Part shown: in pieces, positions 1-64,000 of the stretch
How the letters are laid out: every line of letters starts with the position of its first letter
Position numbering within the stretch: the first letter of the stretch is position 1
NCBI RefSeq assembly: GCF_004792295.1
Contig: NZ_SRRY01000001.1
Coordinates: 2,552,501-2,616,500 of the forward strand
DNA: 64,000 nt
Origin: Pseudoalteromonas sp. MEBiC 03607
Lineage (GTDB): Bacteria; Pseudomonadota; Gammaproteobacteria; Enterobacterales; Alteromonadaceae
Direction of reading: 5' to 3'
Notes under the pieces: generated by a model
What the model saw: the letters and a program-made list of their open reading frames with translations, nothing else
Told to the model about the DNA's origin: nothing
Database searches by the model: none
Made by a program: the position numbers and the translations under genes

Positions 1-354
1 GAGCCCTTGCAATAACACGCCTTGTAAATCTTGGTTGGTTTGCAAAATGGCTTCGCCATGGCGATAAAGGTTAACTTGTTTAATATCTTTAGAGTTTGCT
101 AGTTGCTGCTGTAACTGCAACATGGTTTCTTTCGAATTATCTTCAGCTGATACTTCGATATGGGGAATTAAACCAAGCATGTTTGTTTTGAGGTTATTTT
201 CAAAGCCATTCATTACAGAACTGACTGTAAACAAGGCCATTAAGCCAATAGCAATGCCCGCAATTGAGAAAAATGAAATGAACGAGATAAAAGCATTGCC
301 CTTTGATGAGCGACTATATCTCAGCCCTATAAAAAGGCTAACAGGTTGAAACAT
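1..354 (-). CDS. lolC: LolC-type lipoprotein-releasing ABC transporter permease (5' part)
   Basis: The first 118 codons of a gene that runs off the left edge. The protein begins MFQPVSLFIGLRYSR, has a first membrane segment (about residues 22-48) ending in SSVMNGFE, and continues into a periplasmic part with NMLGLIPHIEVSAED. This start and the MNGFE motif are typical of LolC/LolE, the membrane subunits that, with the ATPase LolD, extract lipoproteins from the inner membrane and hand them to LolA. The N-terminus is closer to LolC (MYQPVALFIGLRY in E. coli, from memory) than to LolE. ATG at 354 is the natural start. Being first in its strand direction, it probably opens a lolCDE operon outside the window. 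Confidence 0.85.
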   Translation of the reverse strand, partial: MFQPVSLFIGLRYSRSSKGNAFISFISFFSIAGIAIGLMALFTVSSVMNGFENNLKTNMLGLIPHIEVSAEDNSKETMLQLQQQLANSKDIKQVNLYRHGEAILQTNQDLQGVLLQGL

Positions 355-443
355 AATAAGTTATGAATATTCCAAGGGCTAAATATGCGCTCATGTTAGC
401 ATAGATTTAGCCAGCATGGGATGCGCGAAATTGTAAAAAATAA

Positions 444-1325
444 TTATAAATCTGATACTTGAACTGTAGCGACCAAATGGTCAAGTAATGCTTTTACATT
501 GGTTGCTATAAATTGCCTAGGTGGGTACACCCCCCATACACCTTCAGGTGCAGGTGCAACATTCGAAAGTACAGCGGTCAACTTGCCATTGGCTAGATGC
601 TCATTGACATAATAATCCGGTAATTGCACGATGCCTAACCCTTTAATAGCTGCATCCACCAATGCCCAACCACTATTACATGCTAAACGCCCAGCCACTT
701 TAATGTGCTTATCTTGGCCCTGCTCTTTTACCCGCCAATAACTGTTATTACCGATAAGGCAATGATGTTGATGTAATTCACTGACGCTGTGTGGTTGACC
801 AAAATTATTAATATATTCAGGGCTACAGCATATAACGAGTCTGCGCTGGCTAATACGCCGAGCTTTTAAAGATGAATCCTTTAGATGACCTAGCCGAATA
901 GCTAAGTCATACCCTTCTTCTAATAGATTGACTTGCTCATTACTTAAATGACTGATTACTTCAATATCTGGGTGCTTTTGCATAAATGTATGAACCGCAG
1001 GCATTATGTAGCTTTCACCATACATGACAGGGGCTGTCAGTTTGATGCTGCCTTTAGGTGTCAGTTGCTGCTCGGCAAGCAGTGCCGTGGCATCATCCAT
1101 AGCATGCTGTAACTGTTTTGTTTGATGCGCAAACACTTGCCCCTCTTGCGTTAGCACTACTTTACGGGTCGTTCGGGTTAGCAATTGTGTGTTTAATCGT
1201 TCTTCTAATTGACTCACATAACGGCTTACATGCGCCACTGACATACCCAGCAGTTTACTTGCCTTTGTAAAACTACCGGTTTCGGCTACCGCTAAAAATT
1301 CATCAATTCCGTGCCAACGATTCAT
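444..1325 (-). CDS. LysR-family transcriptional regulator
   Basis: A 293-residue LysR-type regulator. The N-terminal winged helix-turn-helix (about residues 1-60) has the pattern FLAVAETGSFTKASKLLGMS and a linker helix with QLEERLNTQLLTRTTRKV. The rest is the substrate-binding-like effector domain. A longer frame reaches 1370, but family alignments start at the MNRWHGIDEF methionine, so I place the start at 1325. It is transcribed away from frmA across a 110-base gap. LysR genes beside and divergent from glutathione-dependent formaldehyde dehydrogenase often control it, so formaldehyde-responsive control of frmA-fghA is the likely job (inference from position). Confidence 0.88.
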   Translation of the reverse strand: MNRWHGIDEFLAVAETGSFTKASKLLGMSVAHVSRYVSQLEERLNTQLLTRTTRKVVLTQEGQVFAHQTKQLQHAMDDATALLAEQQLTPKGSIKLTAPVMYGESYIMPAVHTFMQKHPDIEVISHLSNEQVNLLEEGYDLAIRLGHLKDSSLKARRISQRRLVICCSPEYINNFGQPHSVSELHQHHCLIGNNSYWRVKEQGQDKHIKVAGRLACNSGWALVDAAIKGLGIVQLPDYYVNEHLANGKLTAVLSNVAPAPEGVWGVYPPRQFIATNVKALLDHLVATVQVSDL

Positions 1326-1426
1326 TATTACCATACTGTAAAAGTGTTTTAATAAAACTAAGATTATCATTCATTGAGAAATAAATAAAATAGACTAAGT
1401 TTATTACTTACTTCCAACAACTATAA

Positions 1427-2557
<1,131 letters not shown>

Positions 2558-2571
2558 TCTTTTACTTTTGC

Positions 2572-2589
2572 GCTAGGTTACTACCTAGC
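2572..2589 (+). terminator. Small hairpin between frmA and fghA
   Basis: GCTAGGT TACT ACCTAGC forms a perfect 7-bp stem with a 4-base loop, followed by ACTTTTGTTTC. The U-rich tail is weak, so this may be a partial terminator or an mRNA-stabilising hairpin inside the frmA-fghA operon, not a full stop. Confidence 0.45.
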
Positions 2590-2612
2590 ACTTTTGTTTC
2601 AAGGATGTGGTT

Positions 2613-3449
2613 ATGCTAGAAAACATAAGCTCAACAAAAGTCAGCGGTGGCTGGCATAAACAATATATCCACCAAGCTAATAGTACACATTGTGCCATGC
2701 GCTTTGCTATATTTTTACCGCCTGGTGCCAGCGAAACGAATAAAGTACCTGTAATGTATTGGTTATCAGGTTTAACCTGCACTGATGAAAACTTTATGCA
2801 AAAAGCGGGAGCTTTTAAAAAAGCGGCTGAACTAGGTATTGCGATTGTCGCCCCAGATACTAGCCCGCGCGGTGATAATGTACCTGACGACGAAAACTAC
2901 GATTTTGGTCAAGGTGCAGGCTTTTATGTTAATGCAACCCAAGCACCTTATAATGTGCATTACAACATGTACGATTATGTTGTTGCTGAGTTACCAGCAC
3001 TGATTGAGGCGCACTTCCCTGTTACTAACAAAAAAGCCATTGCCGGACACTCTATGGGTGGTCATGGCGCGCTAATGATTGCACTTAAAAACCCTAAGCA
3101 GTACGTTAGCGCCAGTGCTTTTAGCCCGATTGTGAACCCGATTAATTGCCCTTGGGGTGAAAAGGCGTTTAGCAATTACCTTGGCAGTGATAAAGCAAAT
3201 TGGCTCGAATACGATAGCTGTGAATTAATGAAAAAAGCAATTGCTGACGATTATTTACCGATGCGTATTGATCAAGGTGAAGCCGATAACTTCTTAACTG
3301 AGCAACTCAAAACCGAGAACTTATTTGCTGTCGTGAACGAAAAAGATTACCCAGCTGAAATTAACATGCACGCTGGTTATGATCATAGTTACTTCTTTAT
3401 CAGCAGCTTTATTGATGAACACCTAATGTTTCATCAAAAATATCTGTAA
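2613..3449 (+). CDS. fghA: S-formylglutathione hydrolase
   Basis: A 278-residue alpha/beta hydrolase of the esterase D family, hydrolysing S-formylglutathione to formate and glutathione. The nucleophile elbow is GHSMGGHGAL (Ser near residue 147), the oxyanion-region motif is YWLSGLTCTDENF, and the catalytic histidine lies in GYDHSYFFI near the C-terminus. A GTG two codons upstream (2607) is possible, but AAGGA at 2601-2605 is correctly spaced for ATG at 2613. It sits directly downstream of frmA and completes the pathway. Confidence 0.95.
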   Translation: MLENISSTKVSGGWHKQYIHQANSTHCAMRFAIFLPPGASETNKVPVMYWLSGLTCTDENFMQKAGAFKKAAELGIAIVAPDTSPRGDNVPDDENYDFGQGAGFYVNATQAPYNVHYNMYDYVVAELPALIEAHFPVTNKKAIAGHSMGGHGALMIALKNPKQYVSASAFSPIVNPINCPWGEKAFSNYLGSDKANWLEYDSCELMKKAIADDYLPMRIDQGEADNFLTEQLKTENLFAVVNEKDYPAEINMHAGYDHSYFFISSFIDEHLMFHQKYL

Positions 3450-3459
3450 TGTGTAATGA

Positions 3460-3768
3460 CTAGTGTGAGGGCTTTATTTCCTCACACTCTTTGATACTTT
3501 GACTGATTTGCCTGCAAACCAGTTGCGGTTCTTTGTCTTTCGGTTTTAATAAGCCAATCACAGCACTGTCAATTTCAAAACCTAGCTTTGCGAATGAGAA
3601 ACCCTCGGGATCTTTTATTGTAGTCTTAGCATGATTTGCATTTGTAGTTGCAAGGTTTGTTGGTTGTGAGTTTTTTGCATAGCCATCTACTAATGAACCA
3701 GCCACAGTACAACCCACTAATTGATAACTTACTAAGCAAATAACGAGTCTCGAAATGTTAATCTTCAT
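3460..3768 (-). CDS. Small lipoprotein, paralogue of its upstream neighbour
   Basis: A 102-residue protein with a signal peptide and lipobox LVGC (Cys near residue 20), so probably membrane-anchored by lipid. The function is not recognised. It is a diverged copy of the gene at 3758-4099: both share C-T-V-x-G after the lipobox, an [FY]EID.A middle motif, and CRQIS...KEC near the end, with two cysteines that could pair. The ATG lies inside the 3' end of the upstream gene (11-base overlap), so translation is probably coupled. Confidence 0.7.
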   Translation of the reverse strand: MKINISRLVICLVSYQLVGCTVAGSLVDGYAKNSQPTNLATTNANHAKTTIKDPEGFSFAKLGFEIDSAVIGLLKPKDKEPQLVCRQISQSIKECEEIKPSH

Positions 3769-4099
3769 TGAAGCTATCCATTAATGTAGGTTTTTTTTTT
3801 GGTTCAGCTTGAACCTCAACACACTCTTTTACTGTACGACTTATTTGACGACATTTAAGCTCAACATCTTTGTCTTTGCTGCCATTCTCTAGCCCTTCAA
3901 CAATAGCTTTATCGATTTCGTAACCTATCATCGTCATGGTCATTCCGTAGTTCACACGGTTGTTTTCTTTTGGGGCTGAATTGGCTGTTGCAGGTTGTGC
4001 TTGGCTAGAGCGGCCACCAATACCATCTGCCACTAAGCCAATTACAGTACAGCCACTTAGTAAACTAATAGATAGAAGCACATACAAAGATTTAAGCAT
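3758..4099 (-). CDS. Small lipoprotein, first of a tandem pair
   Basis: A 113-residue protein with signal peptide and lipobox LSGC (Cys near 17). The function is unknown. After a Ser/Ala/Pro-rich linker comes a conserved block with YEIDKAIVEGL and the CRQISRTVKECVEV segment, shared with the downstream gene. The ribosome-binding site GGAGGACCC is very strong. The two genes form a tandem duplication transcribed together. DVELKCRQ and KECVEV place two cysteines 9 residues apart, which suggests a disulphide-stabilised periplasmic fold (inference). Confidence 0.72.
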   Translation of the reverse strand: MLKSLYVLLSISLLSGCTVIGLVADGIGGRSSQAQPATANSAPKENNRVNYGMTMTMIGYEIDKAIVEGLENGSKDKDVELKCRQISRTVKECVEVQAEPKKKPTLMDSFNED

Positions 4100-4172
4100 G
4101 GGTCCTCCAATACACTTAAGCTTATTTTATGAGCATAATAGCAAACGCTTAATTTTACTGTAAGAAAATGTA

Positions 4173-4239
4173 GTGATACCAACTCGCTTAATTAAGTGAT
4201 CTACTTTGAGGTAATTGTTCTTGGGTTGGTATTAATCAC
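4173..4239. repeat. Possible small palindromic intergenic repeat (REP/MITE-like)
   Basis: The ends are inverted copies: GTGATACCAAC at 4173-4183 and GTTGGTATTAATCAC at 4225-4239, with a 41-base middle. The second arm overlaps the stop codon of the BCCT gene. Short elements with ACCAA...TTGGT ends between genes are common in marine gammaproteobacteria, but copy number cannot be judged from one window. Confidence 0.35.
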
Positions 4240-5722
4240 AAATATCGCGAATAAACTCTTTTAAAAAACCAACCAGCTGCAATAAAAATATTAGTAAGAA
4301 AGGTAAAGCGCCTAAAATTGCAACGCTACGATTTAAGGGCTCATCTTGTAACAGCAATAATGAAAAGCTGCATATAAATAAAGCAAAACACCATGCGTAG
4401 AGGGTCACACGATTATTTTTCGCTCCAACAAGCTCTCTTATCACTAAAATTGCAGAGTCAGCTGAGGTTGCCACAAATACCAATAGTAATAACAAACTTG
4501 ACCAAATAAACACGGTCCCTTGCCAACCTAATTGATGAAAAAATACAAATAGGCCTTGGCTGTAATCTTGTCTAATTGCAGCTAAAATGCCTGCTTGATT
4601 GAGTCTATCCCATTCAATCGCTGCGCCTGAAAAAGTCGCAAACCAGATAATTGTGACTAAAGTTGGAATGCACACAACCGCCATAATAAATTGCCAAACC
4701 TTACGCCCCTGACTAATTTTGGCTAGAAACACGCCGACGAATGGTCCCCACGCTAACCACCAAAAGTAGTAGTTATATGTCCAATGATTGGCCCAATCTG
4801 GTGTTTTTAATTGGCTATCAAATTGCCAAGTGCCGGTCGCAAGTAACTGTAAATAGTAGCCGGTTCCATCTAATGCAATTTTAATAATAGGCGCAATCGG
4901 CACCACTATTAGCAACCAAACGAGCAAACTAAATGCCAAAAGCACATTAAATATGCTCAGTGATTGCACACCGCGACGTAAACCAAACTTAACCGACAGA
5001 GAATAAATAACTGCTAACAAACAAACGATTAAAGACCCAACTAATAATGTTGAAGTAACACCCAACTCGATCTCAACACCTTTACTGATCAGTAAAGTTG
5101 AATTTGCTATGGTCCCCACTACACCAAAAAATATCGAGAGCACCGCAGTTAATTTTACAATAAACGAGACTGTATATTTTGCAGATCTATCAAACCGGTT
5201 GCCAAGTGCCGTTAAAACAGGAGCACATATATCTCCTGACTTACCACTGTACTGTGTTAACCCGCCAAGAACTAATGCAAAGACTGCATAAAGAGCCCAA
5301 GCATGAGCTCCCCAATTGACCAAGGTTAAAGCCAAGCTACTTGCTAGTCTGTCTGGGTATAAGCTTTGTTTAAGTGGTGGGTCAAGGGAGTGTAATGCAG
5401 GCTCTGCTACACCCCAAAAAACCAACCCTGAGCCCATTCCAGCAGCAAACAGCATAGCAAACCAACCAAAGTTTGAATACTCGACAACAGCATGTTCGCC
5501 ACCAACTTTGCGGCTTCCTAATGGACTTACGGCTAATATTATGATGGCAAACAATAAAAAATTGATCATCAAGAAAAAGCTACTACCTATCCACTTTAAA
5601 ACCATTTGTACAAACGGTTGTACTTGCTCAGTGATAATGTCCGGCAATATAACAGCAATGAGAGCACCAAACATACACAGTGCAAGCGCGGTCTTTTCAA
5701 GAGGTGGGGTGGAATGTTTCAA
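4232..5722 (-). CDS. BCCT-family betaine/carnitine/choline transporter
   Basis: A 496-residue inner-membrane carrier with about 12 hydrophobic segments. Family hallmarks are GMGSGLVFWGVAEPALH (residues ~96-112), the NWGAHAWALYA stretch, and the aromatic WTYNYYFWWLAWGPFVG segment near residue 315 that forms the substrate box in BetP. It lacks the long charged C-terminal tail of osmosensing BetP, so it is a short-form carrier for a quaternary-ammonium osmolyte. The substrate cannot be told from sequence. The start is TTG at 5722 with an AGGC upstream. The gene stands alone. Confidence 0.9.
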   Translation of the reverse strand: MKHSTPPLEKTALALCMFGALIAVILPDIITEQVQPFVQMVLKWIGSSFFLMINFLLFAIIILAVSPLGSRKVGGEHAVVEYSNFGWFAMLFAAGMGSGLVFWGVAEPALHSLDPPLKQSLYPDRLASSLALTLVNWGAHAWALYAVFALVLGGLTQYSGKSGDICAPVLTALGNRFDRSAKYTVSFIVKLTAVLSIFFGVVGTIANSTLLISKGVEIELGVTSTLLVGSLIVCLLAVIYSLSVKFGLRRGVQSLSIFNVLLAFSLLVWLLIVVPIAPIIKIALDGTGYYLQLLATGTWQFDSQLKTPDWANHWTYNYYFWWLAWGPFVGVFLAKISQGRKVWQFIMAVVCIPTLVTIIWFATFSGAAIEWDRLNQAGILAAIRQDYSQGLFVFFHQLGWQGTVFIWSSLLLLLVFVATSADSAILVIRELVGAKNNRVTLYAWCFALFICSFSLLLLQDEPLNRSVAILGALPFLLIFLLQLVGFLKEFIRDICD

Positions 5723-5949
5723 AGTGAAGCCTATTTATTCAGCGTGATTAGCATACTGTTAGCATGGCTGAAATTCAAACAGCCAAAAGACTGAAAAAAT
5801 GACATAGCAATGCGTAAAAAGCGCAAATTATACCAAGCCTTACTTTTTAAAACCCGGCTACATGTCCCTAGTTTCCTCATTTTATTAAATTTGTTGATCG
5901 GGTATTGAAATTGCAGCTCAGTCAAAATTAACATCGCAAGGAGCTAAGT

Positions 5950-6366
5950 ATGGACTTTAATTTTGATTGGTATGAAATTCTCGATAATTTAATTCACTTA
6001 GGGATTGCATATTTACTTGCCTTGCCCATGGCATTTGACCGTGAAAAAACCAGTAATGGCGCTGGTCTTCGAACTTTTCCGTTAGTAGCCGTTGCATCTT
6101 GTGGTTATGCATTAGTAGGCATGTCTGTATTAACAAGCTCAGAGGCAGAATCAAAAGTACTAGAAGGGATTATCACAGGTATTGGCTTTATCGGTGGCGG
6201 TGCCATTTTGAAGAACAAAAATTCAACTTATGGAACAGCCACAGCAGCCAGTATTTGGAATATGGGACTTATTGGCATAGCTGTGGCATTCAGTCGCTAC
6301 GAAATTGCCTTTTTAATGGCATTAATTAATTTCGTAACGCTAAGGTATGTTAAACGCTTAAAGTAA
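5950..6366 (+). CDS. MgtC/SapB-family membrane protein
   Basis: A 138-residue protein with about four membrane segments. It matches the MgtC/SapB N-terminal domain: the R-x-x-x-G-x-R-T-x-x-L element appears as ...GAGLRTFPLVA, followed by GIITGIGFIGGGAIL and the TAASIWNMGLIG motif. It lacks the C-terminal cytoplasmic domain of virulence MgtC, so it is the short form whose function is unsettled (Mg2+ or membrane-potential homeostasis is known only for MgtC itself). A strong AAGGAG precedes the ATG. It converges with the TonB-C gene, leaving 4 bases between stops. A second family member is at 13272-13766. Confidence 0.88.
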   Translation: MDFNFDWYEILDNLIHLGIAYLLALPMAFDREKTSNGAGLRTFPLVAVASCGYALVGMSVLTSSEAESKVLEGIITGIGFIGGGAILKNKNSTYGTATAASIWNMGLIGIAVAFSRYEIAFLMALINFVTLRYVKRLK

Positions 6367-6370
6367 ACAG

Positions 6371-7447
6371 CTAACTAGCATCGTATTTAGAGTTAACAAT
6401 GGCATACCCGGTTTGTTTAACTTTAATTTCAGCTGGGTTTGCAGATTTAACTAATAAACCGCAGCGTCTACTTTGCTCATCAATGACATAGTTAACTAAC
6501 TCACTGGCTTCAAGATCAATGACTTGATCAGCACAACGGATCTGTAATTTGGATACATCACTTGCGCCCTCTATCTTGATAGAACCGCGAGACAAAGATA
6601 AATAAGACAGCTTATCTTTTGAAACACTAATTTGTGAATTGATTTGCGGTGTGCGGGCTAACAAGTCATCAATTTGCTTAATTGTAGCAAGTTTGTTTTC
6701 TTCTGAGAATTCTTTACCTTCGATATTATCAAGTGCATAAATAGCATTGTAAGCGAGGTTAAAATCGCCCTTAAAGCTATACCACTGCAGAGCACTTTTA
6801 GCGACTAAATACTGAATATCTGTTGGTAATTTTGCTCGCAATAAATAGGCTATCGACAATTGCTCATCAAAGCCAAACCATTGCTGTTGGTAGTAATAAA
6901 ATTGACTTTTTAACCAAGCAAATAACGCCTGCTCAGAGGTGTTTTTGGTGTGATCTTTATATAACTTAGCCAATGACTGCTCAGCTTTTTTAAACTCTTT
7001 GGCTTGCAGCATTTTATTAATTTCATCGTATTCATTAATAAAACCACGGCTCGCTTTATCATTTGAGTAACCGTTAAAATATTTCCCTACTTCAAATGAA
7101 AATAGATACCCACCTTCAACTGTTTTACCCCCTTTAGTGGCTGGTGCAAACTCTAAATTAGTTAAATATTTCTCTGCGTTTTCTTCACTACCACGGGTAT
7201 CGGAGGCCATGATCACTTCAATGTCTTTCGCTTTACCTTGTGTGTCAACTACATACGACATTAACGCCCACCCTTCTAATCGAGAGCCATTGTAGCTACC
7301 AGCAAAACGCGGATTTTGATTTTTAACGATATAGGCCGATGTAGCAGCTTGTACGTCAATACCTAAGTCATTAACGTCTCGTGCTAAAGTATGTGTTGGT
7401 AATCCGATTAGTGAACAAAGTACAGCAAATTTAGTAAGTTTGATCAT
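6371..7447 (-). CDS. Periplasmic protein with a TonB C-terminal-like domain
   Basis: A 358-residue exported protein. A cleavable signal peptide (cut near THTLA) is followed directly by a domain resembling the TonB C-terminus (about residues 20-125: N-P-x-[FY] after a short stretch, GWALMSYVVDTQGKAKDIEVI, LEFAPATKGGK). The rest is alpha-helical with repeats of Tyr/Gln-rich helices and an unassigned beta-rich end. Unlike true TonB it has no N-terminal membrane anchor and no proline-rich spacer, so it may not energise receptors. ATG at 7447 has GGAG at proper distance. The function is unknown. Confidence 0.7.
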   Translation of the reverse strand: MIKLTKFAVLCSLIGLPTHTLARDVNDLGIDVQAATSAYIVKNQNPRFAGSYNGSRLEGWALMSYVVDTQGKAKDIEVIMASDTRGSEENAEKYLTNLEFAPATKGGKTVEGGYLFSFEVGKYFNGYSNDKASRGFINEYDEINKMLQAKEFKKAEQSLAKLYKDHTKNTSEQALFAWLKSQFYYYQQQWFGFDEQLSIAYLLRAKLPTDIQYLVAKSALQWYSFKGDFNLAYNAIYALDNIEGKEFSEENKLATIKQIDDLLARTPQINSQISVSKDKLSYLSLSRGSIKIEGASDVSKLQIRCADQVIDLEASELVNYVIDEQSRRCGLLVKSANPAEIKVKQTGYAIVNSKYDAS

Positions 7448-7490
7448 GAGTAATTGCTCCAATTCCCTTAGATAGGAACATTTATAGCAC

Positions 7491-7515
7491 TAAAAAAGGC
7501 GCTTTAAAAGCGCCT
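7491..7515 (-). terminator. Rho-independent terminator after fabY
   Basis: On the minus strand AGGCGCTTTT AAAGCGCCT is followed by TTTTTT, a classical intrinsic terminator lying 35 bases past the fabY stop codon. Confidence 0.85.
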
Positions 7516-7549
7516 TGCTGTCAAGAATGTGCTTAAACATGTCTTGATC

Positions 7550-9448
7550 TTAAAACATATCCTGGTATGGGTTTGATTTTGTTAACAAAATCCTCTTATC
7601 AAAACCAGGGATTGTCATTGAATCTTCACAAATTTCAATGTCATTTTCGTCAATTAGTCCATCACCAAAACGATATATAAGCTCATAATGACCTAAATCA
7701 GCCTGTTTTTGGTAGTCAGCTTGGGCTTGTGCAACTTGAGTATGACGGTCTTGATATTGCGCCATAACCGCATCACCATGACGCTTTGCTAGCATTTTTA
7801 ATGTGATTGTTGGTGAAAGTACTGTTGCCGTTGCGTTATTACCACCAAATCCTTTAGAGTTAATAAATGCAATGTCCATTGCATCGCATTGGTAATGTTG
7901 AGTACGAATATCTAAATGCTCGCTATAAACGTCATCCGCCACTTTATCGATTGTCGTGATACCCGGCATAATATTATGACTGAACACACCTAACGCCATA
8001 GCTAACTGATCTCCACTAGCTGGCGCTATAGTATGACCCACATACGCCTTAGGTGCTGCAACCTTCCAATTATCAATCGCAAATGTCTGTGCTACTTTAT
8101 GATAAATTAATGATTCTGTTACGCGATTTTGTGGCGTGCTCGAGCCATGTGCCAAAATAAAGCTTCTTTTTTGTACCGCTTCTTGACCAACAATACTGCT
8201 CGCCAATGCAACAGATTTAGCCATTGTAATATAGTTACCAGGACCCGGCGCTGTGATTGATTTTTTAATACCATCTGCATTGACAAACACATCAGCAACG
8301 CTGCCTAACACATCAGCACCTAACTCTAATGCCAGTGCATCATCCATTAAAATTGCAACCTGTGCACCTTCACCAATAGTAAAACCACAGTTTTCACCGA
8401 ATGGACGACTTGTGCGGCGATGATCAACCACATCAGTATTATCAAGACGCTTTAAACCTTCTTCATTTGCAAGTGCGCTCATATTACCAAAACCTTCAAC
8501 GATTTCTGGCGTGATAGCACACTCAACAGACGCTACGATAGCTACTCGTGTACGACCCGCTTGAATATCGTTTACTGCGGCACGCAGGTTATATAAAAAC
8601 GTGGCGCACGCGCCTGATGTGGTAAAAGTTGTACCCACATTACCTGTTACATAGGCATTGATAAAGTCAGTCGACATGGTGTTTAAGCCAAGTGCAAGCT
8701 GTTTAGTACTTACGCGATCGCCCTGTTGACGCGCACGTATCAATCCACCAAAACCCTCATCATCAACTTGACCTGCCACAGAAGCTGAGTATGTACCAAT
8801 TTGATCAGGCTCAACACTGTTCATTACCTGCTGCCACGGCAGACCTGTTGAACGAATAGCATCGGTTGCGGCAAAAATAGTTGCTTGTAAGCCCCTTGGT
8901 TGATAACGGCTGTTATACATTGCTGAAGGTTCAAAACCTGTCGGTAATTGACCTGCCGCTTTAATTGGATTATCACGCGTGCTGTCATGCTTGATAGCAA
9001 GATCAGCACTAATAGTGACTTTCACTTTTTTATCACTAAGGTCTTCGACCTGCCAACTTGCTGGCACTGGAGATGGTAAATCACGACGACGCGTTTCAAA
9101 AACAATCTGTTGTTCATCAGACGCTGTTAACGTCATTTTTTGCTGCCATGGCGTTGCATCTACATCGAAGTGATTTTTTTCAATTTTACGAATAAGTGTG
9201 CCAGCTAAAATTTGCTCGCCAAATTGTGTTTCAATATCTGCTTCATTGACGGTATTACCATTTGCATCTTTTAAAACACCGTCTGTCAATGTAACTAAAT
9301 TCATTAAAGTCGCTAAGCCTAAAAATGTCTCCTGACGGGCTTTTGCGTCCAAGCTGTCTAACACGATACGACGATAACCTTGATGAAAAGAAGTGCGGCC
9401 AGCGGCATTAATACCACCCATACCAACAATAACGGGTAATGCTGTCAT
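7550..9448 (-). CDS. fabY: Beta-ketoacyl-ACP synthase FabY-type
   Basis: A 632-residue condensing enzyme, much longer than FabB/FabF. The catalytic cysteine is in TTSGACATFLYNL (near residue 295), the two histidines in AHGSSTPQNRVTES and AYVGHTIAPASGDQ, and the C-terminal glycine motif is NSKGFGGNNATA. The start PVIVGMGGINAAGRTSFHQGYRR and overall length match P. aeruginosa FabY (PA5174, from memory), which starts fatty-acid synthesis by condensing acetyl-CoA with malonyl-ACP, the role FabH plays elsewhere. It is monocistronic, ended by a strong terminator, with a GlxA-type regulator divergent to it. Confidence 0.88.
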   Translation of the reverse strand: MTALPVIVGMGGINAAGRTSFHQGYRRIVLDSLDAKARQETFLGLATLMNLVTLTDGVLKDANGNTVNEADIETQFGEQILAGTLIRKIEKNHFDVDATPWQQKMTLTASDEQQIVFETRRRDLPSPVPASWQVEDLSDKKVKVTISADLAIKHDSTRDNPIKAAGQLPTGFEPSAMYNSRYQPRGLQATIFAATDAIRSTGLPWQQVMNSVEPDQIGTYSASVAGQVDDEGFGGLIRARQQGDRVSTKQLALGLNTMSTDFINAYVTGNVGTTFTTSGACATFLYNLRAAVNDIQAGRTRVAIVASVECAITPEIVEGFGNMSALANEEGLKRLDNTDVVDHRRTSRPFGENCGFTIGEGAQVAILMDDALALELGADVLGSVADVFVNADGIKKSITAPGPGNYITMAKSVALASSIVGQEAVQKRSFILAHGSSTPQNRVTESLIYHKVAQTFAIDNWKVAAPKAYVGHTIAPASGDQLAMALGVFSHNIMPGITTIDKVADDVYSEHLDIRTQHYQCDAMDIAFINSKGFGGNNATATVLSPTITLKMLAKRHGDAVMAQYQDRHTQVAQAQADYQKQADLGHYELIYRFGDGLIDENDIEICEDSMTIPGFDKRILLTKSNPYQDMF

Positions 9449-9575
9449 AATTTACCTTGAGAAAACGTGTTACGATAATTCGCTTAAGTTTAAATGGATT
9501 ACCAACGCTTCTTTATGCTTAAATAGCCAAATATTATGCATGAAATGCCAAAAACAACTGGTCGGAGCAATTAAA

Positions 9576-10586
9576 GTGACAAAACTTCAACAAACTAAAG
9601 CCACCGAAATCAGTATCTTGGTTTATCCCCATTTATTAATTACCAGCCTCACGCTACCAATTGAGATGTTGAGGGCTGGCGAAGCGTTTGCCAAAAGCCA
9701 TCATCAGTCTCAACAGTTTTGTCCTCTAAATATCAACTTAGTAGCCAGTAACTTGGCGCCTATACCCAACAGAACGGGGCTGGCAATCATACCTGACTGT
9801 GAAACAGTCACCGCCCCTACAAGTGATTTAATAATTGTACCTGGCATCTGGCGTAATCCGCGTCCTGTCGTCAATAAACAAAAAAAATTAGTGCAATGGT
9901 TAAAGGATTCATGGCAGCAAGGAAGTCATATTATTGGTGTAGGCACAGGTAATTGTTTAGTTGCAGAAGCAGGATTACTGGATGGTCACCCTGCTACCAC
10001 TCACTGGCATTACGCAGAGCAATTTAAACGTGACTACCCTAAAGTCCAGCTCAAGCCTGACTTTTTTATCACGCAATCTGAGCGCATGTACACAGTTGCG
10101 AGTTTAAATGCGCTTGCCGATGTTATTGTGCATATTATTAGTCAATATTACGGCCGAGAAGCTGCACAACATGTTGAGCGTAATTTTTCCCATGAAATCC
10201 GTAAGCCATATGAAGATCAACGTTATCTTGAGGGAGCTGTCGATAAGCATCCTGATGAACTCATTGCTCAAATACAGTTTTGGTTAAAAAACAACCTAAC
10301 ATCAGAGTTATCTTTGCAAGAGATTGCAGCACAATTCAACCTTAGCTATCGCACCTTTACTCGACGCTTTCGCCAAGCCACCAGCCAAACCCCCATTGAA
10401 TACTGGCAACAACTTCGCGTGCAAACAGCAAAAGAATTACTCGCCTCTTCAAACTTATCGATTCAAGAAGTCGCCCTTGAAGTCGGGTATAACGACCAAG
10501 GTCATTTAACACGGGTATTTAAGAAAGTACTATCACAAACCCCTAGTGAATACAGGACAGTTGTGCGACGTAAGTTATTCGGATAA
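9576..10586 (+). CDS. GlxA-type AraC-family regulator (DJ-1/PfpI + AraC HTH)
   Basis: A 336-residue regulator. Residues ~10-190 form a DJ-1/PfpI-like domain (ISILVYPHLLITSLTLPIEML, LIIVPGIW, IIGVGTGNCLVAEAGLLDG) of the kind in GlxA and CdhR. The last ~100 residues are two AraC helix-turn-helices (SLQEIAAQFNLSYRTFTRRF and SIQEVALEVGYNDQGHLTRVFKK). The frame opens at 9393, inside fabY on the other strand, so a later start is needed. GTG at 9576 has GGAG 8 bases upstream and I choose it over ATG at 9540. It is divergent from fabY; whether it controls fabY is untested. Confidence 0.85.
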   Translation: MTKLQQTKATEISILVYPHLLITSLTLPIEMLRAGEAFAKSHHQSQQFCPLNINLVASNLAPIPNRTGLAIIPDCETVTAPTSDLIIVPGIWRNPRPVVNKQKKLVQWLKDSWQQGSHIIGVGTGNCLVAEAGLLDGHPATTHWHYAEQFKRDYPKVQLKPDFFITQSERMYTVASLNALADVIVHIISQYYGREAAQHVERNFSHEIRKPYEDQRYLEGAVDKHPDELIAQIQFWLKNNLTSELSLQEIAAQFNLSYRTFTRRFRQATSQTPIEYWQQLRVQTAKELLASSNLSIQEVALEVGYNDQGHLTRVFKKVLSQTPSEYRTVVRRKLFG

Positions 10587-10705
10587 CGAGTAAGATAAAC
10601 TCAGAAATTTTTGAAAATATCATTTAAGTCAAGCATTAATTTGCCGAAATTAAATTTGTAACTAAGCTTTCAGATAGCAGTAATTTTTTCTCTGAGTCGG
10701 AAATA

Positions 10706-11905
10706 ATGTATCAACCTGATTATAATGAATTAGTACAAAGTTGGAATAAAACCCTTGAGGTTTTAGCGATGTTTGCAAAAGTGCCCGTTGCTTTAATTAT
10801 GAAAGTTGAAGACAACGTTATCAGTGTTTTTTCAAAAAATGATCATCTCGAAAATCCCTATAACATCGGTGATTGTGAAAGCTTAGATGGCTCTGGCCTA
10901 TATTGCGAGCATGTCATAAAAACGCAAAAGCTATTATCAATATCTAACGCACTGGTTGATGAAAATTGGAAAGATAACCCAGATATAAAGTTAAATATGA
11001 TTTCTTACTTGGGGTTACCTATATCAGCCGGCGATGCGACCCCTTTTGGTACGATATGTATTTTAGATAATAAACCGCATAGTTACAGTGAACCTGTTAT
11101 TAAATTACTTGAAACCATCAAGCATAGTTTTGAAGCCCAACTAAAATTACTTCATCAGCAAAAACAAGCATTTGAACAACTACAGTTCGAGGAGTTGGCT
11201 ACTCTAATAAGAGGGATTGCCCATGAACTCAACACCCCACTCGGTAATTGCATAACCGCAGTTGATGTGGCTAATTTATCAATTACTAACACGCACCAAA
11301 GTCTTGAAAATAAAAGTTTAGGCCAAAAAGCTCTATATAAGGCTCTTGAAACAATGGCTAATACTAATGAGTTATTAACACGGAACCTCACCACCTGTGC
11401 CCATAAAATACGTATTTTACAAGACTTGCTATACACAAAAGCTCAATCATCAAAGTCTCCCTTTAGCCTCAAACAGTTAGCTGATACATTAACTAACCAT
11501 TTAACACAACCACTTAAAGATACGAATGCCAAGCTTGAGGTTAGTTACTCGCCTTCCAAGTCAGAATGTGAAATTGAAATAGATTTACTAAAACAAGTGC
11601 TGTTCATTTTGCTACAAAACTCTATGGAGCACGCATTTTTAGGCGTTGAAAAACCACGAATCAAAATTGATATGCAAGATTACAATGGTATATTGAAAAT
11701 TCATTACACTGACAATGGCATCGGAATCGAAGATGATCAGATCAACGCTATTTTTACACCTTTCTATAAAGGAAAAAACAACCATACAGGAATGGGGTTA
11801 GGTCTTAGTATTGCTAAAAAAATTGTAACGCAGCAACTACAAGGTAATATCTCAGTAATAGATAGCAACGAGGGAGTACACTTTTTATTAAGCCTGCCAA
11901 AATAG
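10706..11905 (+). CDS. GAF-domain sensor histidine kinase
   Basis: A 399-residue soluble kinase with no membrane segment. Residues ~15-145 look like a GAF sensory domain (SLDGSGLYCEHVIKT, YLGLPIS, PFGTICILD). A short coiled coil leads to the dimerisation/phosphoacceptor helix with His173 in IAHELNTPLGN. The ATPase domain has the N-box LLQNSMEHAF, G1 DNGIGI and G2 GMGLGLSIAKK. GAF ligands can be small molecules or cofactors; none can be named here. No response regulator is adjacent, so it is an orphan kinase. Its stop codon overlaps the GTG of the following S41-like gene. Confidence 0.9.
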   Translation: MYQPDYNELVQSWNKTLEVLAMFAKVPVALIMKVEDNVISVFSKNDHLENPYNIGDCESLDGSGLYCEHVIKTQKLLSISNALVDENWKDNPDIKLNMISYLGLPISAGDATPFGTICILDNKPHSYSEPVIKLLETIKHSFEAQLKLLHQQKQAFEQLQFEELATLIRGIAHELNTPLGNCITAVDVANLSITNTHQSLENKSLGQKALYKALETMANTNELLTRNLTTCAHKIRILQDLLYTKAQSSKSPFSLKQLADTLTNHLTQPLKDTNAKLEVSYSPSKSECEIEIDLLKQVLFILLQNSMEHAFLGVEKPRIKIDMQDYNGILKIHYTDNGIGIEDDQINAIFTPFYKGKNNHTGMGLGLSIAKKIVTQQLQGNISVIDSNEGVHFLLSLPK

Positions 11906-12825
11906 TGAGTAGTAAATTGCAAAAAATGACTATTTTCAAAGGGTGCCTTTTAGCCCATATTTCTTTTTGCAGTTTAACTTTATTTGCAGAACCAAATTAT
12001 CAAGAAGTAAAACAGTTAATTGACCTACATTTTATCCATAAAACTGATTATGCTAATAGAGCAGCTTATCTCGAATATGGTAACTTAAACCTAAAATCAC
12101 TCATAAAATCACTTAATGAGCCGCACACTTACCTAAAAGTTAAAGGTTTAAATACAACTTTCTTTAGTGCTAAAAAACGCTGTGTTAATAACAGTAAAAT
12201 TAAGCTGAATTTTCAAAAAGGTAAACTTGCTTATCTAAAAATTTCCAGTATTGGCACAACGACCACGGAAGAAAAATCTCAATATGTTCGTAATTTAATT
12301 AATAAGATAAAATCTCAAGACAACGAGAACTCTCGATACTGGATTATTGATTTAAGAAAAAATAGCGGCGGCAATATGTGGCCGATGTTACAAGCACTTT
12401 CCCCCTTTTTTGACGCTACACAGACATTAGGTGAATTCCATTTGTCATCTGGAAGCATTACTAGATTTGGTTTTAAAGATGGAATAGCCCATGAAAGCTC
12501 GCTACAAAAAATCAATTTCCAACCAGATACCTATCATTTAAAACATCAGCCTATTGGGATTTATGTTTTGATTGATTCTAGTGTCGCAAGTTCTGCTGAA
12601 GCTTTAGCAATTGGCCTATCATCGCTTGAAAATGTAACACTCGTTGGCGAGAAAACGTGTGGCTTAGCTACCGTCAATACTCCGTTTGAGCTCAGTGACG
12701 GAAGTATTCTTGTTTTAACAACAGGCGAGATGGCCAATATTCATGGTCAAACGTTTAAAAATGGCATCACACCGAGTATGAGTAGTCTAGAATTTATTAG
12801 GCTAATCAAAGACTTTGGAGAATAA
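11905..12825 (+). CDS. Exported S41-like serine protease
   Basis: A 306-residue protein with a signal peptide (cut near TLFAEP) and a domain like the C-terminal processing peptidases: WIIDLRKNSGGNMWPM, then the likely nucleophile in DSSVASSAEALAIGL and the Lys-region GEKTCGLATVN, ending LSDGSILVLTTGEM. No PDZ domain is visible, so it is a short S41 member like peptidoglycan- or signalling-linked variants. The GTG at 11905 overlaps the kinase stop (TAGTG), implying coupled expression with the GAF kinase; an ATG at 11926 is the alternative start. Its 3' end overlaps the converging GNAT gene by 24 bases. Confidence 0.78.
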   Translation: MSSKLQKMTIFKGCLLAHISFCSLTLFAEPNYQEVKQLIDLHFIHKTDYANRAAYLEYGNLNLKSLIKSLNEPHTYLKVKGLNTTFFSAKKRCVNNSKIKLNFQKGKLAYLKISSIGTTTTEEKSQYVRNLINKIKSQDNENSRYWIIDLRKNSGGNMWPMLQALSPFFDATQTLGEFHLSSGSITRFGFKDGIAHESSLQKINFQPDTYHLKHQPIGIYVLIDSSVASSAEALAIGLSSLENVTLVGEKTCGLATVNTPFELSDGSILVLTTGEMANIHGQTFKNGITPSMSSLEFIRLIKDFGE

Positions 12826-13245
12826 AATTTTGCTAGCTTGTGGGCAGCCTCTGTCTTCATAACCCACTATTGCATAACTATTTTTAATCAGCATACTCAG
12901 CATTGCAGGAAAACGGTTCATCGACTTAACTTTAATAGCTCGGTAATTGTGCTCTTGAACCCATGTTTCTTGTGCGTTTAATAATGCCTGTGCAATCCCC
13001 TTTCCTCTGCACTTTGGCGCTACTGCGCCAAGCCAGCTATAGAAAGTATTTGAATCTAATGCATAACCCAGTTTGTAGGCCACAGGCTTATTATCGATAT
13101 AGGCAACTAAAGCTAGGTGCTCAACCTCTGCACACTGTGCTTGTAATTTGCTAAGGGTATTTCGGCCATCAAACTCAGGAATTTGACTATCAACAAGTAA
13201 CAAATCGTCTAAACTAGCAGGCTTTATCGTGTAACAAGGCTCCAT
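12802..13245 (-). CDS. GNAT-family N-acetyltransferase
   Basis: A 147-residue single-domain acetyltransferase. The acetyl-CoA-binding motif A is GAVAPKCRGKGIAQALLNAQ, with the R/Q-x-x-G-x-G/A pattern, followed by the motif B strand KVKSMNRFPAMLSMLIKNSY. The substrate is unknown. GAGTGAG upstream of the ATG serves as ribosome-binding site. It converges with, and overlaps, the S41-like gene. Confidence 0.85.
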   Translation of the reverse strand: MEPCYTIKPASLDDLLLVDSQIPEFDGRNTLSKLQAQCAEVEHLALVAYIDNKPVAYKLGYALDSNTFYSWLGAVAPKCRGKGIAQALLNAQETWVQEHNYRAIKVKSMNRFPAMLSMLIKNSYAIVGYEDRGCPQASKILFSKVFD

Positions 13246-13271
13246 GACTCACTCTAATCTATTATCTAACT

Positions 13272-13766
13272 TCACTTTTCTTTTCGATAATACAACTTTG
13301 AATAGCGTTTTACACGGGCATGCACGCCGCGACCTAAACTCTTAAATTTAGCTTCAAGTACATCTACACCATATAAAATACCTACTACTAGCACAGATAG
13401 TTTTATTGCAGCTAGTAAGTTGTCGGTGGCAATGACAACACCAATTGATGCTAATACCCAGATCGTTGCAGCGGATGTTACACCAACTACCGCGCCATCT
13501 TTTGCAAGCATTACTCCGGCACCTAAAAAGCCAATACCGGTGATAATTTGGCCCACTACACGTGAATGGTCTATCACATCGCCATGCAACATAAATGCAG
13601 TAGCAAGAAATAAGTAGGTACCTAACACAATGAGTGCGGAGGTACGAATACCAACAGGCTTACCGCGTAACTGACGCTCCATACCAATAATTGCGCCGCA
13701 AAATGCGGCGCTACCAATTGCTGACCAAGAATAAGGGGCAATATCAAATAAACTACTCAGAGTCAC
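13272..13766 (-). CDS. MgtC/SapB-family membrane protein (second copy)
   Basis: A 164-residue protein with about four to five membrane spans. Family motifs are GAIIGMERQLRGKPVGIRTSAL, GQIITGIGFLGAGVML and TSAATIWVLASIGV. It keeps the E-R-x-x-x-x-K-x-x-G-x-R-T motif that the copy at 5950 shows only in part, and has a basic C-terminal tail (RVKRYSKLYYRKEK). The start is GTG with GGAAG just upstream. The role is unknown for such short forms. Confidence 0.87.
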   Translation of the reverse strand: MTLSSLFDIAPYSWSAIGSAAFCGAIIGMERQLRGKPVGIRTSALIVLGTYLFLATAFMLHGDVIDHSRVVGQIITGIGFLGAGVMLAKDGAVVGVTSAATIWVLASIGVVIATDNLLAAIKLSVLVVGILYGVDVLEAKFKSLGRGVHARVKRYSKLYYRKEK

Positions 13767-13796
13767 TGTACTTCCAAATCAAACTAACAATTAAAA

Positions 13797-14900
13797 TTAT
13801 AAATAAAAGGCCATCGCAGTGCTGAGTCTTGATGAACCAAAACTCGCCATTTTGTTAAAATCAGCTTTGGCTATTGGGACATGCTGACAATCAATCGCCA
13901 ATTGTTTTTCGTTTTCACAAAACGGGTCATGCACGTACAAGCAATGCTCATCAATATGCGTTACACACACCCAGTGCGGTGACTTTTTACCATCAAACCG
14001 ATAGGTGCTGATCAATAACACCACCGCTTTACCCTCAGCAAGCCAATCTTCAATGGAGGCCAAGGTTAACTCTTGATACCTCACAGGCAGTTTTGCAGCT
14101 ATTGCTTCAGCCACAAACTGATTGTGTACGGTATGCAAAATGGCTTTTTTCTTTTCGCTTCTCACCCCGTCAATAAACAAAGTATCACGGGTATTTAAAA
14201 CTACATCAGCTTTAAAACCACGTTTCATTGCTGCAAGTGCTAACCCTAGAGGATGGCAACCGCCATGCCCTGAAGTCATGAAAATAGTCGTGGCTTCACG
14301 CCATATATCCAGCTCTTTGAGTTGGCTCATTGCGGTATCATTCAAGGATGACATTGCCATTAATAGCGCCGCAGGACCACAGGTAAACTCGGTTGTTTGC
14401 TGATACCAAGGCGTGTGCTTATCGGCATTAAATTCGATATTACGACGAATGTTTTTTTGCATTCGATGGGCATCACTATGGTCATCATAATAATCACTAT
14501 AATGACCAAACACCTGGTAACCCAGTTTTTCATATAAACGAATTGCTGATTGGTTGTTTACCGCAACTTCTAAACGCATGTATAAACGGCCCCGTTTAGC
14601 CGTTTCATTTTCAAGCGCAAGTAGTAACTTTGAAGCAATACCTTTACCTTGCTGAGATTGCAAAACCGCCAGTGAATATAACCGAGCAAGGCGTGTCCCT
14701 TTGTGGCACCACACTAAACCATAACCAACCAGTTGATTATCTACCTCAGCCACCATCAATAAGCCGTGGCTTGCGCTGATCCAGCGTTTTAAACTACGGC
14801 TACTTAATCTATCTTGGCTAAAGCTTTGCTCTTCAATGGCGACAAGAGCCGTCAAATCCGTTGCATTGGCAAAGCGGATTTGACAAACAGATGCGTTCAT
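13797..14900 (-). CDS. GNAT acetyltransferase fused to a C39-like cysteine peptidase
   Basis: A 367-residue two-domain fusion. Residues ~5-150 are a RimI-like GNAT domain (LYSLAVLQSQQGKGIASKLL; NNQSAIRLYEKLGYQVFG). Residues ~160-367 resemble C39/papain-like peptidases: QQTTEFTCGPAALLMAM with Cys174 as the probable nucleophile, then a histidine in PHWVCVTHID and an aspartate in YVHDPF. The start codon overlaps the RimK gene stop codon (TAATG), so the two are translated as a unit. ATP-grasp ligases paired with GNAT and peptidase domains have been proposed to make or trim peptide tags (Iyer, Aravind and colleagues on amidoligases); the product here is unknown. Confidence 0.87.
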   Translation of the reverse strand: MNASVCQIRFANATDLTALVAIEEQSFSQDRLSSRSLKRWISASHGLLMVAEVDNQLVGYGLVWCHKGTRLARLYSLAVLQSQQGKGIASKLLLALENETAKRGRLYMRLEVAVNNQSAIRLYEKLGYQVFGHYSDYYDDHSDAHRMQKNIRRNIEFNADKHTPWYQQTTEFTCGPAALLMAMSSLNDTAMSQLKELDIWREATTIFMTSGHGGCHPLGLALAAMKRGFKADVVLNTRDTLFIDGVRSEKKKAILHTVHNQFVAEAIAAKLPVRYQELTLASIEDWLAEGKAVVLLISTYRFDGKKSPHWVCVTHIDEHCLYVHDPFCENEKQLAIDCQHVPIAKADFNKMASFGSSRLSTAMAFYL

Positions 14901-16294
14901 TAACCGCGGCCTCGTGCTTCTAGGCGTTGTTTAAACTCATCCATAATGATCATATAAAGCTCATCACCTAAATAGGCATCTTCGACTTTATGGTCGATAC
15001 TCGGGTTGTCATTCACTTCTAACACGTATGCTTTACCTTGATGCTCTTTAACATCAACACCATACAAACCTTTACCCACCGTTTTACAAGCTTTTAATGC
15101 TGCATCAAGTACAACTTTAGGTAGCTCAAACGTTGGCAAGGTTTCAAAACCACCTGAGAAAAAGCGTTTTGCATCATGGTTGTAAATTTGCCAGTGATTA
15201 CGCGCCATTAAATAACGACACGCATAAATTGCACGGCCATTTAACACCCCGACACGCCAGTCGTATTCGGTGTACATGTACTCTTGTGCAAGCACAAGTG
15301 AACTAAACTCAAACAGCTCAGTTAACTTAGCAACTAACTCATCACGATTAGCAACTTTAAATACGCCTTTTGAAAAAGAGCCTTCTGGCATTTTTAATAC
15401 CAGTGGGTAGCTAAAGTTTGCTTCTAAACTTTCAATTGTCTCTTCACGTGTATCAGCCACAACGTGAGTTTTTAAACTCGGCACTTTTTGATAATTAAAG
15501 GCATCGTGCAAATACACTTTATTACAACAGCGCAGTATTGACTCTGCATCATCAATCACCACTAACCCTATGCTTTGTGCTTTACTTGCTAAGCGATAAG
15601 TTGGATGGTCGATGGCCGTTGTTTGACGAATAAATAGCGCATCAAATTGTGCAATATTGGTAATTTCATCAAATGTCAGTGCTTGAGCATAAATACCATG
15701 TTTAGCGGCTGCTTTAATAAATTTAGCAATGGCATCTTTATCACTTGGCGGCACTTTTTCTTGGTGATCAACCAATATAGCCATATCCCAACGGTAACGA
15801 CGTTTTTTATCGTGAATGCGCCACACAGACTCGGTAAAGCTACTGAGTTGTTTTACAAACTCTGTAAAGCCAGTGTCATCTAATGATGCAATCGTGCCTT
15901 GCTTCACAACACCATGCTCATCACACACCAAAATAGGCGCAGGATATTGCGAGAATAATGCTTTGGTTGCTTTACTTTGCTGTTCTTGATCTGTGTGACC
16001 AAAAAAGACAGTGCCACCAGCAAGCTCTTTATGACGCGTGCTGTGCTCATCGCTACGGAGCGCATTAATTGTTTTTACACTCGGTAATACCTGATGCTTT
16101 CTCGCTTCAGCAAGCAAAGAACAATAATAACCTTTACTTAAATACTGCCCTGTATCACACAAGTTTAAAATGCGCGTTTTTGGCTCATTATGTTTTGGGT
16201 AATCACGTAAGTAGGTGTCAAAGGTAATGACATTTTCGAAATTTTGAGCAATACGTTGCTCATTGTTATCAACCACAATCAAGGTTTTAAACAC
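14900..16294 (-). CDS. RimK-family ATP-grasp ligase with extra N-terminal domain
   Basis: A 464-residue protein. The C-terminal half is an ATP-grasp ligase like RimK: LKMPEGSFSKGVFKV for ATP binding, EYMYTEYDWRVGVLNGRAI, and VDVKEHQGKAYVLEVNDNPS with the Mg2+ ligands. The N-terminal ~190 residues (TLIVVDNNEQ..., CDTGQYLSKGYYCSLLAEAR) are a domain often found before such ligases. RimK itself adds glutamates to ribosomal protein S6. The frame reaches 16372, but GTG at 16294 has AGGA in place and starts where relatives start. It overlaps the GNAT-C39 gene by one base. Confidence 0.87.
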   Translation of the reverse strand: MFKTLIVVDNNEQRIAQNFENVITFDTYLRDYPKHNEPKTRILNLCDTGQYLSKGYYCSLLAEARKHQVLPSVKTINALRSDEHSTRHKELAGGTVFFGHTDQEQQSKATKALFSQYPAPILVCDEHGVVKQGTIASLDDTGFTEFVKQLSSFTESVWRIHDKKRRYRWDMAILVDHQEKVPPSDKDAIAKFIKAAAKHGIYAQALTFDEITNIAQFDALFIRQTTAIDHPTYRLASKAQSIGLVVIDDAESILRCCNKVYLHDAFNYQKVPSLKTHVVADTREETIESLEANFSYPLVLKMPEGSFSKGVFKVANRDELVAKLTELFEFSSLVLAQEYMYTEYDWRVGVLNGRAIYACRYLMARNHWQIYNHDAKRFFSGGFETLPTFELPKVVLDAALKACKTVGKGLYGVDVKEHQGKAYVLEVNDNPSIDHKVEDAYLGDELYMIIMDEFKQRLEARGRG

Positions 16295-16494
16295 GACTTT
16301 TCCTAAATTAAGTCTTATGAAAAAAATGAAAACACCCAACCAATTAAGTGAACGCATGAGGCTAAACTTCACTTAACTAGATGGGTGCTTATAAGCATTA
16401 AGCTTGATGTGATTTATAGAGGGTTTTTAGCTTTGTGACCAACGAGTTATTTTTTACCTTAAGATGAAATTTATTGATTAATAAACTTTCTAGA

Positions 16495-16971
16495 TCAGAG
16501 TATTTCAGTAATGTTGTAAAACTGCTTATTTCCTGCAATAGTCAGTGTTACTTCATCATCAATTTGCTTGCCAATCAGTTGTTTACCTAACGGCGCTTCT
16601 CGGGTTACAACATAAATCGGTTGCTCTTTTACGGTGACCACTAAGCCACCAGCACTTGGACCCATAAAGAACCACTTTGCGTTATCTTGCTCATCGATAA
16701 GACACACTAATGCACCTTCACGAACCTTATTAAATTCGCTTTCTTTAAACACCGTATTGAATGCCTGAATATCACGGTAGCACTCATTAACTCGCTCAGC
16801 TTGCCCTTGCGCTAAATAAGCGGCTTCTAAACCCAAGGTATCGTATTGAGTTTCAGCAACACTTTCTTCGTGAGTTGCTGCATCATGGGCCGCTTTTGCC
16901 GCTTCTTTAGCGTTTTGCAGTTGTGCCTCAAGCGCAAAGTGTAAATGTTCAATTACGTGTGTTTTATTCAT
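16495..16971 (-). CDS. GreA/GreB-like transcription elongation factor homologue
   Basis: A 158-residue protein with a Gre-like layout: an alpha-helical N-terminal half (coiled coil, Ala/Glu-rich, with HEESVAETQYDTLGLE where Gre factors keep their acidic tip) and a C-terminal FKBP-like domain ending in EAPLGKQLIGKQIDDEVTL, the best conserved Gre signature. True GreA/GreB rescue backtracked RNA polymerase. The tip does not show the exact D-x-x-E-N pattern, so it could be a Gre-factor antagonist or a divergent cleavage factor. It is a single gene between RimK and secF. Confidence 0.72.
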   Translation of the reverse strand: MNKTHVIEHLHFALEAQLQNAKEAAKAAHDAATHEESVAETQYDTLGLEAAYLAQGQAERVNECYRDIQAFNTVFKESEFNKVREGALVCLIDEQDNAKWFFMGPSAGGLVVTVKEQPIYVVTREAPLGKQLIGKQIDDEVTLTIAGNKQFYNITEIL

Positions 16972-16987
16972 ATCAAAGCAGTTAAAA

Positions 16988-17022
16988 CAGAAAAGCCGCT
17001 ATTCTATGGAAAAATAGCGGCT
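16988..17022 (-). terminator. Terminator after the secDF operon
   Basis: On the minus strand AGCCGCTATT / AATAGCGGCT forms a perfect 10-bp stem with a 9-base loop, followed by TTTTCTGTTTT. It lies 26 bases past the secF stop. Confidence 0.8.
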
Positions 17023-17047
17023 GATGAAAGTAAGTTATAAAACTGAC

Positions 17048-17968
17048 TTACGGCATCTCCATATAGGCTTTGGTTTTATCATCCAGTGTTTGGGTGTAAT
17101 TTTCTGAACTTAACCCCAATAACTGCGGCAAGGTCGCGGCGATACAAATCGATGAGAATGTCCCCACCACAATGCCCACAAATAACGCGATAGCAAAACC
17201 CGTTAATGCAGCCCCTGCAAGCAGCCAAATACAGGCAATGGTAGCAAGTGTTGTGCCTGAGGTGATCAATGTACGCGTTAACGTAGAGCCAATTGCATCA
17301 TTAATCACAACATGGGTATTTATGCGTTGATTGTCTGGCTGAATACGTAAAAGCTCTCTGACTCTGTCGCCAACAATAATTGAGTCATTTAATGAATAAC
17401 CAATAATAGCCAGTAAACTCGCCAGCACGGTTAAATTAAACTCAAGCCCTAGCAAAGAAAACAAACCTAGCACTAAGATTAAATCATGTAACAGTGCAAC
17501 CACCGAACCAACTGCGAGTCGCCATTCAAAGCGCACGGCAAGATAAACCATAATTGCAATCAGCGCTGCAAATAAAGCTAAACAGCCCTGTTCAAAAAGC
17601 TCATCACCCACTTGTGAGCCTAAAAATGAGCTAGATAATACGCTATAGTCGACGCCTTGTTCATTCAGCTCTGCTTGCCAAGTACTCGCTTTGCTAGCCT
17701 CTGGAGCTTCTCTTAAAACAAAGTGATATTCACCCGCTTTACTGATGGCTAATTTACTCGCAACCTCGGGGCTTAACTTTGCCTTTAAATCAGAAATTGT
17801 CGTGACTGACGTTGTGTTAATTTCCGTGATGTAGCCACCTGTAAAATCAAGGCCAAAGTTTAGCCCTTTTACAGATAAAACACTTAAGCTCGCGATGACT
17901 AAAACACAACTTAGCAGTAATCCTAAAACGCGCGCTTTACTCGGTGCAGTTAATGTTGACCAACTCAT
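17048..17968 (-). CDS. secF: Protein translocase subunit SecF (second SecDF pair)
   Basis: A 306-residue inner-membrane protein with six membrane segments. SecF marks are NFGLDFTGGYITEI after the first membrane span, AIIGYSLNDSIIVGDRVRE (the conserved D-x-x-V/I-V-x-x-x-R-x-R/E block) and the LTRTLITSGTTL stretch. With SecD it uses ion flow to pull proteins out on the periplasmic side. Its ATG overlaps the secD stop (ATGA). With no yajC or tgt nearby, this is likely the accessory pair rather than the main yajC-secDF locus. Confidence 0.92.
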   Translation of the reverse strand: MSWSTLTAPSKARVLGLLLSCVLVIASLSVLSVKGLNFGLDFTGGYITEINTTSVTTISDLKAKLSPEVASKLAISKAGEYHFVLREAPEASKASTWQAELNEQGVDYSVLSSSFLGSQVGDELFEQGCLALFAALIAIMVYLAVRFEWRLAVGSVVALLHDLILVLGLFSLLGLEFNLTVLASLLAIIGYSLNDSIIVGDRVRELLRIQPDNQRINTHVVINDAIGSTLTRTLITSGTTLATIACIWLLAGAALTGFAIALFVGIVVGTFSSICIAATLPQLLGLSSENYTQTLDDKTKAYMEMP

Positions 17969-19776
17969 GCTTTAGCCCCCGTTAAATTAGTTAGTTTAAT
18001 GTAGAGTGTTTGGCTAAGCGCTTTCGAAATATAAACGCCAGTAAAGACACTGGTTAATAGCCCAAGCGCTAACGTGATTGCAAAGCCTTTCACCGGCCCA
18101 TAACCAATGGCGTATAAAATAATTGCCGTGATCATCGTAGTCACATTGGCATCAAAAATGGTCGTAAATGCTTGGTTATAACCTTGCTCAATCGCTTGAT
18201 ATGTAGGTCGACCTTTGCGCTTCTCTTCTTTTATTCGCTCAAAGATAATCACATTGGTATCCACTGCCATCCCTATCGTCAGTACAAGCCCTGCAATACC
18301 CGGTAAAGTCAGTACAACCCCCGGTAATAACGACATTAAACCAACTAAAGCCGTTAGATTAAGCAATAAAGCAATATTGGCAATCAGCCCTAAGCGACGA
18401 TACCAAAGCGCCATAAAGGCAAGGGTAATACCGATACCCAGCATTAACGCTGCTAAACCGTGTTCAATGTTTTCACTACCTAAGCTTGGGCCTATGGTTT
18501 GTTCTTGAACGATTGTCACTGGCGCTGTAAGCGACCCTGCGCGTAGTAAAAGCGCTAAATCGTAAGCTGCTTGCGGGCTTTTCATATTAGTAATGCTAAA
18601 ACGAGAACTTAAATGCTGGGCAATGTTTGCTACATTGATCACTTCGCTTTTTTTCACAACGTCGCCATTCGCATCCCGCGAGTATTCAGAATACACCGTG
18701 GCCATTGGTTTACCTATGTTGTGCTTTGAAAAAGCAGACATCGCATCGCCACCTTGCGAATCTAAACTAAGCTGAACTAAAGGCTTGCCCCATTCATCTT
18801 TGCCAACACTGGCATTATTAATGTGATCACCTGAAAAAATCGCCATCGGATCTAAATTAACAACGCCACCGCCTTGTACATTAAACGCTTTACCACCGAC
18901 TTCGACGACCTGGTAAAAATCAAGGGTCGCAGTTGCACCAATAATACGTTTCGCTTCTGATGGGTCCTGCACACCGGGTAACTCAATACGAATGCGCTGC
19001 TTACCTTGTCTTTGCGTTACCGCTTCAGTAATACCAAGCTCTTCAATGCGACCACGCAGGGTTGTTAAGCTTTGCGCCATAACTTGTTTATTGAATTCGT
19101 TTTGGCTTTGCTCATTAAAATGCAGTAATACCGTGGTTAGGTTATTCGTTGTTGATTTAGTTTGCATCAGGCCTTTGAATTGACCTTGTAACGTTGAGAC
19201 AAGTCCTGCAAGTTGCTCCTCACCACTTGGTAAAATTTGTAACTCAACTCCATCTTTTACTTCACTTGCACGGATCCCACGAATTTTGTCTTTACGAAGC
19301 GTCAATTTAGTTTGTTGATACACACTGTTTAAGTGCTCTTGCATTGCTTTATCTAGGTCAACATCAAGCACAAATAAAACGCCACCATTTAAGTCGAGTC
19401 CCAATTTAATCGGTGAAAGACCCAGCTGCTGAAGCCATTGTGGGCTTGTCGCATGCTCAACAATTTTAACCTTTAGCTGTGGGTATTGCGTTTTTATAAA
19501 GCTCAACGCATTAGCACTTTGAGTCGGCTCAGCTAATAAAATAGCCAGTTGTGCTTGGCTATCATTGGCTTCAGTCACTTCAAAACCATGTTGATTTAGT
19601 GACGTTGTCACACTTTGCAGCGTCACAGTTTGATCTGGCAAGCTAATGTGCAACCAAGATTTGTTAGGATAAAGATTAGGTAATGCGCTTACCGCTAGTA
19701 AAATACACGCCGCTATCATAGCGACATAACTCATTTTTAGACGACGCCATAGCGCCGGCTTAGATTTATGTGACAT
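17965..19776 (-). CDS. secD: Protein translocase subunit SecD (second SecDF pair)
   Basis: A 603-residue inner-membrane subunit. After a first span comes a large periplasmic region with GLDLNGGVLFVLDVD, LRGRIEELGITEAVTQRQGKQRI and IELPGVQDPSEAKRIIG, then five spans with LTLPGIAGLVLTIGMAVDTNVIIFERIKEE, the ion-path segment of SecD. The first periplasmic domain is shorter than usual. The ribosome-binding site GAAGGAAG is 6 bases before the ATG and is exactly complementary to a sequence just after the upstream leader gene, so translation is probably gated by that leader. The operon is leader - secD - secF. Confidence 0.93.
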   Translation of the reverse strand: MSHKSKPALWRRLKMSYVAMIAACILLAVSALPNLYPNKSWLHISLPDQTVTLQSVTTSLNQHGFEVTEANDSQAQLAILLAEPTQSANALSFIKTQYPQLKVKIVEHATSPQWLQQLGLSPIKLGLDLNGGVLFVLDVDLDKAMQEHLNSVYQQTKLTLRKDKIRGIRASEVKDGVELQILPSGEEQLAGLVSTLQGQFKGLMQTKSTTNNLTTVLLHFNEQSQNEFNKQVMAQSLTTLRGRIEELGITEAVTQRQGKQRIRIELPGVQDPSEAKRIIGATATLDFYQVVEVGGKAFNVQGGGVVNLDPMAIFSGDHINNASVGKDEWGKPLVQLSLDSQGGDAMSAFSKHNIGKPMATVYSEYSRDANGDVVKKSEVINVANIAQHLSSRFSITNMKSPQAAYDLALLLRAGSLTAPVTIVQEQTIGPSLGSENIEHGLAALMLGIGITLAFMALWYRRLGLIANIALLLNLTALVGLMSLLPGVVLTLPGIAGLVLTIGMAVDTNVIIFERIKEEKRKGRPTYQAIEQGYNQAFTTIFDANVTTMITAIILYAIGYGPVKGFAITLALGLLTSVFTGVYISKALSQTLYIKLTNLTGAKA

Positions 19777-19780
19777 ACAT

Positions 19781-19847
19781 GACTTCCTTCCGGCATTGTC
19801 AGCCGGTAAAAATTAATTCCAAAAATATAAAAGTAACGAAGGAAGTC
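19781..19847 (-). promoter_or_regulatory. RNA switch masking the secD ribosome-binding site
   Basis: In the minus-strand mRNA, GACTTCCTTC (19847-19838) begins two bases after the leader stop codon. GAAGGAAGTC (19790-19781) contains the secD Shine-Dalgarno sequence. They are perfectly complementary over 10 bp and would hide the start region of secD. An inner stem CCGGC/GCCGG (19806-19802 with 19794-19790) lies directly against it. A ribosome paused at the end of the leader would cover the first arm and free the second. This is seen directly as complementarity; the regulatory reading is inferred by analogy with Vibrio vemP-secDF2. Confidence 0.82.
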
Positions 19848-19849
19848 GT

Positions 19850-20287
19850 TTAGCTATGATAGGTCGTATTGGCTTTGTACAAGAGATTAGCGTCTTTCCA
19901 GCCACTAATGCGGGATTTACGTTGAGTGGCTAACGCAAACCATGGGATCACACGCACAGCACCTGGCGGCGCTAAAAAGTGCTCTTTTCCCCAATCTTCA
20001 GCAAAGAATTCAATCAATAGCTCGTAATCAGGATCAACCTGACTATGATAAAGAAACAATGATGAATTACTGGCAGTTAAACGCGGCACAAGGGTATCAA
20101 ACCCCGATGGTTCTACCGGTTTAGGGTGTTCAACTGTATGAGTTTGAGAAATAACTGGGGTTTTAGTCAGCTCGACTTGGAACAATTTAGTCGCAGCATA
20201 GTGTGAGTGATTGTCAGGCATAGCCATGCTCTGTGCACTAAAGAACACAGTAAATAGCAAGATAATGACTGAGAAAAACCGTAACAA
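19850..20287 (-). CDS. vemP-like: VemP-like secretion-monitoring arrest peptide, leader of secDF2
   Basis: A 145-residue exported protein that is not an enzyme. Residues 1-22 are a signal peptide (cut near QSMA). The middle has no clear fold. The last 20 residues begin with RISGWKDANLLYK (R126-K138) and end TTYHS. Vibrio VemP, a nascent chain that stalls the ribosome unless it is being exported, carries a very similar RISGWKETN stretch at its C-terminus (from memory). The position just upstream of secD, the similar size and the RBS-masking stem after the stop all agree. The start is TTG at 20287 with only a weak ribosome-binding site. No other in-frame start is available before a stop at 20303. 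Confidence 0.82.
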   Translation of the reverse strand: MLRFFSVIILLFTVFFSAQSMAMPDNHSHYAATKLFQVELTKTPVISQTHTVEHPKPVEPSGFDTLVPRLTASNSSLFLYHSQVDPDYELLIEFFAEDWGKEHFLAPPGAVRVIPWFALATQRKSRISGWKDANLLYKANTTYHS

Positions 20288-20427
20288 GAACTGACCAATA
20301 AATTAAGCGGATAACAGGGCTATAATGAGGGTAAAAAAATAAAACACAAGGTATTACTTAAATAAAAGTAACTAAAATAAAGCGAGCCTAACTAGACCCG
20401 CTTAGTTAGTTTAACTTTTTAAACAAG

Positions 20428-21474
20428 TTAAACTTCTAATGATGACATGTCGATAACAAAGCGTGAGGCCATATCACCTTGCTTTAATTTATCGAATGCG
20501 TCATTAATTTGGTCCATATTGATCATTTCGACTTCTGGCAGAATATTATGTAACGCACAGAAATCGAGGATCTCTTGGGTTTGCGCTATACCGCCAATTA
20601 ATGAGCCAGCAACACGGCGACGCCCCATTAATAACGGCACTGAGTTAGACTCAGCAAGCTCACCGACTTGACCAACCAATACTTGCGTACCATCAATATC
20701 CAAAAGCGGAATATACGGCGTAAAGTCGTGTTTTACCGGAATGGTATTAATGATCACATCAAATTGATTAGCATGCGCTTGCATGGCTGCTTCATCACTC
20801 GATACCAATAAATCTTTTGCGCCATAAGATAAAACCTGCTGTTTTTTCTTATCACTACGGCTAATTGCCGTAACATGTGCGCCCATTGCAGCTGCGATTT
20901 TAATCGCCATGTGGCCTAAACCACCTAAACCAATCACACCAACACGGCTACCTGGGCCGACATTCCACGTGCGTAGTGGCGAATACGTTGTGATACCCGC
21001 ACATAGAATTGGTGCACATTTAGCAAGGTCTAAGCCTTTTGGCACGCTCAATACAAACTCTTCACGCACCACAATGTGCTTTGAATAACCACCTTGAGTG
21101 AGTTCACCACTGATACGGTCTTGTCCTGAGTAGGTTCCTACCATCCCTTCGCGACAAAACTGCTCTTCACCGTGATGACACTGGTCACAGCTTAAACAGC
21201 TATCAACCATACAACCTACAGCGACATTATCGCCTACTTTATATTTTGTAACGCCACTGCCTACTTCAAGGACACGGCCAACAATTTCATGGCCTGGTAC
21301 GACAGGATACTGAGTCCAGCCCCAATCGTTTTCTGCTGTATGTAAGTCTGAATGGCACACGCCACAATATAGAATTTCAATTGATACATCTTCATCACGA
21401 AGTGCACGGCGTTCAAAATGATACGGCTCTAATGGTTTTTCAGAATCATGTGCTGCATAACCGACGGTTTTCAT
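20428..21474 (-). CDS. NAD(P)-dependent zinc alcohol dehydrogenase (YahK/CAD type)
   Basis: A 348-residue medium-chain dehydrogenase. The catalytic zinc site is in LYCGVCHSDLHTAENDWG and GHEIVGRV, the structural zinc loop in CLSCDQCHHGEEQFC, and the nucleotide-binding motif in GLGGLGHMAIKIAAAMGA. The following SRSDKK favours NADPH. This is the cinnamyl-alcohol-dehydrogenase branch that includes E. coli YahK, a broad aldehyde reductase. The gene stands alone and is divergent from the ABC exporter at 21637. Confidence 0.92.
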   Translation of the reverse strand: MKTVGYAAHDSEKPLEPYHFERRALRDEDVSIEILYCGVCHSDLHTAENDWGWTQYPVVPGHEIVGRVLEVGSGVTKYKVGDNVAVGCMVDSCLSCDQCHHGEEQFCREGMVGTYSGQDRISGELTQGGYSKHIVVREEFVLSVPKGLDLAKCAPILCAGITTYSPLRTWNVGPGSRVGVIGLGGLGHMAIKIAAAMGAHVTAISRSDKKKQQVLSYGAKDLLVSSDEAAMQAHANQFDVIINTIPVKHDFTPYIPLLDIDGTQVLVGQVGELAESNSVPLLMGRRRVAGSLIGGIAQTQEILDFCALHNILPEVEMINMDQINDAFDKLKQGDMASRFVIDMSSLEV

Positions 21475-21636
21475 GCTTACTCCTTAATTTTCTTCGTGTT
21501 TAACTCATGCAATTAACTAATTTGCTAATGCACTGGTGTATACTTCACTCAGTATAGAGGTAAATTTGCAAATTACACTTGCCTAAAACACGAAAGCTTT
21601 TGCCTATTTTTATCAAATTGATTTTAAGAGACCCCC

Positions 21637-23427
21637 ATGCGTGGAATGAGCCGCAAAGAACAAGTGACAAGATCGCCTGATGCAATGAACCTATCACAAA
21701 GCATCAAAACACTCTGGCCCTATTTAATGACCTTTAAAGGCCGCGTTATTTTAGCCGTAATGGCGCTTATTGCTGCAAAAGGCGCCACATTGCTGATGCC
21801 TTGGGCACTAAAAGAAATAATTGACGCGGTTGATGCGAGTATCAACCCGCTATTAAGCGTTCCTATTGCCTTGCTGATCGCCTATGGTTTACTGCGCTTT
21901 GCCAGTGTATTTTTTGGTGAAGTACGCGATGCGTTATTTGGCCGTGTTACTGAGCACGCAATGCGCCATATTGGCTTAAAAGTATTTAAACACTTGCATA
22001 GTTTAGAGCTTGCTTTTCACCTTGATAGACAAACAGGTGGTATCAGTCGTGATATAGAACGTGGCACAAGTGGCCTCAGCTTTTTAATGCGCTTTTTAAT
22101 GTTTAACATCGTACCAACCTTATTTGAAATAATCACAGTAGCGATTATTTTTGCGACCTTATTTTCGCCGTGGTTTGCACTAGTCACCGTTATCGCGGTC
22201 GCTATTTACATTGCTTTTACTGTGATAGTAACTCAGTGGCGTAACCGATTTATTCGTGAAGCAAATACTGCCGATAACAACTCTAATACCCGTGCTATCG
22301 ACAGCTTACTAAATTATGAAACCGTTAAGTACTTTAACAATGAACAATATGAAGCGACCACCTACGACAGCTTTTTAGCTAAATGGGAGCAAGCAAGGCT
22401 AAAAAATCGTTTATCATTACTGGCGCTTAATTCAGGGCAGGCACTTATTATAGCCGCAGCTATTACAGCGCTAATGTGGCTAGGTGCCAGTTCAGTGGTC
22501 AATAAAGAGCTGACAATAGGTGAGCTTGTGATGATCAATGCCTACATGATCCAGCTATTTTTACCGCTTAACTTTTTAGGCTTTGTTTATCGTGAGATAC
22601 GCCGTGCGCTGACTGACCTTGAAAACATGCTCGGGCTGTTAAATCGAAAAGCCGCCATTAGCGATGACAAAGATGCAAAACCATTAAAAGCAACCAAAGC
22701 AGCTATTCGCTTTGAAAATGTGTCGTTTAGTTACGACAAACAACGGCCAATTTTAAATAACTTAAGCTTTGAGGTTACTTCTGGCAGCAAAGTGGCGATT
22801 GTGGGTGCCAGTGGCGCAGGTAAAAGCACTCTAAGCCGCCTGCTCTACCGTTTTTATGATGTGGATGCGGGCAAAATTTATATCGATGAGCAAGCAATCA
22901 ACAAAGTGACACTTGAAAGTTTGCGCCAAGCAATTGCCATCGTACCGCAGGATACCGTGCTATTTAATACCAGCATTCGCGAAAACATCGCTTACGGAAA
23001 TCCAACTGCAAGCGAAGATGAAATTGATAAAGCCATAAGCCTTGCCCATTTAGATGGATTTATTGCAAGCCTAGACAAAGGCGATAAAACCCTTGTTGGT
23101 GAGCGCGGTTTAAAAGTATCAGGCGGTGAAAAGCAGCGCATTGCAATTGCCAGAGCCATTTTGAAAGGTTCACCCATTTTATTATTTGATGAGGCAACAT
23201 CGGCGCTAGATTCGCATTCAGAACAAGCCATTCTCAGCGCGATGCGTGAAGTCGCACAAAGACATACCAGCTTAGTCATTGCGCATCGTTTATCAACAAT
23301 TACTGACGCTGACAAAATTATTGTTATGAAACAAGGACAGGTTGTTGAACAAGGTCAACACCAACAACTGCTTGCAGCAAATGGTGAATACGCACGAATG
23401 TGGCAGTTACAGCAAAGCGATGAATAA
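21637..23427 (+). CDS. Atm1/HMT1-type ABC exporter (permease-ATPase fusion)
   Basis: A 596-residue half-transporter. The N-terminal half has six membrane segments and the LLNYETVKYFNNEQYE motif that marks the Atm1/HMT1 branch (export of glutathione-linked metal or sulphur species). The ATPase half has Walker A GASGAGKST, the Q-loop PQDTVLFN, signature VSGGEKQR, Walker B ILLFDEATSALD and the H-loop IAHRLST. It acts as a homodimer in the inner membrane. Its exact cargo is unknown; glutathione conjugates are the family precedent. It is monocistronic, with yeeN following 74 bases later. Confidence 0.9.
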   Translation: MRGMSRKEQVTRSPDAMNLSQSIKTLWPYLMTFKGRVILAVMALIAAKGATLLMPWALKEIIDAVDASINPLLSVPIALLIAYGLLRFASVFFGEVRDALFGRVTEHAMRHIGLKVFKHLHSLELAFHLDRQTGGISRDIERGTSGLSFLMRFLMFNIVPTLFEIITVAIIFATLFSPWFALVTVIAVAIYIAFTVIVTQWRNRFIREANTADNNSNTRAIDSLLNYETVKYFNNEQYEATTYDSFLAKWEQARLKNRLSLLALNSGQALIIAAAITALMWLGASSVVNKELTIGELVMINAYMIQLFLPLNFLGFVYREIRRALTDLENMLGLLNRKAAISDDKDAKPLKATKAAIRFENVSFSYDKQRPILNNLSFEVTSGSKVAIVGASGAGKSTLSRLLYRFYDVDAGKIYIDEQAINKVTLESLRQAIAIVPQDTVLFNTSIRENIAYGNPTASEDEIDKAISLAHLDGFIASLDKGDKTLVGERGLKVSGGEKQRIAIARAILKGSPILLFDEATSALDSHSEQAILSAMREVAQRHTSLVIAHRLSTITDADKIIVMKQGQVVEQGQHQQLLAANGEYARMWQLQQSDE

Positions 23428-23501
23428 ACACTGTTAACTAGTAGGTTAAATGATTAGAATAACCGCTTTATTTTTATCTATAACAAAAAGGCAACACGCA
23501 G

Positions 23502-24215
23502 ATGGGCAGAGCTTATCAAAACAAAAAAGACTCAATGGCAAAAACTGCGGGTGCAAAAACCAAAGTTTATTCAAAGTACGGAAAAGAAATTTATATCTGC
23601 GCTAAGAATGGTGGTGTTGATCCCGATGGCAACTTAGCGCTTCGTCGCTTAATTGAGCGTGCTAAAAAAGACCAAGTACCTACGCATGTAATTGAGCGTG
23701 CAATCGATAAAGCCAAAGGCGGTGGCGGCGAAGATTACGTAGCAACTCGCTATGAAGGTTACGGCCCGGGTAACTGTATGATCATTGTTGACTGTTTAAC
23801 CGACAACAACAAACGTACCTTTGCTGACGTACGTGTTTGTTTTACAAAAGCGAATGCAAAAATTGGTGCGCAAAACTCAGTATCACACTTATTTGATCAC
23901 CTCGCTATTTTTGTATTTGATGGTGATGATGACGAGGCTGTTTTAGAAGCACTAATGATGGCTGATGTAGATGTAACAGATGTAGAAGTTGAAGACGGTA
24001 AAGTGACTGTATTCGCTCCACACACTGAATACAACAACACGCGTACAGCACTTGAAGAAATGGGAGTTACTGATTTCCACGAAGATCTAATTGCTTTTGT
24101 GCCGCAAGTAGAAGCACCCATTGAAGGTGAAGACGTTGAAGTCATGGAACGCTTTTTAGCCATGCTAGAAGACTGTGACGACGTGCAAAACGTTTACCAC
24201 AACGCACAGTTTTAA
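23502..24215 (+). CDS. yeeN: YebC/TACO1-family protein, YeeN type
   Basis: A 237-residue cytoplasmic protein of the YebC/TACO1 family: the [21 protein letters not shown] start, [26 protein letters not shown] and [11 protein letters not shown] at the end. The N-terminus and the [12 protein letters not shown] element match E. coli YeeN more than YebC. Family members bind the ribosome and help it through polyproline stretches, and some were earlier reported as DNA-binding regulators. A strong terminator follows. Confidence 0.9.
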
Positions 24216-24217
24216 TT

Positions 24218-24245
24218 AAAAAGGCCAACCAAGTTGGCCTTTTAC
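24218..24245 (+). terminator. Terminator after yeeN
   Basis: AAGGCCAAC CAA GTTGGCCTT forms a perfect 9-bp stem flanked by A-run and T-run (TTTACCTTTT). It starts right after the yeeN stop and would isolate it from the kinase gene. Confidence 0.85.
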
Positions 24246-24268
24246 CTTTTAGCCCAAAGGAATCAACA

Positions 24269-25543
24269 TTGAATACTCTCGAAGAGTTAAAAGCCGGTTC
24301 TCTACTAGGTTGTACACGGCTTCAGCTTGTTGCAGAACTAACCGAATTGCCAAAAGAAATTTATACCCTAGCCGATACGTTAGAAATCCTCGATTTATCT
24401 AATAATCAGCTAAGTGATTTACCTGACGATTTTTACAAATTAAAAAATCTCAAAAGGCTGTTTTTATCATTTAATCAGTTTAAACATATTCCAGAGGTGC
24501 TAAGACAATGCCCAAACTTAATCATGGTGGCATTTAAAGGTAATCAAATTACTGAATTTAAAGCGCACTGTTTGCCAACACAGATAGAATGGCTGATCTT
24601 AACTGATAATCAAATTCCCGCTTTACCTGAAACATTTGGTGAGTACAGCAAGCTTAAAAAGCTCGCACTGGCAGGTAATCAGTTAACACATTTGCCAGAG
24701 TCAATGGCTAATTGTAAAGAGCTTGAGCTAATACGTTTAAGTGCCAATAAGCTTACAAAAATTGAAGATTGGCTTTTAGCTTTACCGAAGCTTGCTTGGC
24801 TTGCCTTCTCTGGTAACGATTTAAATCGCTCTACTAGCTTACACTGTCAGCTGTTTAGCCAAATTGCACTGAATGAAATCGATATTAAAAATCAGATTGG
24901 CCAAGGTGCATCTGGGGTTATTCACTTAGCCAATTGGCATCAACAGCCTGTTGCTCTTAAGTTATTTAAAGGCGAGATCACCAGTGATGGTTATCCACTC
25001 GATGAGCTAAATTGCTGTTTAAAAGCCAGTGAGCATCCAAATCTCATAAAAGCATTGGGCTATGTCGATGAAGAGTCACAACTCGGTTTAGTGATGGAGC
25101 TTATCAGTAAAGAGTTTACGAATCTTGGTTTGCCACCTTCCCTTGCAACTTGTACACGAGACACATTCGAAGACAACTGCAAGTACGCGCAAGAAATGGT
25201 GCTAAAAGTTGTTAAGCAAATGGCCAGTACCCTAGCTCATTTGCATCAAAAGCAAGTAAGTCATGGTGACATTTATGCCCATAACAGCATGATCAATTCA
25301 CAAGGCGACTTATTATTTGGTGACTTTGGTGCGGCAACAGACTTATCAATGCTGACGCCTAATCAACAGCAGCTACTAGAAGGGATTGAAGTGCGTGCCC
25401 TTGGTTATTTCATCGATGATTTACTGACTGTAGTGACTGAACAAAACGACATTACTAAGATGCTTGCTGACATAGCTCAAGAGTGCTTGGTACTCAACTC
25501 AGAAAAACGCCCTCGCCTTTCTGACCTAGTTTCGCGATTATGA
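24269..25543 (+). CDS. Leucine-rich-repeat protein kinase
   Basis: A 424-residue fusion. Residues ~20-190 are about seven leucine-rich repeats (LEILDLSNNQLSDLP, LKRLFLSFNQFKHIP, LKKLALAGNQLTHLP). Residues ~205-424 are a small Ser/Thr/Tyr-kinase fold: glycine loop IGQGASGVIH, catalytic lysine VALKLFK (K231), catalytic loop HGDIYAHNSM (D334, N339) and metal site GDFGAAT (D352). All key residues are kept, so it should be active. It is cytoplasmic (no signal peptide). The start is TTG at 24269 with AAAGGAA upstream. Such LRR-kinase fusions are eukaryote-like and their targets are unknown. Confidence 0.88.
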   Translation: MNTLEELKAGSLLGCTRLQLVAELTELPKEIYTLADTLEILDLSNNQLSDLPDDFYKLKNLKRLFLSFNQFKHIPEVLRQCPNLIMVAFKGNQITEFKAHCLPTQIEWLILTDNQIPALPETFGEYSKLKKLALAGNQLTHLPESMANCKELELIRLSANKLTKIEDWLLALPKLAWLAFSGNDLNRSTSLHCQLFSQIALNEIDIKNQIGQGASGVIHLANWHQQPVALKLFKGEITSDGYPLDELNCCLKASEHPNLIKALGYVDEESQLGLVMELISKEFTNLGLPPSLATCTRDTFEDNCKYAQEMVLKVVKQMASTLAHLHQKQVSHGDIYAHNSMINSQGDLLFGDFGAATDLSMLTPNQQQLLEGIEVRALGYFIDDLLTVVTEQNDITKMLADIAQECLVLNSEKRPRLSDLVSRL

Positions 25544-25557
25544 TTTAGGGTCATTAT

Positions 25558-25588
25558 AAAAATAAAGCCTCAGTGAGGCTTTATTTTT
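25558..25588. terminator. Bidirectional terminator
   Basis: AAAAATAAAGCCTC AGT GAGGCTTTATTTTT: a perfect long stem with A/T arms between two converging genes. The stop codon of the hydroxylase-family gene lies inside the right arm. Confidence 0.88.
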
Positions 25589-26702
25589 GCTTTTTAAACG
25601 GAAACACCTGCTGCTTTAACATACCTTCGGGCATGTAATCGCCGACTACACCATATTTGTCGGGCCACTCTGCTTGGCCTTTGACAGCAGTGCCAAATAG
25701 ATAATCTAAAAAAGAAAAATGCGCAGCATAGTTACGGTCAATGGCCGCTTTATCAGATGAATGATGCCAATGATGAAACTGAGGCGTAACCAGCAAATAC
25801 TTTAACCATCCAAATCTCACACGAACATTGGCGTGGTTAAATACTGCCTGAAAGCCAACAATTATTACATATAGGCTAATAACATCCGATGGAAAGCCGA
25901 GCACAAAAATAGGCGTGAGCACTAAGCTGCGCGTCACGAGTATTTCTAAAATATGCTGACGAGAGCCTGCCAGCCAATCCATCTCTTTTGCACTATGATG
26001 CACGGCATGAAAACGCCAAAGCAGAGGCACTTCGTGATAAGCCCTATGCACAAAATATTGCATTAAATCGGCTACTAAAATGATTAGAAATAGCTGCAGT
26101 AAAAATGGCAGTTGAATAATAAAGCCTTGCACTGTATCAGACACAGCCCAGCCAAATGCGTGATGCACGAACTGATTGGTTGCCAGCAACACAAAACCAA
26201 TAATTAAGTGATTAACAAAGAAATGATTTAAATCACCCTGCCACTCAGAACGGAGGATTTTTTGCTCTTTACGGTGCGGCAGTAGCTTCTCAATTAGAAT
26301 AAAAATCAGGGTTGAACCAAGTAAGTCAAGAATGAACCAATCAAGCCCCAAGTACGGCGTATTATCTTTAAAGTCGCCCACCTCAACATTAGGCCCGCCA
26401 AATGCAATCGCAAGCAAGATCAACACCCAAGCCGTTGCACCGAGCCGTTTATTAGTATTACGAACAAAGTTCAACAACCCTAAACTGCCTGAAATAATCA
26501 ATGCCACAAACATCAACTGGCGTAAAAACTCGACACTGTAGTTTTGCCTGAGCTCTGGGGTCGTTAAATACTCAGGAAAATGAAAAGCTAGTACCCCTAA
26601 ACAGGATAAAACCGCTAAGAAGCAAGCAATATAGCCGCTGATATTGCCTTCACCCACTTGAAACTGCTCAGCCCTAAATAGCCGATGATAAAGACGTGTC
26701 AT
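25581..26702 (-). CDS. Sterol desaturase / fatty-acid hydroxylase family membrane protein
   Basis: A 373-residue integral membrane di-iron enzyme candidate. Several hydrophobic segments precede the histidine clusters HRAYH, HAVHHSAKEMDW and HHWHHSSD, the H-x3-4-H, H-x2-HH and HHxxHH pattern that binds two irons in this superfamily. The last cluster is followed by NYAAHFSFLDYLFGT, a common C-terminal hallmark. Reaction and lipid substrate are unknown. The frame reaches 26825, but ATG at 26702 fits family starts better. Confidence 0.85.
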   Translation of the reverse strand: MTRLYHRLFRAEQFQVGEGNISGYIACFLAVLSCLGVLAFHFPEYLTTPELRQNYSVEFLRQLMFVALIISGSLGLLNFVRNTNKRLGATAWVLILLAIAFGGPNVEVGDFKDNTPYLGLDWFILDLLGSTLIFILIEKLLPHRKEQKILRSEWQGDLNHFFVNHLIIGFVLLATNQFVHHAFGWAVSDTVQGFIIQLPFLLQLFLIILVADLMQYFVHRAYHEVPLLWRFHAVHHSAKEMDWLAGSRQHILEILVTRSLVLTPIFVLGFPSDVISLYVIIVGFQAVFNHANVRVRFGWLKYLLVTPQFHHWHHSSDKAAIDRNYAAHFSFLDYLFGTAVKGQAEWPDKYGVVGDYMPEGMLKQQVFPFKKQK

Positions 26703-26921
26703 GATATAAAATCCATTTATCAATTTTTTTTGCAGCATAACACAGAAGAATTTAGGAAAAAATATTGTAATGTAAGACATTATAAAGCAGCGTGAATGTT
26801 TGCTAACAAGTATCGATAGAATCAAATGTAAGTAGCCAACTAAAATACAAAAGAATCCTTATTGACTTTAAATGAGGAACAAACTAGCCTGCACAAGTAA
26901 ATTATTTTTAAAGGAATAAAA

Positions 26922-27044
26922 ATGTCTACTTTCTCAATAAATAACCTACCATACGATTTACCAAACAATTCTGCTGATTAACTTAGAGTTTTAGCAGCAA
27001 TTATTGAAGTACCATACTCGATAGTAATTAATTACAAAAAATGA
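26922..27044 (+). pseudogene. Tiny reading frame with an internal stop; leader or remnant
   Basis: ATG at 26922 has an excellent ribosome-binding site (AAAGGAATAAAA). It encodes 19 residues (MSTFSINNLPYDLPNNSAD) and stops at TAA 26979-26981. The same frame continues open for 20 more codons (LRVLAAIIEVPYSI...) to TGA at 27042. It could be a leader peptide for the islet downstream or the remains of a longer gene. No homologue is recognised. Confidence 0.35.
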
Positions 27045-27116
27045 ACTTTAGTCGATTTTGTTCAAAACCTTTGAAGATACTTACAATCAAGACCATCTCT
27101 ATTATAAGGATATAAA

Positions 27117-27626
27117 ATGTTACAATTTAAAGATTTATGGGAAAACTTTCCTGAAAAAGAACTGATCAGAGCAAGATGTCAAAATAAGCAAACTAATAGC
27201 TCTTCCCCATTTGGAAACTATTGCGCTATTAACTTAAGTGACGCATTAATTAAATCTGGCGTATCAACTGCAGGAGCTAAAGTTAAGAAATGCTGGGGAC
27301 ACGCTGGCATGAAACATATTCTTTTAGCAGAAGAAATGGCCAGTTGGCTTAAAACTTCAAACTTTAGTTGGTTAGGTGATCTACAAAAAATTAATCCAAA
27401 AACTTTCCAAGATGACCTAGATGGTAAAACTGGAATTATATTTTTTAAAGATTATTGGCAACGAGGCAGTGAGTCTGTTACTAACCGTAGTGGAGACCAC
27501 ATCGATCTTTGGAATGAAGATCAAATTACTAGTGGTGGTATGCTGACAAGATCAATATATGAATTCTTTGGTGTAGTATCAGATCTTAACAACAGCAAAG
27601 ATATTTGGTTTTGGGAGATTAAATAA
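27117..27626 (+). CDS. Tae4-family peptidoglycan amidase (type VI effector-like)
   Basis: A 169-residue protein with the layout of Tae4, the type VI secretion amidase that cuts the peptide stems of peptidoglycan. The probable nucleophile is Cys36 in FGNYCAINLSDALIKSG (family motif N-x-C-A-I-R/N-x-S), with His128 in SGDHIDLWNE and an aromatic C-terminal IWFWEIK. There is no signal peptide, as expected for a cargo effector. There are no T6SS structural genes and no recognisable Tai4 immunity gene here; three small membrane proteins follow. The region is visibly AT-rich compared with its neighbours, which suggests transfer. Confidence 0.85.
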   Translation: MLQFKDLWENFPEKELIRARCQNKQTNSSSPFGNYCAINLSDALIKSGVSTAGAKVKKCWGHAGMKHILLAEEMASWLKTSNFSWLGDLQKINPKTFQDDLDGKTGIIFFKDYWQRGSESVTNRSGDHIDLWNEDQITSGGMLTRSIYEFFGVVSDLNNSKDIWFWEIK

Positions 27627-27628
27627 CT

Positions 27629-27868
27629 ATGTCAAAGGCTAAGTCATATCTTTTGAATATAAGTCTTATTTTAGTTAGCGCATTCGCGAACTTCATGTTG
27701 TTTTTAGAAGCTTATAAGAAACTCTCTATTCCATTTATGAATGAAGAACAAAGAGTGGAGAATGCCCCTTTGCTTTTTATTTATGTACTTCCTTCATTTA
27801 TATTTATTTCTTTTATAGTAACTTTTCTACATAAAAAATTACTCAAAACACAGAAATGCAGGGAATAA
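27629..27868 (+). CDS. Small two-span membrane protein next to the amidase
   Basis: 79 residues with two hydrophobic segments (about 8-29 and 46-68) and a basic end (HKKLLKTQKCRE). It starts 2 bases after the amidase stop, so it is co-translated. The family is unknown. The position immediately after a Tae4-like toxin makes it the first candidate for an immunity protein, although known Tai4 proteins are soluble periplasmic dimers, so this would be a different solution (inference). Confidence 0.7.
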   Translation: MSKAKSYLLNISLILVSAFANFMLFLEAYKKLSIPFMNEEQRVENAPLLFIYVLPSFIFISFIVTFLHKKLLKTQKCRE

Positions 27869-27985
27869 AAATACAGAAGACTAAATTTAAATAATACTTA
27901 TCCAAAACATGATGGGTGTTATCTTATTATTAATCTTATATATGAAGAAAAATGCCTACTTTGATTCTTAAATAGCGATTTAGCA

Positions 27986-28183
27986 ATGAAATACATGAGT
28001 AGATTAGCAGCTGGGGTATTTTTGATTGAGGTGATTGCCATTTTAGGATGGCTACACTCTTCCACTGACATGCTGCAAAATATTACTTTCTTCTCAACAG
28101 GAGTAATAATTATTATTTACTTAAACTATTTGTCCTACTTGCTAAAAAAGCAACGAGCGTCGGATAATGATAAAAATAATTAA
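27986..28183 (+). CDS. Small membrane protein
   Basis: 65 residues with two hydrophobic segments (about 5-24 and 35-53) and a charged end (KKQRASDNDKNN). The function is unknown. A weak ribosome-binding site precedes ATG at 27986 (ATG at 27995 is an alternative). It overlaps the next small gene by 17 bases. Part of the AT-rich islet. Confidence 0.55.
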   Translation: MKYMSRLAAGVFLIEVIAILGWLHSSTDMLQNITFFSTGVIIIIYLNYLSYLLKKQRASDNDKNN

Positions 28184-28337
28184 CTTAACAATCTATTTTA
28201 TAATTTTTTTAGCCATTACATATCACTGGCTCTCATCACCTTTGGATACTAGGCAATCTATGTTTTATTCCATTGTTACCGTCTTTCCCCTTTTAGCATT
28301 TAACATTATTTTTAAAATTTACAGAAAAATCAAATAG
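28167..28337 (+). CDS. Tiny membrane protein
   Basis: A 56-residue frame in a different phase from, and overlapping, the preceding gene. It begins MIKIINLTIYFIIFLA, has two hydrophobic segments and ends KIYRKIK. The start lies inside the upstream gene (coupled translation likely). No family is recognised. Its membrane topology resembles the two preceding small proteins, so the three may share a role. Confidence 0.5.
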   Translation: MIKIINLTIYFIIFLAITYHWLSSPLDTRQSMFYSIVTVFPLLAFNIIFKIYRKIK

Positions 28338-28387
28338 CTTAGTATTTACATCAATCCATATTATGGAAGTAACTAAGCACTAAAACC

Positions 28388-28413
28388 AAAAAAGCCACGA
28401 TAAACGTGGCTTT
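28388..28413 (-). terminator. Terminator of the edd-eda-gap operon
   Basis: On the minus strand GCCACG TTTAT CGTGGC is followed by TTTTTTGG. It lies about 30 bases past the gap stop codon. Confidence 0.82.
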
Positions 28414-28444
28414 GTTGGATAAAGCTTAAACTTTTACTGTTCTA

Positions 28445-29449
28445 TTATAAGAACTGACCTAGCGCTTTAACTTGGTCTAACATGCGGTTTGAGAAACCCC
28501 ACTCGTTATCGTACCAAGCCATTACTTTAACAAGCTTACCATCTACTTTAGTTTGTGTAGAATCGAAGATTGAAGACGCTGGGTTGTGGTTAAAGTCGAT
28601 AGAAACAAGCGGTAGTTCGTTGTATTCTAGAATACCTTGCATTGCACCTTCTGATGCAGCTTTAACGACTTCGTTGATTTCTGCTGCAGTTGTTTCACGC
28701 TTTGCAACGAACGTTAAGTCTACTAAAGAAACGTTGATTGTTGGCACACGTACTGCCATGCCGTCAAGTTTACCCGCAAGTTCAGGAAGCACTAAGCCAA
28801 CCGCTTTAGCTGCACCTGTTTTAGTTGGGATCATTGACTGAGTTGCGCTACGTGCACGGTATAAGTCAGGGTGATAAACGTCAGATAAGTTTTGATCGTT
28901 TGTGTAAGCATGAATGGTTGTCATGCTACCTTGCTCGATACCTACTGTGTCGTTGATTGCTTTTGCAATCGGTGCTAAACAGTTTGTTGTACACGATGCG
29001 TTTGAAATGATGTTGCTGTCAGCGTTTAAAACTTCGCTGTTAACACCATGAACAACCGTTGCATCCATATCAGTACCAGGTGCAGAAACGATTACTTTTT
29101 TAGCACCGGCTTCAATGTGTTTTGCAGCTGCTTCACGTGAAGTGAATAAACCCGTACATTCTAATACGATATCGACGTTTAATTCCTTCCAAGGAAGGTT
29201 TGCAGGATCACGCTCTTGCGTAAGAGTAATTTCATCATTACCAATTAGCATGGTGTTTTCAGCAAGTGTTACTTTTTGAGAAAATTGACCGTGTACTGAG
29301 TCAAATTGAGTTAAATGCGCGTTAACATTTGCTGGTGCTAAATCATTGATAGCAACAATTTTGATTTCGTTGTTTTGAGCTGACTCATAAAGAGCACGTA
29401 ATACGTTACGACCGATACGTCCATAGCCATTAATTGCAACATTAATCAT
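28445..29449 (-). CDS. gap: Glyceraldehyde-3-phosphate dehydrogenase, type I
   Basis: A 334-residue enzyme converting glyceraldehyde 3-phosphate to 1,3-bisphosphoglycerate with NAD+. Visible marks are the N-terminal [13 protein letters not shown]ossmann motif, the active-site loop [11 protein letters not shown] (catalytic Cys near 153), [13 protein letters not shown] and [13 protein letters not shown] near the end. It is the third gene of edd-eda-gap, so the triose phosphate made by Eda is handed straight on. GGGAGA precedes the ATG. A second, central glycolytic gap may exist elsewhere. Confidence 0.96.
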
Positions 29450-29467
29450 TCTAATATCTCCCGTTAA

Positions 29468-30088
29468 TTATTTTACTTCACTTGCTTGGCGAGCAAGCGC
29501 TTCAATGGCTTGCCAGTCTTTGTTTTCAATAAGTTGTTTATCTAACATCCAAGTACCACCTACGCAGATTACGTTTTTAAGTGCTAGGTAGTTAGGTGCT
29601 GTTTCAAGGCTAATGCCGCCAGTTGGGCAGAAAGTCACTTGCGGTAAAGGGCCACCAATTGATTTAAGCATTGCTGTACCACCTGCCGCTTCTGCAGGGA
29701 AGAACTTTAAGAACTTAAAGCCTTGGCTTGCTAATTTCATTACTTCACTTGGTGTTGCTGCACCTGGTAAAAATGGAATATCAGACTCTTTAGCCAGTGC
29801 TAATAATTCGTCGTTTACACCTGGGCTAACCATAAAATCAGCACCAGCTTCTACAGATGCATTAAATGTCGCTTTATCAATAACAGTGCCTGTGCCAACG
29901 TATGCTTCAGGTACAGCTTCTTTCATAAGCTTTACTGCTTCTGCCGCAATCGGCGTTCGCAAAGTAATTTCTAATGCTTTTAAGCCACCGTTATAAAGCG
30001 CACGTGCAAGGGGTGCTGCATCTTCAAGTTTTTCGATAACAACAACCGGTACCACAGGTGCCGATGATAAAATTTTCTCAATGCTCAT
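29468..30088 (-). CDS. eda: 2-keto-3-deoxy-6-phosphogluconate aldolase
   Basis: A 206-residue class I aldolase that splits KDPG into pyruvate and glyceraldehyde 3-phosphate. The general acid/base Glu is in LEITLRT and the Schiff-base lysine is in FKFLKFFPAEAAGG; also GTGTVID and LPGAATPSE. Length and motifs fit the bacterial trimeric KDPG/KHG aldolases. It sits 34 bases after edd and 18 bases before gap, a single operon. GAGGAAC is the ribosome-binding site. Confidence 0.96.
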   Translation of the reverse strand: MSIEKILSSAPVVPVVVIEKLEDAAPLARALYNGGLKALEITLRTPIAAEAVKLMKEAVPEAYVGTGTVIDKATFNASVEAGADFMVSPGVNDELLALAKESDIPFLPGAATPSEVMKLASQGFKFLKFFPAEAAGGTAMLKSIGGPLPQVTFCPTGGISLETAPNYLALKNVICVGGTWMLDKQLIENKDWQAIEALARQASEVK

Positions 30089-30122
30089 TGTATGTTCCTC
30101 ATAGCCCAGTAACGGCGTATTA

Positions 30123-31973
30123 TTATTCTAAACCGAAGGCGCTAGCGCCAAGGTCTGCACTACTTACTATATTTCTGAAACCTGCGAATAATTCTCGGCC
30201 TGTACCATATGTTTGGCTTGGTTGGCTAAGTTGTAATTCACGTTTTGCTAATTCTTCATCGCTTACGTGTACTTTTAATACACCCGCTGGTGCATCAAGT
30301 GTCACTAAATCACCTTCGTGAATTTTTGCGATTACACCACCTTCAACAGCTTCAGGTGCTAAGTGGATTGCTGCAGGAACTTTACCTGATGCGCCCGACA
30401 TACGACCATCTGTCACAATCGCTACTTTGTAGCCTTGATCTTGGAGTGTTGCCATTACTGGCGTTAATTTATGAAGCTCAGGCATGCCTTTCGCTTTCGG
30501 ACCTTGCTCTTTAATTACAGCAATAAAGTCGGTGTTTAATTCACCACGGCTATACGCTTCTTGTAACTCGCCTTGTGAGCTAAATACTTTAGCTGGCGCT
30601 GAAACAACCTGATGCGACTCAGCCACTGCAGATACTTTAATAACTGCTTTACCAAGGTTACCTGTAAGAAGCTGTAACCCCCCCTGCTTGCTAAACGGAT
30701 TATCAATCGGACGCAATACTTCTTCGTCGTGTGATTTTTCTGGACACGCTACCCATTTAACTTTGCTTGGGCCTGTGCTGTTAGTCATGATCACTGATGA
30801 ATCTTTATCTAACATTGGCTCTGTGGTGTAAGCTTCAAGGCCATCACCAACAATCGTTTTCACGTCGTTGTGTAGGTAACCTTTGCTAAGTAGTTGCTTC
30901 ATTAGGAAGCCCATACCACCAGCAGCTTGGAAGTGGTTCACATCTGCTGAACCATTCGGGTAGATGCGCGTAAGAAGTGGCACAACTTCAGATAAGTCAG
31001 CCATGTCTTTCCACGTAAGGATCACACCCGCTGCTTTAGCGATTGCTACTAGGTGGATTGCGTGGTTTGTTGAACCGCCTGTTGATAACAAGCCGACTAA
31101 ACCATTAATAATTGTTTTTTCACTCACTACGTCTGCAAGGCAGTTAGCATCTTTTGTTTCGATTAACTGCTTTAACATGGTTTCTACAGCATGACCTGTT
31201 AAACCATCACGTAGTTCTGTGTATGGGTTAATGAAAGAGCTACCAGGTAAATGTAGACCCATGATTTCCATTAACATTTGATTCGAGTTTGCAGTACCGT
31301 AGAAAGTACAAGTACCGGCACTGTGATACGACGCACTTTCTGCTTCTAACAGCTCTTCGCGACTTACTAGGCCTTGTGCAAATTTTTGACGTACGCGGGC
31401 TTTTTCTTTATTCGGGATACCCGATTGCATTGGACCTGCTGGTAAGAAATACGTTGGTAAATGACCAAATGATAAGGCACCAATTAAAAGTCCTGGGACA
31501 ATCTTGTCACATACACCTAAACAGAAAACACCGTCAAACACGTCGTGCGATAAAGAAACCGCAGTCGACATTGCAATCACATCACGTGAAAACAATGACA
31601 GTTCCATACCATCACGGCCTTGTGTTACACCGTCACACATTGCAGGTACACCACCAGCAACTTGTGCTGTTGCATCGTACTTGGTTGCAAGGCTTTTGAT
31701 GATTTCTGGATAATCTTTGTAAGGTACATGCGCAGAAAGCATGTCGTTATAAGCGTTGATGATAGCTAGGTTTGGTTGCTCGTCAGCTTTTAAACGAGCT
31801 TTGTCATCGCTGCTACAAGCAGCCATAACGTGTGCAATATTACCACAGCCTAAACCTGCACGAACTCTTGTTTGTTTTTTTGCGTGCGCGATTCGCTTTA
31901 AATAAGCTTGGCGGGTCTCTTTACTACGTTCAATAACGCGGTCGGTGACTTCTTGGATACGAGGATGCAACAT
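30123..31973 (-). CDS. edd: 6-phosphogluconate dehydratase
   Basis: A 616-residue IlvD/Edd-family [4Fe-4S] dehydratase that makes KDPG from 6-phosphogluconate. Cluster and active-site marks are [33 protein letters not shown] and [15 protein letters not shown], with [15 protein letters not shown] near the C-terminus. The frame reaches 32054, but homologues start at [16 protein letters not shown], so I use ATG at 31973. It heads the edd-eda-gap operon, and two copies of the LacI-type operator TGACACCGGTGTCA lie 135 and 168 bases upstream. Confidence 0.95.
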
Positions 31974-32107
31974 AAAATTCGACTCATCTCTATAGTTAGA
32001 GGATAAAGGCTCAGTAACAATTACAGACTCCACGAATATAACTGTACTGAGCATCTTTGATTTACCCGTTCAAAGGTACGCTATCAGGCTGTCTCTCACA
32101 ACCAACC

Positions 32108-32121
32108 TGACACCGGTGTCA
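32108..32121. promoter_or_regulatory. LacI-type operator, edd promoter (proximal)
   Basis: TGACACCGGTGTCA, a perfect 14-bp palindrome with the central CG typical of LacI-family sites. An identical copy is 33 bp further upstream and another precedes glk. The likely binder is the LacI-family protein at 32404-33417. Confidence 0.85.
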
Positions 32122-32140
32122 CTGTATTAACTCATGACTG

Positions 32141-32154
32141 TGACACCGGTGTCA
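32141..32154. promoter_or_regulatory. LacI-type operator, edd promoter (distal)
   Basis: A second exact copy of TGACACCGGTGTCA, 33 bp centre to centre from the first, about three helical turns, so two dimers could bind on one face of the DNA. The remaining bases between edd and the lacI-type gene (to 32344) show no gene. Confidence 0.85.
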
Positions 32155-32343
32155 ACCCTATCTGTTAAATTTAGTTTAATTTTTTTAAATGACCAAATAA
32201 TGAACAATTTAATTTTAGTAGAATATGAGGATATTTCATGTTTATATCTACTTATAACGACTTAGATAAAGCTTACACATTGCCAAACTTATTACTTATA
32301 AACAGTAACTTAAATTAAAATCCGTTCTTTTCTAGCTTCAAAA

Positions 32344-32380
32344 TAAAAAAGCCCGAGAACGCGTCACTCATTCTCGGGCT
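32344..32380 (-). terminator. Terminator of the glk-lacI operon
   Basis: On the minus strand GCCCGAGAA and TTCTCGGGC pair over 9 bp around an 11-base loop, followed by TTTTTTATT. It is placed 24 bases past the regulator stop. Confidence 0.85.
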
Positions 32381-32403
32381 ACTGTGAAAAAATATGATGA
32401 AAT

Positions 32404-33417
32404 TTATTTAATTGCTGCTGTTGATTCGCGAGTAATTAGCTTTGCTTCAAGTGTCACTTGATAAGGTGACTCTTGTGGTTCACTAATATGTGTAATTAAT
32501 TGCTTGACTGCTTGTTGTGTCATTTCTTCAACTGGCTGTGCGATGGTGGTTAAGCCTGGCCAAATATGACGGGCAATAGGTGCGTTATCAAAACCTGCAA
32601 TAGAAATATCGTCTGGCACTTTCAATTGCATTTGCGTAGCTAACTTTAATACCGCTGCTGCCATGTAGTCATTTGAAGCAAAGACTGCCGTTGGCCTAGG
32701 ATTTAAATCTAAAATAGTACGGGCACTATCAACACCAGAGTGATAACTAAAGTTACCTTCTTCGACTAAACGCTCATCAAATTCAATGCCGTTTGAGGCA
32801 AGTGCACGGCGGTAGCCTTTAAAACGTTGTTCTGTAGCACTATGATCTGGGTGACCTTTAATAAACGCAATTTCTTTGTGACCAAGCTTAATAAGATGCT
32901 CAGTTATTTCAAAAGCGCCCTGCTCGTCATTACTTCGTACAGAAATAGAATCATCTTCAAGGGTGGCTGAGGCTACACGAGCATACGGGATCTTTTTCGA
33001 CTTTAAAAAACTCACTAATTGAGGAAAGTCCGAAAAAGGTGGAGTTAAAACGATACCATCTAAACGAGAGGTTTGAATTAACTGCTCAATGTTACTAATT
33101 AACTCTTCGCCACGTAACTCACAAGGATGGATCAATAAGTTGTAATTAAGTTCATGACACGCCGCTAAAGCACCTGTTTGCACGCGGGTAATGTAACTTT
33201 TACTTGGGTTGTCGTATAAGCAACCAATTATGAAACTGCGATTTTGTGCTAAACCACGGGCAATAGGATTAGGCGTGTAATCTAACTCTTTAAATACTTT
33301 TAGTACCTTTTCGCGCGTTGCATCACTCACGTTTGGCTCATTATTCAGCACGCGAGAGACTGTTTTCTTAGAAACACCAGCATGGCTGGCAACACTGTTG
33401 ATGGTAACTTTTTTCAT
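32404..33417 (-). CDS. LacI-family repressor of the Entner-Doudoroff genes
   Basis: A 337-residue LacI/GalR regulator: helix-turn-helix INSVASHAGVSKKTVSRVLNNEPNVS, hinge YTPNPIARGLA, then a periplasmic-binding-like sugar domain (FIIGCLYDN, DGIVLTPP, ASNDYMAAAVL, DISIAGFDN). It lies 22 bases after glk in one operon. The same palindrome is found before glk and twice before edd, so this protein very likely binds it and responds to glucose or a phosphorylated intermediate. Alteromonadales are known to use LacI-family regulators for glucose catabolism; the effector here is not shown. Confidence 0.9.
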   Translation of the reverse strand: MKKVTINSVASHAGVSKKTVSRVLNNEPNVSDATREKVLKVFKELDYTPNPIARGLAQNRSFIIGCLYDNPSKSYITRVQTGALAACHELNYNLLIHPCELRGEELISNIEQLIQTSRLDGIVLTPPFSDFPQLVSFLKSKKIPYARVASATLEDDSISVRSNDEQGAFEITEHLIKLGHKEIAFIKGHPDHSATEQRFKGYRRALASNGIEFDERLVEEGNFSYHSGVDSARTILDLNPRPTAVFASNDYMAAAVLKLATQMQLKVPDDISIAGFDNAPIARHIWPGLTTIAQPVEEMTQQAVKQLITHISEPQESPYQVTLEAKLITRESTAAIK

Positions 33418-33439
33418 CCGCTCTTAATCCAACTGCAAA

Positions 33440-34438
33440 TTACGCGTTACTGTTTACATGTAAACACGCAGCAGCACCAATGAATGGAATGTTGTCTTGT
33501 GTTACTAGTGTAACAGGGATCTGTGAAGTATATTGCGACATAATACCTTTGTCTGCAAAACGCTCAATAAATCGACTCGATAATAGACGTTGTTGCATGC
33601 GTGGTAAAATACCACCACCAATAAATACACCACCTAATGCACCAAATGTAAGAGCTAAATCGCCGGCTACGCTGCCAATCCAATCACAAAACTGATTTAA
33701 TGTCGCATCACACACTTCGCATTGACCTGTAGTGGCTAATTCACTAATTTGCGCTGCATCTAAATTTTTAGCTTCAACACCTTTTACCGCAGCCATAGCA
33801 CGATACAAATGCGCAATACCTGGGCCTGAGAACACTGTCTCTACTGACACATGATTTAATTGTTTTTTAAGCTCAGTGATTAAAAGGCGGTCTAACTCTG
33901 TTACTGCGGCAAGGGTAATATGACCCGCTTCGCAGCTAAGTACTGCGCTGCCTTGAGAGGTACGCACTAAGCACGCTGCACCAAAACCAGTGCCTGGGCC
34001 CATTACTGCAATATTTGCATTTTCATCTGCTTGACCTGCCTTAACGGCCATATTTTGCGAATCGTCTAAATATGGTGCTGCATAAGCAAATGCGGCAAAG
34101 TCGTTGATAACTTCAAGTTGCTCAAATGAAAACTCAGCTTTTAAATCTGCAACGTTAAAGTGCCAGCCAAGGTTTGTTAAGTGTACTTGGCCTGCTTTTA
34201 TAGGGCCCGCTACCGCTAAACATGCACGCTTAGGCTTTGGAAACGATATTTGACTGAAATACTGATTAATTGCACTTTCTAAAGAACCAAAATCAGCACT
34301 TGGGAATGTTAAATTATGCTTTATAACAAACTGATTTGTTTGCGTATTAAAGTCTGTGATTAAAGCGAAACGAGCGTTAGTGCCGCCGATATCGGCAACA
34401 AGAATAGGAGCGAATTCTGTAGTTGTCTGTGTGTTCAT
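33440..34438 (-). CDS. glk: Glucokinase
   Basis: A 332-residue ATP-dependent glucokinase of the bacterial Glk family: ILVADIGGTNARFAL at the N-terminus (ATP phosphate loop), EVINDFAAFAYA with the catalytic Asp, GPGTGFGAACLV, the CEAGHITLA sugar-binding Glu/His, and GALGGVFIGGGILPR. It phosphorylates free glucose released from maltodextrins, feeding the Entner-Doudoroff pathway through glucose 6-phosphate. It is first in an operon with the LacI-type repressor. Its leader contains a terminator-like hairpin and a TGACACCGGTGTCA operator. Confidence 0.95.
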   Translation of the reverse strand: MNTQTTTEFAPILVADIGGTNARFALITDFNTQTNQFVIKHNLTFPSADFGSLESAINQYFSQISFPKPKRACLAVAGPIKAGQVHLTNLGWHFNVADLKAEFSFEQLEVINDFAAFAYAAPYLDDSQNMAVKAGQADENANIAVMGPGTGFGAACLVRTSQGSAVLSCEAGHITLAAVTELDRLLITELKKQLNHVSVETVFSGPGIAHLYRAMAAVKGVEAKNLDAAQISELATTGQCEVCDATLNQFCDWIGSVAGDLALTFGALGGVFIGGGILPRMQQRLLSSRFIERFADKGIMSQYTSQIPVTLVTQDNIPFIGAAACLHVNSNA

Positions 34439-34552
34439 GTTGTTTTCTCTATTTGTCTAAGCTATTGCCGCTTATTTTTCTAGTTTTCAATGGCAAAGCC
34501 ACTGTGTCTGCTAAACTTTGGGTCGTTGCCTCAAAGAAGCTATCTTTTGTAT

Positions 34553-34583
34553 TAAAAAAATGCTGCCCAAATGAATGGGCAGC
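34553..34583 (-). terminator. Terminator-like hairpin inside the glk leader
   Basis: On the minus strand GCTGCCCA TTCATT TGGGCAGC (8-bp stem, 6-base loop) is followed by ATTTTTTTAAT. It lies between the TGACACCGGTGTCA operator at 34625 and the glk start at 34438, with no gene upstream in that direction to terminate. It may attenuate glk transcription, or the true promoter may lie downstream of it. Confidence 0.6.
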
Positions 34584-34624
34584 CAAATACGTTTTGACAA
34601 CAAAATGATAAAACAGTGACATTA

Positions 34625-34638
34625 TGACACCGGTGTCA
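34625..34638. promoter_or_regulatory. LacI-type operator before glk
   Basis: An exact third copy of TGACACCGGTGTCA, 187 bases before the glk ATG. It links glk-lacI to the same control as edd-eda-gap. Confidence 0.82.
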
Positions 34639-34673
34639 GATTCGAATCAATAAAAATTTTCATTATTTGTGAA

Positions 34674-34687
34674 TGCATACGTATTTT
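34674..34687. promoter_or_regulatory. Maltodextrin-type operator before the second lacI gene
   Basis: TGCATACGTATTTT, a degenerate form of the TGCATACGTATGCA palindrome found before the alpha-glucosidase. Its left half is exact. It lies 165 bases upstream of the regulator start, consistent with self-regulation. Confidence 0.65.
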
Positions 34688-34851
34688 ATTAAAAAACTCA
34701 CGCCTTAAGTGCTAAAAATCAACAAAATGCACAGAAATAACACCTATTAGCTCTGAGTTTTGCTTGTAATTAACCACTCGTCACAAATAGCTTGAAAAAA
34801 ATATTAAATAGCCGAAAATGGCAATTACTACTTATGTTATTTGGTAACAAT

Positions 34852-35871
34852 ATGAAAGGTAAGGCGACATCTTTTGACATTGCACATTATGCGGGTGTGT
34901 CACAGTCAACCGTGTCTCGCGCATTAAGAAACAGCCCTTTGGTCAACGAAGAAACGCGTAGACGTGTTCATGAGGTAGCAAAACAGCTCAACTATAAAGT
35001 TGATAAAAATGCCAGTAACCTAAGAACACAACAAAGTAGCACCCTCGCCCTTTTGTTATTTGAAGATCCAACCTCAGATGAATCACAAATAAACCCTTTC
35101 TTTTTAGCGATGCTTGGTAGTATTACCAGAGCGTGTGCGAAAGAAGGCTATGACTTGCTTGTTTCGTTTCAATCAAGCAGCTCAGATTGGCAAGCTGATT
35201 ATGAAGATAGTCACCGTGCCGATGGCTTAATCTTATTGGGTTATGGGGATTACCTCGATTATCAACCCAAATTTAAAACCTTAATTGACCAACACACTAA
35301 GTTTGTCTGCTGGGGCGCAAGCGTCGATAACCGCCCTGACTTAACAGTGAGCTGTGATAATTATGGTGGTGGTAAGTTAGCGGCAGAGCATTTATTAGCT
35401 ACAGGTAGAACAGATTGTGCTTTTATTGGTGATGCCTCTGAGCATAGCCCTGAGTTTTTTGCCCGTTACCAAGGCTTTAAAGATGCATTTTTAGCTAAAG
35501 GTGTGACCCTTAACGAACGTAAAATGGCTAATGCCATTTCTACAGAAGAGTCAGGCTATCATGCTACTCGATCATTGATTGCCAATAATATTCGTTTTAA
35601 CTCTTTATTTGCAGCCAGTGACCTTATTGCTATTGGTGCTATTCGCGCCCTGAAAGAAGCAAAAATAAAAGTTCCTGACGATGTTCACGTTGTCGGTTTT
35701 GATAACATTGCTGTTGCCAGCTTTGTTAATCCGCCTCTTACTACTGTTCAGCAAGACACCACTCTTGCGGGGCAAATGTTAGTTGATAATCTACTTAAGC
35801 TTATTCGTGGTGAACAAGTAGAAAATACGCTTTTACCGCCTCGTTTAATTATTCGCGGTTCGAGTGTTTAA
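34852..35871 (+). CDS. LacI-family regulator, probable maltodextrin-locus repressor
   Basis: A 339-residue LacI/GalR protein: helix-turn-helix FDIAHYAGVSQSTVSRALRNSPLVN, hinge LNYKVDKNASNLR, and a sugar-binding domain (LALLLFEDPT, DGLILLGYGDY, FAASDLIAIGAIRAL, VHVVGFDNIAVASFVNPPLTTVQQ). The frame opens at TTG 34792 but family members begin at MKGKATSFDIA, so ATG at 34852 is preferred. A TGCATACGTAT operator in its own upstream region, shared with three sites in the starch locus at 48-55 kb, points to the maltodextrin regulon (inference). Confidence 0.87.
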   Translation: MKGKATSFDIAHYAGVSQSTVSRALRNSPLVNEETRRRVHEVAKQLNYKVDKNASNLRTQQSSTLALLLFEDPTSDESQINPFFLAMLGSITRACAKEGYDLLVSFQSSSSDWQADYEDSHRADGLILLGYGDYLDYQPKFKTLIDQHTKFVCWGASVDNRPDLTVSCDNYGGGKLAAEHLLATGRTDCAFIGDASEHSPEFFARYQGFKDAFLAKGVTLNERKMANAISTEESGYHATRSLIANNIRFNSLFAASDLIAIGAIRALKEAKIKVPDDVHVVGFDNIAVASFVNPPLTTVQQDTTLAGQMLVDNLLKLIRGEQVENTLLPPRLIIRGSSV

Positions 35872-35876
35872 CCCTT

Positions 35877-35900
35877 AGCGATAACGCCACAGTTATCGCT
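35877..35900 (+). terminator. Hairpin after the lacI-type gene
   Basis: AGCGATAAC GCCACA GTTATCGCT: a perfect 9-bp stem with a 6-base loop 5 bases past the stop codon. There is no T-run, so it is a stabilising hairpin or a weak terminator. Confidence 0.45.
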
Positions 35901-36064
35901 ATCTGCTCTGCAAACTAGGCTTTTATTTATTAAAATCGCTTTTTTTTCGATTTACCCAAGACTATTACTTCGAAAAAGCAGATAATTACACCTATTATGA
36001 TGAAAATGCTTATCTGGCTGTATAAAGCTTCAGATAGCAATGCGCACAAAGGTGGAATTTTTTA

Positions 36065-38251
36065 ATGGAAATTAAAGTTAATTTTCTCGACAACCTCAGA
36101 CTTGAAGCCAAGTTTGATGATTTCTCTGTCATTGCAGACCAACCTATTCGCTATAAGGGTGATGGCACTGCACCAAGTCCATTCGATTATTTCTTAGCGT
36201 CTTCTGCATTGTGTGCGGCTTACTTTATTAAAGTGTATTGTAATTCACGCGATATCCCGACTGATGGTATTCGTGTGGCGCAAAACAATATCGTTGACCC
36301 AGAAGACCGCTATAACCAAATTTTCCAAATTCAGGTTGAATTACCTGAAAGCTTATCTGAAAAAGACCGCACGGGTATTTTACGTTCTGTTGAACGTTGT
36401 ACGGTAAAACGTGTTATTCAAACTGGGCCAGAGTTTAAAATCGATACTGTGGAAAGTATCGAAGCTGACGCACAAGCAATGCTGATGGCAAAACCAGGTG
36501 ATGACAGCAACACGTTTATTTTAGGTAAAGATTTACCGCTTGAAGAAACCATCGCAAATATGACGGCCATCCTTGAAGAATTAGGGATGAAAATCGAGAT
36601 CTCTTCTTGGCGTAATATTGTGCCTAATGTATGGTCACTACATATTCGTGATGCAGCCTCACCTATTTGTTTTACTAATGGTAAAGGTGCAACTAAAGAA
36701 AGCGCGTTATGCTCAGCATTGGGTGAATTTATTGAGCGCTTAAACTGTAACTTCTTCTATAACGATCAGTTCTTAGGTGAAGACATTGCTAATAGCGAGT
36801 TTGTTCATTATCCAAATGAAAAGTGGTTTGCTCTGACTGACGATGACTCTCTACCAGAGGGAATTCTAGATGACTATACCCGTGAAATTTATAATCCAGA
36901 TGGTGAGCTATGTGGCTCACACCTAATTGATACGAACTCTGGCAATAAAGAACGTGGTATCTGTTCTATTCCTTATGTACGCCACTCTGACGGTGAAACG
37001 GTTTACTTCCCATCAAACCTAATCGAAAACTTATTCTTAAGTAATGGTATGAGCGCAGGTAACAACTTTGCCGAAGCAAAAGTACAATGTTTATCTGAAA
37101 TTTTTGAACGTGCTGTTAAGCGCCAGATCATTGAGCAAGAAATTGTTTTACCAGACGTACCTCAAGAGGTTTTAAACAAATACCCAGGGATTGTTGCAGG
37201 TATTAATGGCCTTGAAGAACAAGGCTTTCCAGTTGTAGTAAAAGATGCCTCACTAGGCGGTCAGTTCCCTGTCATGTGCGTAACACTCATGAACCCTAAA
37301 ACTGGCGGTGTATTTGCCTCTTTTGGTGCACACCCAAGCTTTGAAGTTGCGTTAGAGCGCAGCTTAACTGAGCTATTACAAGGCAGAAGCTTCGAAGGTT
37401 TAAACGATGTGCCTAAGCCAACATTTAATAGCATGGCTGTGTCTGAGCCAGAAAACTTTGTAGAACACTTTATTGACTCAACTGGCGTGATTTCATGGCG
37501 CTTCTTCAGTGCTAAACACGATTATGAGTTTGTTGAGTGGGATTTCTCTGGCAGCAATGAAGAAGAAACAGCGAGCTTATTCGGTATTTTAGAAAGCTTA
37601 GGTAAAGAAGCTTACATTGCTGAGTTCTCAGATCTTGGTACTGCATGTCGTATTTTGGTGCCTGATTACTCAGAAGTGTATCCAGTAGAAGACTTAATCT
37701 GGGACAATACCAATAAAGCACTTAATTTCCGCGAAGATATCTTAAATCTGCACCGTTTATCAGAAGATCAACTTGCTGATTTAGTTGAGCGCTTAGAACA
37801 AAGTGAACTTGATAACTACATTGATATCATCACCTTAATCGGCATTGAGTTTGATGAAAACACAGTGTGGGGTCAGTTAACGATTCTTGAGCTTAAACTA
37901 CTTATTTACTTAGCTCTTGGTGATTTAGAGGCAGCAATGGAGCTTGTTGAAGCTTTCTTACAATATAACGACAATACTATTGTAGAACGTGGTCTATTCT
38001 ACCAAGCAATGCACGCAACATTAGAAGTTGCTCTTAGTGATGACCTTGAAATTGAAGATTACATCCACAGCTTTACCCGTATGTTTGGCCAAGAAACAAT
38101 GGATGCCGTGGTTGGCTCAATCAACGGCGATGTGATGTTTTATGGTCTAACAGAGACCAGCATGAAGCTTGAGGGATTAGATAGACACCTTCGTTTAATC
38201 GAAAGCTATAAAAAACTACATACTGCTCGCGCTAAAAAAGCCGGGTTATAA
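36065..38251 (+). CDS. ycaO: OsmC domain fused to YcaO
   Basis: A 728-residue fusion. Residues 1-140 are OsmC-like, with the two redox cysteines in SSALCAAYFIKVYC (C50) and VERCTVKRV (C112). From residue ~150 it matches E. coli YcaO along its whole length (SSWRNIVPNVWSLHIRD, CFTNGKGATKESALCSALGEFIERL, SNGMSAGNNFAEAKVQCLSEIFER, a TPR-like C-terminal part). YcaO proteins use ATP to activate amide backbones; E. coli YcaO assists RimO in modifying ribosomal protein S12. GGTGGAA precedes the ATG. The extra OsmC part suggests a thiol or peroxide link to the reaction. Confidence 0.93.
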   Translation: MEIKVNFLDNLRLEAKFDDFSVIADQPIRYKGDGTAPSPFDYFLASSALCAAYFIKVYCNSRDIPTDGIRVAQNNIVDPEDRYNQIFQIQVELPESLSEKDRTGILRSVERCTVKRVIQTGPEFKIDTVESIEADAQAMLMAKPGDDSNTFILGKDLPLEETIANMTAILEELGMKIEISSWRNIVPNVWSLHIRDAASPICFTNGKGATKESALCSALGEFIERLNCNFFYNDQFLGEDIANSEFVHYPNEKWFALTDDDSLPEGILDDYTREIYNPDGELCGSHLIDTNSGNKERGICSIPYVRHSDGETVYFPSNLIENLFLSNGMSAGNNFAEAKVQCLSEIFERAVKRQIIEQEIVLPDVPQEVLNKYPGIVAGINGLEEQGFPVVVKDASLGGQFPVMCVTLMNPKTGGVFASFGAHPSFEVALERSLTELLQGRSFEGLNDVPKPTFNSMAVSEPENFVEHFIDSTGVISWRFFSAKHDYEFVEWDFSGSNEEETASLFGILESLGKEAYIAEFSDLGTACRILVPDYSEVYPVEDLIWDNTNKALNFREDILNLHRLSEDQLADLVERLEQSELDNYIDIITLIGIEFDENTVWGQLTILELKLLIYLALGDLEAAMELVEAFLQYNDNTIVERGLFYQAMHATLEVALSDDLEIEDYIHSFTRMFGQETMDAVVGSINGDVMFYGLTETSMKLEGLDRHLRLIESYKKLHTARAKKAGL

Positions 38252-38257
38252 AATCCA

Positions 38258-38290
38258 TTCCCCCCTCAAATTCACACTTTGAGGGGGGAA
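38258..38290. terminator. Perfect hairpin between converging genes
   Basis: TTCCCCCCTCAAA TTCACAC TTTGAGGGGGGAA: a 13-bp stem with a 7-base loop, just after ycaO and just before the stop of the dioxygenase gene. No T-tract follows immediately on either strand, so it may act as a barrier or weak bidirectional terminator. Confidence 0.6.
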
Positions 38291-38295
38291 GAATA

Positions 38296-39222
38296 CTATC
38301 TACATTTAATTTTTTTTGAGTACATCATTTTCTTTAGATACATTAAATCTCTCGCAGCCCCCCGAAATTCTTTTAATAATGACATACTATATTTAATTTC
38401 AAATGTAGACTCGGGGATAAAGGCATAGTTTATGCTGGATAGATTTTTACTTTCTATTGCCCTTCTCAATTCTTCATTATTTACTTTTTCGTCACCAAAT
38501 AACGACCTGATGATAACATTTTCTTTTGGTACAGAATCACGTACTTTTTGTAGGTTAAATCTTTTTTTATGACTTTTTATTTTTTCATTCAGTTTTATTG
38601 AGCTAGTATTTTTATCTTGGAATGAAATTTTCAATACTCTTCGGTAATTATTATTTTTATTCGGGCTAGCTCTGTGAAATGCAGTTCTATTAAATAAAAA
38701 AGAATGTCCTCTTTTACCTGTTATACTGTAAAATTTTGAGCTCTTAAACAATCTAGGAAGATAACCTAACTTTTTTGTGCAAACTTCAAATGCACCATCA
38801 TTGGCACCTACATCAGTTAGATATACAAAAAGGCTTATATGCTGAATACCTCCCTTTTCAAAATCATGAATACAGTCTATGTCTCTATGCCAACCGTCTA
38901 AAAAGTTGTCCCCTGCTATATGTGATTTTTGAGACTTACCATCAATTTCATATGAATGACAATGATAAAGAATTGGATTGGGCATTAGCTTATAAATTAA
39001 TGATATTAAGCTTGGGTTAAAAACATCGTAAAGAACCCCTAAATTAAGCATATCTAAAGCATCTACATAGCGTCTAGATTGATTCTGCTGTAAGAATAAT
39101 TGATCAAATTTAGTATTCAAATACTCTGTGGTTTCATCTGAATAGATTGGTTCAATTGCGACAAAAGAATTTTTAGTAAGCTTTTCAGCTAATGTTGATT
39201 TAACTGTAAACTTACTAAGCAT
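38296..39222 (-). CDS. PhyH-like Fe(II)/2-oxoglutarate dioxygenase
   Basis: A 308-residue protein. The iron triad is visible as His112-x-Asp114 in DGWHRDIDCIHD and His183 in NRTAFHRASP, with an arginine (R194/R195) in NNYRRVLKISFQ for 2-oxoglutarate. Also typical is YLTDVGANDGAFEVC. The C-terminal 90 residues are Lys-rich and unassigned. The substrate is unknown. ATG at 39222 overlaps the stop of a small membrane-protein gene (ATGCTTAG), which decides the start and implies translational coupling. AT-rich codons suggest acquired DNA. Confidence 0.82.
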   Translation of the reverse strand: MLSKFTVKSTLAEKLTKNSFVAIEPIYSDETTEYLNTKFDQLFLQQNQSRRYVDALDMLNLGVLYDVFNPSLISLIYKLMPNPILYHCHSYEIDGKSQKSHIAGDNFLDGWHRDIDCIHDFEKGGIQHISLFVYLTDVGANDGAFEVCTKKLGYLPRLFKSSKFYSITGKRGHSFLFNRTAFHRASPNKNNNYRRVLKISFQDKNTSSIKLNEKIKSHKKRFNLQKVRDSVPKENVIIRSLFGDEKVNNEELRRAIESKNLSSINYAFIPESTFEIKYSMSLLKEFRGAARDLMYLKKMMYSKKIKCR

Positions 39223-39370
39223 ATCTATACATTCCAAAAATCAAACAGACAAGAAATATAGAACCATAAATAGTAATAAATTCACTCAACGAATATATGC
39301 CTATTAATGATGTTATTAATGTTAATACTAAGGCTATTACACCAAAGCTCTCTTTGATACGTTTTTTCAT
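39215..39370 (-). CDS. 51-residue membrane protein coupled to the dioxygenase
   Basis: A short frame MKKRIKESFGVIALVL... to FGMYRYA with two hydrophobic segments (about 10-27 and 32-47). AAGGGA just before the ATG is a strong ribosome-binding site, and its stop codon overlaps the dioxygenase start. No family is recognised. It could anchor or assist the dioxygenase at the membrane (inference from coupling only). The 275 bases upstream, to 39645, show no further gene. Confidence 0.65.
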   Translation of the reverse strand: MKKRIKESFGVIALVLTLITSLIGIYSLSEFITIYGSIFLVCLIFGMYRYA

Positions 39371-39645
39371 AATTCCCTTCACTTATCGAACTGTTCCTTT
39401 TTTGCACTTAAAAAGATTGAAACTGACAATTTTACTTGATGCTTTTTATAAAACTGCTCAGCATAAGTTATAGGTACAAAATACCTTAAATTATTATAAA
39501 AACAAAATTTATTCCATGTTCTTAATACAAAGAGCTATAAACTTTAACAAATAACGAACAATGCACGCTGTTATAGCAAAAACACGAGGTTATAAAATGC
39601 AAGACGATAGCAATTGCTTATGGCTTAATTCTGATACAGGAAAAA

Positions 39646-40239
39646 CTATTTGCTAAGATTTGGTTCAAATCGATAGTGACCTGTAATTTTATAGTTAAAT
39701 AACATATCTTCCATTTTCGGCCCCCAGCCAATGTTATGAACAATGAGAGGTCTTAATTTATCTTCAGATAGCTCATCTGTAACAATGCCGATATGAGGCC
39801 TATTATTAGGTAAAACCCAAGTCACAATATCACCAGCTTGGTAATCAGCAGCTGTTTTGCTAATAACTTTTCTTGTGCCAAATTTTTCAAAAAACACTTG
39901 CAAGTTAGGTACCCTTCGGTGGTCAATGTTAGTATCTGGTTTGGTCAAGCCCCAAATTCGCTTTGAAGGATATAAGGTAAAGTTGTCGCGCATATCTTCA
40001 TGTACAAGCGTCTTTAAATCAATTCCTAAAGCTCTATAGCTGCGAATTATCACATCGGTACACACACCTATATTTTTTGGTACATCGCCATTGGGCTAGT
40101 CAATTTTTCGATAACTGCCGTTATAAACTACAACGTGTTCAGTACGCTCTTTCGCAGCTTTGACTAATTTTGCTTGAAAGCTTTGTGCTTGCGTATTAAA
40201 CGCAATCAATGAAAATAAAATTAAGGCTGTTTTTATCAT
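39646..40239 (-). pseudogene. DUF1287-family exported protein interrupted by an amber stop
   Basis: From ATG 40239 (GGAG at proper distance) the frame encodes a signal peptide (MIKTALILFSLIAFNTQAQS), then ...VVVYNGSYRKID, a TAG at 40098-40096, and continues in the same frame as PNGDVPKNIGVCTDVIIRSYRALGIDL to 39646. Relatives read Tyr or a similar residue where the TAG stands. The rest is intact, including CTDVIIRSYR, LVHEDM, GDIVTW and PHIGIV, with NlpC/P60-like Cys/His sites. One base change would restore it. It is either a recent null allele or, less likely, is read through. Confidence 0.85.
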
Positions 40240-40484
40240 TTACAAACTCCATTTGGAAAAATAATACAGTACTTCATAGGCTACAAAATGCTACACAATT
40301 TCAATATTGCAGTTTCCAGCTTTTCCCTCAAGTAAAAATTTCTAACGCACTGTTTTAAAATATATAAATGAATAACTCAAGCTAAATACATACAACGATG
40401 TTATTTCAGGTTGTTACCTTGATATTGTTTTTATAACTAGTCATTGATAAATTAATAATTAATTAAAATATGACAAGTTTATAA

Positions 40485-41204
40485 ATGGACTTTATACGTT
40501 TTTTTATCACCTTATGTGCTTTATTTATTGCTTCATTCAGCCATTCAATTTCAGCTAAATTGCTGATAGGTGTATCAAGTGAAAATGGCGAATCTTTAAA
40601 GTACTACCGTAAACAATTTCATGGTGAATTAAAGTCAGCATATAGCTGTGTTATTAATCATCTCGAATCCGACCTTGACGTTATTACAGTACCGCAAGCT
40701 CGTTTAATTAAAATGTTAAAAAATAATGAAGTAGATATCGCTATGCCATTATTACTGCTTCCTCAAAGAGATCTATTTGCGACTCGTTCAAAAACAATTT
40801 ATCAAGTTGGTTACCAGCTCATAATCCAGGCAAATGAAACAGATTTAAGTATTAAAAATTTACGCAAGCAGGCATTATTACAAGGCATAGCATATAAGCG
40901 CGGTACTGGTGCGCGCACCTTAATACTTAAATATTTAGACATTGATGAAAATGAAATACTAAGCCATGAGCAACAAGTTAATACATGGCAACAAGCTGTT
41001 GAGTTTGTAGCTAAAAACAGAGCTGGTATTACAGCCCTACCCACTGTAATTGCAAAAGATATCGAGCCTCACCACTTTGATGGCGTTACACGCATAAAAA
41101 TGCCAGACCACCAATTAGGCCTCTATATGTCAACACGTTTTGCCAAAAGCGCTGAAGCAACTGTAATCAATGATGCATCTAAAACCTGTAAAGAACTTAG
41201 ATAA
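40485..41204 (+). CDS. Periplasmic solute-binding-like protein (SBP family 3)
   Basis: A 239-residue exported protein with a signal peptide (cut near SHSISA). The body resembles polar-amino-acid binding proteins: ISAKLLIGVSSENGESLKYYR at the start, VPQARLIKMLKNNEVDIAMPLLLLPQRD, and the hinge region YKRGTGARTLIL. No permease or ATPase is nearby, so it may act as a stand-alone sensor or be an orphan. The 245 bases upstream show no gene. Confidence 0.75.
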   Translation: MDFIRFFITLCALFIASFSHSISAKLLIGVSSENGESLKYYRKQFHGELKSAYSCVINHLESDLDVITVPQARLIKMLKNNEVDIAMPLLLLPQRDLFATRSKTIYQVGYQLIIQANETDLSIKNLRKQALLQGIAYKRGTGARTLILKYLDIDENEILSHEQQVNTWQQAVEFVAKNRAGITALPTVIAKDIEPHHFDGVTRIKMPDHQLGLYMSTRFAKSAEATVINDASKTCKELR

Positions 41205-41212
41205 ACGATTAA

Positions 41213-41641
41213 TTAGTTATTTTTCTCAGTATTAAGTTCGGCTAAACGGCTTTCAACTTGCATCCGCTCTTGCTCTGTTAGTTCGCCATAGAACTTAGGA
41301 TATGGCCAGCCATAACCCCAGCGAAAGCTGGTTGGTAAAAAAGGTGTACCACCCACTCTGACACCAGCAAGCATCAATACCGCAATCTCTTTCTCACCTA
41401 CTTTTGCAACACACTCTTTTAAATCGACATCAGCTTGGTCACGTTGCTTGAAAGTACCGCCTTGCCAATATGCGAGATCATGGGCTGTACAGCAAGCCAA
41501 CCACAAGTTTTTATGTTCTATAGTTCCATCAGGAAAAGAGCTGCAACCATCACTGCTGAAGGGTTTTAATTTTGCATTAGCAACACTTAAGAAAGGGTAA
41601 GTAAGTAGCATTAGAAAAACAAAGCGAAGCATGTGTTTCAT
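41213..41641 (-). CDS. Secreted phospholipase A2-like protein
   Basis: A 142-residue exported protein (signal peptide cut near SVANA). It contains WLACCTAHDLAYWQGG, the CCxxHDxxY active-site pattern of phospholipase A2 with His54 and Asp55, and a following D-x-D-x-x-x-C helix (D71-C77) where the PLA2 fold keeps its catalytic Asp network. DGCSSFPDGT precedes it. The calcium loop is not clear. Lipase activity is possible but not certain. The RcsF-like lipoprotein gene is 17 bases upstream in the same direction. Confidence 0.68.
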   Translation of the reverse strand: MKHMLRFVFLMLLTYPFLSVANAKLKPFSSDGCSSFPDGTIEHKNLWLACCTAHDLAYWQGGTFKQRDQADVDLKECVAKVGEKEIAVLMLAGVRVGGTPFLPTSFRWGYGWPYPKFYGELTEQERMQVESRLAELNTEKNN

Positions 41642-41658
41642 TGTTTTAGAGCTCACAG

Positions 41659-42060
41659 TTAATTTTCAATATTATAAACAGAGCCTTCACAACGCATTGA
41701 TTTATAGCACTGATATGTATTTGACGTAGTATAACATTGAGAAAAAACTATACCATTACCACCCATTTTATGTGCTTTAACTTTTAAAGAATCTTGTAAA
41801 GTATCTTTTATATTGGAAGGATTGTAATAATAAGCATCTTCAGGGATAAGAGAGTCATTTTTTTCGTGACAAAAGTTGGATTCTACATTACCTAAATAGG
41901 TTGATCTAAAATTGAAAATTTCTCGATCGTTATAAACCTGGACTTGTTCACCTCTTCCTCTATTTTCGGCGTCAGCAATAATATAATTCCCGAAGTTAGA
42001 ATTAATAGAGCAAGAACATTGTAAAATTAGTAATAATATAAGTGAAATTCTTTTTAGCAT
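41659..42060 (-). CDS. RcsF-like outer-membrane lipoprotein
   Basis: A 133-residue lipoprotein (lipobox LQCSC). The C-terminal half follows RcsF: QVYNDREIFNFRSTYLGNVESNFC..., KAHKMGGNGIVFSQC and QCYKSMRCEGSVYNI, keeping the four cysteines that form the two disulphides of RcsF. RcsF senses envelope stress by contacting IgaA and BamA. No Rcs phosphorelay is visible here, so the role is open. The longer frame to 42096 is less likely than ATG at 42060. Together with the PLA2-like gene it forms a small operon. Confidence 0.68.
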   Translation of the reverse strand: MLKRISLILLLILQCSCSINSNFGNYIIADAENRGRGEQVQVYNDREIFNFRSTYLGNVESNFCHEKNDSLIPEDAYYYNPSNIKDTLQDSLKVKAHKMGGNGIVFSQCYTTSNTYQCYKSMRCEGSVYNIEN

Positions 42061-42244
42061 ATTAATTAAATTCCCTTTACTTTTTAATTTAAACAAAGCT
42101 ACTCAACCTGAGCAAAACCTCTATTTTTAAAAAAAATAGTGCAATTTTTGCTTTTACTTAAATAGGTGTTTGTCTCAGAAATTATATTTACGTAATGCTA
42201 AAATATCACACTATTTGAAAATTAATGTAAAAAAGTGCAAAACA

Positions 42245-42276
42245 AAAAAAAACCGCCAAGTGTTAATCGGCGGTTT
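42245..42276 (-). terminator. Terminator of the maltodextrin operon (after the glucoamylase)
   Basis: On the minus strand AACCGCC GATTAACACTT GGCGGTT is followed by TTTTTTT, 18 bases past the stop codon of the glucoamylase. Confidence 0.85.
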
Positions 42277-42293
42277 CATCATCTGAAGCTGAA

Positions 42294-44693
42294 TTATTTC
42301 AATGCGTCTTCAACTACTGGGTAATGGTCCCACACATGTTTATCGCTCACTGAACGGAGTAACTTAATGTATTCAGCGTGAGTCCAAGCAAGTGGTGTCG
42401 CTGAGTTTGTCCCCTCACCTAACTGATAGCCTGCTTTATTATTACCAACGCCATCCCAAACTTGCTCAGGTAACATCATGCCTTCATTAGCAAATGCTTC
42501 CATGCCTTTTACATAGGTGTCTTTAATCGCTTGTTGCTTCATCGCATCAAGGCTATTGGTTGCGTTTGCCGCAGCGATTTCATAGTGACCACGCTCACCG
42601 GTGAAAAACGGCCAAACACGACCACGTTGACCTGGAGTGTTATTGCCACCTTCAGCATAGTTGTTACCTGTCACTTCATCTTCACCGTAACCATCGTTAC
42701 CATAGCGACGGTAGCCAGGGAATGAACCCGAACCATCAGCAAAGTTAAAGGTGTAGCGCACTTGCAGGTTATCAACTAAGGTTTCGTCATCATACTCTGG
42801 TAAAGTTTTTATAATGCTTGGAGCAAGTGCATCACGCACACCATAGCGAACAAGCTCTAAGAAACCACCATCAAGGATTTGCTTTTTATCAAAGCCTTTA
42901 CGACCGTTATTAGCATTAAGTGTGGTTGATGAGTTTGGATCTTTGTCTTGACCGATACGGATGAAATATTCACCATCACTGTTTTCAGACTTAAGGTTAC
43001 CTTGAGTCGTAAACATCGTGCTTTCAATTTCACTGTTGTAGGTTTTAGCCGTTGCTAGATAACGCTCTGCATTTTTAGTGTCACCTGCTTTTTTAGCAAT
43101 ATCAGCAGCCGTTACTAGGCCTGCAACTACCGCAGCTGTTGTTGAGGGAGAAAAACCATTTTGTTCTTCCCAGCGCTCTTGTTGCGTTGCTGGTGGTGTA
43201 ATTTGTGTGTCGTTCCATAGAATTTTCGCAACGCCACCATCAACTAAGAAATCAGCCGCTGGTTTTAACATTTTGCCATACCAATCTGTCAGCTCTTGAT
43301 CGCTTAGTACGCCAGCTTGATGTAGTTTCCACGCTAACATAATCGGCATTGCTGTTTGATCAAGCTGAACAGCTACCCACTCAAGCTCACCATCAACGTG
43401 CGTTTTTTGTAAGAACCAACCCGTGTCACCGCCATTGCCTGGCGTGCTGTCCGTCACTTGTACTTTTTCTAGATATTCAAACGCCGTTTTAGCTGTACGT
43501 GTATCACCCATAGCCATAAATGCCATAGCAACTTGATAGAAATCACGAACCCAAACGGCTTTATAACCAGTAGAACCTGTTTTAGCCGAAACCGTTTCAC
43601 CCCAAGGGTTAGAAAGTGACGCAATTAAAGCACCTGCATGAGTTTTATCTTCTTGCGCTTTTAATACCATGGCGCTGGTATATAGCAATTTACCATTATC
43701 AGCAGTGCTGTTAGTTAATGTGCTCAAAGGTTCAAGGCTTGCTAAGTAATCTTGCCAACCAATTGCCGCGCCTTCGCCGTTATAAGCAGCAAGCACTTTT
43801 TCATAACCTTGGTTTAAACTTGTTTGGCCTTCTTTTAAGCTTGCAGCTTCAGAATTACCAAAGCTTAAAGCTAAATCAAAGGTGGTGTTTTTAGATACTT
43901 CGCCAAGCTCTGCAAGTAAGCTTACATTACCCGACTTATCACCGGTATTTTGGTAAGTCGTTGATAATGATTGCGATGCTTTTAACTCTTTTAAGCCATC
44001 ACTCACACCTGTAAAGCCAACACTTGCCTTTTTAAATGGTTGACCGGCTTGTAAAGATAAAAAGTTATCATCTTGCCAAGCAACTAGACCTTTGTCGGTC
44101 ACTTTTGCAAAATCGTCTAAACCGTTGTTATCAATGTAAGGATTTACATTAACGTAGGCTTTCACACCTTCAAGGTCAGTATTAAATACGCTACGAACAA
44201 ACAATGTTTGCCCGTTAGGATCTGTAAAGATATGTTTTTCTAAAGTGAACCGACCTTGTTTATCTTTACTTACTACTTTGTAAGCAAGCGATAATGGGCG
44301 ACCTGCGTCGTCTTTGTATAAATAATCAATGCTAACATCCAGATCATCGTTCTCTGTAACGGTAAAGTCTTTACCAACTACAACAAACTGCATGTCTTTG
44401 ATTTGTGCTTGGTGAATTAAACCAAACATAGTTTCGGTGATCATGCCTTTCGCGATTGAAAACCAAACTTTTGATACTTTCCCTGTAGCAGCTGCATCAC
44501 TATAGTGGCCGTCTTGGTATTGCTCGTAAGATGTACCAATACCTGTTTTACCTGAGTATGCCCAAAAAGGTTCAACACCCGGAGCTCCTGGCGCAGACAC
44601 CTGCTCAACTGATGTATTAACTGATTGCTCTGAACTACAAGCTGTTAAACCTAACGCTAAAAAACTTGCGGTAATAAGATTAAATTTTTTCAT
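42294..44693 (-). CDS. GH15 glucoamylase, lipoprotein
   Basis: A 799-residue lipoprotein (lipobox LTACSS). Residues ~40-300 are the glucodextranase/glucoamylase N-terminal beta domain, and ~320-799 the (alpha/alpha)6 GH15 barrel: VWVRDFYQVAMAFMAMGD, GELEWVAVQLDQTAMPIMLAW, the probable general acid in RWEEQNGFSPST and the general base in LAWTHAEYIKLL. It releases beta-D-glucose from the ends of maltodextrins. It is last in the operon GH13 - MFS - GH15 and likely acts in the periplasm or at the membrane face. Confidence 0.92.
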   Translation of the reverse strand: MKKFNLITASFLALGLTACSSEQSVNTSVEQVSAPGAPGVEPFWAYSGKTGIGTSYEQYQDGHYSDAAATGKVSKVWFSIAKGMITETMFGLIHQAQIKDMQFVVVGKDFTVTENDDLDVSIDYLYKDDAGRPLSLAYKVVSKDKQGRFTLEKHIFTDPNGQTLFVRSVFNTDLEGVKAYVNVNPYIDNNGLDDFAKVTDKGLVAWQDDNFLSLQAGQPFKKASVGFTGVSDGLKELKASQSLSTTYQNTGDKSGNVSLLAELGEVSKNTTFDLALSFGNSEAASLKEGQTSLNQGYEKVLAAYNGEGAAIGWQDYLASLEPLSTLTNSTADNGKLLYTSAMVLKAQEDKTHAGALIASLSNPWGETVSAKTGSTGYKAVWVRDFYQVAMAFMAMGDTRTAKTAFEYLEKVQVTDSTPGNGGDTGWFLQKTHVDGELEWVAVQLDQTAMPIMLAWKLHQAGVLSDQELTDWYGKMLKPAADFLVDGGVAKILWNDTQITPPATQQERWEEQNGFSPSTTAAVVAGLVTAADIAKKAGDTKNAERYLATAKTYNSEIESTMFTTQGNLKSENSDGEYFIRIGQDKDPNSSTTLNANNGRKGFDKKQILDGGFLELVRYGVRDALAPSIIKTLPEYDDETLVDNLQVRYTFNFADGSGSFPGYRRYGNDGYGEDEVTGNNYAEGGNNTPGQRGRVWPFFTGERGHYEIAAANATNSLDAMKQQAIKDTYVKGMEAFANEGMMLPEQVWDGVGNNKAGYQLGEGTNSATPLAWTHAEYIKLLRSVSDKHVWDHYPVVEDALK

Positions 44694-44708
44694 GGTGTGT
44701 CCTTATTA

Positions 44709-46190
44709 TTATTGCTTAACGCGCAGTACAGCGACCGCTGCTAGTACAAATGACACTGCACCTAGCACTAACGCATAAATCGGTTGATTATCAAAAAAGT
44801 GACGTAAAATTAGGCCTAATACGCTTGCCGCTAAAAGCTGCGGAATAACAATAAAGAAGTTAAAGATACCCATGTACACACCCATTTTCTTACTTGGTAC
44901 TGAGGTACTTAACATTGCGTATGGTAAAGATAGAATTGAAGCCCAAGCAAAACCAACCCCAATCATTGGCCAGATTAGTAAACTTGGATCTTTGATAATA
45001 ATAAAGCTTACCAAGCCCAATGCACCTAACACTAGGTTGATAGCATGGGCCATTTTTAGCCCTACTTTTTTAACGATAATTGGAATACACAGTGCTGCAA
45101 TGGCAGCAAAACCATTGTAAGCGGCAAATAGCACACCAACCCAGTCAGCACCGTTATTATAAGCAAGTGAGCTTGTATCACTGCTGCCGTAGTGGAAGCT
45201 AGTTACTGCCGAGGTGGTATAAATCCACATTGCAAACAATGAGAACCAGCTAAAAAATTGTACCCAAGCCAATTGTTTCATCGTTTCTGGCATAGTGAAT
45301 ACATCATTCACAACCTGATAAAAGCCACCACTGGTTGCGTTTTTAGCCTTTAAAGCACCGGCAATAAATTGAATAACACCAAAGCTAATCAAACCACCTG
45401 CAAGCAAATACAGCTCTTTCTCAAGAGAAAGACCGGTAACGATACCAAGTACAACAAGGCCAAGCACCGTAAAGATTGCAGCGCCTTTGTTAAAGTTGAC
45501 ATCACTTTGAACATCAGCCGAGTCATCGCTTTGCTCTTGTTCATGAAAGCTTTCAAGCTCTTCTGGTGAATATTCTTTAGTTGTAAAGACGGTCCAAAAT
45601 ACAGCAAAAATTAAAACAACAGCACCAAAATAAAACGAGAATTTTACAGAATCCGGGATTTGCCCAGCAGGTGCTGTATTAGCAATATCGAACCAGTTAG
45701 TCATCATCCAAGGTAAAGCAGACGCGACAACCGCACCGATACCAATGAAGAAGCTTTGCATTGCATAACCAGTTGCACGTTGTTTTTTCGGCAGATTATC
45801 ACTGACAAGTGCACGGAAAGGTTCCATAGTCACGTTAATTGACGCATCCATGATCCATAACATACCCGCCGCAATCCACAGGCTTGGTGAGTTAGGCATA
45901 ATGAATAACGATAACGTCGTTAAAATTGCCCCATAGAAAAAGAACGGACGACGGCGACCTAACTTATTCCATGTTTTATCGCTCCAGTAACCAATGATAG
46001 GTTGTACGATAAGACCTGTAAGCGGCGCTGCAACCCAAAGGATTGGAATGTCATCAACATTGGCACCTAAAGTTTGAAATATACGACTTACATTACCGTT
46101 TTGTAATGCAAAGCCAAATTGGATGCCAAGGAATCCAAAACACATATTCCATATTTGCCAAAAGCTTAGCGTTGGTTTGTTATTATTCAT
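44709..46190 (-). CDS. MFS maltose/maltodextrin transporter (MalT/SLC45 type)
   Basis: A 493-residue inner-membrane carrier with about 12 membrane segments. It shows the family start FWQIWNMCFGFLGIQFGFALQ and the motif PIIGYWSDKTWNKLGRRRPFF, shared by bacterial MalT carriers and animal SLC45 sucrose carriers. By position (between GH13 and GH15 genes) it should import maltose or short maltodextrins into the cytoplasm by proton symport. Its start overlaps the upstream GH13 stop by 8 bases. Confidence 0.92.
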   Translation of the reverse strand: MNNNKPTLSFWQIWNMCFGFLGIQFGFALQNGNVSRIFQTLGANVDDIPILWVAAPLTGLIVQPIIGYWSDKTWNKLGRRRPFFFYGAILTTLSLFIMPNSPSLWIAAGMLWIMDASINVTMEPFRALVSDNLPKKQRATGYAMQSFFIGIGAVVASALPWMMTNWFDIANTAPAGQIPDSVKFSFYFGAVVLIFAVFWTVFTTKEYSPEELESFHEQEQSDDSADVQSDVNFNKGAAIFTVLGLVVLGIVTGLSLEKELYLLAGGLISFGVIQFIAGALKAKNATSGGFYQVVNDVFTMPETMKQLAWVQFFSWFSLFAMWIYTTSAVTSFHYGSSDTSSLAYNNGADWVGVLFAAYNGFAAIAALCIPIIVKKVGLKMAHAINLVLGALGLVSFIIIKDPSLLIWPMIGVGFAWASILSLPYAMLSTSVPSKKMGVYMGIFNFFIVIPQLLAASVLGLILRHFFDNQPIYALVLGAVSFVLAAVAVLRVKQ

Positions 46191-48060
46191 AGTCAGCCTT
46201 TAAGGTAAATACTGCACTGCTTAAGCCGTTCAGTTGTAATTGAATTGGCGCCTTCGTTGCTGCCTCAGAAATCACAATGTCGGCATGATTTTCTAGATTG
46301 TCAGTTAACGTTAAACCACTGTGGTTAAGTTTAGGTAATAACGCTTGGTTAAGAGTAAGCTCAACATTCTGTGGATTTTCTGAAAAGTTACTCACTACAA
46401 GCACCAGCTGTTGGCCTAGCTTACGCGTAAAGGCAATTACTTGCTCTGAGCCAGTCAATTCAACCGCTTGCATGTCACCGCCAACAATGGCAGGAAGTGT
46501 GTTTAATGACATTAACTTCGTGTAGTAAGCGCGAAGATCAGCTTGCTGCTTTGAAAGCGCACCGCCATCGAATTTACCATTATTCATCCATGCTTGATGC
46601 GCAGGTACACCCATATAATCGAAAATGCTGGTACGCGTTGGGTCACCAAAACCACCGTCTTCAGAGCCATCTTCACCAACAGCTTGACCAAAATAAAGTA
46701 GGGTTGGCGAACGCGACATTAATGTAGAAACCACCATAGCTGGCTTACCTTTTTCACTGCTACCAGCGAAATCCGGGCTAGCAATGCGTTGCTCATCATG
46801 GTTTTCTAAAAAGTGCAGCATGTGCTCTTCAATATCAGCCACTTGGCTTTGGATTTCAAAAATAGTTTCTGCTGGTTGTTTACCTTGCATCACAGCTTTA
46901 ACTGTGTCGTAAAAGCCGACTTTGTCGTACAGATAATCCATCTTACCCTGCTGAATATAAGGGCGATAAAGTGTTGGGTTATAAACCTCTGCCAGAATAA
47001 AGGCATCACTTTTTTGCATTTTGATTGATGAGTTTAAAAAGCTCCAAAACTCAACAGGCACCATTTCTGCCATGTCATAACGGAAACCATCAACACCTTT
47101 ATCTAACCAATATAGTGCGATATCTCGGAATTTATACCAGCTATTTGGTAGGTCTTTATCCTGCCAAAAAGCATAGTGCGCACGGTAATCTTTTTCAGCG
47201 TAATCAGCTGGTAGTGTTGGGAAATCGTAGCTGCCGTCTGGTTTCACACCGTAATTGATTTTAACTGTTTCGTACCAATCATTGATGTCGGGTTTAGCAG
47301 CGCGTGCCCCATTGCCCGTCCATTTTGCTGGTGTTTCATCAAACTGATTATCTGCAAGTGGATGCGGGTTACCACCTAATACTTGGTAGCTATCGCTTGT
47401 TGGCACTTGAAATGACTGCCCTGTTACATAATAAAAATTATTATCGCGAGCATAGGTTTTCGTCGTGTCATCATCAGCGCCGAAATCTTTAACACCTTCA
47501 GGCTTGGCAACCGACTCGTAGTTACGCGCTACATGATTTGGCACAATATCAATAACAACTTTCATACCGTGCTCATGAGTACGATTGATAAGCTCAACAA
47601 ACTCTTCTAAGCGGCGCTCAGGGTTAATTGCTAAATCAGGATTAACATCGTAATAATCTTTCACCGCATAAGGCGAGCCTGCACGCCCTTTTACAACATC
47701 AGGGTCATCTTGAGACAAACCGTATTCAGTATAATCAGTTACTAATGCATGACGCGGCACACCGGTATACCAAACATGTGTCGTGCCTAGCTCTTTAATA
47801 CCTTGTAATGCTGCATCATTAAAATCAGCGAATTTGCCTACCCCATTTTCTTCTAATGTGCCCCACGGTTTATTCGTGGTGTTTGTATTACCAAATAATC
47901 GAGTGAATACTTGATAAACCACAGGCTTAGAGATAGCTGCTTGGCTAGCTTCTGATTGTTGCTTTTGCGTGTTCTGCTGTACTGGCGCATCGTTACCACA
48001 GGCAGTTAAACCTAAAACCGAAGCCACTACTAGCGCAGTTAGTTTGTATGTTGTCATCAT
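46183..48060 (-). CDS. GH13 alpha-amylase-family lipoprotein
   Basis: A 625-residue lipoprotein (lipobox LTACG) with a full GH13 barrel: DIVPNHVARNY (conserved region I), GFRYDMAEM with the nucleophile Asp (II), AEVYNPTLY with the acid Glu (III) and FLENHDEQR with the transition-state Asp (IV). It should cut alpha-1,4 links of maltodextrins in the periplasm. First gene of a three-gene operon; a TGCATACGTATTCA operator lies 63-76 bases upstream. GH13 subfamily was not determined. Confidence 0.9.
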   Translation of the reverse strand: MMTTYKLTALVVASVLGLTACGNDAPVQQNTQKQQSEASQAAISKPVVYQVFTRLFGNTNTTNKPWGTLEENGVGKFADFNDAALQGIKELGTTHVWYTGVPRHALVTDYTEYGLSQDDPDVVKGRAGSPYAVKDYYDVNPDLAINPERRLEEFVELINRTHEHGMKVVIDIVPNHVARNYESVAKPEGVKDFGADDDTTKTYARDNNFYYVTGQSFQVPTSDSYQVLGGNPHPLADNQFDETPAKWTGNGARAAKPDINDWYETVKINYGVKPDGSYDFPTLPADYAEKDYRAHYAFWQDKDLPNSWYKFRDIALYWLDKGVDGFRYDMAEMVPVEFWSFLNSSIKMQKSDAFILAEVYNPTLYRPYIQQGKMDYLYDKVGFYDTVKAVMQGKQPAETIFEIQSQVADIEEHMLHFLENHDEQRIASPDFAGSSEKGKPAMVVSTLMSRSPTLLYFGQAVGEDGSEDGGFGDPTRTSIFDYMGVPAHQAWMNNGKFDGGALSKQQADLRAYYTKLMSLNTLPAIVGGDMQAVELTGSEQVIAFTRKLGQQLVLVVSNFSENPQNVELTLNQALLPKLNHSGLTLTDNLENHADIVISEAATKAPIQLQLNGLSSAVFTLKADYE

Positions 48061-48105
48061 TACTTCATTTTTCTGTAAATATCAGTTCATACTAATGTTA
48101 AGGGC

Positions 48106-48136
48106 TGCATACGGACAGTAAATGCATACGTATTCA
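48106..48136. promoter_or_regulatory. Maltodextrin operator before the GH13-MFS-GH15 operon
   Basis: TGCATACGTATTCA at 48123-48136 differs by one base from the perfect palindrome at 54951. A half site TGCATACGGACAGT lies at 48106-48119, 17 bp away centre to centre. Both are in the 91-base gap upstream of the GH13 gene. Confidence 0.75.
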
Positions 48137-48151
48137 GCTTATTAGTTGCAA

Positions 48152-50002
48152 TTATTCAAGCTCGATTAAGCGTGCTTGCATAGCTTTTAAGCGGATTGGC
48201 GCTGCAAGATCAACAGGTTTTTCGGTGATTAAATCGCGTCCTTTATTGTTGCCTTTCAGCACTTCTTGCATGTAGCTTAAGTCCCAATCAATGGCTTGTT
48301 GGTTTTTGTTAAGAATAGCTAATACAGTTTGCCCATGGTGTTCTCTCACATAGCTATAAACGCCTTGCTTCGGTGAAAAATGCATTAAACGGCCTTCGCT
48401 TAGGGCTGGTTTTTCTTGGCGCAGTTGAAGCAGCTTTTTAATGCTAGTTAACATCTCTTTCTGATCAGCTGAAAGTCCTTCGCCTGTGAAGGCATTCGCT
48501 TTTTGACCATGAAACCCACCCGGGAAGTCAATGCGAATATCACCGTGGTCATTACTTGGCGTGTTATCAAGTAACAGTTCTGTGCCGTAATAAATTTGTG
48601 GAATACCGCGAGTCGTTAACAGTAGCGTCATGGCTAATTTTGTTTTTGCTAGGTCTTGACCAAGCTCAGTGTAAACACGGCTCATGTCATGATTATCAGC
48701 AAACACTAAAATGTTATCTGTATCAGCATATAAAAAGTCATTCGCTAGCGATTGATACACTTTTACCCAACCTGTATTCCAGCTTTCTTCTTCGTTGAGT
48801 GCTTGGAGCAGCGCTTCTTGTAATGAAAAGTCCATCACACTCGGTAAGTCAGAGGTATAGCCATCTTGATTTACTTTGCCGCGCTGCCAATAAGAAGCAA
48901 TTGCCGGGTTGGTTGTCCACTCTTCACCTACAATATTAAAGTTTGGATACTCGGTCATAATGGCTTTAGTCCAATCGGCTAAAAATGCTTTATCTGAGTA
49001 TGAATAGGTATCAACACGAATGCCGCTTAAGTTGGCGTATTCAATCCACCAAATGGCATTTTGAATCAAATAAGTAGACAGTAACGGCTGGCGCTGATTT
49101 AAATCAGGCATAGACTCAACAAACCAACCATCATTAAATTGACGTTTATCGTATTGGCTCGCATGTGGGTCTTGAATTGTTTGTCTGGCGTGACTTGTGG
49201 CATTTTTGCCGTTTTCAAACTTGCCATCAAAGTTAACCCAATCTGCTGTTGGCATATCAACCATCCACTGATGCGATGAACCAAAGTGGTTAAGTACCAT
49301 GTCCATCACTAAGCCGATGCCATGCTCTTTCGCCTCTGCTGATAATGTTTTGTAAAGTGCATTACTACCCATACGCGGATCAACTTTGTAAAAGTCAGTA
49401 ATGGCATAACCATGATAAGAGTAACTTGGCATGTCATTTTCAAGCACCGGTGTTAACCAAAGTTGAGTCACACCTAAGTCCTCAAGATAATCTAGGCTAT
49501 TAATAACACCTTGAATATCACCGCCATGTCGGCCACCTTTAAAGCTTGGGTTTGCAGCCTCCTTCATACCAGCAACGGTGTCATTGCTTGGATCACCATT
49601 TACAAAGCGATCAGGATTGATTAAATAAAGCGTATCTTTATTTGTAAAGCCATGACGATTGGCACTTTGTTTATCACGGGCATTTAACGGGTAAGTAAAT
49701 TCTGTGCCATCTTCAGCTTTAAAGGTTAGTGTTCCCGCCTTTGCATTATCGCTAATGGTTAAATCTAAAAACGCGTAGTTAGGGTTATTCGTTGTTGTCA
49801 CCCCTTTAAACTCAACACCTTTATAAGGGATCATTTGCCACGTTTTGCTAGCAATATTGTTATCGTAAAGCATGACTTGTAACGAGTCATTTTGCATTCC
49901 TACCCACCAGTTTTCTGGTGACGCAGTAATTGCAAAGCTGGCTGTCGAGTTGAAAAGCGTAAATGCGGTCGTTAACGCTAAAAATATTCGTGTTGTTTTC
50001 AT
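48152..50002 (-). CDS. GH13 neopullulanase/cyclomaltodextrinase-like enzyme
   Basis: A 616-residue exported enzyme (signal peptide cut near ASFA). It has an N-terminal immunoglobulin-like domain (~25-125) of the cyclomaltodextrinase type, then a GH13 barrel: DMVLNHFGSSH, GIRVDTYSYSDKAF (nucleophile Asp), IVGEEWTTNP (acid Glu) and FADNHDMSR. This layout is close to SusA-like neopullulanases that act on maltodextrins and cyclodextrins in the periplasm. It starts 2 bases after the halogenase stop, one operon. Confidence 0.9.
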   Translation of the reverse strand: MKTTRIFLALTTAFTLFNSTASFAITASPENWWVGMQNDSLQVMLYDNNIASKTWQMIPYKGVEFKGVTTTNNPNYAFLDLTISDNAKAGTLTFKAEDGTEFTYPLNARDKQSANRHGFTNKDTLYLINPDRFVNGDPSNDTVAGMKEAANPSFKGGRHGGDIQGVINSLDYLEDLGVTQLWLTPVLENDMPSYSYHGYAITDFYKVDPRMGSNALYKTLSAEAKEHGIGLVMDMVLNHFGSSHQWMVDMPTADWVNFDGKFENGKNATSHARQTIQDPHASQYDKRQFNDGWFVESMPDLNQRQPLLSTYLIQNAIWWIEYANLSGIRVDTYSYSDKAFLADWTKAIMTEYPNFNIVGEEWTTNPAIASYWQRGKVNQDGYTSDLPSVMDFSLQEALLQALNEEESWNTGWVKVYQSLANDFLYADTDNILVFADNHDMSRVYTELGQDLAKTKLAMTLLLTTRGIPQIYYGTELLLDNTPSNDHGDIRIDFPGGFHGQKANAFTGEGLSADQKEMLTSIKKLLQLRQEKPALSEGRLMHFSPKQGVYSYVREHHGQTVLAILNKNQQAIDWDLSYMQEVLKGNNKGRDLITEKPVDLAAPIRLKAMQARLIELE

Positions 50003-50004
50003 AG

Positions 50005-51501
50005 TTAATTTTGTACTTTTTCTAAGAATTGACTGTGGCTCGGCAGTTGCTCTACAGTGCTATTAATCAAGGTTTTTAAATTACTAAATAGCTCATTTAA
50101 CTGCTCATCTGATAACGCATCAGTTAATGGATGGTGATCCTCTGCTATAAGCCCTTGCCCTATCATCACTTGTTGCCATGCAACTTCGGCAAATAGCTCA
50201 TCGTCTTCTCTTACGAGCTTGCCACTGGTTTTAAATAGCTCAATTTTCTTTTTAAGACTACTTGGAATATCCATGCCTTTACAAAAACGCCAAAACGCAC
50301 TGTCATCACGCTCAGTAATATTGTAGTGAAGAATAATAAAGTCACGAATTCGCTCAAATTCTGTTTTACTTTGTTGATTAAATTCATCCACAAGGCTTTG
50401 TTTAATACCTTGATGAGGAAAAAACTTAATTAAACGAATGGCTGCACTTTGAATTAAATGAATACTGGTCGATTCTAATGGCTCTAAAAATCCGCTCGAT
50501 AAGCCAACCGATACCACATTTTTATGCCACTGCTTTAAACGGCGGCCTGTTTTAAATTTAATAACGCGGGGCTCTGTCAGTGGTTTAGCAGGTAAGTTAT
50601 CCAAGAGCTGTTGTTTTGCCGCTTCGTCTGATAAGAAACGAGAAGAATAGACAAGACCGTTGCCTAAACGATGCTGTAATGGAATTTGCCACTGCCAACC
50701 CGAGTCTCTTGCAATTGAACGTGTATATGGAATTGCATCGTTAGCTGATTCACTTTGCACTGCAACAGCACTATCACAAGGTAACCAATGTGACCAATCC
50801 TCAAAACCTGCATTAAGTGTTTGCTCTATTAATAATGCACGTAAACCTGTGCAATCAATAAATAAGTCGCCGTCAATTTGCTCGCCATTTTTAAGCAATA
50901 AAGAGGTTATATGCCCGCTTTGGTGACATTGATTAACCGATTCAATTTTGCCTTCAATCCGTTTTACGCCCCGTGATTGTGCTAATTCTTTTAAGAACTC
51001 GCCGTATCGTGTGGCATCAAAATGATAGGCATAATGTAAGCCCGCTAACTGAGTATTTGGAATTTGTTTAAGGTGGGCAAATTTATGTGCTTTTGCAGCT
51101 TGGTAGTTAAGTGAAAAATCCCAAAAATCAGGTGCATTATTAGCTTGATTTGCTTTTAACCAAAAGTGGTAAAACTCACAAAACGGGAAGTCTTTACCTA
51201 TCTCACCAAAGGCGTGCATATAGCTGTGACCTTGGCTGCGCCAATTTTCAAACTCAATACCCAGTTTAATCGTTGCGCCAGTGGCCTTAATAAATTCTTT
51301 TTCGGTTATACCTAGCGCACCATTTAGATGCAAAATAGGTGGAATACTGGCTTCACCGACACCGACAGTGCCAATTTCTGCTGACTCTATCAGGGTTATA
51401 TCAAGCACTTTACCCAGCACTTTATTGAGTAATGCTGCAGTTATCCACCCTGCGGTACCACCGCCAGCAATCACTACTTTGGTTATTTTTTTTGATTCCA
51501 T
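50005..51501 (-). CDS. Flavin-dependent halogenase (tryptophan-halogenase family)
   Basis: A 498-residue FAD enzyme: [13 protein letters not shown] for FAD binding, Lys79 in [12 protein letters not shown] (the position of the lysine that carries hypohalous acid), GWQWQIP (the WxWxIP halogenase mark) and [15 protein letters not shown] with the conserved Glu. It appears complete for halogenation. Such genes commonly sit beside TonB-dependent sugar receptors in Alteromonadales, Xanthomonas and Caulobacter-like bacteria, where the true substrate is unknown; some characterised relatives brominate free indole. No flavin reductase is nearby. Confidence 0.92.
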
Positions 51502-51548
51502 AGTACACCTAACGCCAATTTCAATTCATTGAGTGTAGCTCACTGATA

Positions 51549-51581
51549 TAAAAAAGCCCTTGTAAAACAAATCACAAGGGC
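51549..51581 (-). terminator. Terminator after the TonB-dependent receptor
   Basis: On the minus strand GCCCTTGT GATTTGTTTT ACAAGGGC is followed by TTTTTTATAT, about 25 bases past the receptor stop. It may be partly read through into the halogenase gene, because no operator or clear promoter is seen in the short gap. Confidence 0.82.
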
Positions 51582-51605
51582 AATTTTATATCTCTGTTTA
51601 GCTCA

Positions 51606-54395
51606 TTACAGCTTGTAGCTGAAGCCTAACAGGAATGTACGACCGTAGTCTTGATAATCACGTACTTGAAGTGAGTTATCACCTTGTAGTGATGTGAACG
51701 GCTCTTCTGTGATGTTCTGAACTTGGAAAGTTACAGATAAACCGTCAAGACTCTCTACACCGCCTTCACTAAAGTCATAACCAATTTGTGCATCCCAAAT
51801 TGTTTCGCCTTTAATATCAACTTGTGTAGTAGCAAAACCTAAACCGTATACGTCACCTTTAAAGTCACTACGTTTACGCATGCTAGTACGTGCTTGGAAA
51901 CCGTTACGCTCAAAGTAAACTGTTAAGCTATCGATTTGGTCAGATAAACCAGGTAGCTCATATTCGTTACCATTTTGGTCAGTTAAGTCTTGCTCAACAC
52001 CTGTATGGCTTGCGATTAAACCAAAACCGTCTAGTGATTCACTGAACATAGTGAACGGTAGTGTTAATGAAAGCTCATAACCCCATAGGTCACCAGAACC
52101 ACCATTTACTTTACCAGAACCAGTACCGGTTGAAGTTGCAGGGATTTCACCGGTAGACGGGTCAGCTACACCGCTCATGTCGATTTCATAAGTACCATCG
52201 AAAATCCACTGAGTGATATCTTTATAGAATACAGCAGCTGCAAAGTAACCTTCTTCATGGAAGTAGTTTTCGTAGCTTACATCAAAACCTGTAGCTTCTT
52301 TTGGTTCAAGTTCAGGGTTACCACCTGATACACTCCAGTAGTTACCATTTTCATCAGGTTGTTGATTGTAAGAAGCATTAACTGATGAGTTCATTTCATC
52401 TAAGCGAGCACGAGAAATCGTTTTCGCCGCGCCAAAACGTACAGTTTGCTCTTCATCAATTGCAAACGATAAATTGATGCTTGGTAAGAAGTGGCTGTAA
52501 TCGTGGCTTACATCAGTTGGTGATACAACAACTAAACCATTCACTGTGTTAGCGGCAAAGCCTTGTGAAGACTGTTCAGTTTTCACATAACGAACACCAA
52601 CGTTACCTGTTACAGGGATTGAACCAATTTCAGCATTAATGTCAGCTTGAGCAAAAAACGCTGTTACTTCTTCTTGTACAGTCCAAGATTGTGTCTTGTG
52701 TTTTGAATCAGTTAAGCTTTCTTGAAGAAGGTTATAATAACCGTCGTTTACTAAACCGTTGGTATCGTATGCAACCATGTTGCCCATACCAATGAAGTCA
52801 AGGCTCGCTGTACCTAAACGGTATTGCTCAGGGATTGATAACATACCTGGATTTGATAAAGAGAAATCTTTTAATGTCATGAAGTAACCTTCAGACACTT
52901 TGCTCTTTTCACGGTCACGGTAAGACATACCAAATGACACACGGCTGATGTAAGCGTTATCAAGTACTTTGCTTGCAGCAAGTTTTAATGTGCTTAATTC
53001 ATCATTGATTTCTGGCGCGTTGATAAAGCCATCTTGCGCTGTATTTTGGTATTCAGTACCTGTTAAACCATACTTATCGTTAAGTGCAGCACTTGCACCC
53101 CAAGATAATGGGCCACCAAGTTGGATTAAGTCGTAGTCGCTGTAATCAAGGTTGTGGCTGAATTGCGCGCCAGTGTTACCACCGTCAAACTCGTAACCAA
53201 TCGTATCAGCAACACCATTTGCGTCACCACGACCTGTACCTGAGTAGCTTTCGATACTCCAGATTTGACGTTCAACTTCAGAGCGGCTTACGTCAAATTC
53301 TACTGACCAGTCATCACTGATGTCGTATTTTGCATTAAAACCAAACTGAGTTAGCTCAGCGTTACGCTCTTCGTAGTCGTTACGAACAACAACACGTTGA
53401 CCTTCAGTTACTGCACTTGTGATAAAACCAGAGTCAGCATCAATTACAGCTGAGCTTGGGTCGATAGAACCTTGGCCCCAAGCAAATGGCACTTCAATAC
53501 CACGTAAGATTTTTTCATCCGAAAAATCAACGTATAAGGCATCGAATGTCATGTTAAGACGGTCTGTCGGCGCAGCTTCAATAACAAGCATCGCTGTGTC
53601 ACGCTCAAGAGTCGATGAACGTACGAATGGTTTAGCACCACCTAAAATTGAATACGTGTTACCGTCTCCACCGGTAAACTCAGGGTAGCCCCATGAATTC
53701 CAACGTTTTTCTTGGTTAGGTGAGCTCATTGTATTGTAAGCAAATGCAACACCAATTGTGTCATCTGCAAACTGATCAATGTATGAAACAGTACCGCGGA
53801 AACCTTTATCGTCACCGTCTGGGTTTAATTTATCAAAACCAGTTTGCTCATATTGGCCATTGAACATGATAACTTGCTCACCTTTGCTTAAAGGTTTAAC
53901 AGTTTGCATGTCGATTACGCCAGCAATACCTTCTGCATCAAGACTAGCGCTTGGTGTTTTATATACCGTTACGCCACTCATAATTTCTGATGGGTAAAGG
54001 TCAAATTCTACGCCACGGTTGTCACCGATTGATACTTGCTCACGGCCATTAAAAGTAGTAGCACTTTCGTTTTCACTGAAACCACGAACACTTACGCGGC
54101 TAGCTCGACCATCTAGACGTTGAGCAGTTAAACCAGGAAGGCGTGCAATTGATTCTGCAATTGATGAATCTGGTAGCTTACCGATATCTTCTGCTGAGAT
54201 TGACTCAACAACTTCAGGAGTGAAGCGTTTAGTATTAATAGATTCTACAACACTGCCACGAAAACCTTTTACTTCGATAACTTCAACGTTATCGTTTTTT
54301 GCTTTTTGGTCTTCTTCTGCAGCATACGCTACAAAGCTATTTAAACCTGCGGCTGTTAAAGCCAGAGTTAATATACTTGGTTTGAACATAGACAT
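51606..54395 (-). CDS. TonB-dependent receptor for maltodextrins
   Basis: A 929-residue outer-membrane receptor: signal peptide cut near VAYAAEE, TonB box EVIEVKGFRGS, plug domain (DIGKLPDSSIAESIARLPGLTAQRLDGRASRVSVRG) and a 22-strand barrel ending in ...GRTFLLGFSYKL with a terminal aromatic-x-Leu pair as BamA signal. The plug style is that of the large proteobacterial carbohydrate receptor group. Its place inside the starch locus points to maltodextrins. ATG at 54395 is the best start (weak GGGA upstream). A TGCATACGTATTCA operator is 132 bases upstream. Confidence 0.93.
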   Translation of the reverse strand: MSMFKPSILTLALTAAGLNSFVAYAAEEDQKAKNDNVEVIEVKGFRGSVVESINTKRFTPEVVESISAEDIGKLPDSSIAESIARLPGLTAQRLDGRASRVSVRGFSENESATTFNGREQVSIGDNRGVEFDLYPSEIMSGVTVYKTPSASLDAEGIAGVIDMQTVKPLSKGEQVIMFNGQYEQTGFDKLNPDGDDKGFRGTVSYIDQFADDTIGVAFAYNTMSSPNQEKRWNSWGYPEFTGGDGNTYSILGGAKPFVRSSTLERDTAMLVIEAAPTDRLNMTFDALYVDFSDEKILRGIEVPFAWGQGSIDPSSAVIDADSGFITSAVTEGQRVVVRNDYEERNAELTQFGFNAKYDISDDWSVEFDVSRSEVERQIWSIESYSGTGRGDANGVADTIGYEFDGGNTGAQFSHNLDYSDYDLIQLGGPLSWGASAALNDKYGLTGTEYQNTAQDGFINAPEINDELSTLKLAASKVLDNAYISRVSFGMSYRDREKSKVSEGYFMTLKDFSLSNPGMLSIPEQYRLGTASLDFIGMGNMVAYDTNGLVNDGYYNLLQESLTDSKHKTQSWTVQEEVTAFFAQADINAEIGSIPVTGNVGVRYVKTEQSSQGFAANTVNGLVVVSPTDVSHDYSHFLPSINLSFAIDEEQTVRFGAAKTISRARLDEMNSSVNASYNQQPDENGNYWSVSGGNPELEPKEATGFDVSYENYFHEEGYFAAAVFYKDITQWIFDGTYEIDMSGVADPSTGEIPATSTGTGSGKVNGGSGDLWGYELSLTLPFTMFSESLDGFGLIASHTGVEQDLTDQNGNEYELPGLSDQIDSLTVYFERNGFQARTSMRKRSDFKGDVYGLGFATTQVDIKGETIWDAQIGYDFSEGGVESLDGLSVTFQVQNITEEPFTSLQGDNSLQVRDYQDYGRTFLLGFSYKL

Positions 54396-54526
54396 GATGC
54401 TTTTCCCATTACCCAAATTGTAATGCCAACGCGATGCAGATATTTATTATCTAATAGCTGAAGTCGTTGACTGATTTTGTTGTCGGAATGAATATTAACG
54501 CCGAGATTATTTCCTTAACAAATTTA

Positions 54527-54540
54527 TGCATACGTATTCA
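54527..54540. promoter_or_regulatory. Maltodextrin operator before the TonB receptor
   Basis: TGCATACGTATTCA, identical to the site at 48123. It lies 132 bases upstream of the receptor ATG. The remaining 54400-54950 stretch, about 540 bases, shows no gene I can support. Confidence 0.75.
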
Positions 54541-54950
54541 GCGTAGTTCAACCACTTAAAAATTAACAATACATTTACACAATTAAGACTTAACCCATTG
54601 TAATTGTTAACTTTAGTATGATACCAGCACAATTTAATAAGAATGAAACATTTTCGCCATAATTTTGAACCTTAACTCTCCAGTAGAAACACAAAAGCCT
54701 CCTCAACAGGGTGTTAGCAAAAGAAGTAATGTTAATAAACAGAAAAAGTTCGACAAACTGGAAATTGGTCTTACCAAATTTTATTTGCACTACTTTGGCC
54801 AGAAGCAACTGTTTTATGCACCAAGCTGGGGTTTATTGTTTTTACAAATAACAAGCAAAGCCAATTGGTAAATTTTTTCATAGATGAAATAGCCAATTGA
54901 ACTGGTGCAACGACGGATATTTTTTCAGTAATTAAAATATGAATTTAGCG

Positions 54951-54964
54951 TGCATACGTATGCA
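54951..54964. promoter_or_regulatory. Maltodextrin operator before the alpha-glucosidase
   Basis: TGCATACGTATGCA, the perfect 14-bp palindrome and best copy of this operator, 107 bases before the alpha-glucosidase ATG. It is the probable high-affinity site of the LacI-family regulator at 34852-35871. Confidence 0.85.
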
Positions 54965-55070
54965 GAGTTTTTACACTATCCCAGCCTTCACGTATGCTTT
55001 TGACATTCCGGCAACATCTGGTTAGTTGCCCAACAGTTTACAAACACTGAGTGTCACGATGGAGAAAAAC

Positions 55071-56696
55071 ATGGCTCAAAAGCAGTGGTATAAAGGTGCG
55101 GTTATCTATCAAGTTTATCCGCGCAGTTTCCAAGACACCAATGGCGATGGCATTGGTGATATCAAAGGTATCATTGATCGCATCGATTATATTAAGAGCT
55201 TGGGTGTTGATGCTATTTGGATTTCACCTTTCTTTAAATCACCAATGAAAGATTTTGGTTATGACATAAGTGATTATCGTGATATCGACCCTATTTTTGG
55301 TAACCTTGCTGATTTTGATGATTTAATTGCACAAGCTCACCAACGTGATATTAAAATTATTATTGATCAGGTATTGAGCCATACCTCAGATCAACATCAG
55401 TGGTTCCTCGATAGTCGTGAAGATAAAACCAACGATAAAGCTGACTGGTACGTTTGGGCAGATGCGAAGCCGGATGGCACACAACCAAATAACTGGTTAT
55501 CTATATTTGGTGGTCCAGCATGGCAATGGGAACCGCGTCGTGGTCAATATTACTTGCATAACTTCTTTGCAGAACAGCCTGATTTAAACTTCCATAATCC
55601 TGAAGTTCGCAAAGCCGTATTAGATAATGTGGAGTTTTGGCTTAAAAAAGGTGTTGATGGTTTCCGCTTAGATGCGATCAATTTCTGTTATCACGATGCA
55701 CAATTACGTGACAATCCTGCTAAGCCGCCTGAAAAGCGTCAGGGTCGTGGCTTTAGCGAAGATAACCCGTATGCGTTCCAGTATCACTACTACAATAATA
55801 CGCAACCAGAAAACTTAAGCTTTATGCAGGACATTCGTGCCCTATTAAATAAATACCCTGGCACGGTTGCTTTAGGTGAAATCTCATCAGAAGACTCATT
55901 AGCTACTATGGCTGAGTACACATCAGGTGGTGATAAACTCCACATGGGTTATAGCTTTGAATTACTTACTAATGATTACAGTGCAGAATATATTCGTAAT
56001 ACCGTGAGTACATTAGAAGAGCGTATGACTGAAGGCTGGCCATGTTGGGCATTTAGTAACCACGATGTTGAACGTGTTGCTAGTCGCTGGAGTAAAGATA
56101 ACACGATCAATCCGCAGCAATGTAAAATGCTGACCGCCCTGCTTGCTTCATTACGCGGCAGCGTATGTATGTATCAAGGTGAAGAGCTTGGTTTAGGTGA
56201 AGCTGAAGTCGCTTTTGAAGACTTACAAGACCCATACGGCATTACTTTCTGGCCAAACTTTAAAGGCCGTGATGGATGCCGTACTCCAATGCCATGGGAC
56301 GCAAGCGATGCTGAACAGGCGGGCTTCTCAACAGCTAAACCATGGCTACCTGTGGGCAATGCTCACAAAGCCGTTGCTGTTAATGCGCAAGATCAAGACA
56401 AAAATTCGATTTTGAATGCCTACCGTGAATTTATGGCATGGCGTAAAGATAAAAATGTTCTGTTAGAAGGCGACATTGAGTTTTTAAACACTCAAGAGCC
56501 TGTACTTGCTTTTTATAGAACCTTTGAAGGCGTCAAAATGCTGTGTGCATTCAACCTAGGCGCACAAAGTAGCGAGTTAACAATCTCTGATACAGTGTCT
56601 TCACTGCATACGGAGCTATCGCATCACACAGCTGAGTTAAACAATAATACAGTTACTCTGCCCGGGTTCGGTTGCTTTTATGCAACCCTGAATTAA
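55071..56696 (+). CDS. GH13 alpha-glucosidase
   Basis: A 541-residue cytoplasmic enzyme (no signal peptide) of the oligo-1,6-glucosidase/alpha-glucosidase type: VIYQVYPRSFQDTNGDGIGD, DQVLSHTSDQH, GFRLDAINF (nucleophile Asp), LGEISSED (acid Glu) and FSNHDVERV, plus GCRTPMPWD. It splits imported maltose and short maltodextrins to glucose for glk. The frame reaches 55026, but GGAG at 55061-55064 serves ATG at 55071. It is divergent from the receptor and followed by its own terminator. Confidence 0.94.
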   Translation: MAQKQWYKGAVIYQVYPRSFQDTNGDGIGDIKGIIDRIDYIKSLGVDAIWISPFFKSPMKDFGYDISDYRDIDPIFGNLADFDDLIAQAHQRDIKIIIDQVLSHTSDQHQWFLDSREDKTNDKADWYVWADAKPDGTQPNNWLSIFGGPAWQWEPRRGQYYLHNFFAEQPDLNFHNPEVRKAVLDNVEFWLKKGVDGFRLDAINFCYHDAQLRDNPAKPPEKRQGRGFSEDNPYAFQYHYYNNTQPENLSFMQDIRALLNKYPGTVALGEISSEDSLATMAEYTSGGDKLHMGYSFELLTNDYSAEYIRNTVSTLEERMTEGWPCWAFSNHDVERVASRWSKDNTINPQQCKMLTALLASLRGSVCMYQGEELGLGEAEVAFEDLQDPYGITFWPNFKGRDGCRTPMPWDASDAEQAGFSTAKPWLPVGNAHKAVAVNAQDQDKNSILNAYREFMAWRKDKNVLLEGDIEFLNTQEPVLAFYRTFEGVKMLCAFNLGAQSSELTISDTVSSLHTELSHHTAELNNNTVTLPGFGCFYATLN

Positions 56697-56715
56697 TTAT
56701 CAGTTGTTAAACACC

Positions 56716-56741
56716 AAGCCCTGCAATGCAGGGCTTTTTTA
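56716..56741 (+). terminator. Terminator after the alpha-glucosidase
   Basis: AGCCCTGCA A TGCAGGGCT, followed by TTTTTATT, 20 bases past the stop codon. The loop must open by a base pair or so, giving a tetraloop-like hairpin. Confidence 0.85.
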
Positions 56742-56756
56742 TTACTAATAACACGA

Positions 56757-57305
56757 TTAGTGATTCATGGTTTTACTATTAATGTAGTCAGTAAGTGCAA
56801 ATAACACTCCCGACACCACAAACGTCACATGAATTAACACCTTCCAAAGTAACTCATCCGTTGAATGGTTGTTTGAGCTGATAAATACCTTTAAAAGCTC
56901 TACAGCAGAGATAGCGACAATGGCGCTTATTAATTTCATCTTAAGCCCTGAAAAACCAACCTTTCCCATCCATACAGGTCTGTCTTCGTGATTGTCTATA
57001 TTCAACTTTGAAACAAAGTTTTCGTAACCACTAAAAATAATGATAAGCAAAAGCCCAGCTAAAAGCGCGGTATCAACCAAAGTTAATATTCCCACCAATA
57101 ACTCTTGATTAGTTGCCGAAAACGTATTTAAGGCCATGCTGTAAAGATATTTGAAAAACTTTAACAACAATAAGACTACAGCGACTAATAAACCTATAAA
57201 AAATGGCGCTAACAGCCATCGAGAACGAAAAATAAATTTTTCGACGACTCTCTCTAATGTAGAAGGCACTTTTTTGTTTTTAGTTTGATTAATCTGTTCT
57301 GACAT
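56757..57305 (-). CDS. yqhA: YqhA-family (UPF0114) membrane protein
   Basis: A 182-residue inner-membrane protein with four hydrophobic segments: FIFRSRWLLAPFFIGLLVA, TLVDTALLAGLLLIIIFSGYENFVSK (the UPF0114 hallmark), GLKMKLISAIVAISAVELLKVF and VLIHVTFVVSGVLFALTDYI. Function unknown in the family. The start is ATG at 57305 or 57323; neither has a strong ribosome-binding site. Confidence 0.88.
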   Translation of the reverse strand: MSEQINQTKNKKVPSTLERVVEKFIFRSRWLLAPFFIGLLVAVVLLLLKFFKYLYSMALNTFSATNQELLVGILTLVDTALLAGLLLIIIFSGYENFVSKLNIDNHEDRPVWMGKVGFSGLKMKLISAIVAISAVELLKVFISSNNHSTDELLWKVLIHVTFVVSGVLFALTDYINSKTMNH

Positions 57306-57543
57306 TTCTAAAATCACTCTCATAAATATTAGTTTGATAATACGCGGTTTTTATTAGTAATTTCTATATTTGCAGCGCACTACTGTGACTATTTTTTGTT
57401 TATCTTTACGATAAAAATATTTCGTTATCTTTTTTACAGATTTCGTTTATAAATTCACTTAAGCAAAGCGGTATGCCCTTTGCGCACCTTTACTGAGCAC
57501 TTTAAGCCAGTAATTATTAATTATGTTGATTAGGAATAATTAA

Positions 57544-57786
57544 ATGAACAAAGCATTGCTAGCACTAATTTTGGCACCTGTATTAAGCGTGTCAGCGTCT
57601 AACGCAATCGCTAACGAAGCACCTGAAGCATCAGCTGAAATGATCAAAGAATACACTGAGATGTGTTTAAACTGGGCTAAAGATGATGACATCAGCAACG
57701 AAGAATTAAAGCCATACGTACTAAAATGTGTGAACGATGAGCTTGAAGCTGAAGGCTTTAAGAAAGTAAAAGACGTACAAATTTAA
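57544..57786 (+). CDS. Small periplasmic protein, unknown
   Basis: 80 residues with a signal peptide (cut near NAIANEA), leaving a mature acidic helical peptide of about 57 residues with two cysteines (EMCLNWAKDDD and YVLKCVNDEL) spaced to form a helical-hairpin disulphide. A good ribosome-binding site (TAGGAATAATTAA) precedes the ATG. No function known. It converges with topA. Confidence 0.75.
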   Translation: MNKALLALILAPVLSVSASNAIANEAPEASAEMIKEYTEMCLNWAKDDDISNEELKPYVLKCVNDELEAEGFKKVKDVQI

Positions 57787-57806
57787 TTTGTCGTTAAACC
57801 AGATAT

Positions 57807-57849
57807 AAAAAAACCGGAATGACACAAAGACGTGCGCTCCGGTTTTTTA
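57807..57849. terminator. Bidirectional terminator between the small periplasmic gene and topA
   Basis: AAAAAACCGGA and TCCGGTTTTTT pair over 11 bp around a 19-base loop (57819-57837). The T-run on either strand fits termination in both directions. The loop is longer than usual. Confidence 0.8.
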
Positions 57850-57870
57850 TTGTCTTGAAAAGCTAAGGAA

Positions 57871-60537
57871 TTATTCCTTAGCTTTTGTCGATGTTTTCTT
57901 TTTTGCAGGCGCTTTCTTTTTACTTTCTTCAACCCACTTGCCATTTTGGTAGTGAGCAGTCCAACCTGTCGCTTTACCATCGACTTCACTCATCACATAT
58001 TGTTCTTTATTTTTACGGCTATAACGAACAATTGCAGGGTTGCCATATGGGTCTTGCGTAGGCGCATCAGCTAAATAATAAAACTTCTCAGAAATACGAT
58101 CTCTAAAACGTTTTAACTCTTCAACTTTAGGTGCACGAGTTTCACGAGACTTAGGAAAAGTATTCGCCGCCAAGAAAATACCTGAAGCACCATCACGAAG
58201 TACAAAGTAAGCTTCTGATTTTTCACATTCTAGTTCTGGTAAATGAACCGGATCTTCTTTCGGTGGCGCAGCTTCACCATTTTTGAGTAATTTACGCGTA
58301 TTCTTACACTCTTCATTACTACAGCCAAAATACTTGCCAAAACGGCCTGATTTTAACTGCATATCTGAGCCACATTTATCACATTCGATAATTGGGCCAT
58401 CGTAGCCTTTAATTTTAAAGGTACCTTGTTCAACGATATAACCCTTACAGGCTGGGTTATTACCACAGACATGCAGTTTACGTGTTTCGTCTATCAAGTA
58501 TGAATCCATTGCCGTTTCACAGATTGGGCAACGCTTCATTTGCATTAGTGATTCTGTTTCAACATCTTCAACATCTGCGGCAATCGCTTCATCACCAGGC
58601 ACCAAATTCATGGTTGTTGTACAACGCTCTTTAGGTGGCAGGTTGTAACCTGTACAGCCTAAGAATACACCAGTTGACGCAGTACGAATCCCCATTTTAC
58701 GGCCACAGGTTGGACAATCTATGTCTGTTTCAACCATTTGATTTTGGCGCATACCACCTTGCTCTTCATCACCTGAAGCAATTTCAAGCTGAGTTGAAAA
58801 GTCTGCGTAAAACTTGTCTAGTACTTGTGTCCAAACGCGCTCACCTTCTGCGATATCATCCAGACGACCTTCCATTTTAGCGGTAAAATCAAAGTTCATC
58901 AGATCTTCAAAGTTTTCCACTAAGCGGTCAGTAACTATCTCACCCATTTTTTCAGCGAAGAAACGGCGGTTTTCAACGCGCACATAACCACGGTCCTGAA
59001 TCGTTGAGATAATTGATGCATAAGTTGAAGGGCGACCAATACCACGCTTTTCAAGCTCTTTAACTAAGCTTGCTTCACTAAAGCGCGCAGGTGGCTTAGT
59101 AAAGTGTTGCTTAGGATCTAACTCAACAAGCGTTAGTACATCCCCCTCTTTTACTGCTGGTAATGATTGATCTTCTTCATTCTTTTTACGAACAGCTGGC
59201 TGAACTTTTGTCCAACCATCAAAGCGAAGTACACGGCCTTTTGCTTTTAGCTGATAATCACCCGCACCTACGGTTAAAGTTGTTAGGTCATATTCAGCAG
59301 GTACCATTTGACAAGCTACAAATTGACGCCAAATTAATTCGTAGAGCTTTTTCGCATCTGCTTCAACACCATCTAAATGACCTGATAATACCGCGACACT
59401 TGATGGACGTATCGCCTCGTGCGCCTCTTGTGCATTGCCTTTAGAGCTGTAACTGATCGGTGCTTTTGGTAAATACTTTTCACCAAACTGCTCGGTTACG
59501 TAATCACGGCACATTTCAACCGCATCTTTTGATAAGTTGGTTGAGTCGGTACGCATATAAGTAATGTGGCCCGCTTCATATAAGCGTTGAGCCAGCATCA
59601 TAGTCTTTTTAACACCATAGCCTAAACGTGTACTAGCAGCCTGTTGCATGGTTGAGGTAATGAATGGTGCACTAGGCTTACTCTTGCTTGGCTTTTCTTC
59701 AACGCTAACAACCTTGTACTGAGCTTTCTCTAGGTCAGTAACCGCAGCCATTGCCTGCGCCTCATTAACAGGCTTAAATGCTTTGTCAGCGTGTTTTGTA
59801 ACTTCTAAACGTAATGCAGCTTCACTATTTTTAACATCAGCGTGTACATCCCAAAACTCTTCAGGGATAAATGCTTTGATTTCACGCTCACGCTCAACGA
59901 GTAAACGCACAGCAACAGATTGCACACGACCGGCTGATAAACCACGAGCAACTTTAGCCCAAAGTAATGGTGACACCATAAAGCCCACTACACGGTCAAG
60001 AAAACGACGCGCTTGTTGTGCGTAAACCATATCAGTGTTTAGTTCACCCGGTGTTTCGAATGCTTGTTGAATTGCATTTTTAGTAATTTCGTTAAAAACA
60101 ACTCGCTTATACTTTTCAGGCTCGCCACCAATAATCTGTTCGAGGTGCCATGCAATTGCTTCCCCTTCTCTATCCAAATCGGTTGCGAGATAGATTTTAT
60201 CGGCATTTTCAGCAAGCTTTTTTAATTCTTGAACAACTTTTTCTTTGCCTGGCAGTATTTCGTAATGTGGTTCCCAACCTTTTTCAGGGTCTATCCCCAT
60301 GCGGGCAACAAGATTCTTATAATCTCGTTGCTTTTTATAGGCAGCTTTTTCTTCTGGTGACATTTTGCGAACTTCAGCAGGCGTTTTGGTCGCCGCTGTT
60401 TTCGTTTTGCCTGAACCTGAAGTTGGAAGATCACGCACATGCCCAACACTGGACTTGACGATAAAATCCTTTCCTAAGTATTTGTTAATTGTTTTTGCCT
60501 TTGCCGGAGACTCTACAATTACTAGTGATTTGCCCAT
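57871..60537 (-). CDS. topA: DNA topoisomerase I
   Basis: An 888-residue type IA topoisomerase that relaxes negative supercoils. The Toprim domain has [12 protein letters not shown] (Glu9) and [14 protein letters not shown]; the active-site tyrosine is in [12 protein letters not shown] (near residue 325). Three Cys4 zinc ribbons follow (CPTCGRKMG..., [11 protein letters not shown]..., [21 protein letters not shown]) and a basic tail [16 protein letters not shown] that helps bind single-stranded DNA and RNA polymerase. Length and order match E. coli TopA with a short insertion near residue 50. Confidence 0.97.
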
Positions 60538-60699
60538 AGTTGCCTATTTCTGACCGAAAGTTTTAAAGTTTTTTGCCCTTATAAATGTATATCCATCACA
60601 TTAAACAAATAAGTATGATTTTTTAACATTGGAGCACGAATATTTATAGGTATATCTACAAACACCAATTGTTACAAGCTTTTAATCGAAACTTTTCTT

Positions 60700-60745
60700 C
60701 ATTGACTGAATAATTAAACAATTTTTGTTGCTAATTTAGTCAATG
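60700..60745. promoter_or_regulatory. Inverted repeat in the topA upstream region
   Basis: CATTGACT at 60700-60707 and AGTCAATG at 60738-60745 are exact inverted copies 30 bases apart. Both contain TTGACT, a -35-like word, facing opposite ways. On the minus strand the word is followed by TTTAAT after 19 bases, a possible weak topA promoter. The 303 bases between topA and the Ig-like gene hold no reading frame. Confidence 0.35.
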
Positions 60746-60789
60746 TGGTGTTTTGCGGTAATTTCAAGGGGAATATATAGAACAGCAAC

Positions 60790-60820
60790 AAAAATGCCAA
60801 CCTTCTGGTTGGCATTTTTT
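60790..60820. terminator. Bidirectional terminator after the Ig-like protein gene
   Basis: AAAAATGCCAACC TTCT GGTTGGCATTTTTT: a 13-bp stem with a tetraloop about 20 bases past the gene's stop codon; T-run on both strands. Confidence 0.85.
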
Positions 60821-60840
60821 AAATTTAATTGTGCTTAAAT

Positions 60841-63800
60841 TTATTTATCATCAAGTATAGCAATTGATTTACTTACTGTTTTTGTAGTACCAAATTGATT
60901 CTCGAAATTAAATGTAATGGTCAGCACACCATCTGCGTCTTGGTTACCGTCAACCTCTCGAGCTATACGTACACTTGAAGACATTGTTGAGTCTCTATTT
61001 GTGCTTCCGATAATATCTTGATGTTGCAGTATAGAAAAATCACCATTGTCTGCAGTAATTGTTACCTCTGTACCAGCAGGAAGCGGATTGCCAAATTCAT
61101 CACTGTAGAAAATTTGGATATTGATACCCGTTAAACCTATATCAATATCTTCTGGGCCTGAATCAGGATCATCCTCATCGTAATTCGGGTTAGGGCGTGT
61201 AACACTCGACAAATCAATCGATTCAACATCACACCAGCTTGCATTATCTGATTCTTCAAAGCCACCTGCAAATGTCGAACTACAATCAGCTGGCACAACT
61301 ACTTCGTAAGGAGCAGTCACTACTTCATTTGATTTTAATACTGCGAATCGTACATAAGGTTCATCACCAGACATAACTACTTCAATCTGCTTACGAACTT
61401 CAATTAAATCACGCGTACATTGCCCAGCATTAAAGGCAGCTTCACTACATAACAATCCGTTATATTTACCATCAGGGCCGTCATATACACCATCATTATC
61501 AAGATCTCGCCATGTTTCATTATGACCGCCTCGTGAATTTTTCTCCGAGCATGGGTCTGAATCAGCATCGTAAGAATCTCTGGTTGCATCGCTACAGTTA
61601 GCTTTGTCAAAGGTATTATTTTCATTGTGGTCATTAAATGCTTCAGGTAAATCATATAACGTATAATATTCACCAACATCAAATAACCCGTTTCGACGAG
61701 TAACGCCATCTGATGACTCCTCATCCTCGTAGCTCTCTTGACCTTTCGCTACCGCAAGTATGCTTGTTCGTCCACCTCGAATTACACCATTTGGATCATT
61801 TTTAGCGCGAACTAAGGTGCCAATACATGGGGCTGCAATACCAAAATAAGGGTCGCAGTTTACTTCACCAGTTTTAGGGTTTATTCCTTCAGTAGTTGCA
61901 GTATTACCATCAATTTCACCAATTCTATTACCCCATTTGTAGTCATAGAAAGGTCGTTCACCCTGAGAGCGCCATGTAACAACACATGATGCATCAGTAG
62001 TACGACATACTGCTTCATTACTTTGTGAACCTATAACACCTGACTCAGTTAAAACGGTTGATTCAACACCATCACTATTGAATTGATTAAATTGGTCACC
62101 AAAATAAACTGTCAGGTTATTAGTGACGCCATTATAATTTAATGCATTTGGATTTAAGACTTCTGGGCTTAAGTCAAAACTGTTTTGATCTGTAACACCA
62201 GAGTATAAAGCAAGTTGAGATGACACTGCGTTAATTTGCTCAGTTAAAGGTACTAAGTGAAGTGTCCCTGCTGGGCAAATTTCATTGCTTGGTTCAGCTT
62301 CGCATAGTTCAACTTCATCTGTCCAACAAGATAAATCATCACCTTCAGGCAAGGCAGCAACATCTTCTTTAGAAACAAAACATGCTTTAACGACAAGTGG
62401 CCCAGGAACGATGCCTGAAGTCACTGTTGTTTGTACAACACCATTGTTGTCTGTATTAGCAGTTTTTTGCGTTAATTTTGCTAAACCTACTGAGTCCGTC
62501 AATTTAAAATCAATACGTTGCTGTGCAGAAACAATACCATCCGCATCAAGTAATCTGAAACGAACGACTGATTGTGTTGGTAAACCACCTTCACCAGGTG
62601 GAAGCGCAATCACTGGCTCCGAAACATCAAGAAATTGTATTGATTGAACAGCCGATACTTCAACAGGTATAACAGTAGACGCCGTAAAATTTTTGCCGCC
62701 CGTTTCAACTGTAATATTAACCACATCATTGATTGAACAGCCGTTAGCACGGTATGTTGAGCTTGCAATACCTGCTGACGATTGTACTGATGCATCAATT
62801 GTCGAGTCATTATTTGAAACACACGTAGAGTTAAATTCTACTTCTGTAGGCGTGGTAAATAAATTACCTTGCTCGTCGCGAAGGGTAACTTCAATAATAG
62901 TACTACCACCCGCTTTCAAAGGAATTGTATTGCCTTCACTATCTGTGTTTAGTCCATTATCAACTTCTAACACTAGATCAGCGATACCAACAGCAAAGTT
63001 AAGATCTGCACTTTCACCTAACGATGACACCGAAATAGTACCAGCACCGCCTGTATTTCCTGGCTGTAATTTTAAAAGTGCAACACCAAAGTTATCAGTC
63101 AGAGCTCGACCTGAAGAAGGTAATACAGAACCAAGATCAGTTGTTACATCAACCAATGAGTTAGCAACACCATCACCGCCTTGGTCATTTATTACTTCTA
63201 CAAATAAATCACCTAACTCGGTTGATGAAATTGAATTAGTAATAGTACAGCCAGAAGCTTGCGAAGTTGGATCAAGCTTCACATTATTTCGATTTTGATC
63301 CCACGAAGGGTTGCAGCCTGTTAGCATTAGAACAGACACTGAGTATTGGGCAGCATCAGAAGAAGCATCATCACCATTTGATATAAAACCTACCGTTTTC
63401 GTAATGGTGTTATCATTTTCATCTGTATATGTTGCGATAACTTGACCAGCGCCTTTTGAATCGCCACTACTTAAAGTGACATTTGCTTGGCCATTTTCAT
63501 CTGTTAGCGCAGTACCTAGTACGGGTGTAATTTTACCTGTGAAGTTTGTAGTAAACGAAATCAATTGGCCAGCAATTGGAGTGCTTTCATCAAGTAAAGT
63601 AGCTGTAACCGTTCCTTTGTTGTTTTTACTAACCGGGTTGTCTGAAGAGAAAGGTAAACCAGAACTGTCAACAATCGAAAGCCCTAATGAAACTGTGCCA
63701 CTGCTATCACCCGTTTGTGAACCATCGGATGTGAAACCAAAAGTATCACTAAAAGTCTCTTCACCAACTATGTAGGATGCAGTAATGATACCAGCTCCTG

Positions 63801-64000
63801 CCGTATCACCTGCAGTGACAGTAATTGATGCAACACCATTTGAATCGGTCAAGCTCGTACCAGAAGCAGGTGTTATCAAGCCAATACTACCATCAAGACT
63901 AAAAGTTATCACTTCACCAGATACAGCAACCCCCTGATTGGTCAGAGTTGCTGAAATAGTTAATGGTGATTCGACCGTTACAGAACTCGACTCTTCATTT
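60841..64000 (-). CDS. Large Ig-like (Big_1) surface or secreted protein, 5' end missing
   Basis: A C-terminal 1053 residues of a longer protein; the frame is open to the window edge. It holds at least four, probably five, bacterial Ig-like domains in the invasin/Big_1 style, each with a strand like SGEVITFSL / GQLISFTT, then a TDSNGVA or TDENGQA turn, then T(V/L)xxGDxxGAG. Near residues 700-800 is an Asp/Asn-rich stretch (DLDNDGVYDGPDGKYNG) resembling a calcium-binding dockerin or thrombospondin-3 loop, with many cysteines. The end is another Ig-like domain. No LPXTG or autotransporter end is seen. Likely an adhesin or extracellular fibre. Start and export signal lie outside. Confidence 0.85.
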   Translation of the reverse strand, partial: NEESSSVTVESPLTISATLTNQGVAVSGEVITFSLDGSIGLITPASGTSLTDSNGVASITVTAGDTAGAGIITASYIVGEETFSDTFGFTSDGSQTGDSSGTVSLGLSIVDSSGLPFSSDNPVSKNNKGTVTATLLDESTPIAGQLISFTTNFTGKITPVLGTALTDENGQANVTLSSGDSKGAGQVIATYTDENDNTITKTVGFISNGDDASSDAAQYSVSVLMLTGCNPSWDQNRNNVKLDPTSQASGCTITNSISSTELGDLFVEVINDQGGDGVANSLVDVTTDLGSVLPSSGRALTDNFGVALLKLQPGNTGGAGTISVSSLGESADLNFAVGIADLVLEVDNGLNTDSEGNTIPLKAGGSTIIEVTLRDEQGNLFTTPTEVEFNSTCVSNNDSTIDASVQSSAGIASSTYRANGCSINDVVNITVETGGKNFTASTVIPVEVSAVQSIQFLDVSEPVIALPPGEGGLPTQSVVRFRLLDADGIVSAQQRIDFKLTDSVGLAKLTQKTANTDNNGVVQTTVTSGIVPGPLVVKACFVSKEDVAALPEGDDLSCWTDEVELCEAEPSNEICPAGTLHLVPLTEQINAVSSQLALYSGVTDQNSFDLSPEVLNPNALNYNGVTNNLTVYFGDQFNQFNSDGVESTVLTESGVIGSQSNEAVCRTTDASCVVTWRSQGERPFYDYKWGNRIGEIDGNTATTEGINPKTGEVNCDPYFGIAAPCIGTLVRAKNDPNGVIRGGRTSILAVAKGQESYEDEESSDGVTRRNGLFDVGEYYTLYDLPEAFNDHNENNTFDKANCSDATRDSYDADSDPCSEKNSRGGHNETWRDLDNDGVYDGPDGKYNGLLCSEAAFNAGQCTRDLIEVRKQIEVVMSGDEPYVRFAVLKSNEVVTAPYEVVVPADCSSTFAGGFEESDNASWCDVESIDLSSVTRPNPNYDEDDPDSGPEDIDIGLTGINIQIFYSDEFGNPLPAGTEVTITADNGDFSILQHQDIIGSTNRDSTMSSSVRIAREVDGNQDADGVLTITFNFENQFGTTKTVSKSIAILDDK

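Follow-up and report, generated by a model that had tools for sequence, protein, structure and literature searches.

What governs expression of the second secDF pair in a marine Pseudoalteromonas? In the window (the whole 64,000-nucleotide stretch of Pseudoalteromonas sp. MEBiC 03607 DNA that was analyzed), a reading frame for a 145-residue protein of exported type lies on the minus strand just upstream of a secD gene. The arrangement resembles the vemP-secDF2 locus of Vibrio alginolyticus in having an exported leader before secDF2, an RIxGWK.xN..Y core, and a mask over the secD2 ribosome-binding site. We estimate a probability of about 85% that this leader is a VemP-like secretion monitor, in a variant form with a changed peptidyl-transferase end. 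The sequence comparisons below document how the locus is built, the leader's homology and constraint, the predicted pairing, and the linkage to neighbouring genes.

The leader locus and its predicted RNA mask

The features on which the argument rests are as follows.

20380..20403, minus strand: terminator-like hairpin 3′ of the upstream dehydrogenase-like gene
19850..20287, minus strand: leader ORF, 145 aa, TTG start, TAA stop at 19852-19850 (ORF and translation; homologues in family genomes)
20222..20287, minus strand: signal-peptide-like N-terminus of the leader, MLRFFSVIILLFTVFFSAQSMA (read by eye; hydrophobic stretch also present in several ATG-start relatives)
19877..19912, minus strand: putative arrest core R126-Y137, RISGWKDANLLY (conservation in 84 distinct leaders; invariance in 24 Pseudoalteromonas loci)
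19853..19864, minus strand: TYHS end of the leader, T142-S145, with Y143 and H144 at the VemP P-site and A-site register, W+13 and W+14 (alignment; register from PMC5449182)
19838..19847, minus strand: 5′ arm of the predicted mask, GACTTCCTTC, 2 bases after the leader stop
19790..19806, minus strand: small hairpin CCGGC-TGACAAT-GCCGG adjoining the mask
19781..19790, minus strand: 3′ arm of the predicted mask, GAAGGAAGTC, containing the secD2 Shine-Dalgarno and the exact reverse complement of GACTTCCTTC
19713..19862, minus strand: predicted outer long-range helix joining the end and stop region of the leader (19844-19862) to secD codons 19713-19731 (79% complementary over 19 nt)
17965..19776, minus strand: secD2, presumed regulated gene (Pfam SecD domains; SecD2 clade)
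17048..17968, minus strand: secF2 (Pfam PF02355, Sec_GG)

A first-pass annotation, made from the window's sequence, had described the exported-type ORF directly before secD and assigned it a TTG start. Both points hold, since the ORF spans 19850-20287 and secD 17965-19776 on the minus strand, and TTG is the sole ATG, GTG or TTG codon in the leader frame ahead of the signal-type stretch, with an in-frame stop five codons farther upstream. Given that start, the N-terminal Sec signal characteristic of VemP can be read by eye in MLRFFSVIILLFTVFFSAQSMA, and the hydrophobic stretch is kept in several relatives whose leaders start with ATG. At loci L015 (1450) and L035 (1342), ATT stands at the position of the relatives' leader ATG, where the window leader has TTG.

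The gap from the leader stop to the secD2 start is 73 nt. Because a terminator-like hairpin (20380-20403) follows the upstream dehydrogenase-like gene, the leader and secDF2 are suggested to form a transcript of their own; no match to a sigma-70-type promoter was found within 19700-20480 of the window. The assembly, which comprises two contigs and is rated 100% complete, carries another secDF pair elsewhere (C1 862-865 kb) and a single copy of the leader. The leader matches no family in Pfam or NCBIfam at E 0.01 and no PDB sequence at E 10, and Rfam returns at this locus only an L20-leader match far below the gathering score. Two further reading frames lie nearby: a 158-aa protein after secF2 (16495-16971, minus strand) has a borderline match to the GreA/GreB C-terminal domain, and a short ATG-TAT-GTC-ACA-TAA frame (19766-19780, minus strand) overlaps the secD2 start codon.

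The repeat after the leader stop, which had been proposed to be the reverse complement of the secD Shine-Dalgarno region, is indeed one half of a perfect 10-nt pair (19838-19847 with 19781-19790). A second helix, missed at first reading, can form between CTATCATAGC in the last leader codons and secD codons 19713-19722, and the outer long-range helix is partly present in the minimum-energy fold. When the minus-strand RNA was folded, as had been recommended, the 141-nt region reached −36 kcal/mol, beyond the stability of shuffled sequences (z −2.64; 3/200 shuffles as good), and none of 300 dinucleotide shuffles of the leader-end block matched the native helix with the start region (p 0.003). The predicted probability that the secD2 Shine-Dalgarno is unpaired in the free RNA is about 0.01.

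This pairing recurs in relatives. Across the 86 loci that remained of 174 after near-duplicate removal, each locus's own stop and start regions pair at a mean of −14.6 kcal/mol vs −12.3 kcal/mol for swapped regions, with 0/10000 permutations as good, base composition being uncontrolled in this test. Compared with dinucleotide shuffles (71 loci remaining of 174, related loci not being independent), the 56 distinct loci of the secD class give a Fisher p of 2.7e-9; taken singly, 17/71 loci fall below p 0.05, and the median p for secD loci is 0.18. Native start regions are also predicted to be less accessible than when the stop block is shuffled (0.375 vs 0.425, p 0.0012, 33/55 loci). The pairing and accessibility tests covered loci that had a picked start and a gap within set limits, and the downstream start codons were picked by script, some of them probably wrongly (e.g., L028 and L032). 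The pairing letters differ among loci: GACTTCCTTC/GAAGGAAGTC in the window are unrelated to TTCGTTCTC/GAGAACGAA in L024, and the corresponding complements are ACGCATAGTT/AACTATGCGT in Vibrio mediterranei (L147) and TTAGTTAATCTCA/TGAGATTAACTAA in L046. These fold models predict a stem-loop that masks the secD2 ribosome-binding site.

The leader might instead act on transcription, by attenuation or through Rho, rather than on ribosome access to secD2. A terminator-like pattern does occur early in secD (19728-19706), and leaders of the chaA type, described below, have long structured gaps with terminator-like patterns. However, the recurrent helix of the secD loci ends on the Shine-Dalgarno and start region, and in the window the helix is followed by the start codon with no run of T. 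We regard transcriptional control as improbable.

A conserved core and a divergent end

The leader ends RISGWKDANLLYKANTTYHS and then the stop codon, which places R126, the beginning of the noted C-terminal stretch, as the 20th residue from the end. Across 84 distinct leaders, the core R-x-x-G-W-K-[DE]-x-N-x-x-Y shows 95-99% conservation at its key positions (R 96%, G 99%, K 98%, D/E 95%, N 95%, Y 96%). These 84 are the 85 entries left of 189 after near-duplicate removal, minus L061, which is without W-K. The core statistics are biased in two ways. A W with K or Q after it served as the anchor of the alignment, which fixes W at 100%, and the pattern used to scan named genomes, [SA]GWKD[GSA][NR]x[LQ]Y, itself holds part of the core; that scan kept 80/88 confirmed loci, and none of these counts is per species.

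Within the 24 Pseudoalteromonas loci, ten residues of the core (R, S, G, W, K, D, A, N, L, Y) do not vary, and synonymous codon changes occur at eight of them (all but W and K). The median dN of the last 21 codons is 0.086 vs a dS of 1.12, and dN is 0.43 in the segment 22-50 codons from the end, 0.25 at codons 51-80 and 0.97 at codons 81-110; these medians count 112 to 214 of 276 pairs, those with unusable dN or dS being dropped. By these substitution rates, the protein sequence encoded in the last 21 codons is constrained in Pseudoalteromonas.

Could the leader be an ordinary small exported protein that lies before secDF2 by chance, with the repeat an incidental hairpin? Invariant or nearly invariant columns are also present upstream of the core, around Q83-P86 and at W116, as such a protein might have. 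Yet constraint peaks in the last 21 codons while codons 81-110 from the end are nearly free, in the family the leader and secD2 nearly always occur together (see below), and the pairing recurs with different letters. We consider this explanation very unlikely.

Homology to the Vibrio-type leaders, as first proposed, is borne out by profile-profile comparison: hhalign of 35 leaders from the window's family (three of them of the S41 type described below) against six Vibrio and Grimontia leaders gives 98.3%, E 1.4e-14, over 55 columns. By this measure the window leader shares descent with the Vibrio leaders, which align over about their last 60 residues only, the V. alginolyticus sequence itself being absent from the comparison. 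The Vibrio VemP motif is HRIXGWKETNAMYVXLNXX (PMC7897499, as far as accessible), which agrees with the arrest stretch RISGWKETN that the first-pass annotation had given. In P0065, labelled Vibrio parahaemolyticus by its source, R139, G142, W143, K144, N147 and Y150 stand at the published VemP positions.

According to the accessible text of the VemP structure report (PMC5449182), R139 stacks on A752, W143 on uL22 R92, K144 on U747 and Y150 on C2610, and N154 meets U2506. All four mid-tunnel contact residues (R139, W143, K144, Y150), which meet 23S rRNA or uL22, belong to the conserved set of the 84 leaders. The ribosomal side is also maintained, in that R92 and R95 of the uL22 loop touched by VemP are kept in this genome (E. 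coli numbering).

The end of the peptide is different. Three VemP residues that matter in Vibrio and lie near the peptidyl-transferase centre, L153, N154 and Q156, have been replaced; the window has N140, T141 and Y143 at those registers, and at the register of N154 (+11) an N occurs in 8% of the 84 distinct leaders. The window leader closes with the eight residues KANTTYHS, unlike the VxLNxQ-type end of VemP, and it ends 15 residues after W. The first-pass annotation had expected a different middle region, and the middle does differ, but it is not the sole difference, since the residues nearest the peptidyl-transferase centre have also changed (TYHS-stop vs VxLNxQ). The leader has the C-terminal motif by which PMC10987492, in its accessible text, recognizes VemP-like sequences, RxxxWKxxNxxY (R126, W130, K131, N134, Y137), and it lies directly before a secDF2 that is distinct from SecDF1. 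Because L153, N154 and Q156 are absent, it is classed as a VemP-like variant rather than as VemP proper. A regulatory Arg-85, a short hydrophobic segment and (Hphi)xP elements have been described for the Vibrio protein (accessible parts of PMC11470409 and PMC7793623).

Other secretion monitors are less similar. In the accessible part of PMC10987492, uDF_RQH_Enterobacterales of the related bacterium Alteromonas naphthalenivorans is likewise a leader before secDF2, a stem masks the secDF2 site, and induction of secDF2 by the leader was demonstrated in that study; however, its arrest motif is RGPP, and the window leader is without an R-A/G-P-P-like C-terminal motif of the RQH type. SecM-secA of Escherichia coli shares the secretion-monitor logic and a masked ribosome-binding site, but its motif is FxxxxWIxxxxGIRAGP and its target secA, whereas the window leader lacks WIxxxxGIRAGP and precedes secD2.

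Leaders and second SecD proteins go together in the window's family. The first-pass annotation had suggested a search of other genomes for this ORF before secDF2; the leader was found in 35/147 family genomes, a clear second SecD (E below 1e-149, close to the window SecD) in 33/147, and the leader precedes that SecD in 31 of these 33. The other two genomes (G064 and G050) have a diverged ORF in the same place that keeps the ANLTYRS end and has lost the G-W-K core. Leader-like ORFs of this description lie ahead of secD2 at loci L203 and L204. A further leader (G091) precedes a secD2 that matches in its first half only, and each of the remaining three leaders is followed by an S41 peptidase gene. 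The proposed target itself is supported by Pfam, which confirms SecD and SecF, and by a tree of 31 SecD proteins in which SecD1 (10 rows) and SecD2 (21 rows) separate with 100/100 support. The SecD2 clade holds the window SecD together with the SecDs behind the Vibrio, Moritella, Grimontia, Photobacterium, Psychromonas, Colwellia, Paraglaciecola and Aliikangiella leaders; one genome (G154) has two copies of the SecD2 type.

Searches across the order recovered leaders in 81/394 genomes and 19/114 genera (30 loci given), and a class-wide search beyond the order matched 2/369 genomes, both of the window's own family. Gilvimarinus was the one case outside the usual genera in the scan of named genomes. 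The leader had initially been taken for a single distant homologue of VemP; the homology stands, and in place of a single copy there is a large order-wide family, some of whose members precede other genes.

Proposed action of the leader and the site of arrest

We infer for this leader a stall, its release by pulling, and a salt or ion cue. The leader would start weakly (weak or unusual start codons may be a common trait of VemP-family leaders), and its signal peptide would take the nascent chain to the Sec translocon. The core R126-x-x-G-W-K-D-x-N-x-x-Y137 would grip the tunnel, followed by TYHS and the stop codon. If export pulls the chain, the pause would be released and the ribosome would finish the leader; with the ribosome gone, the region after the stop would fold onto the secD2 ribosome-binding site and SecDF2 would be off. 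If export slows, as it might when the other SecDF is short of its driving ion, the ribosome would be held at the leader end and would cover the 5′ arms of the mask, permitting translation of secD2-secF2.

Where would the ribosome stop? VemP halts when Q156 occupies the P-site and F157 the A-site, positions that correspond to W+13 and W+14 (PMC5449182, accessible text), and this register falls on Y143 and H144 of the window leader. The putative stall codon is Y143 if the VemP register applies, or S145 if arrest occurs at the stop codon. Because the residues nearest the peptidyl-transferase centre differ (TYHS-stop vs VxLNxQ), the stall site may have moved relative to VemP.

One possibility is that the ribosome stops at the leader stop codon itself, the P-site holding S145 and the A-site TAA while TYHS blocks release, unlike VemP, which stops before its end. 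The final residue is W+15 in 58/84 leaders, with S at that position in 49% of the 84, and the last residue is S or A in 23/24 Pseudoalteromonas loci. Modelled opening of the mask is also larger at this register. In the window, the predicted probability of an unpaired Shine-Dalgarno rises from 0.009 in free RNA to 0.09 with Y143 in the P-site and to 0.235 with H144 or S145 there. When the footprint of a stalled ribosome was masked out at 55 secD loci, accessibility increased from 0.370 to 0.482 (VemP register) and 0.511 (last codon) in a comparison without a shuffled control, the two registers differing at p 0.013. Against this, the commonest residues at +12, +13 and +14, T (62%), Y (59%) and H (51%), are no less conserved than the final S, and Y and H match the VemP register. 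A fixed stop position could also serve RNA geometry alone, and 18/84 leaders run 1-11 residues farther while 8 are shorter. Arrest at the stop codon is a serious possibility that we entertain only tentatively.

Several observations count against the leader being a VemP-like monitor of variant type. A ribosome with Y143 in the P-site is predicted to open the mask only slightly. Two relatives keep the ORF without the G-W-K core, the residues L153, N154 and Q156 near the peptidyl-transferase centre are not kept, there is no promoter match, and the pairing is significant in some relatives only.

Leaders upstream of other genes

In the family of genome G421, which is taken to be enterobacterial because Serratia sp. 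Ag1 (L135) shares the locus, 15/197 genomes carry a leader whose end reads GGWKESNxxYRGxLTYHS or nearly so. A DedA-family yqjA gene lies 82-330 nt downstream in 15/15 of these loci and is 71-93% identical to that of L135, whose downstream gene is assigned to the DedA family by Pfam. Three leaders of the yqjA type match the window-family profile (97.9%, E 5e-13). The loci with VemP-family leaders before yqjA are L153-L167, L135 and L069, many of them ending TYHS like the window. Of these genomes, G421 alone was checked for SecD, and it carries one. A single E. coli record was also examined: there yqjA follows exuR with no leader, and yqiM (27 aa, just before yqjA), considered as a leader remnant, was rejected because it has no motif.

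The genus of genome G404 is taken to be Vibrio because loci L172 and L177 end like the named Vibrio loci L152 and L149. There, 65/196 genomes match the L151 leader, and among the 30 loci given, 26 are before secD and two (L168 and L169) are before a ChaA-like gene that shares 79-80% identity with its L151 counterpart; L177 and L193, both described below, make up the rest. At L151, Pfam identifies a Na/Ca exchanger-family (ChaA-type) gene after the leader and then a DedA gene. Only a 3′ fragment of chaA lies downstream of the leaders L177 and L149.

S41 peptidase genes follow the leader at L041, L043, L061 and L140 (Gilvimarinus gilvus) by Pfam, at L042 by tblastn, and at L206 by eye. Inspection by eye also reveals an additional hydrophobic segment mid-leader at L041, L043, L061 and L206. 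Leaders at L150 (Photobacterium), L193 and L078 (contig end) have no assigned target; at L193 the leader is followed by a small unrelated 107-aa protein of exported type and then by a convergent DedA gene. Pairing between stop and start regions is not significant at DedA-type loci (n=10, Fisher 0.16) or ChaA-type loci (n=2, Fisher 0.95) and is marginal at S41-type loci (n=3, Fisher 0.026). Some DedA loci have CCGGTGT/ACACCGG-like complements, mostly unused by minimum-energy folds.

The accessible part of PMC10987492 describes a genome screen made only upstream of secA, secDF and yidC, which kept 339 VemP-like sequences and discarded 24 uORFs without a localization signal. The window leader may already be among the 339; the word Pseudoalteromonas is absent from the main text of that paper. 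The database copy of the leader in P. arabiensis starts at MAMP, which leaves it without a localization signal. Among the matches listed in a literature search whose coverage left out most subscription papers, no paper describes a Pseudoalteromonas leader or yqjA, chaA or S41 targets.

These comparisons suggest that a VemP-type sensor has been reused before quite different genes. We give roughly even odds to a broader proposal, in which arrest leaders with a common mid-tunnel grip form an export-sensing family that spans the order, and VemP represents one of its branches. Its members would vary at the peptidyl-transferase end and would have been re-targeted from secDF2 to other genes of the envelope or of ion homeostasis, namely yqjA, a ChaA-type antiporter plus DedA, and S41 peptidases, with arrest in the TYHS branch, to which the window leader belongs, perhaps at the stop codon.

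In the accessible parts of the sources cited here, VemP monitors SecDF1, which uses sodium in Vibrio (PMC11470409), and in Vibrio cholerae loss of SecDF1 is accompanied by more SecD2 and SecF2, and a mutant without the DedA protein YghB does not grow without sodium above pH 6 (PMC9876793). Deletion of yqjA and yghB in E. coli causes sensitivity to alkaline pH among other stresses (PMC10846249, accessible part). We hypothesize that the common cue of the secDF2, chaA and dedA leaders is a failing ion-motive force. If SecDF-dependent pulling is their input, the re-targeted leaders would sense ion-motive force at the translocon.

The 84-leader comparison separates the apparently universal needs of VemP-like arrest (R, G, W, K, N, Y) from lineage-specific changes near the peptidyl-transferase centre. 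The arrest peptide can thus be divided into a grip and a blocker, a division that is directly testable. The wider, apparently re-targeted leader family is the most novel part of these findings: if the stall is confirmed, secretion monitoring would no longer be confined to sec and yidC genes but would reach yqjA, chaA and the genes for S41 peptidases through the leaders that precede them.
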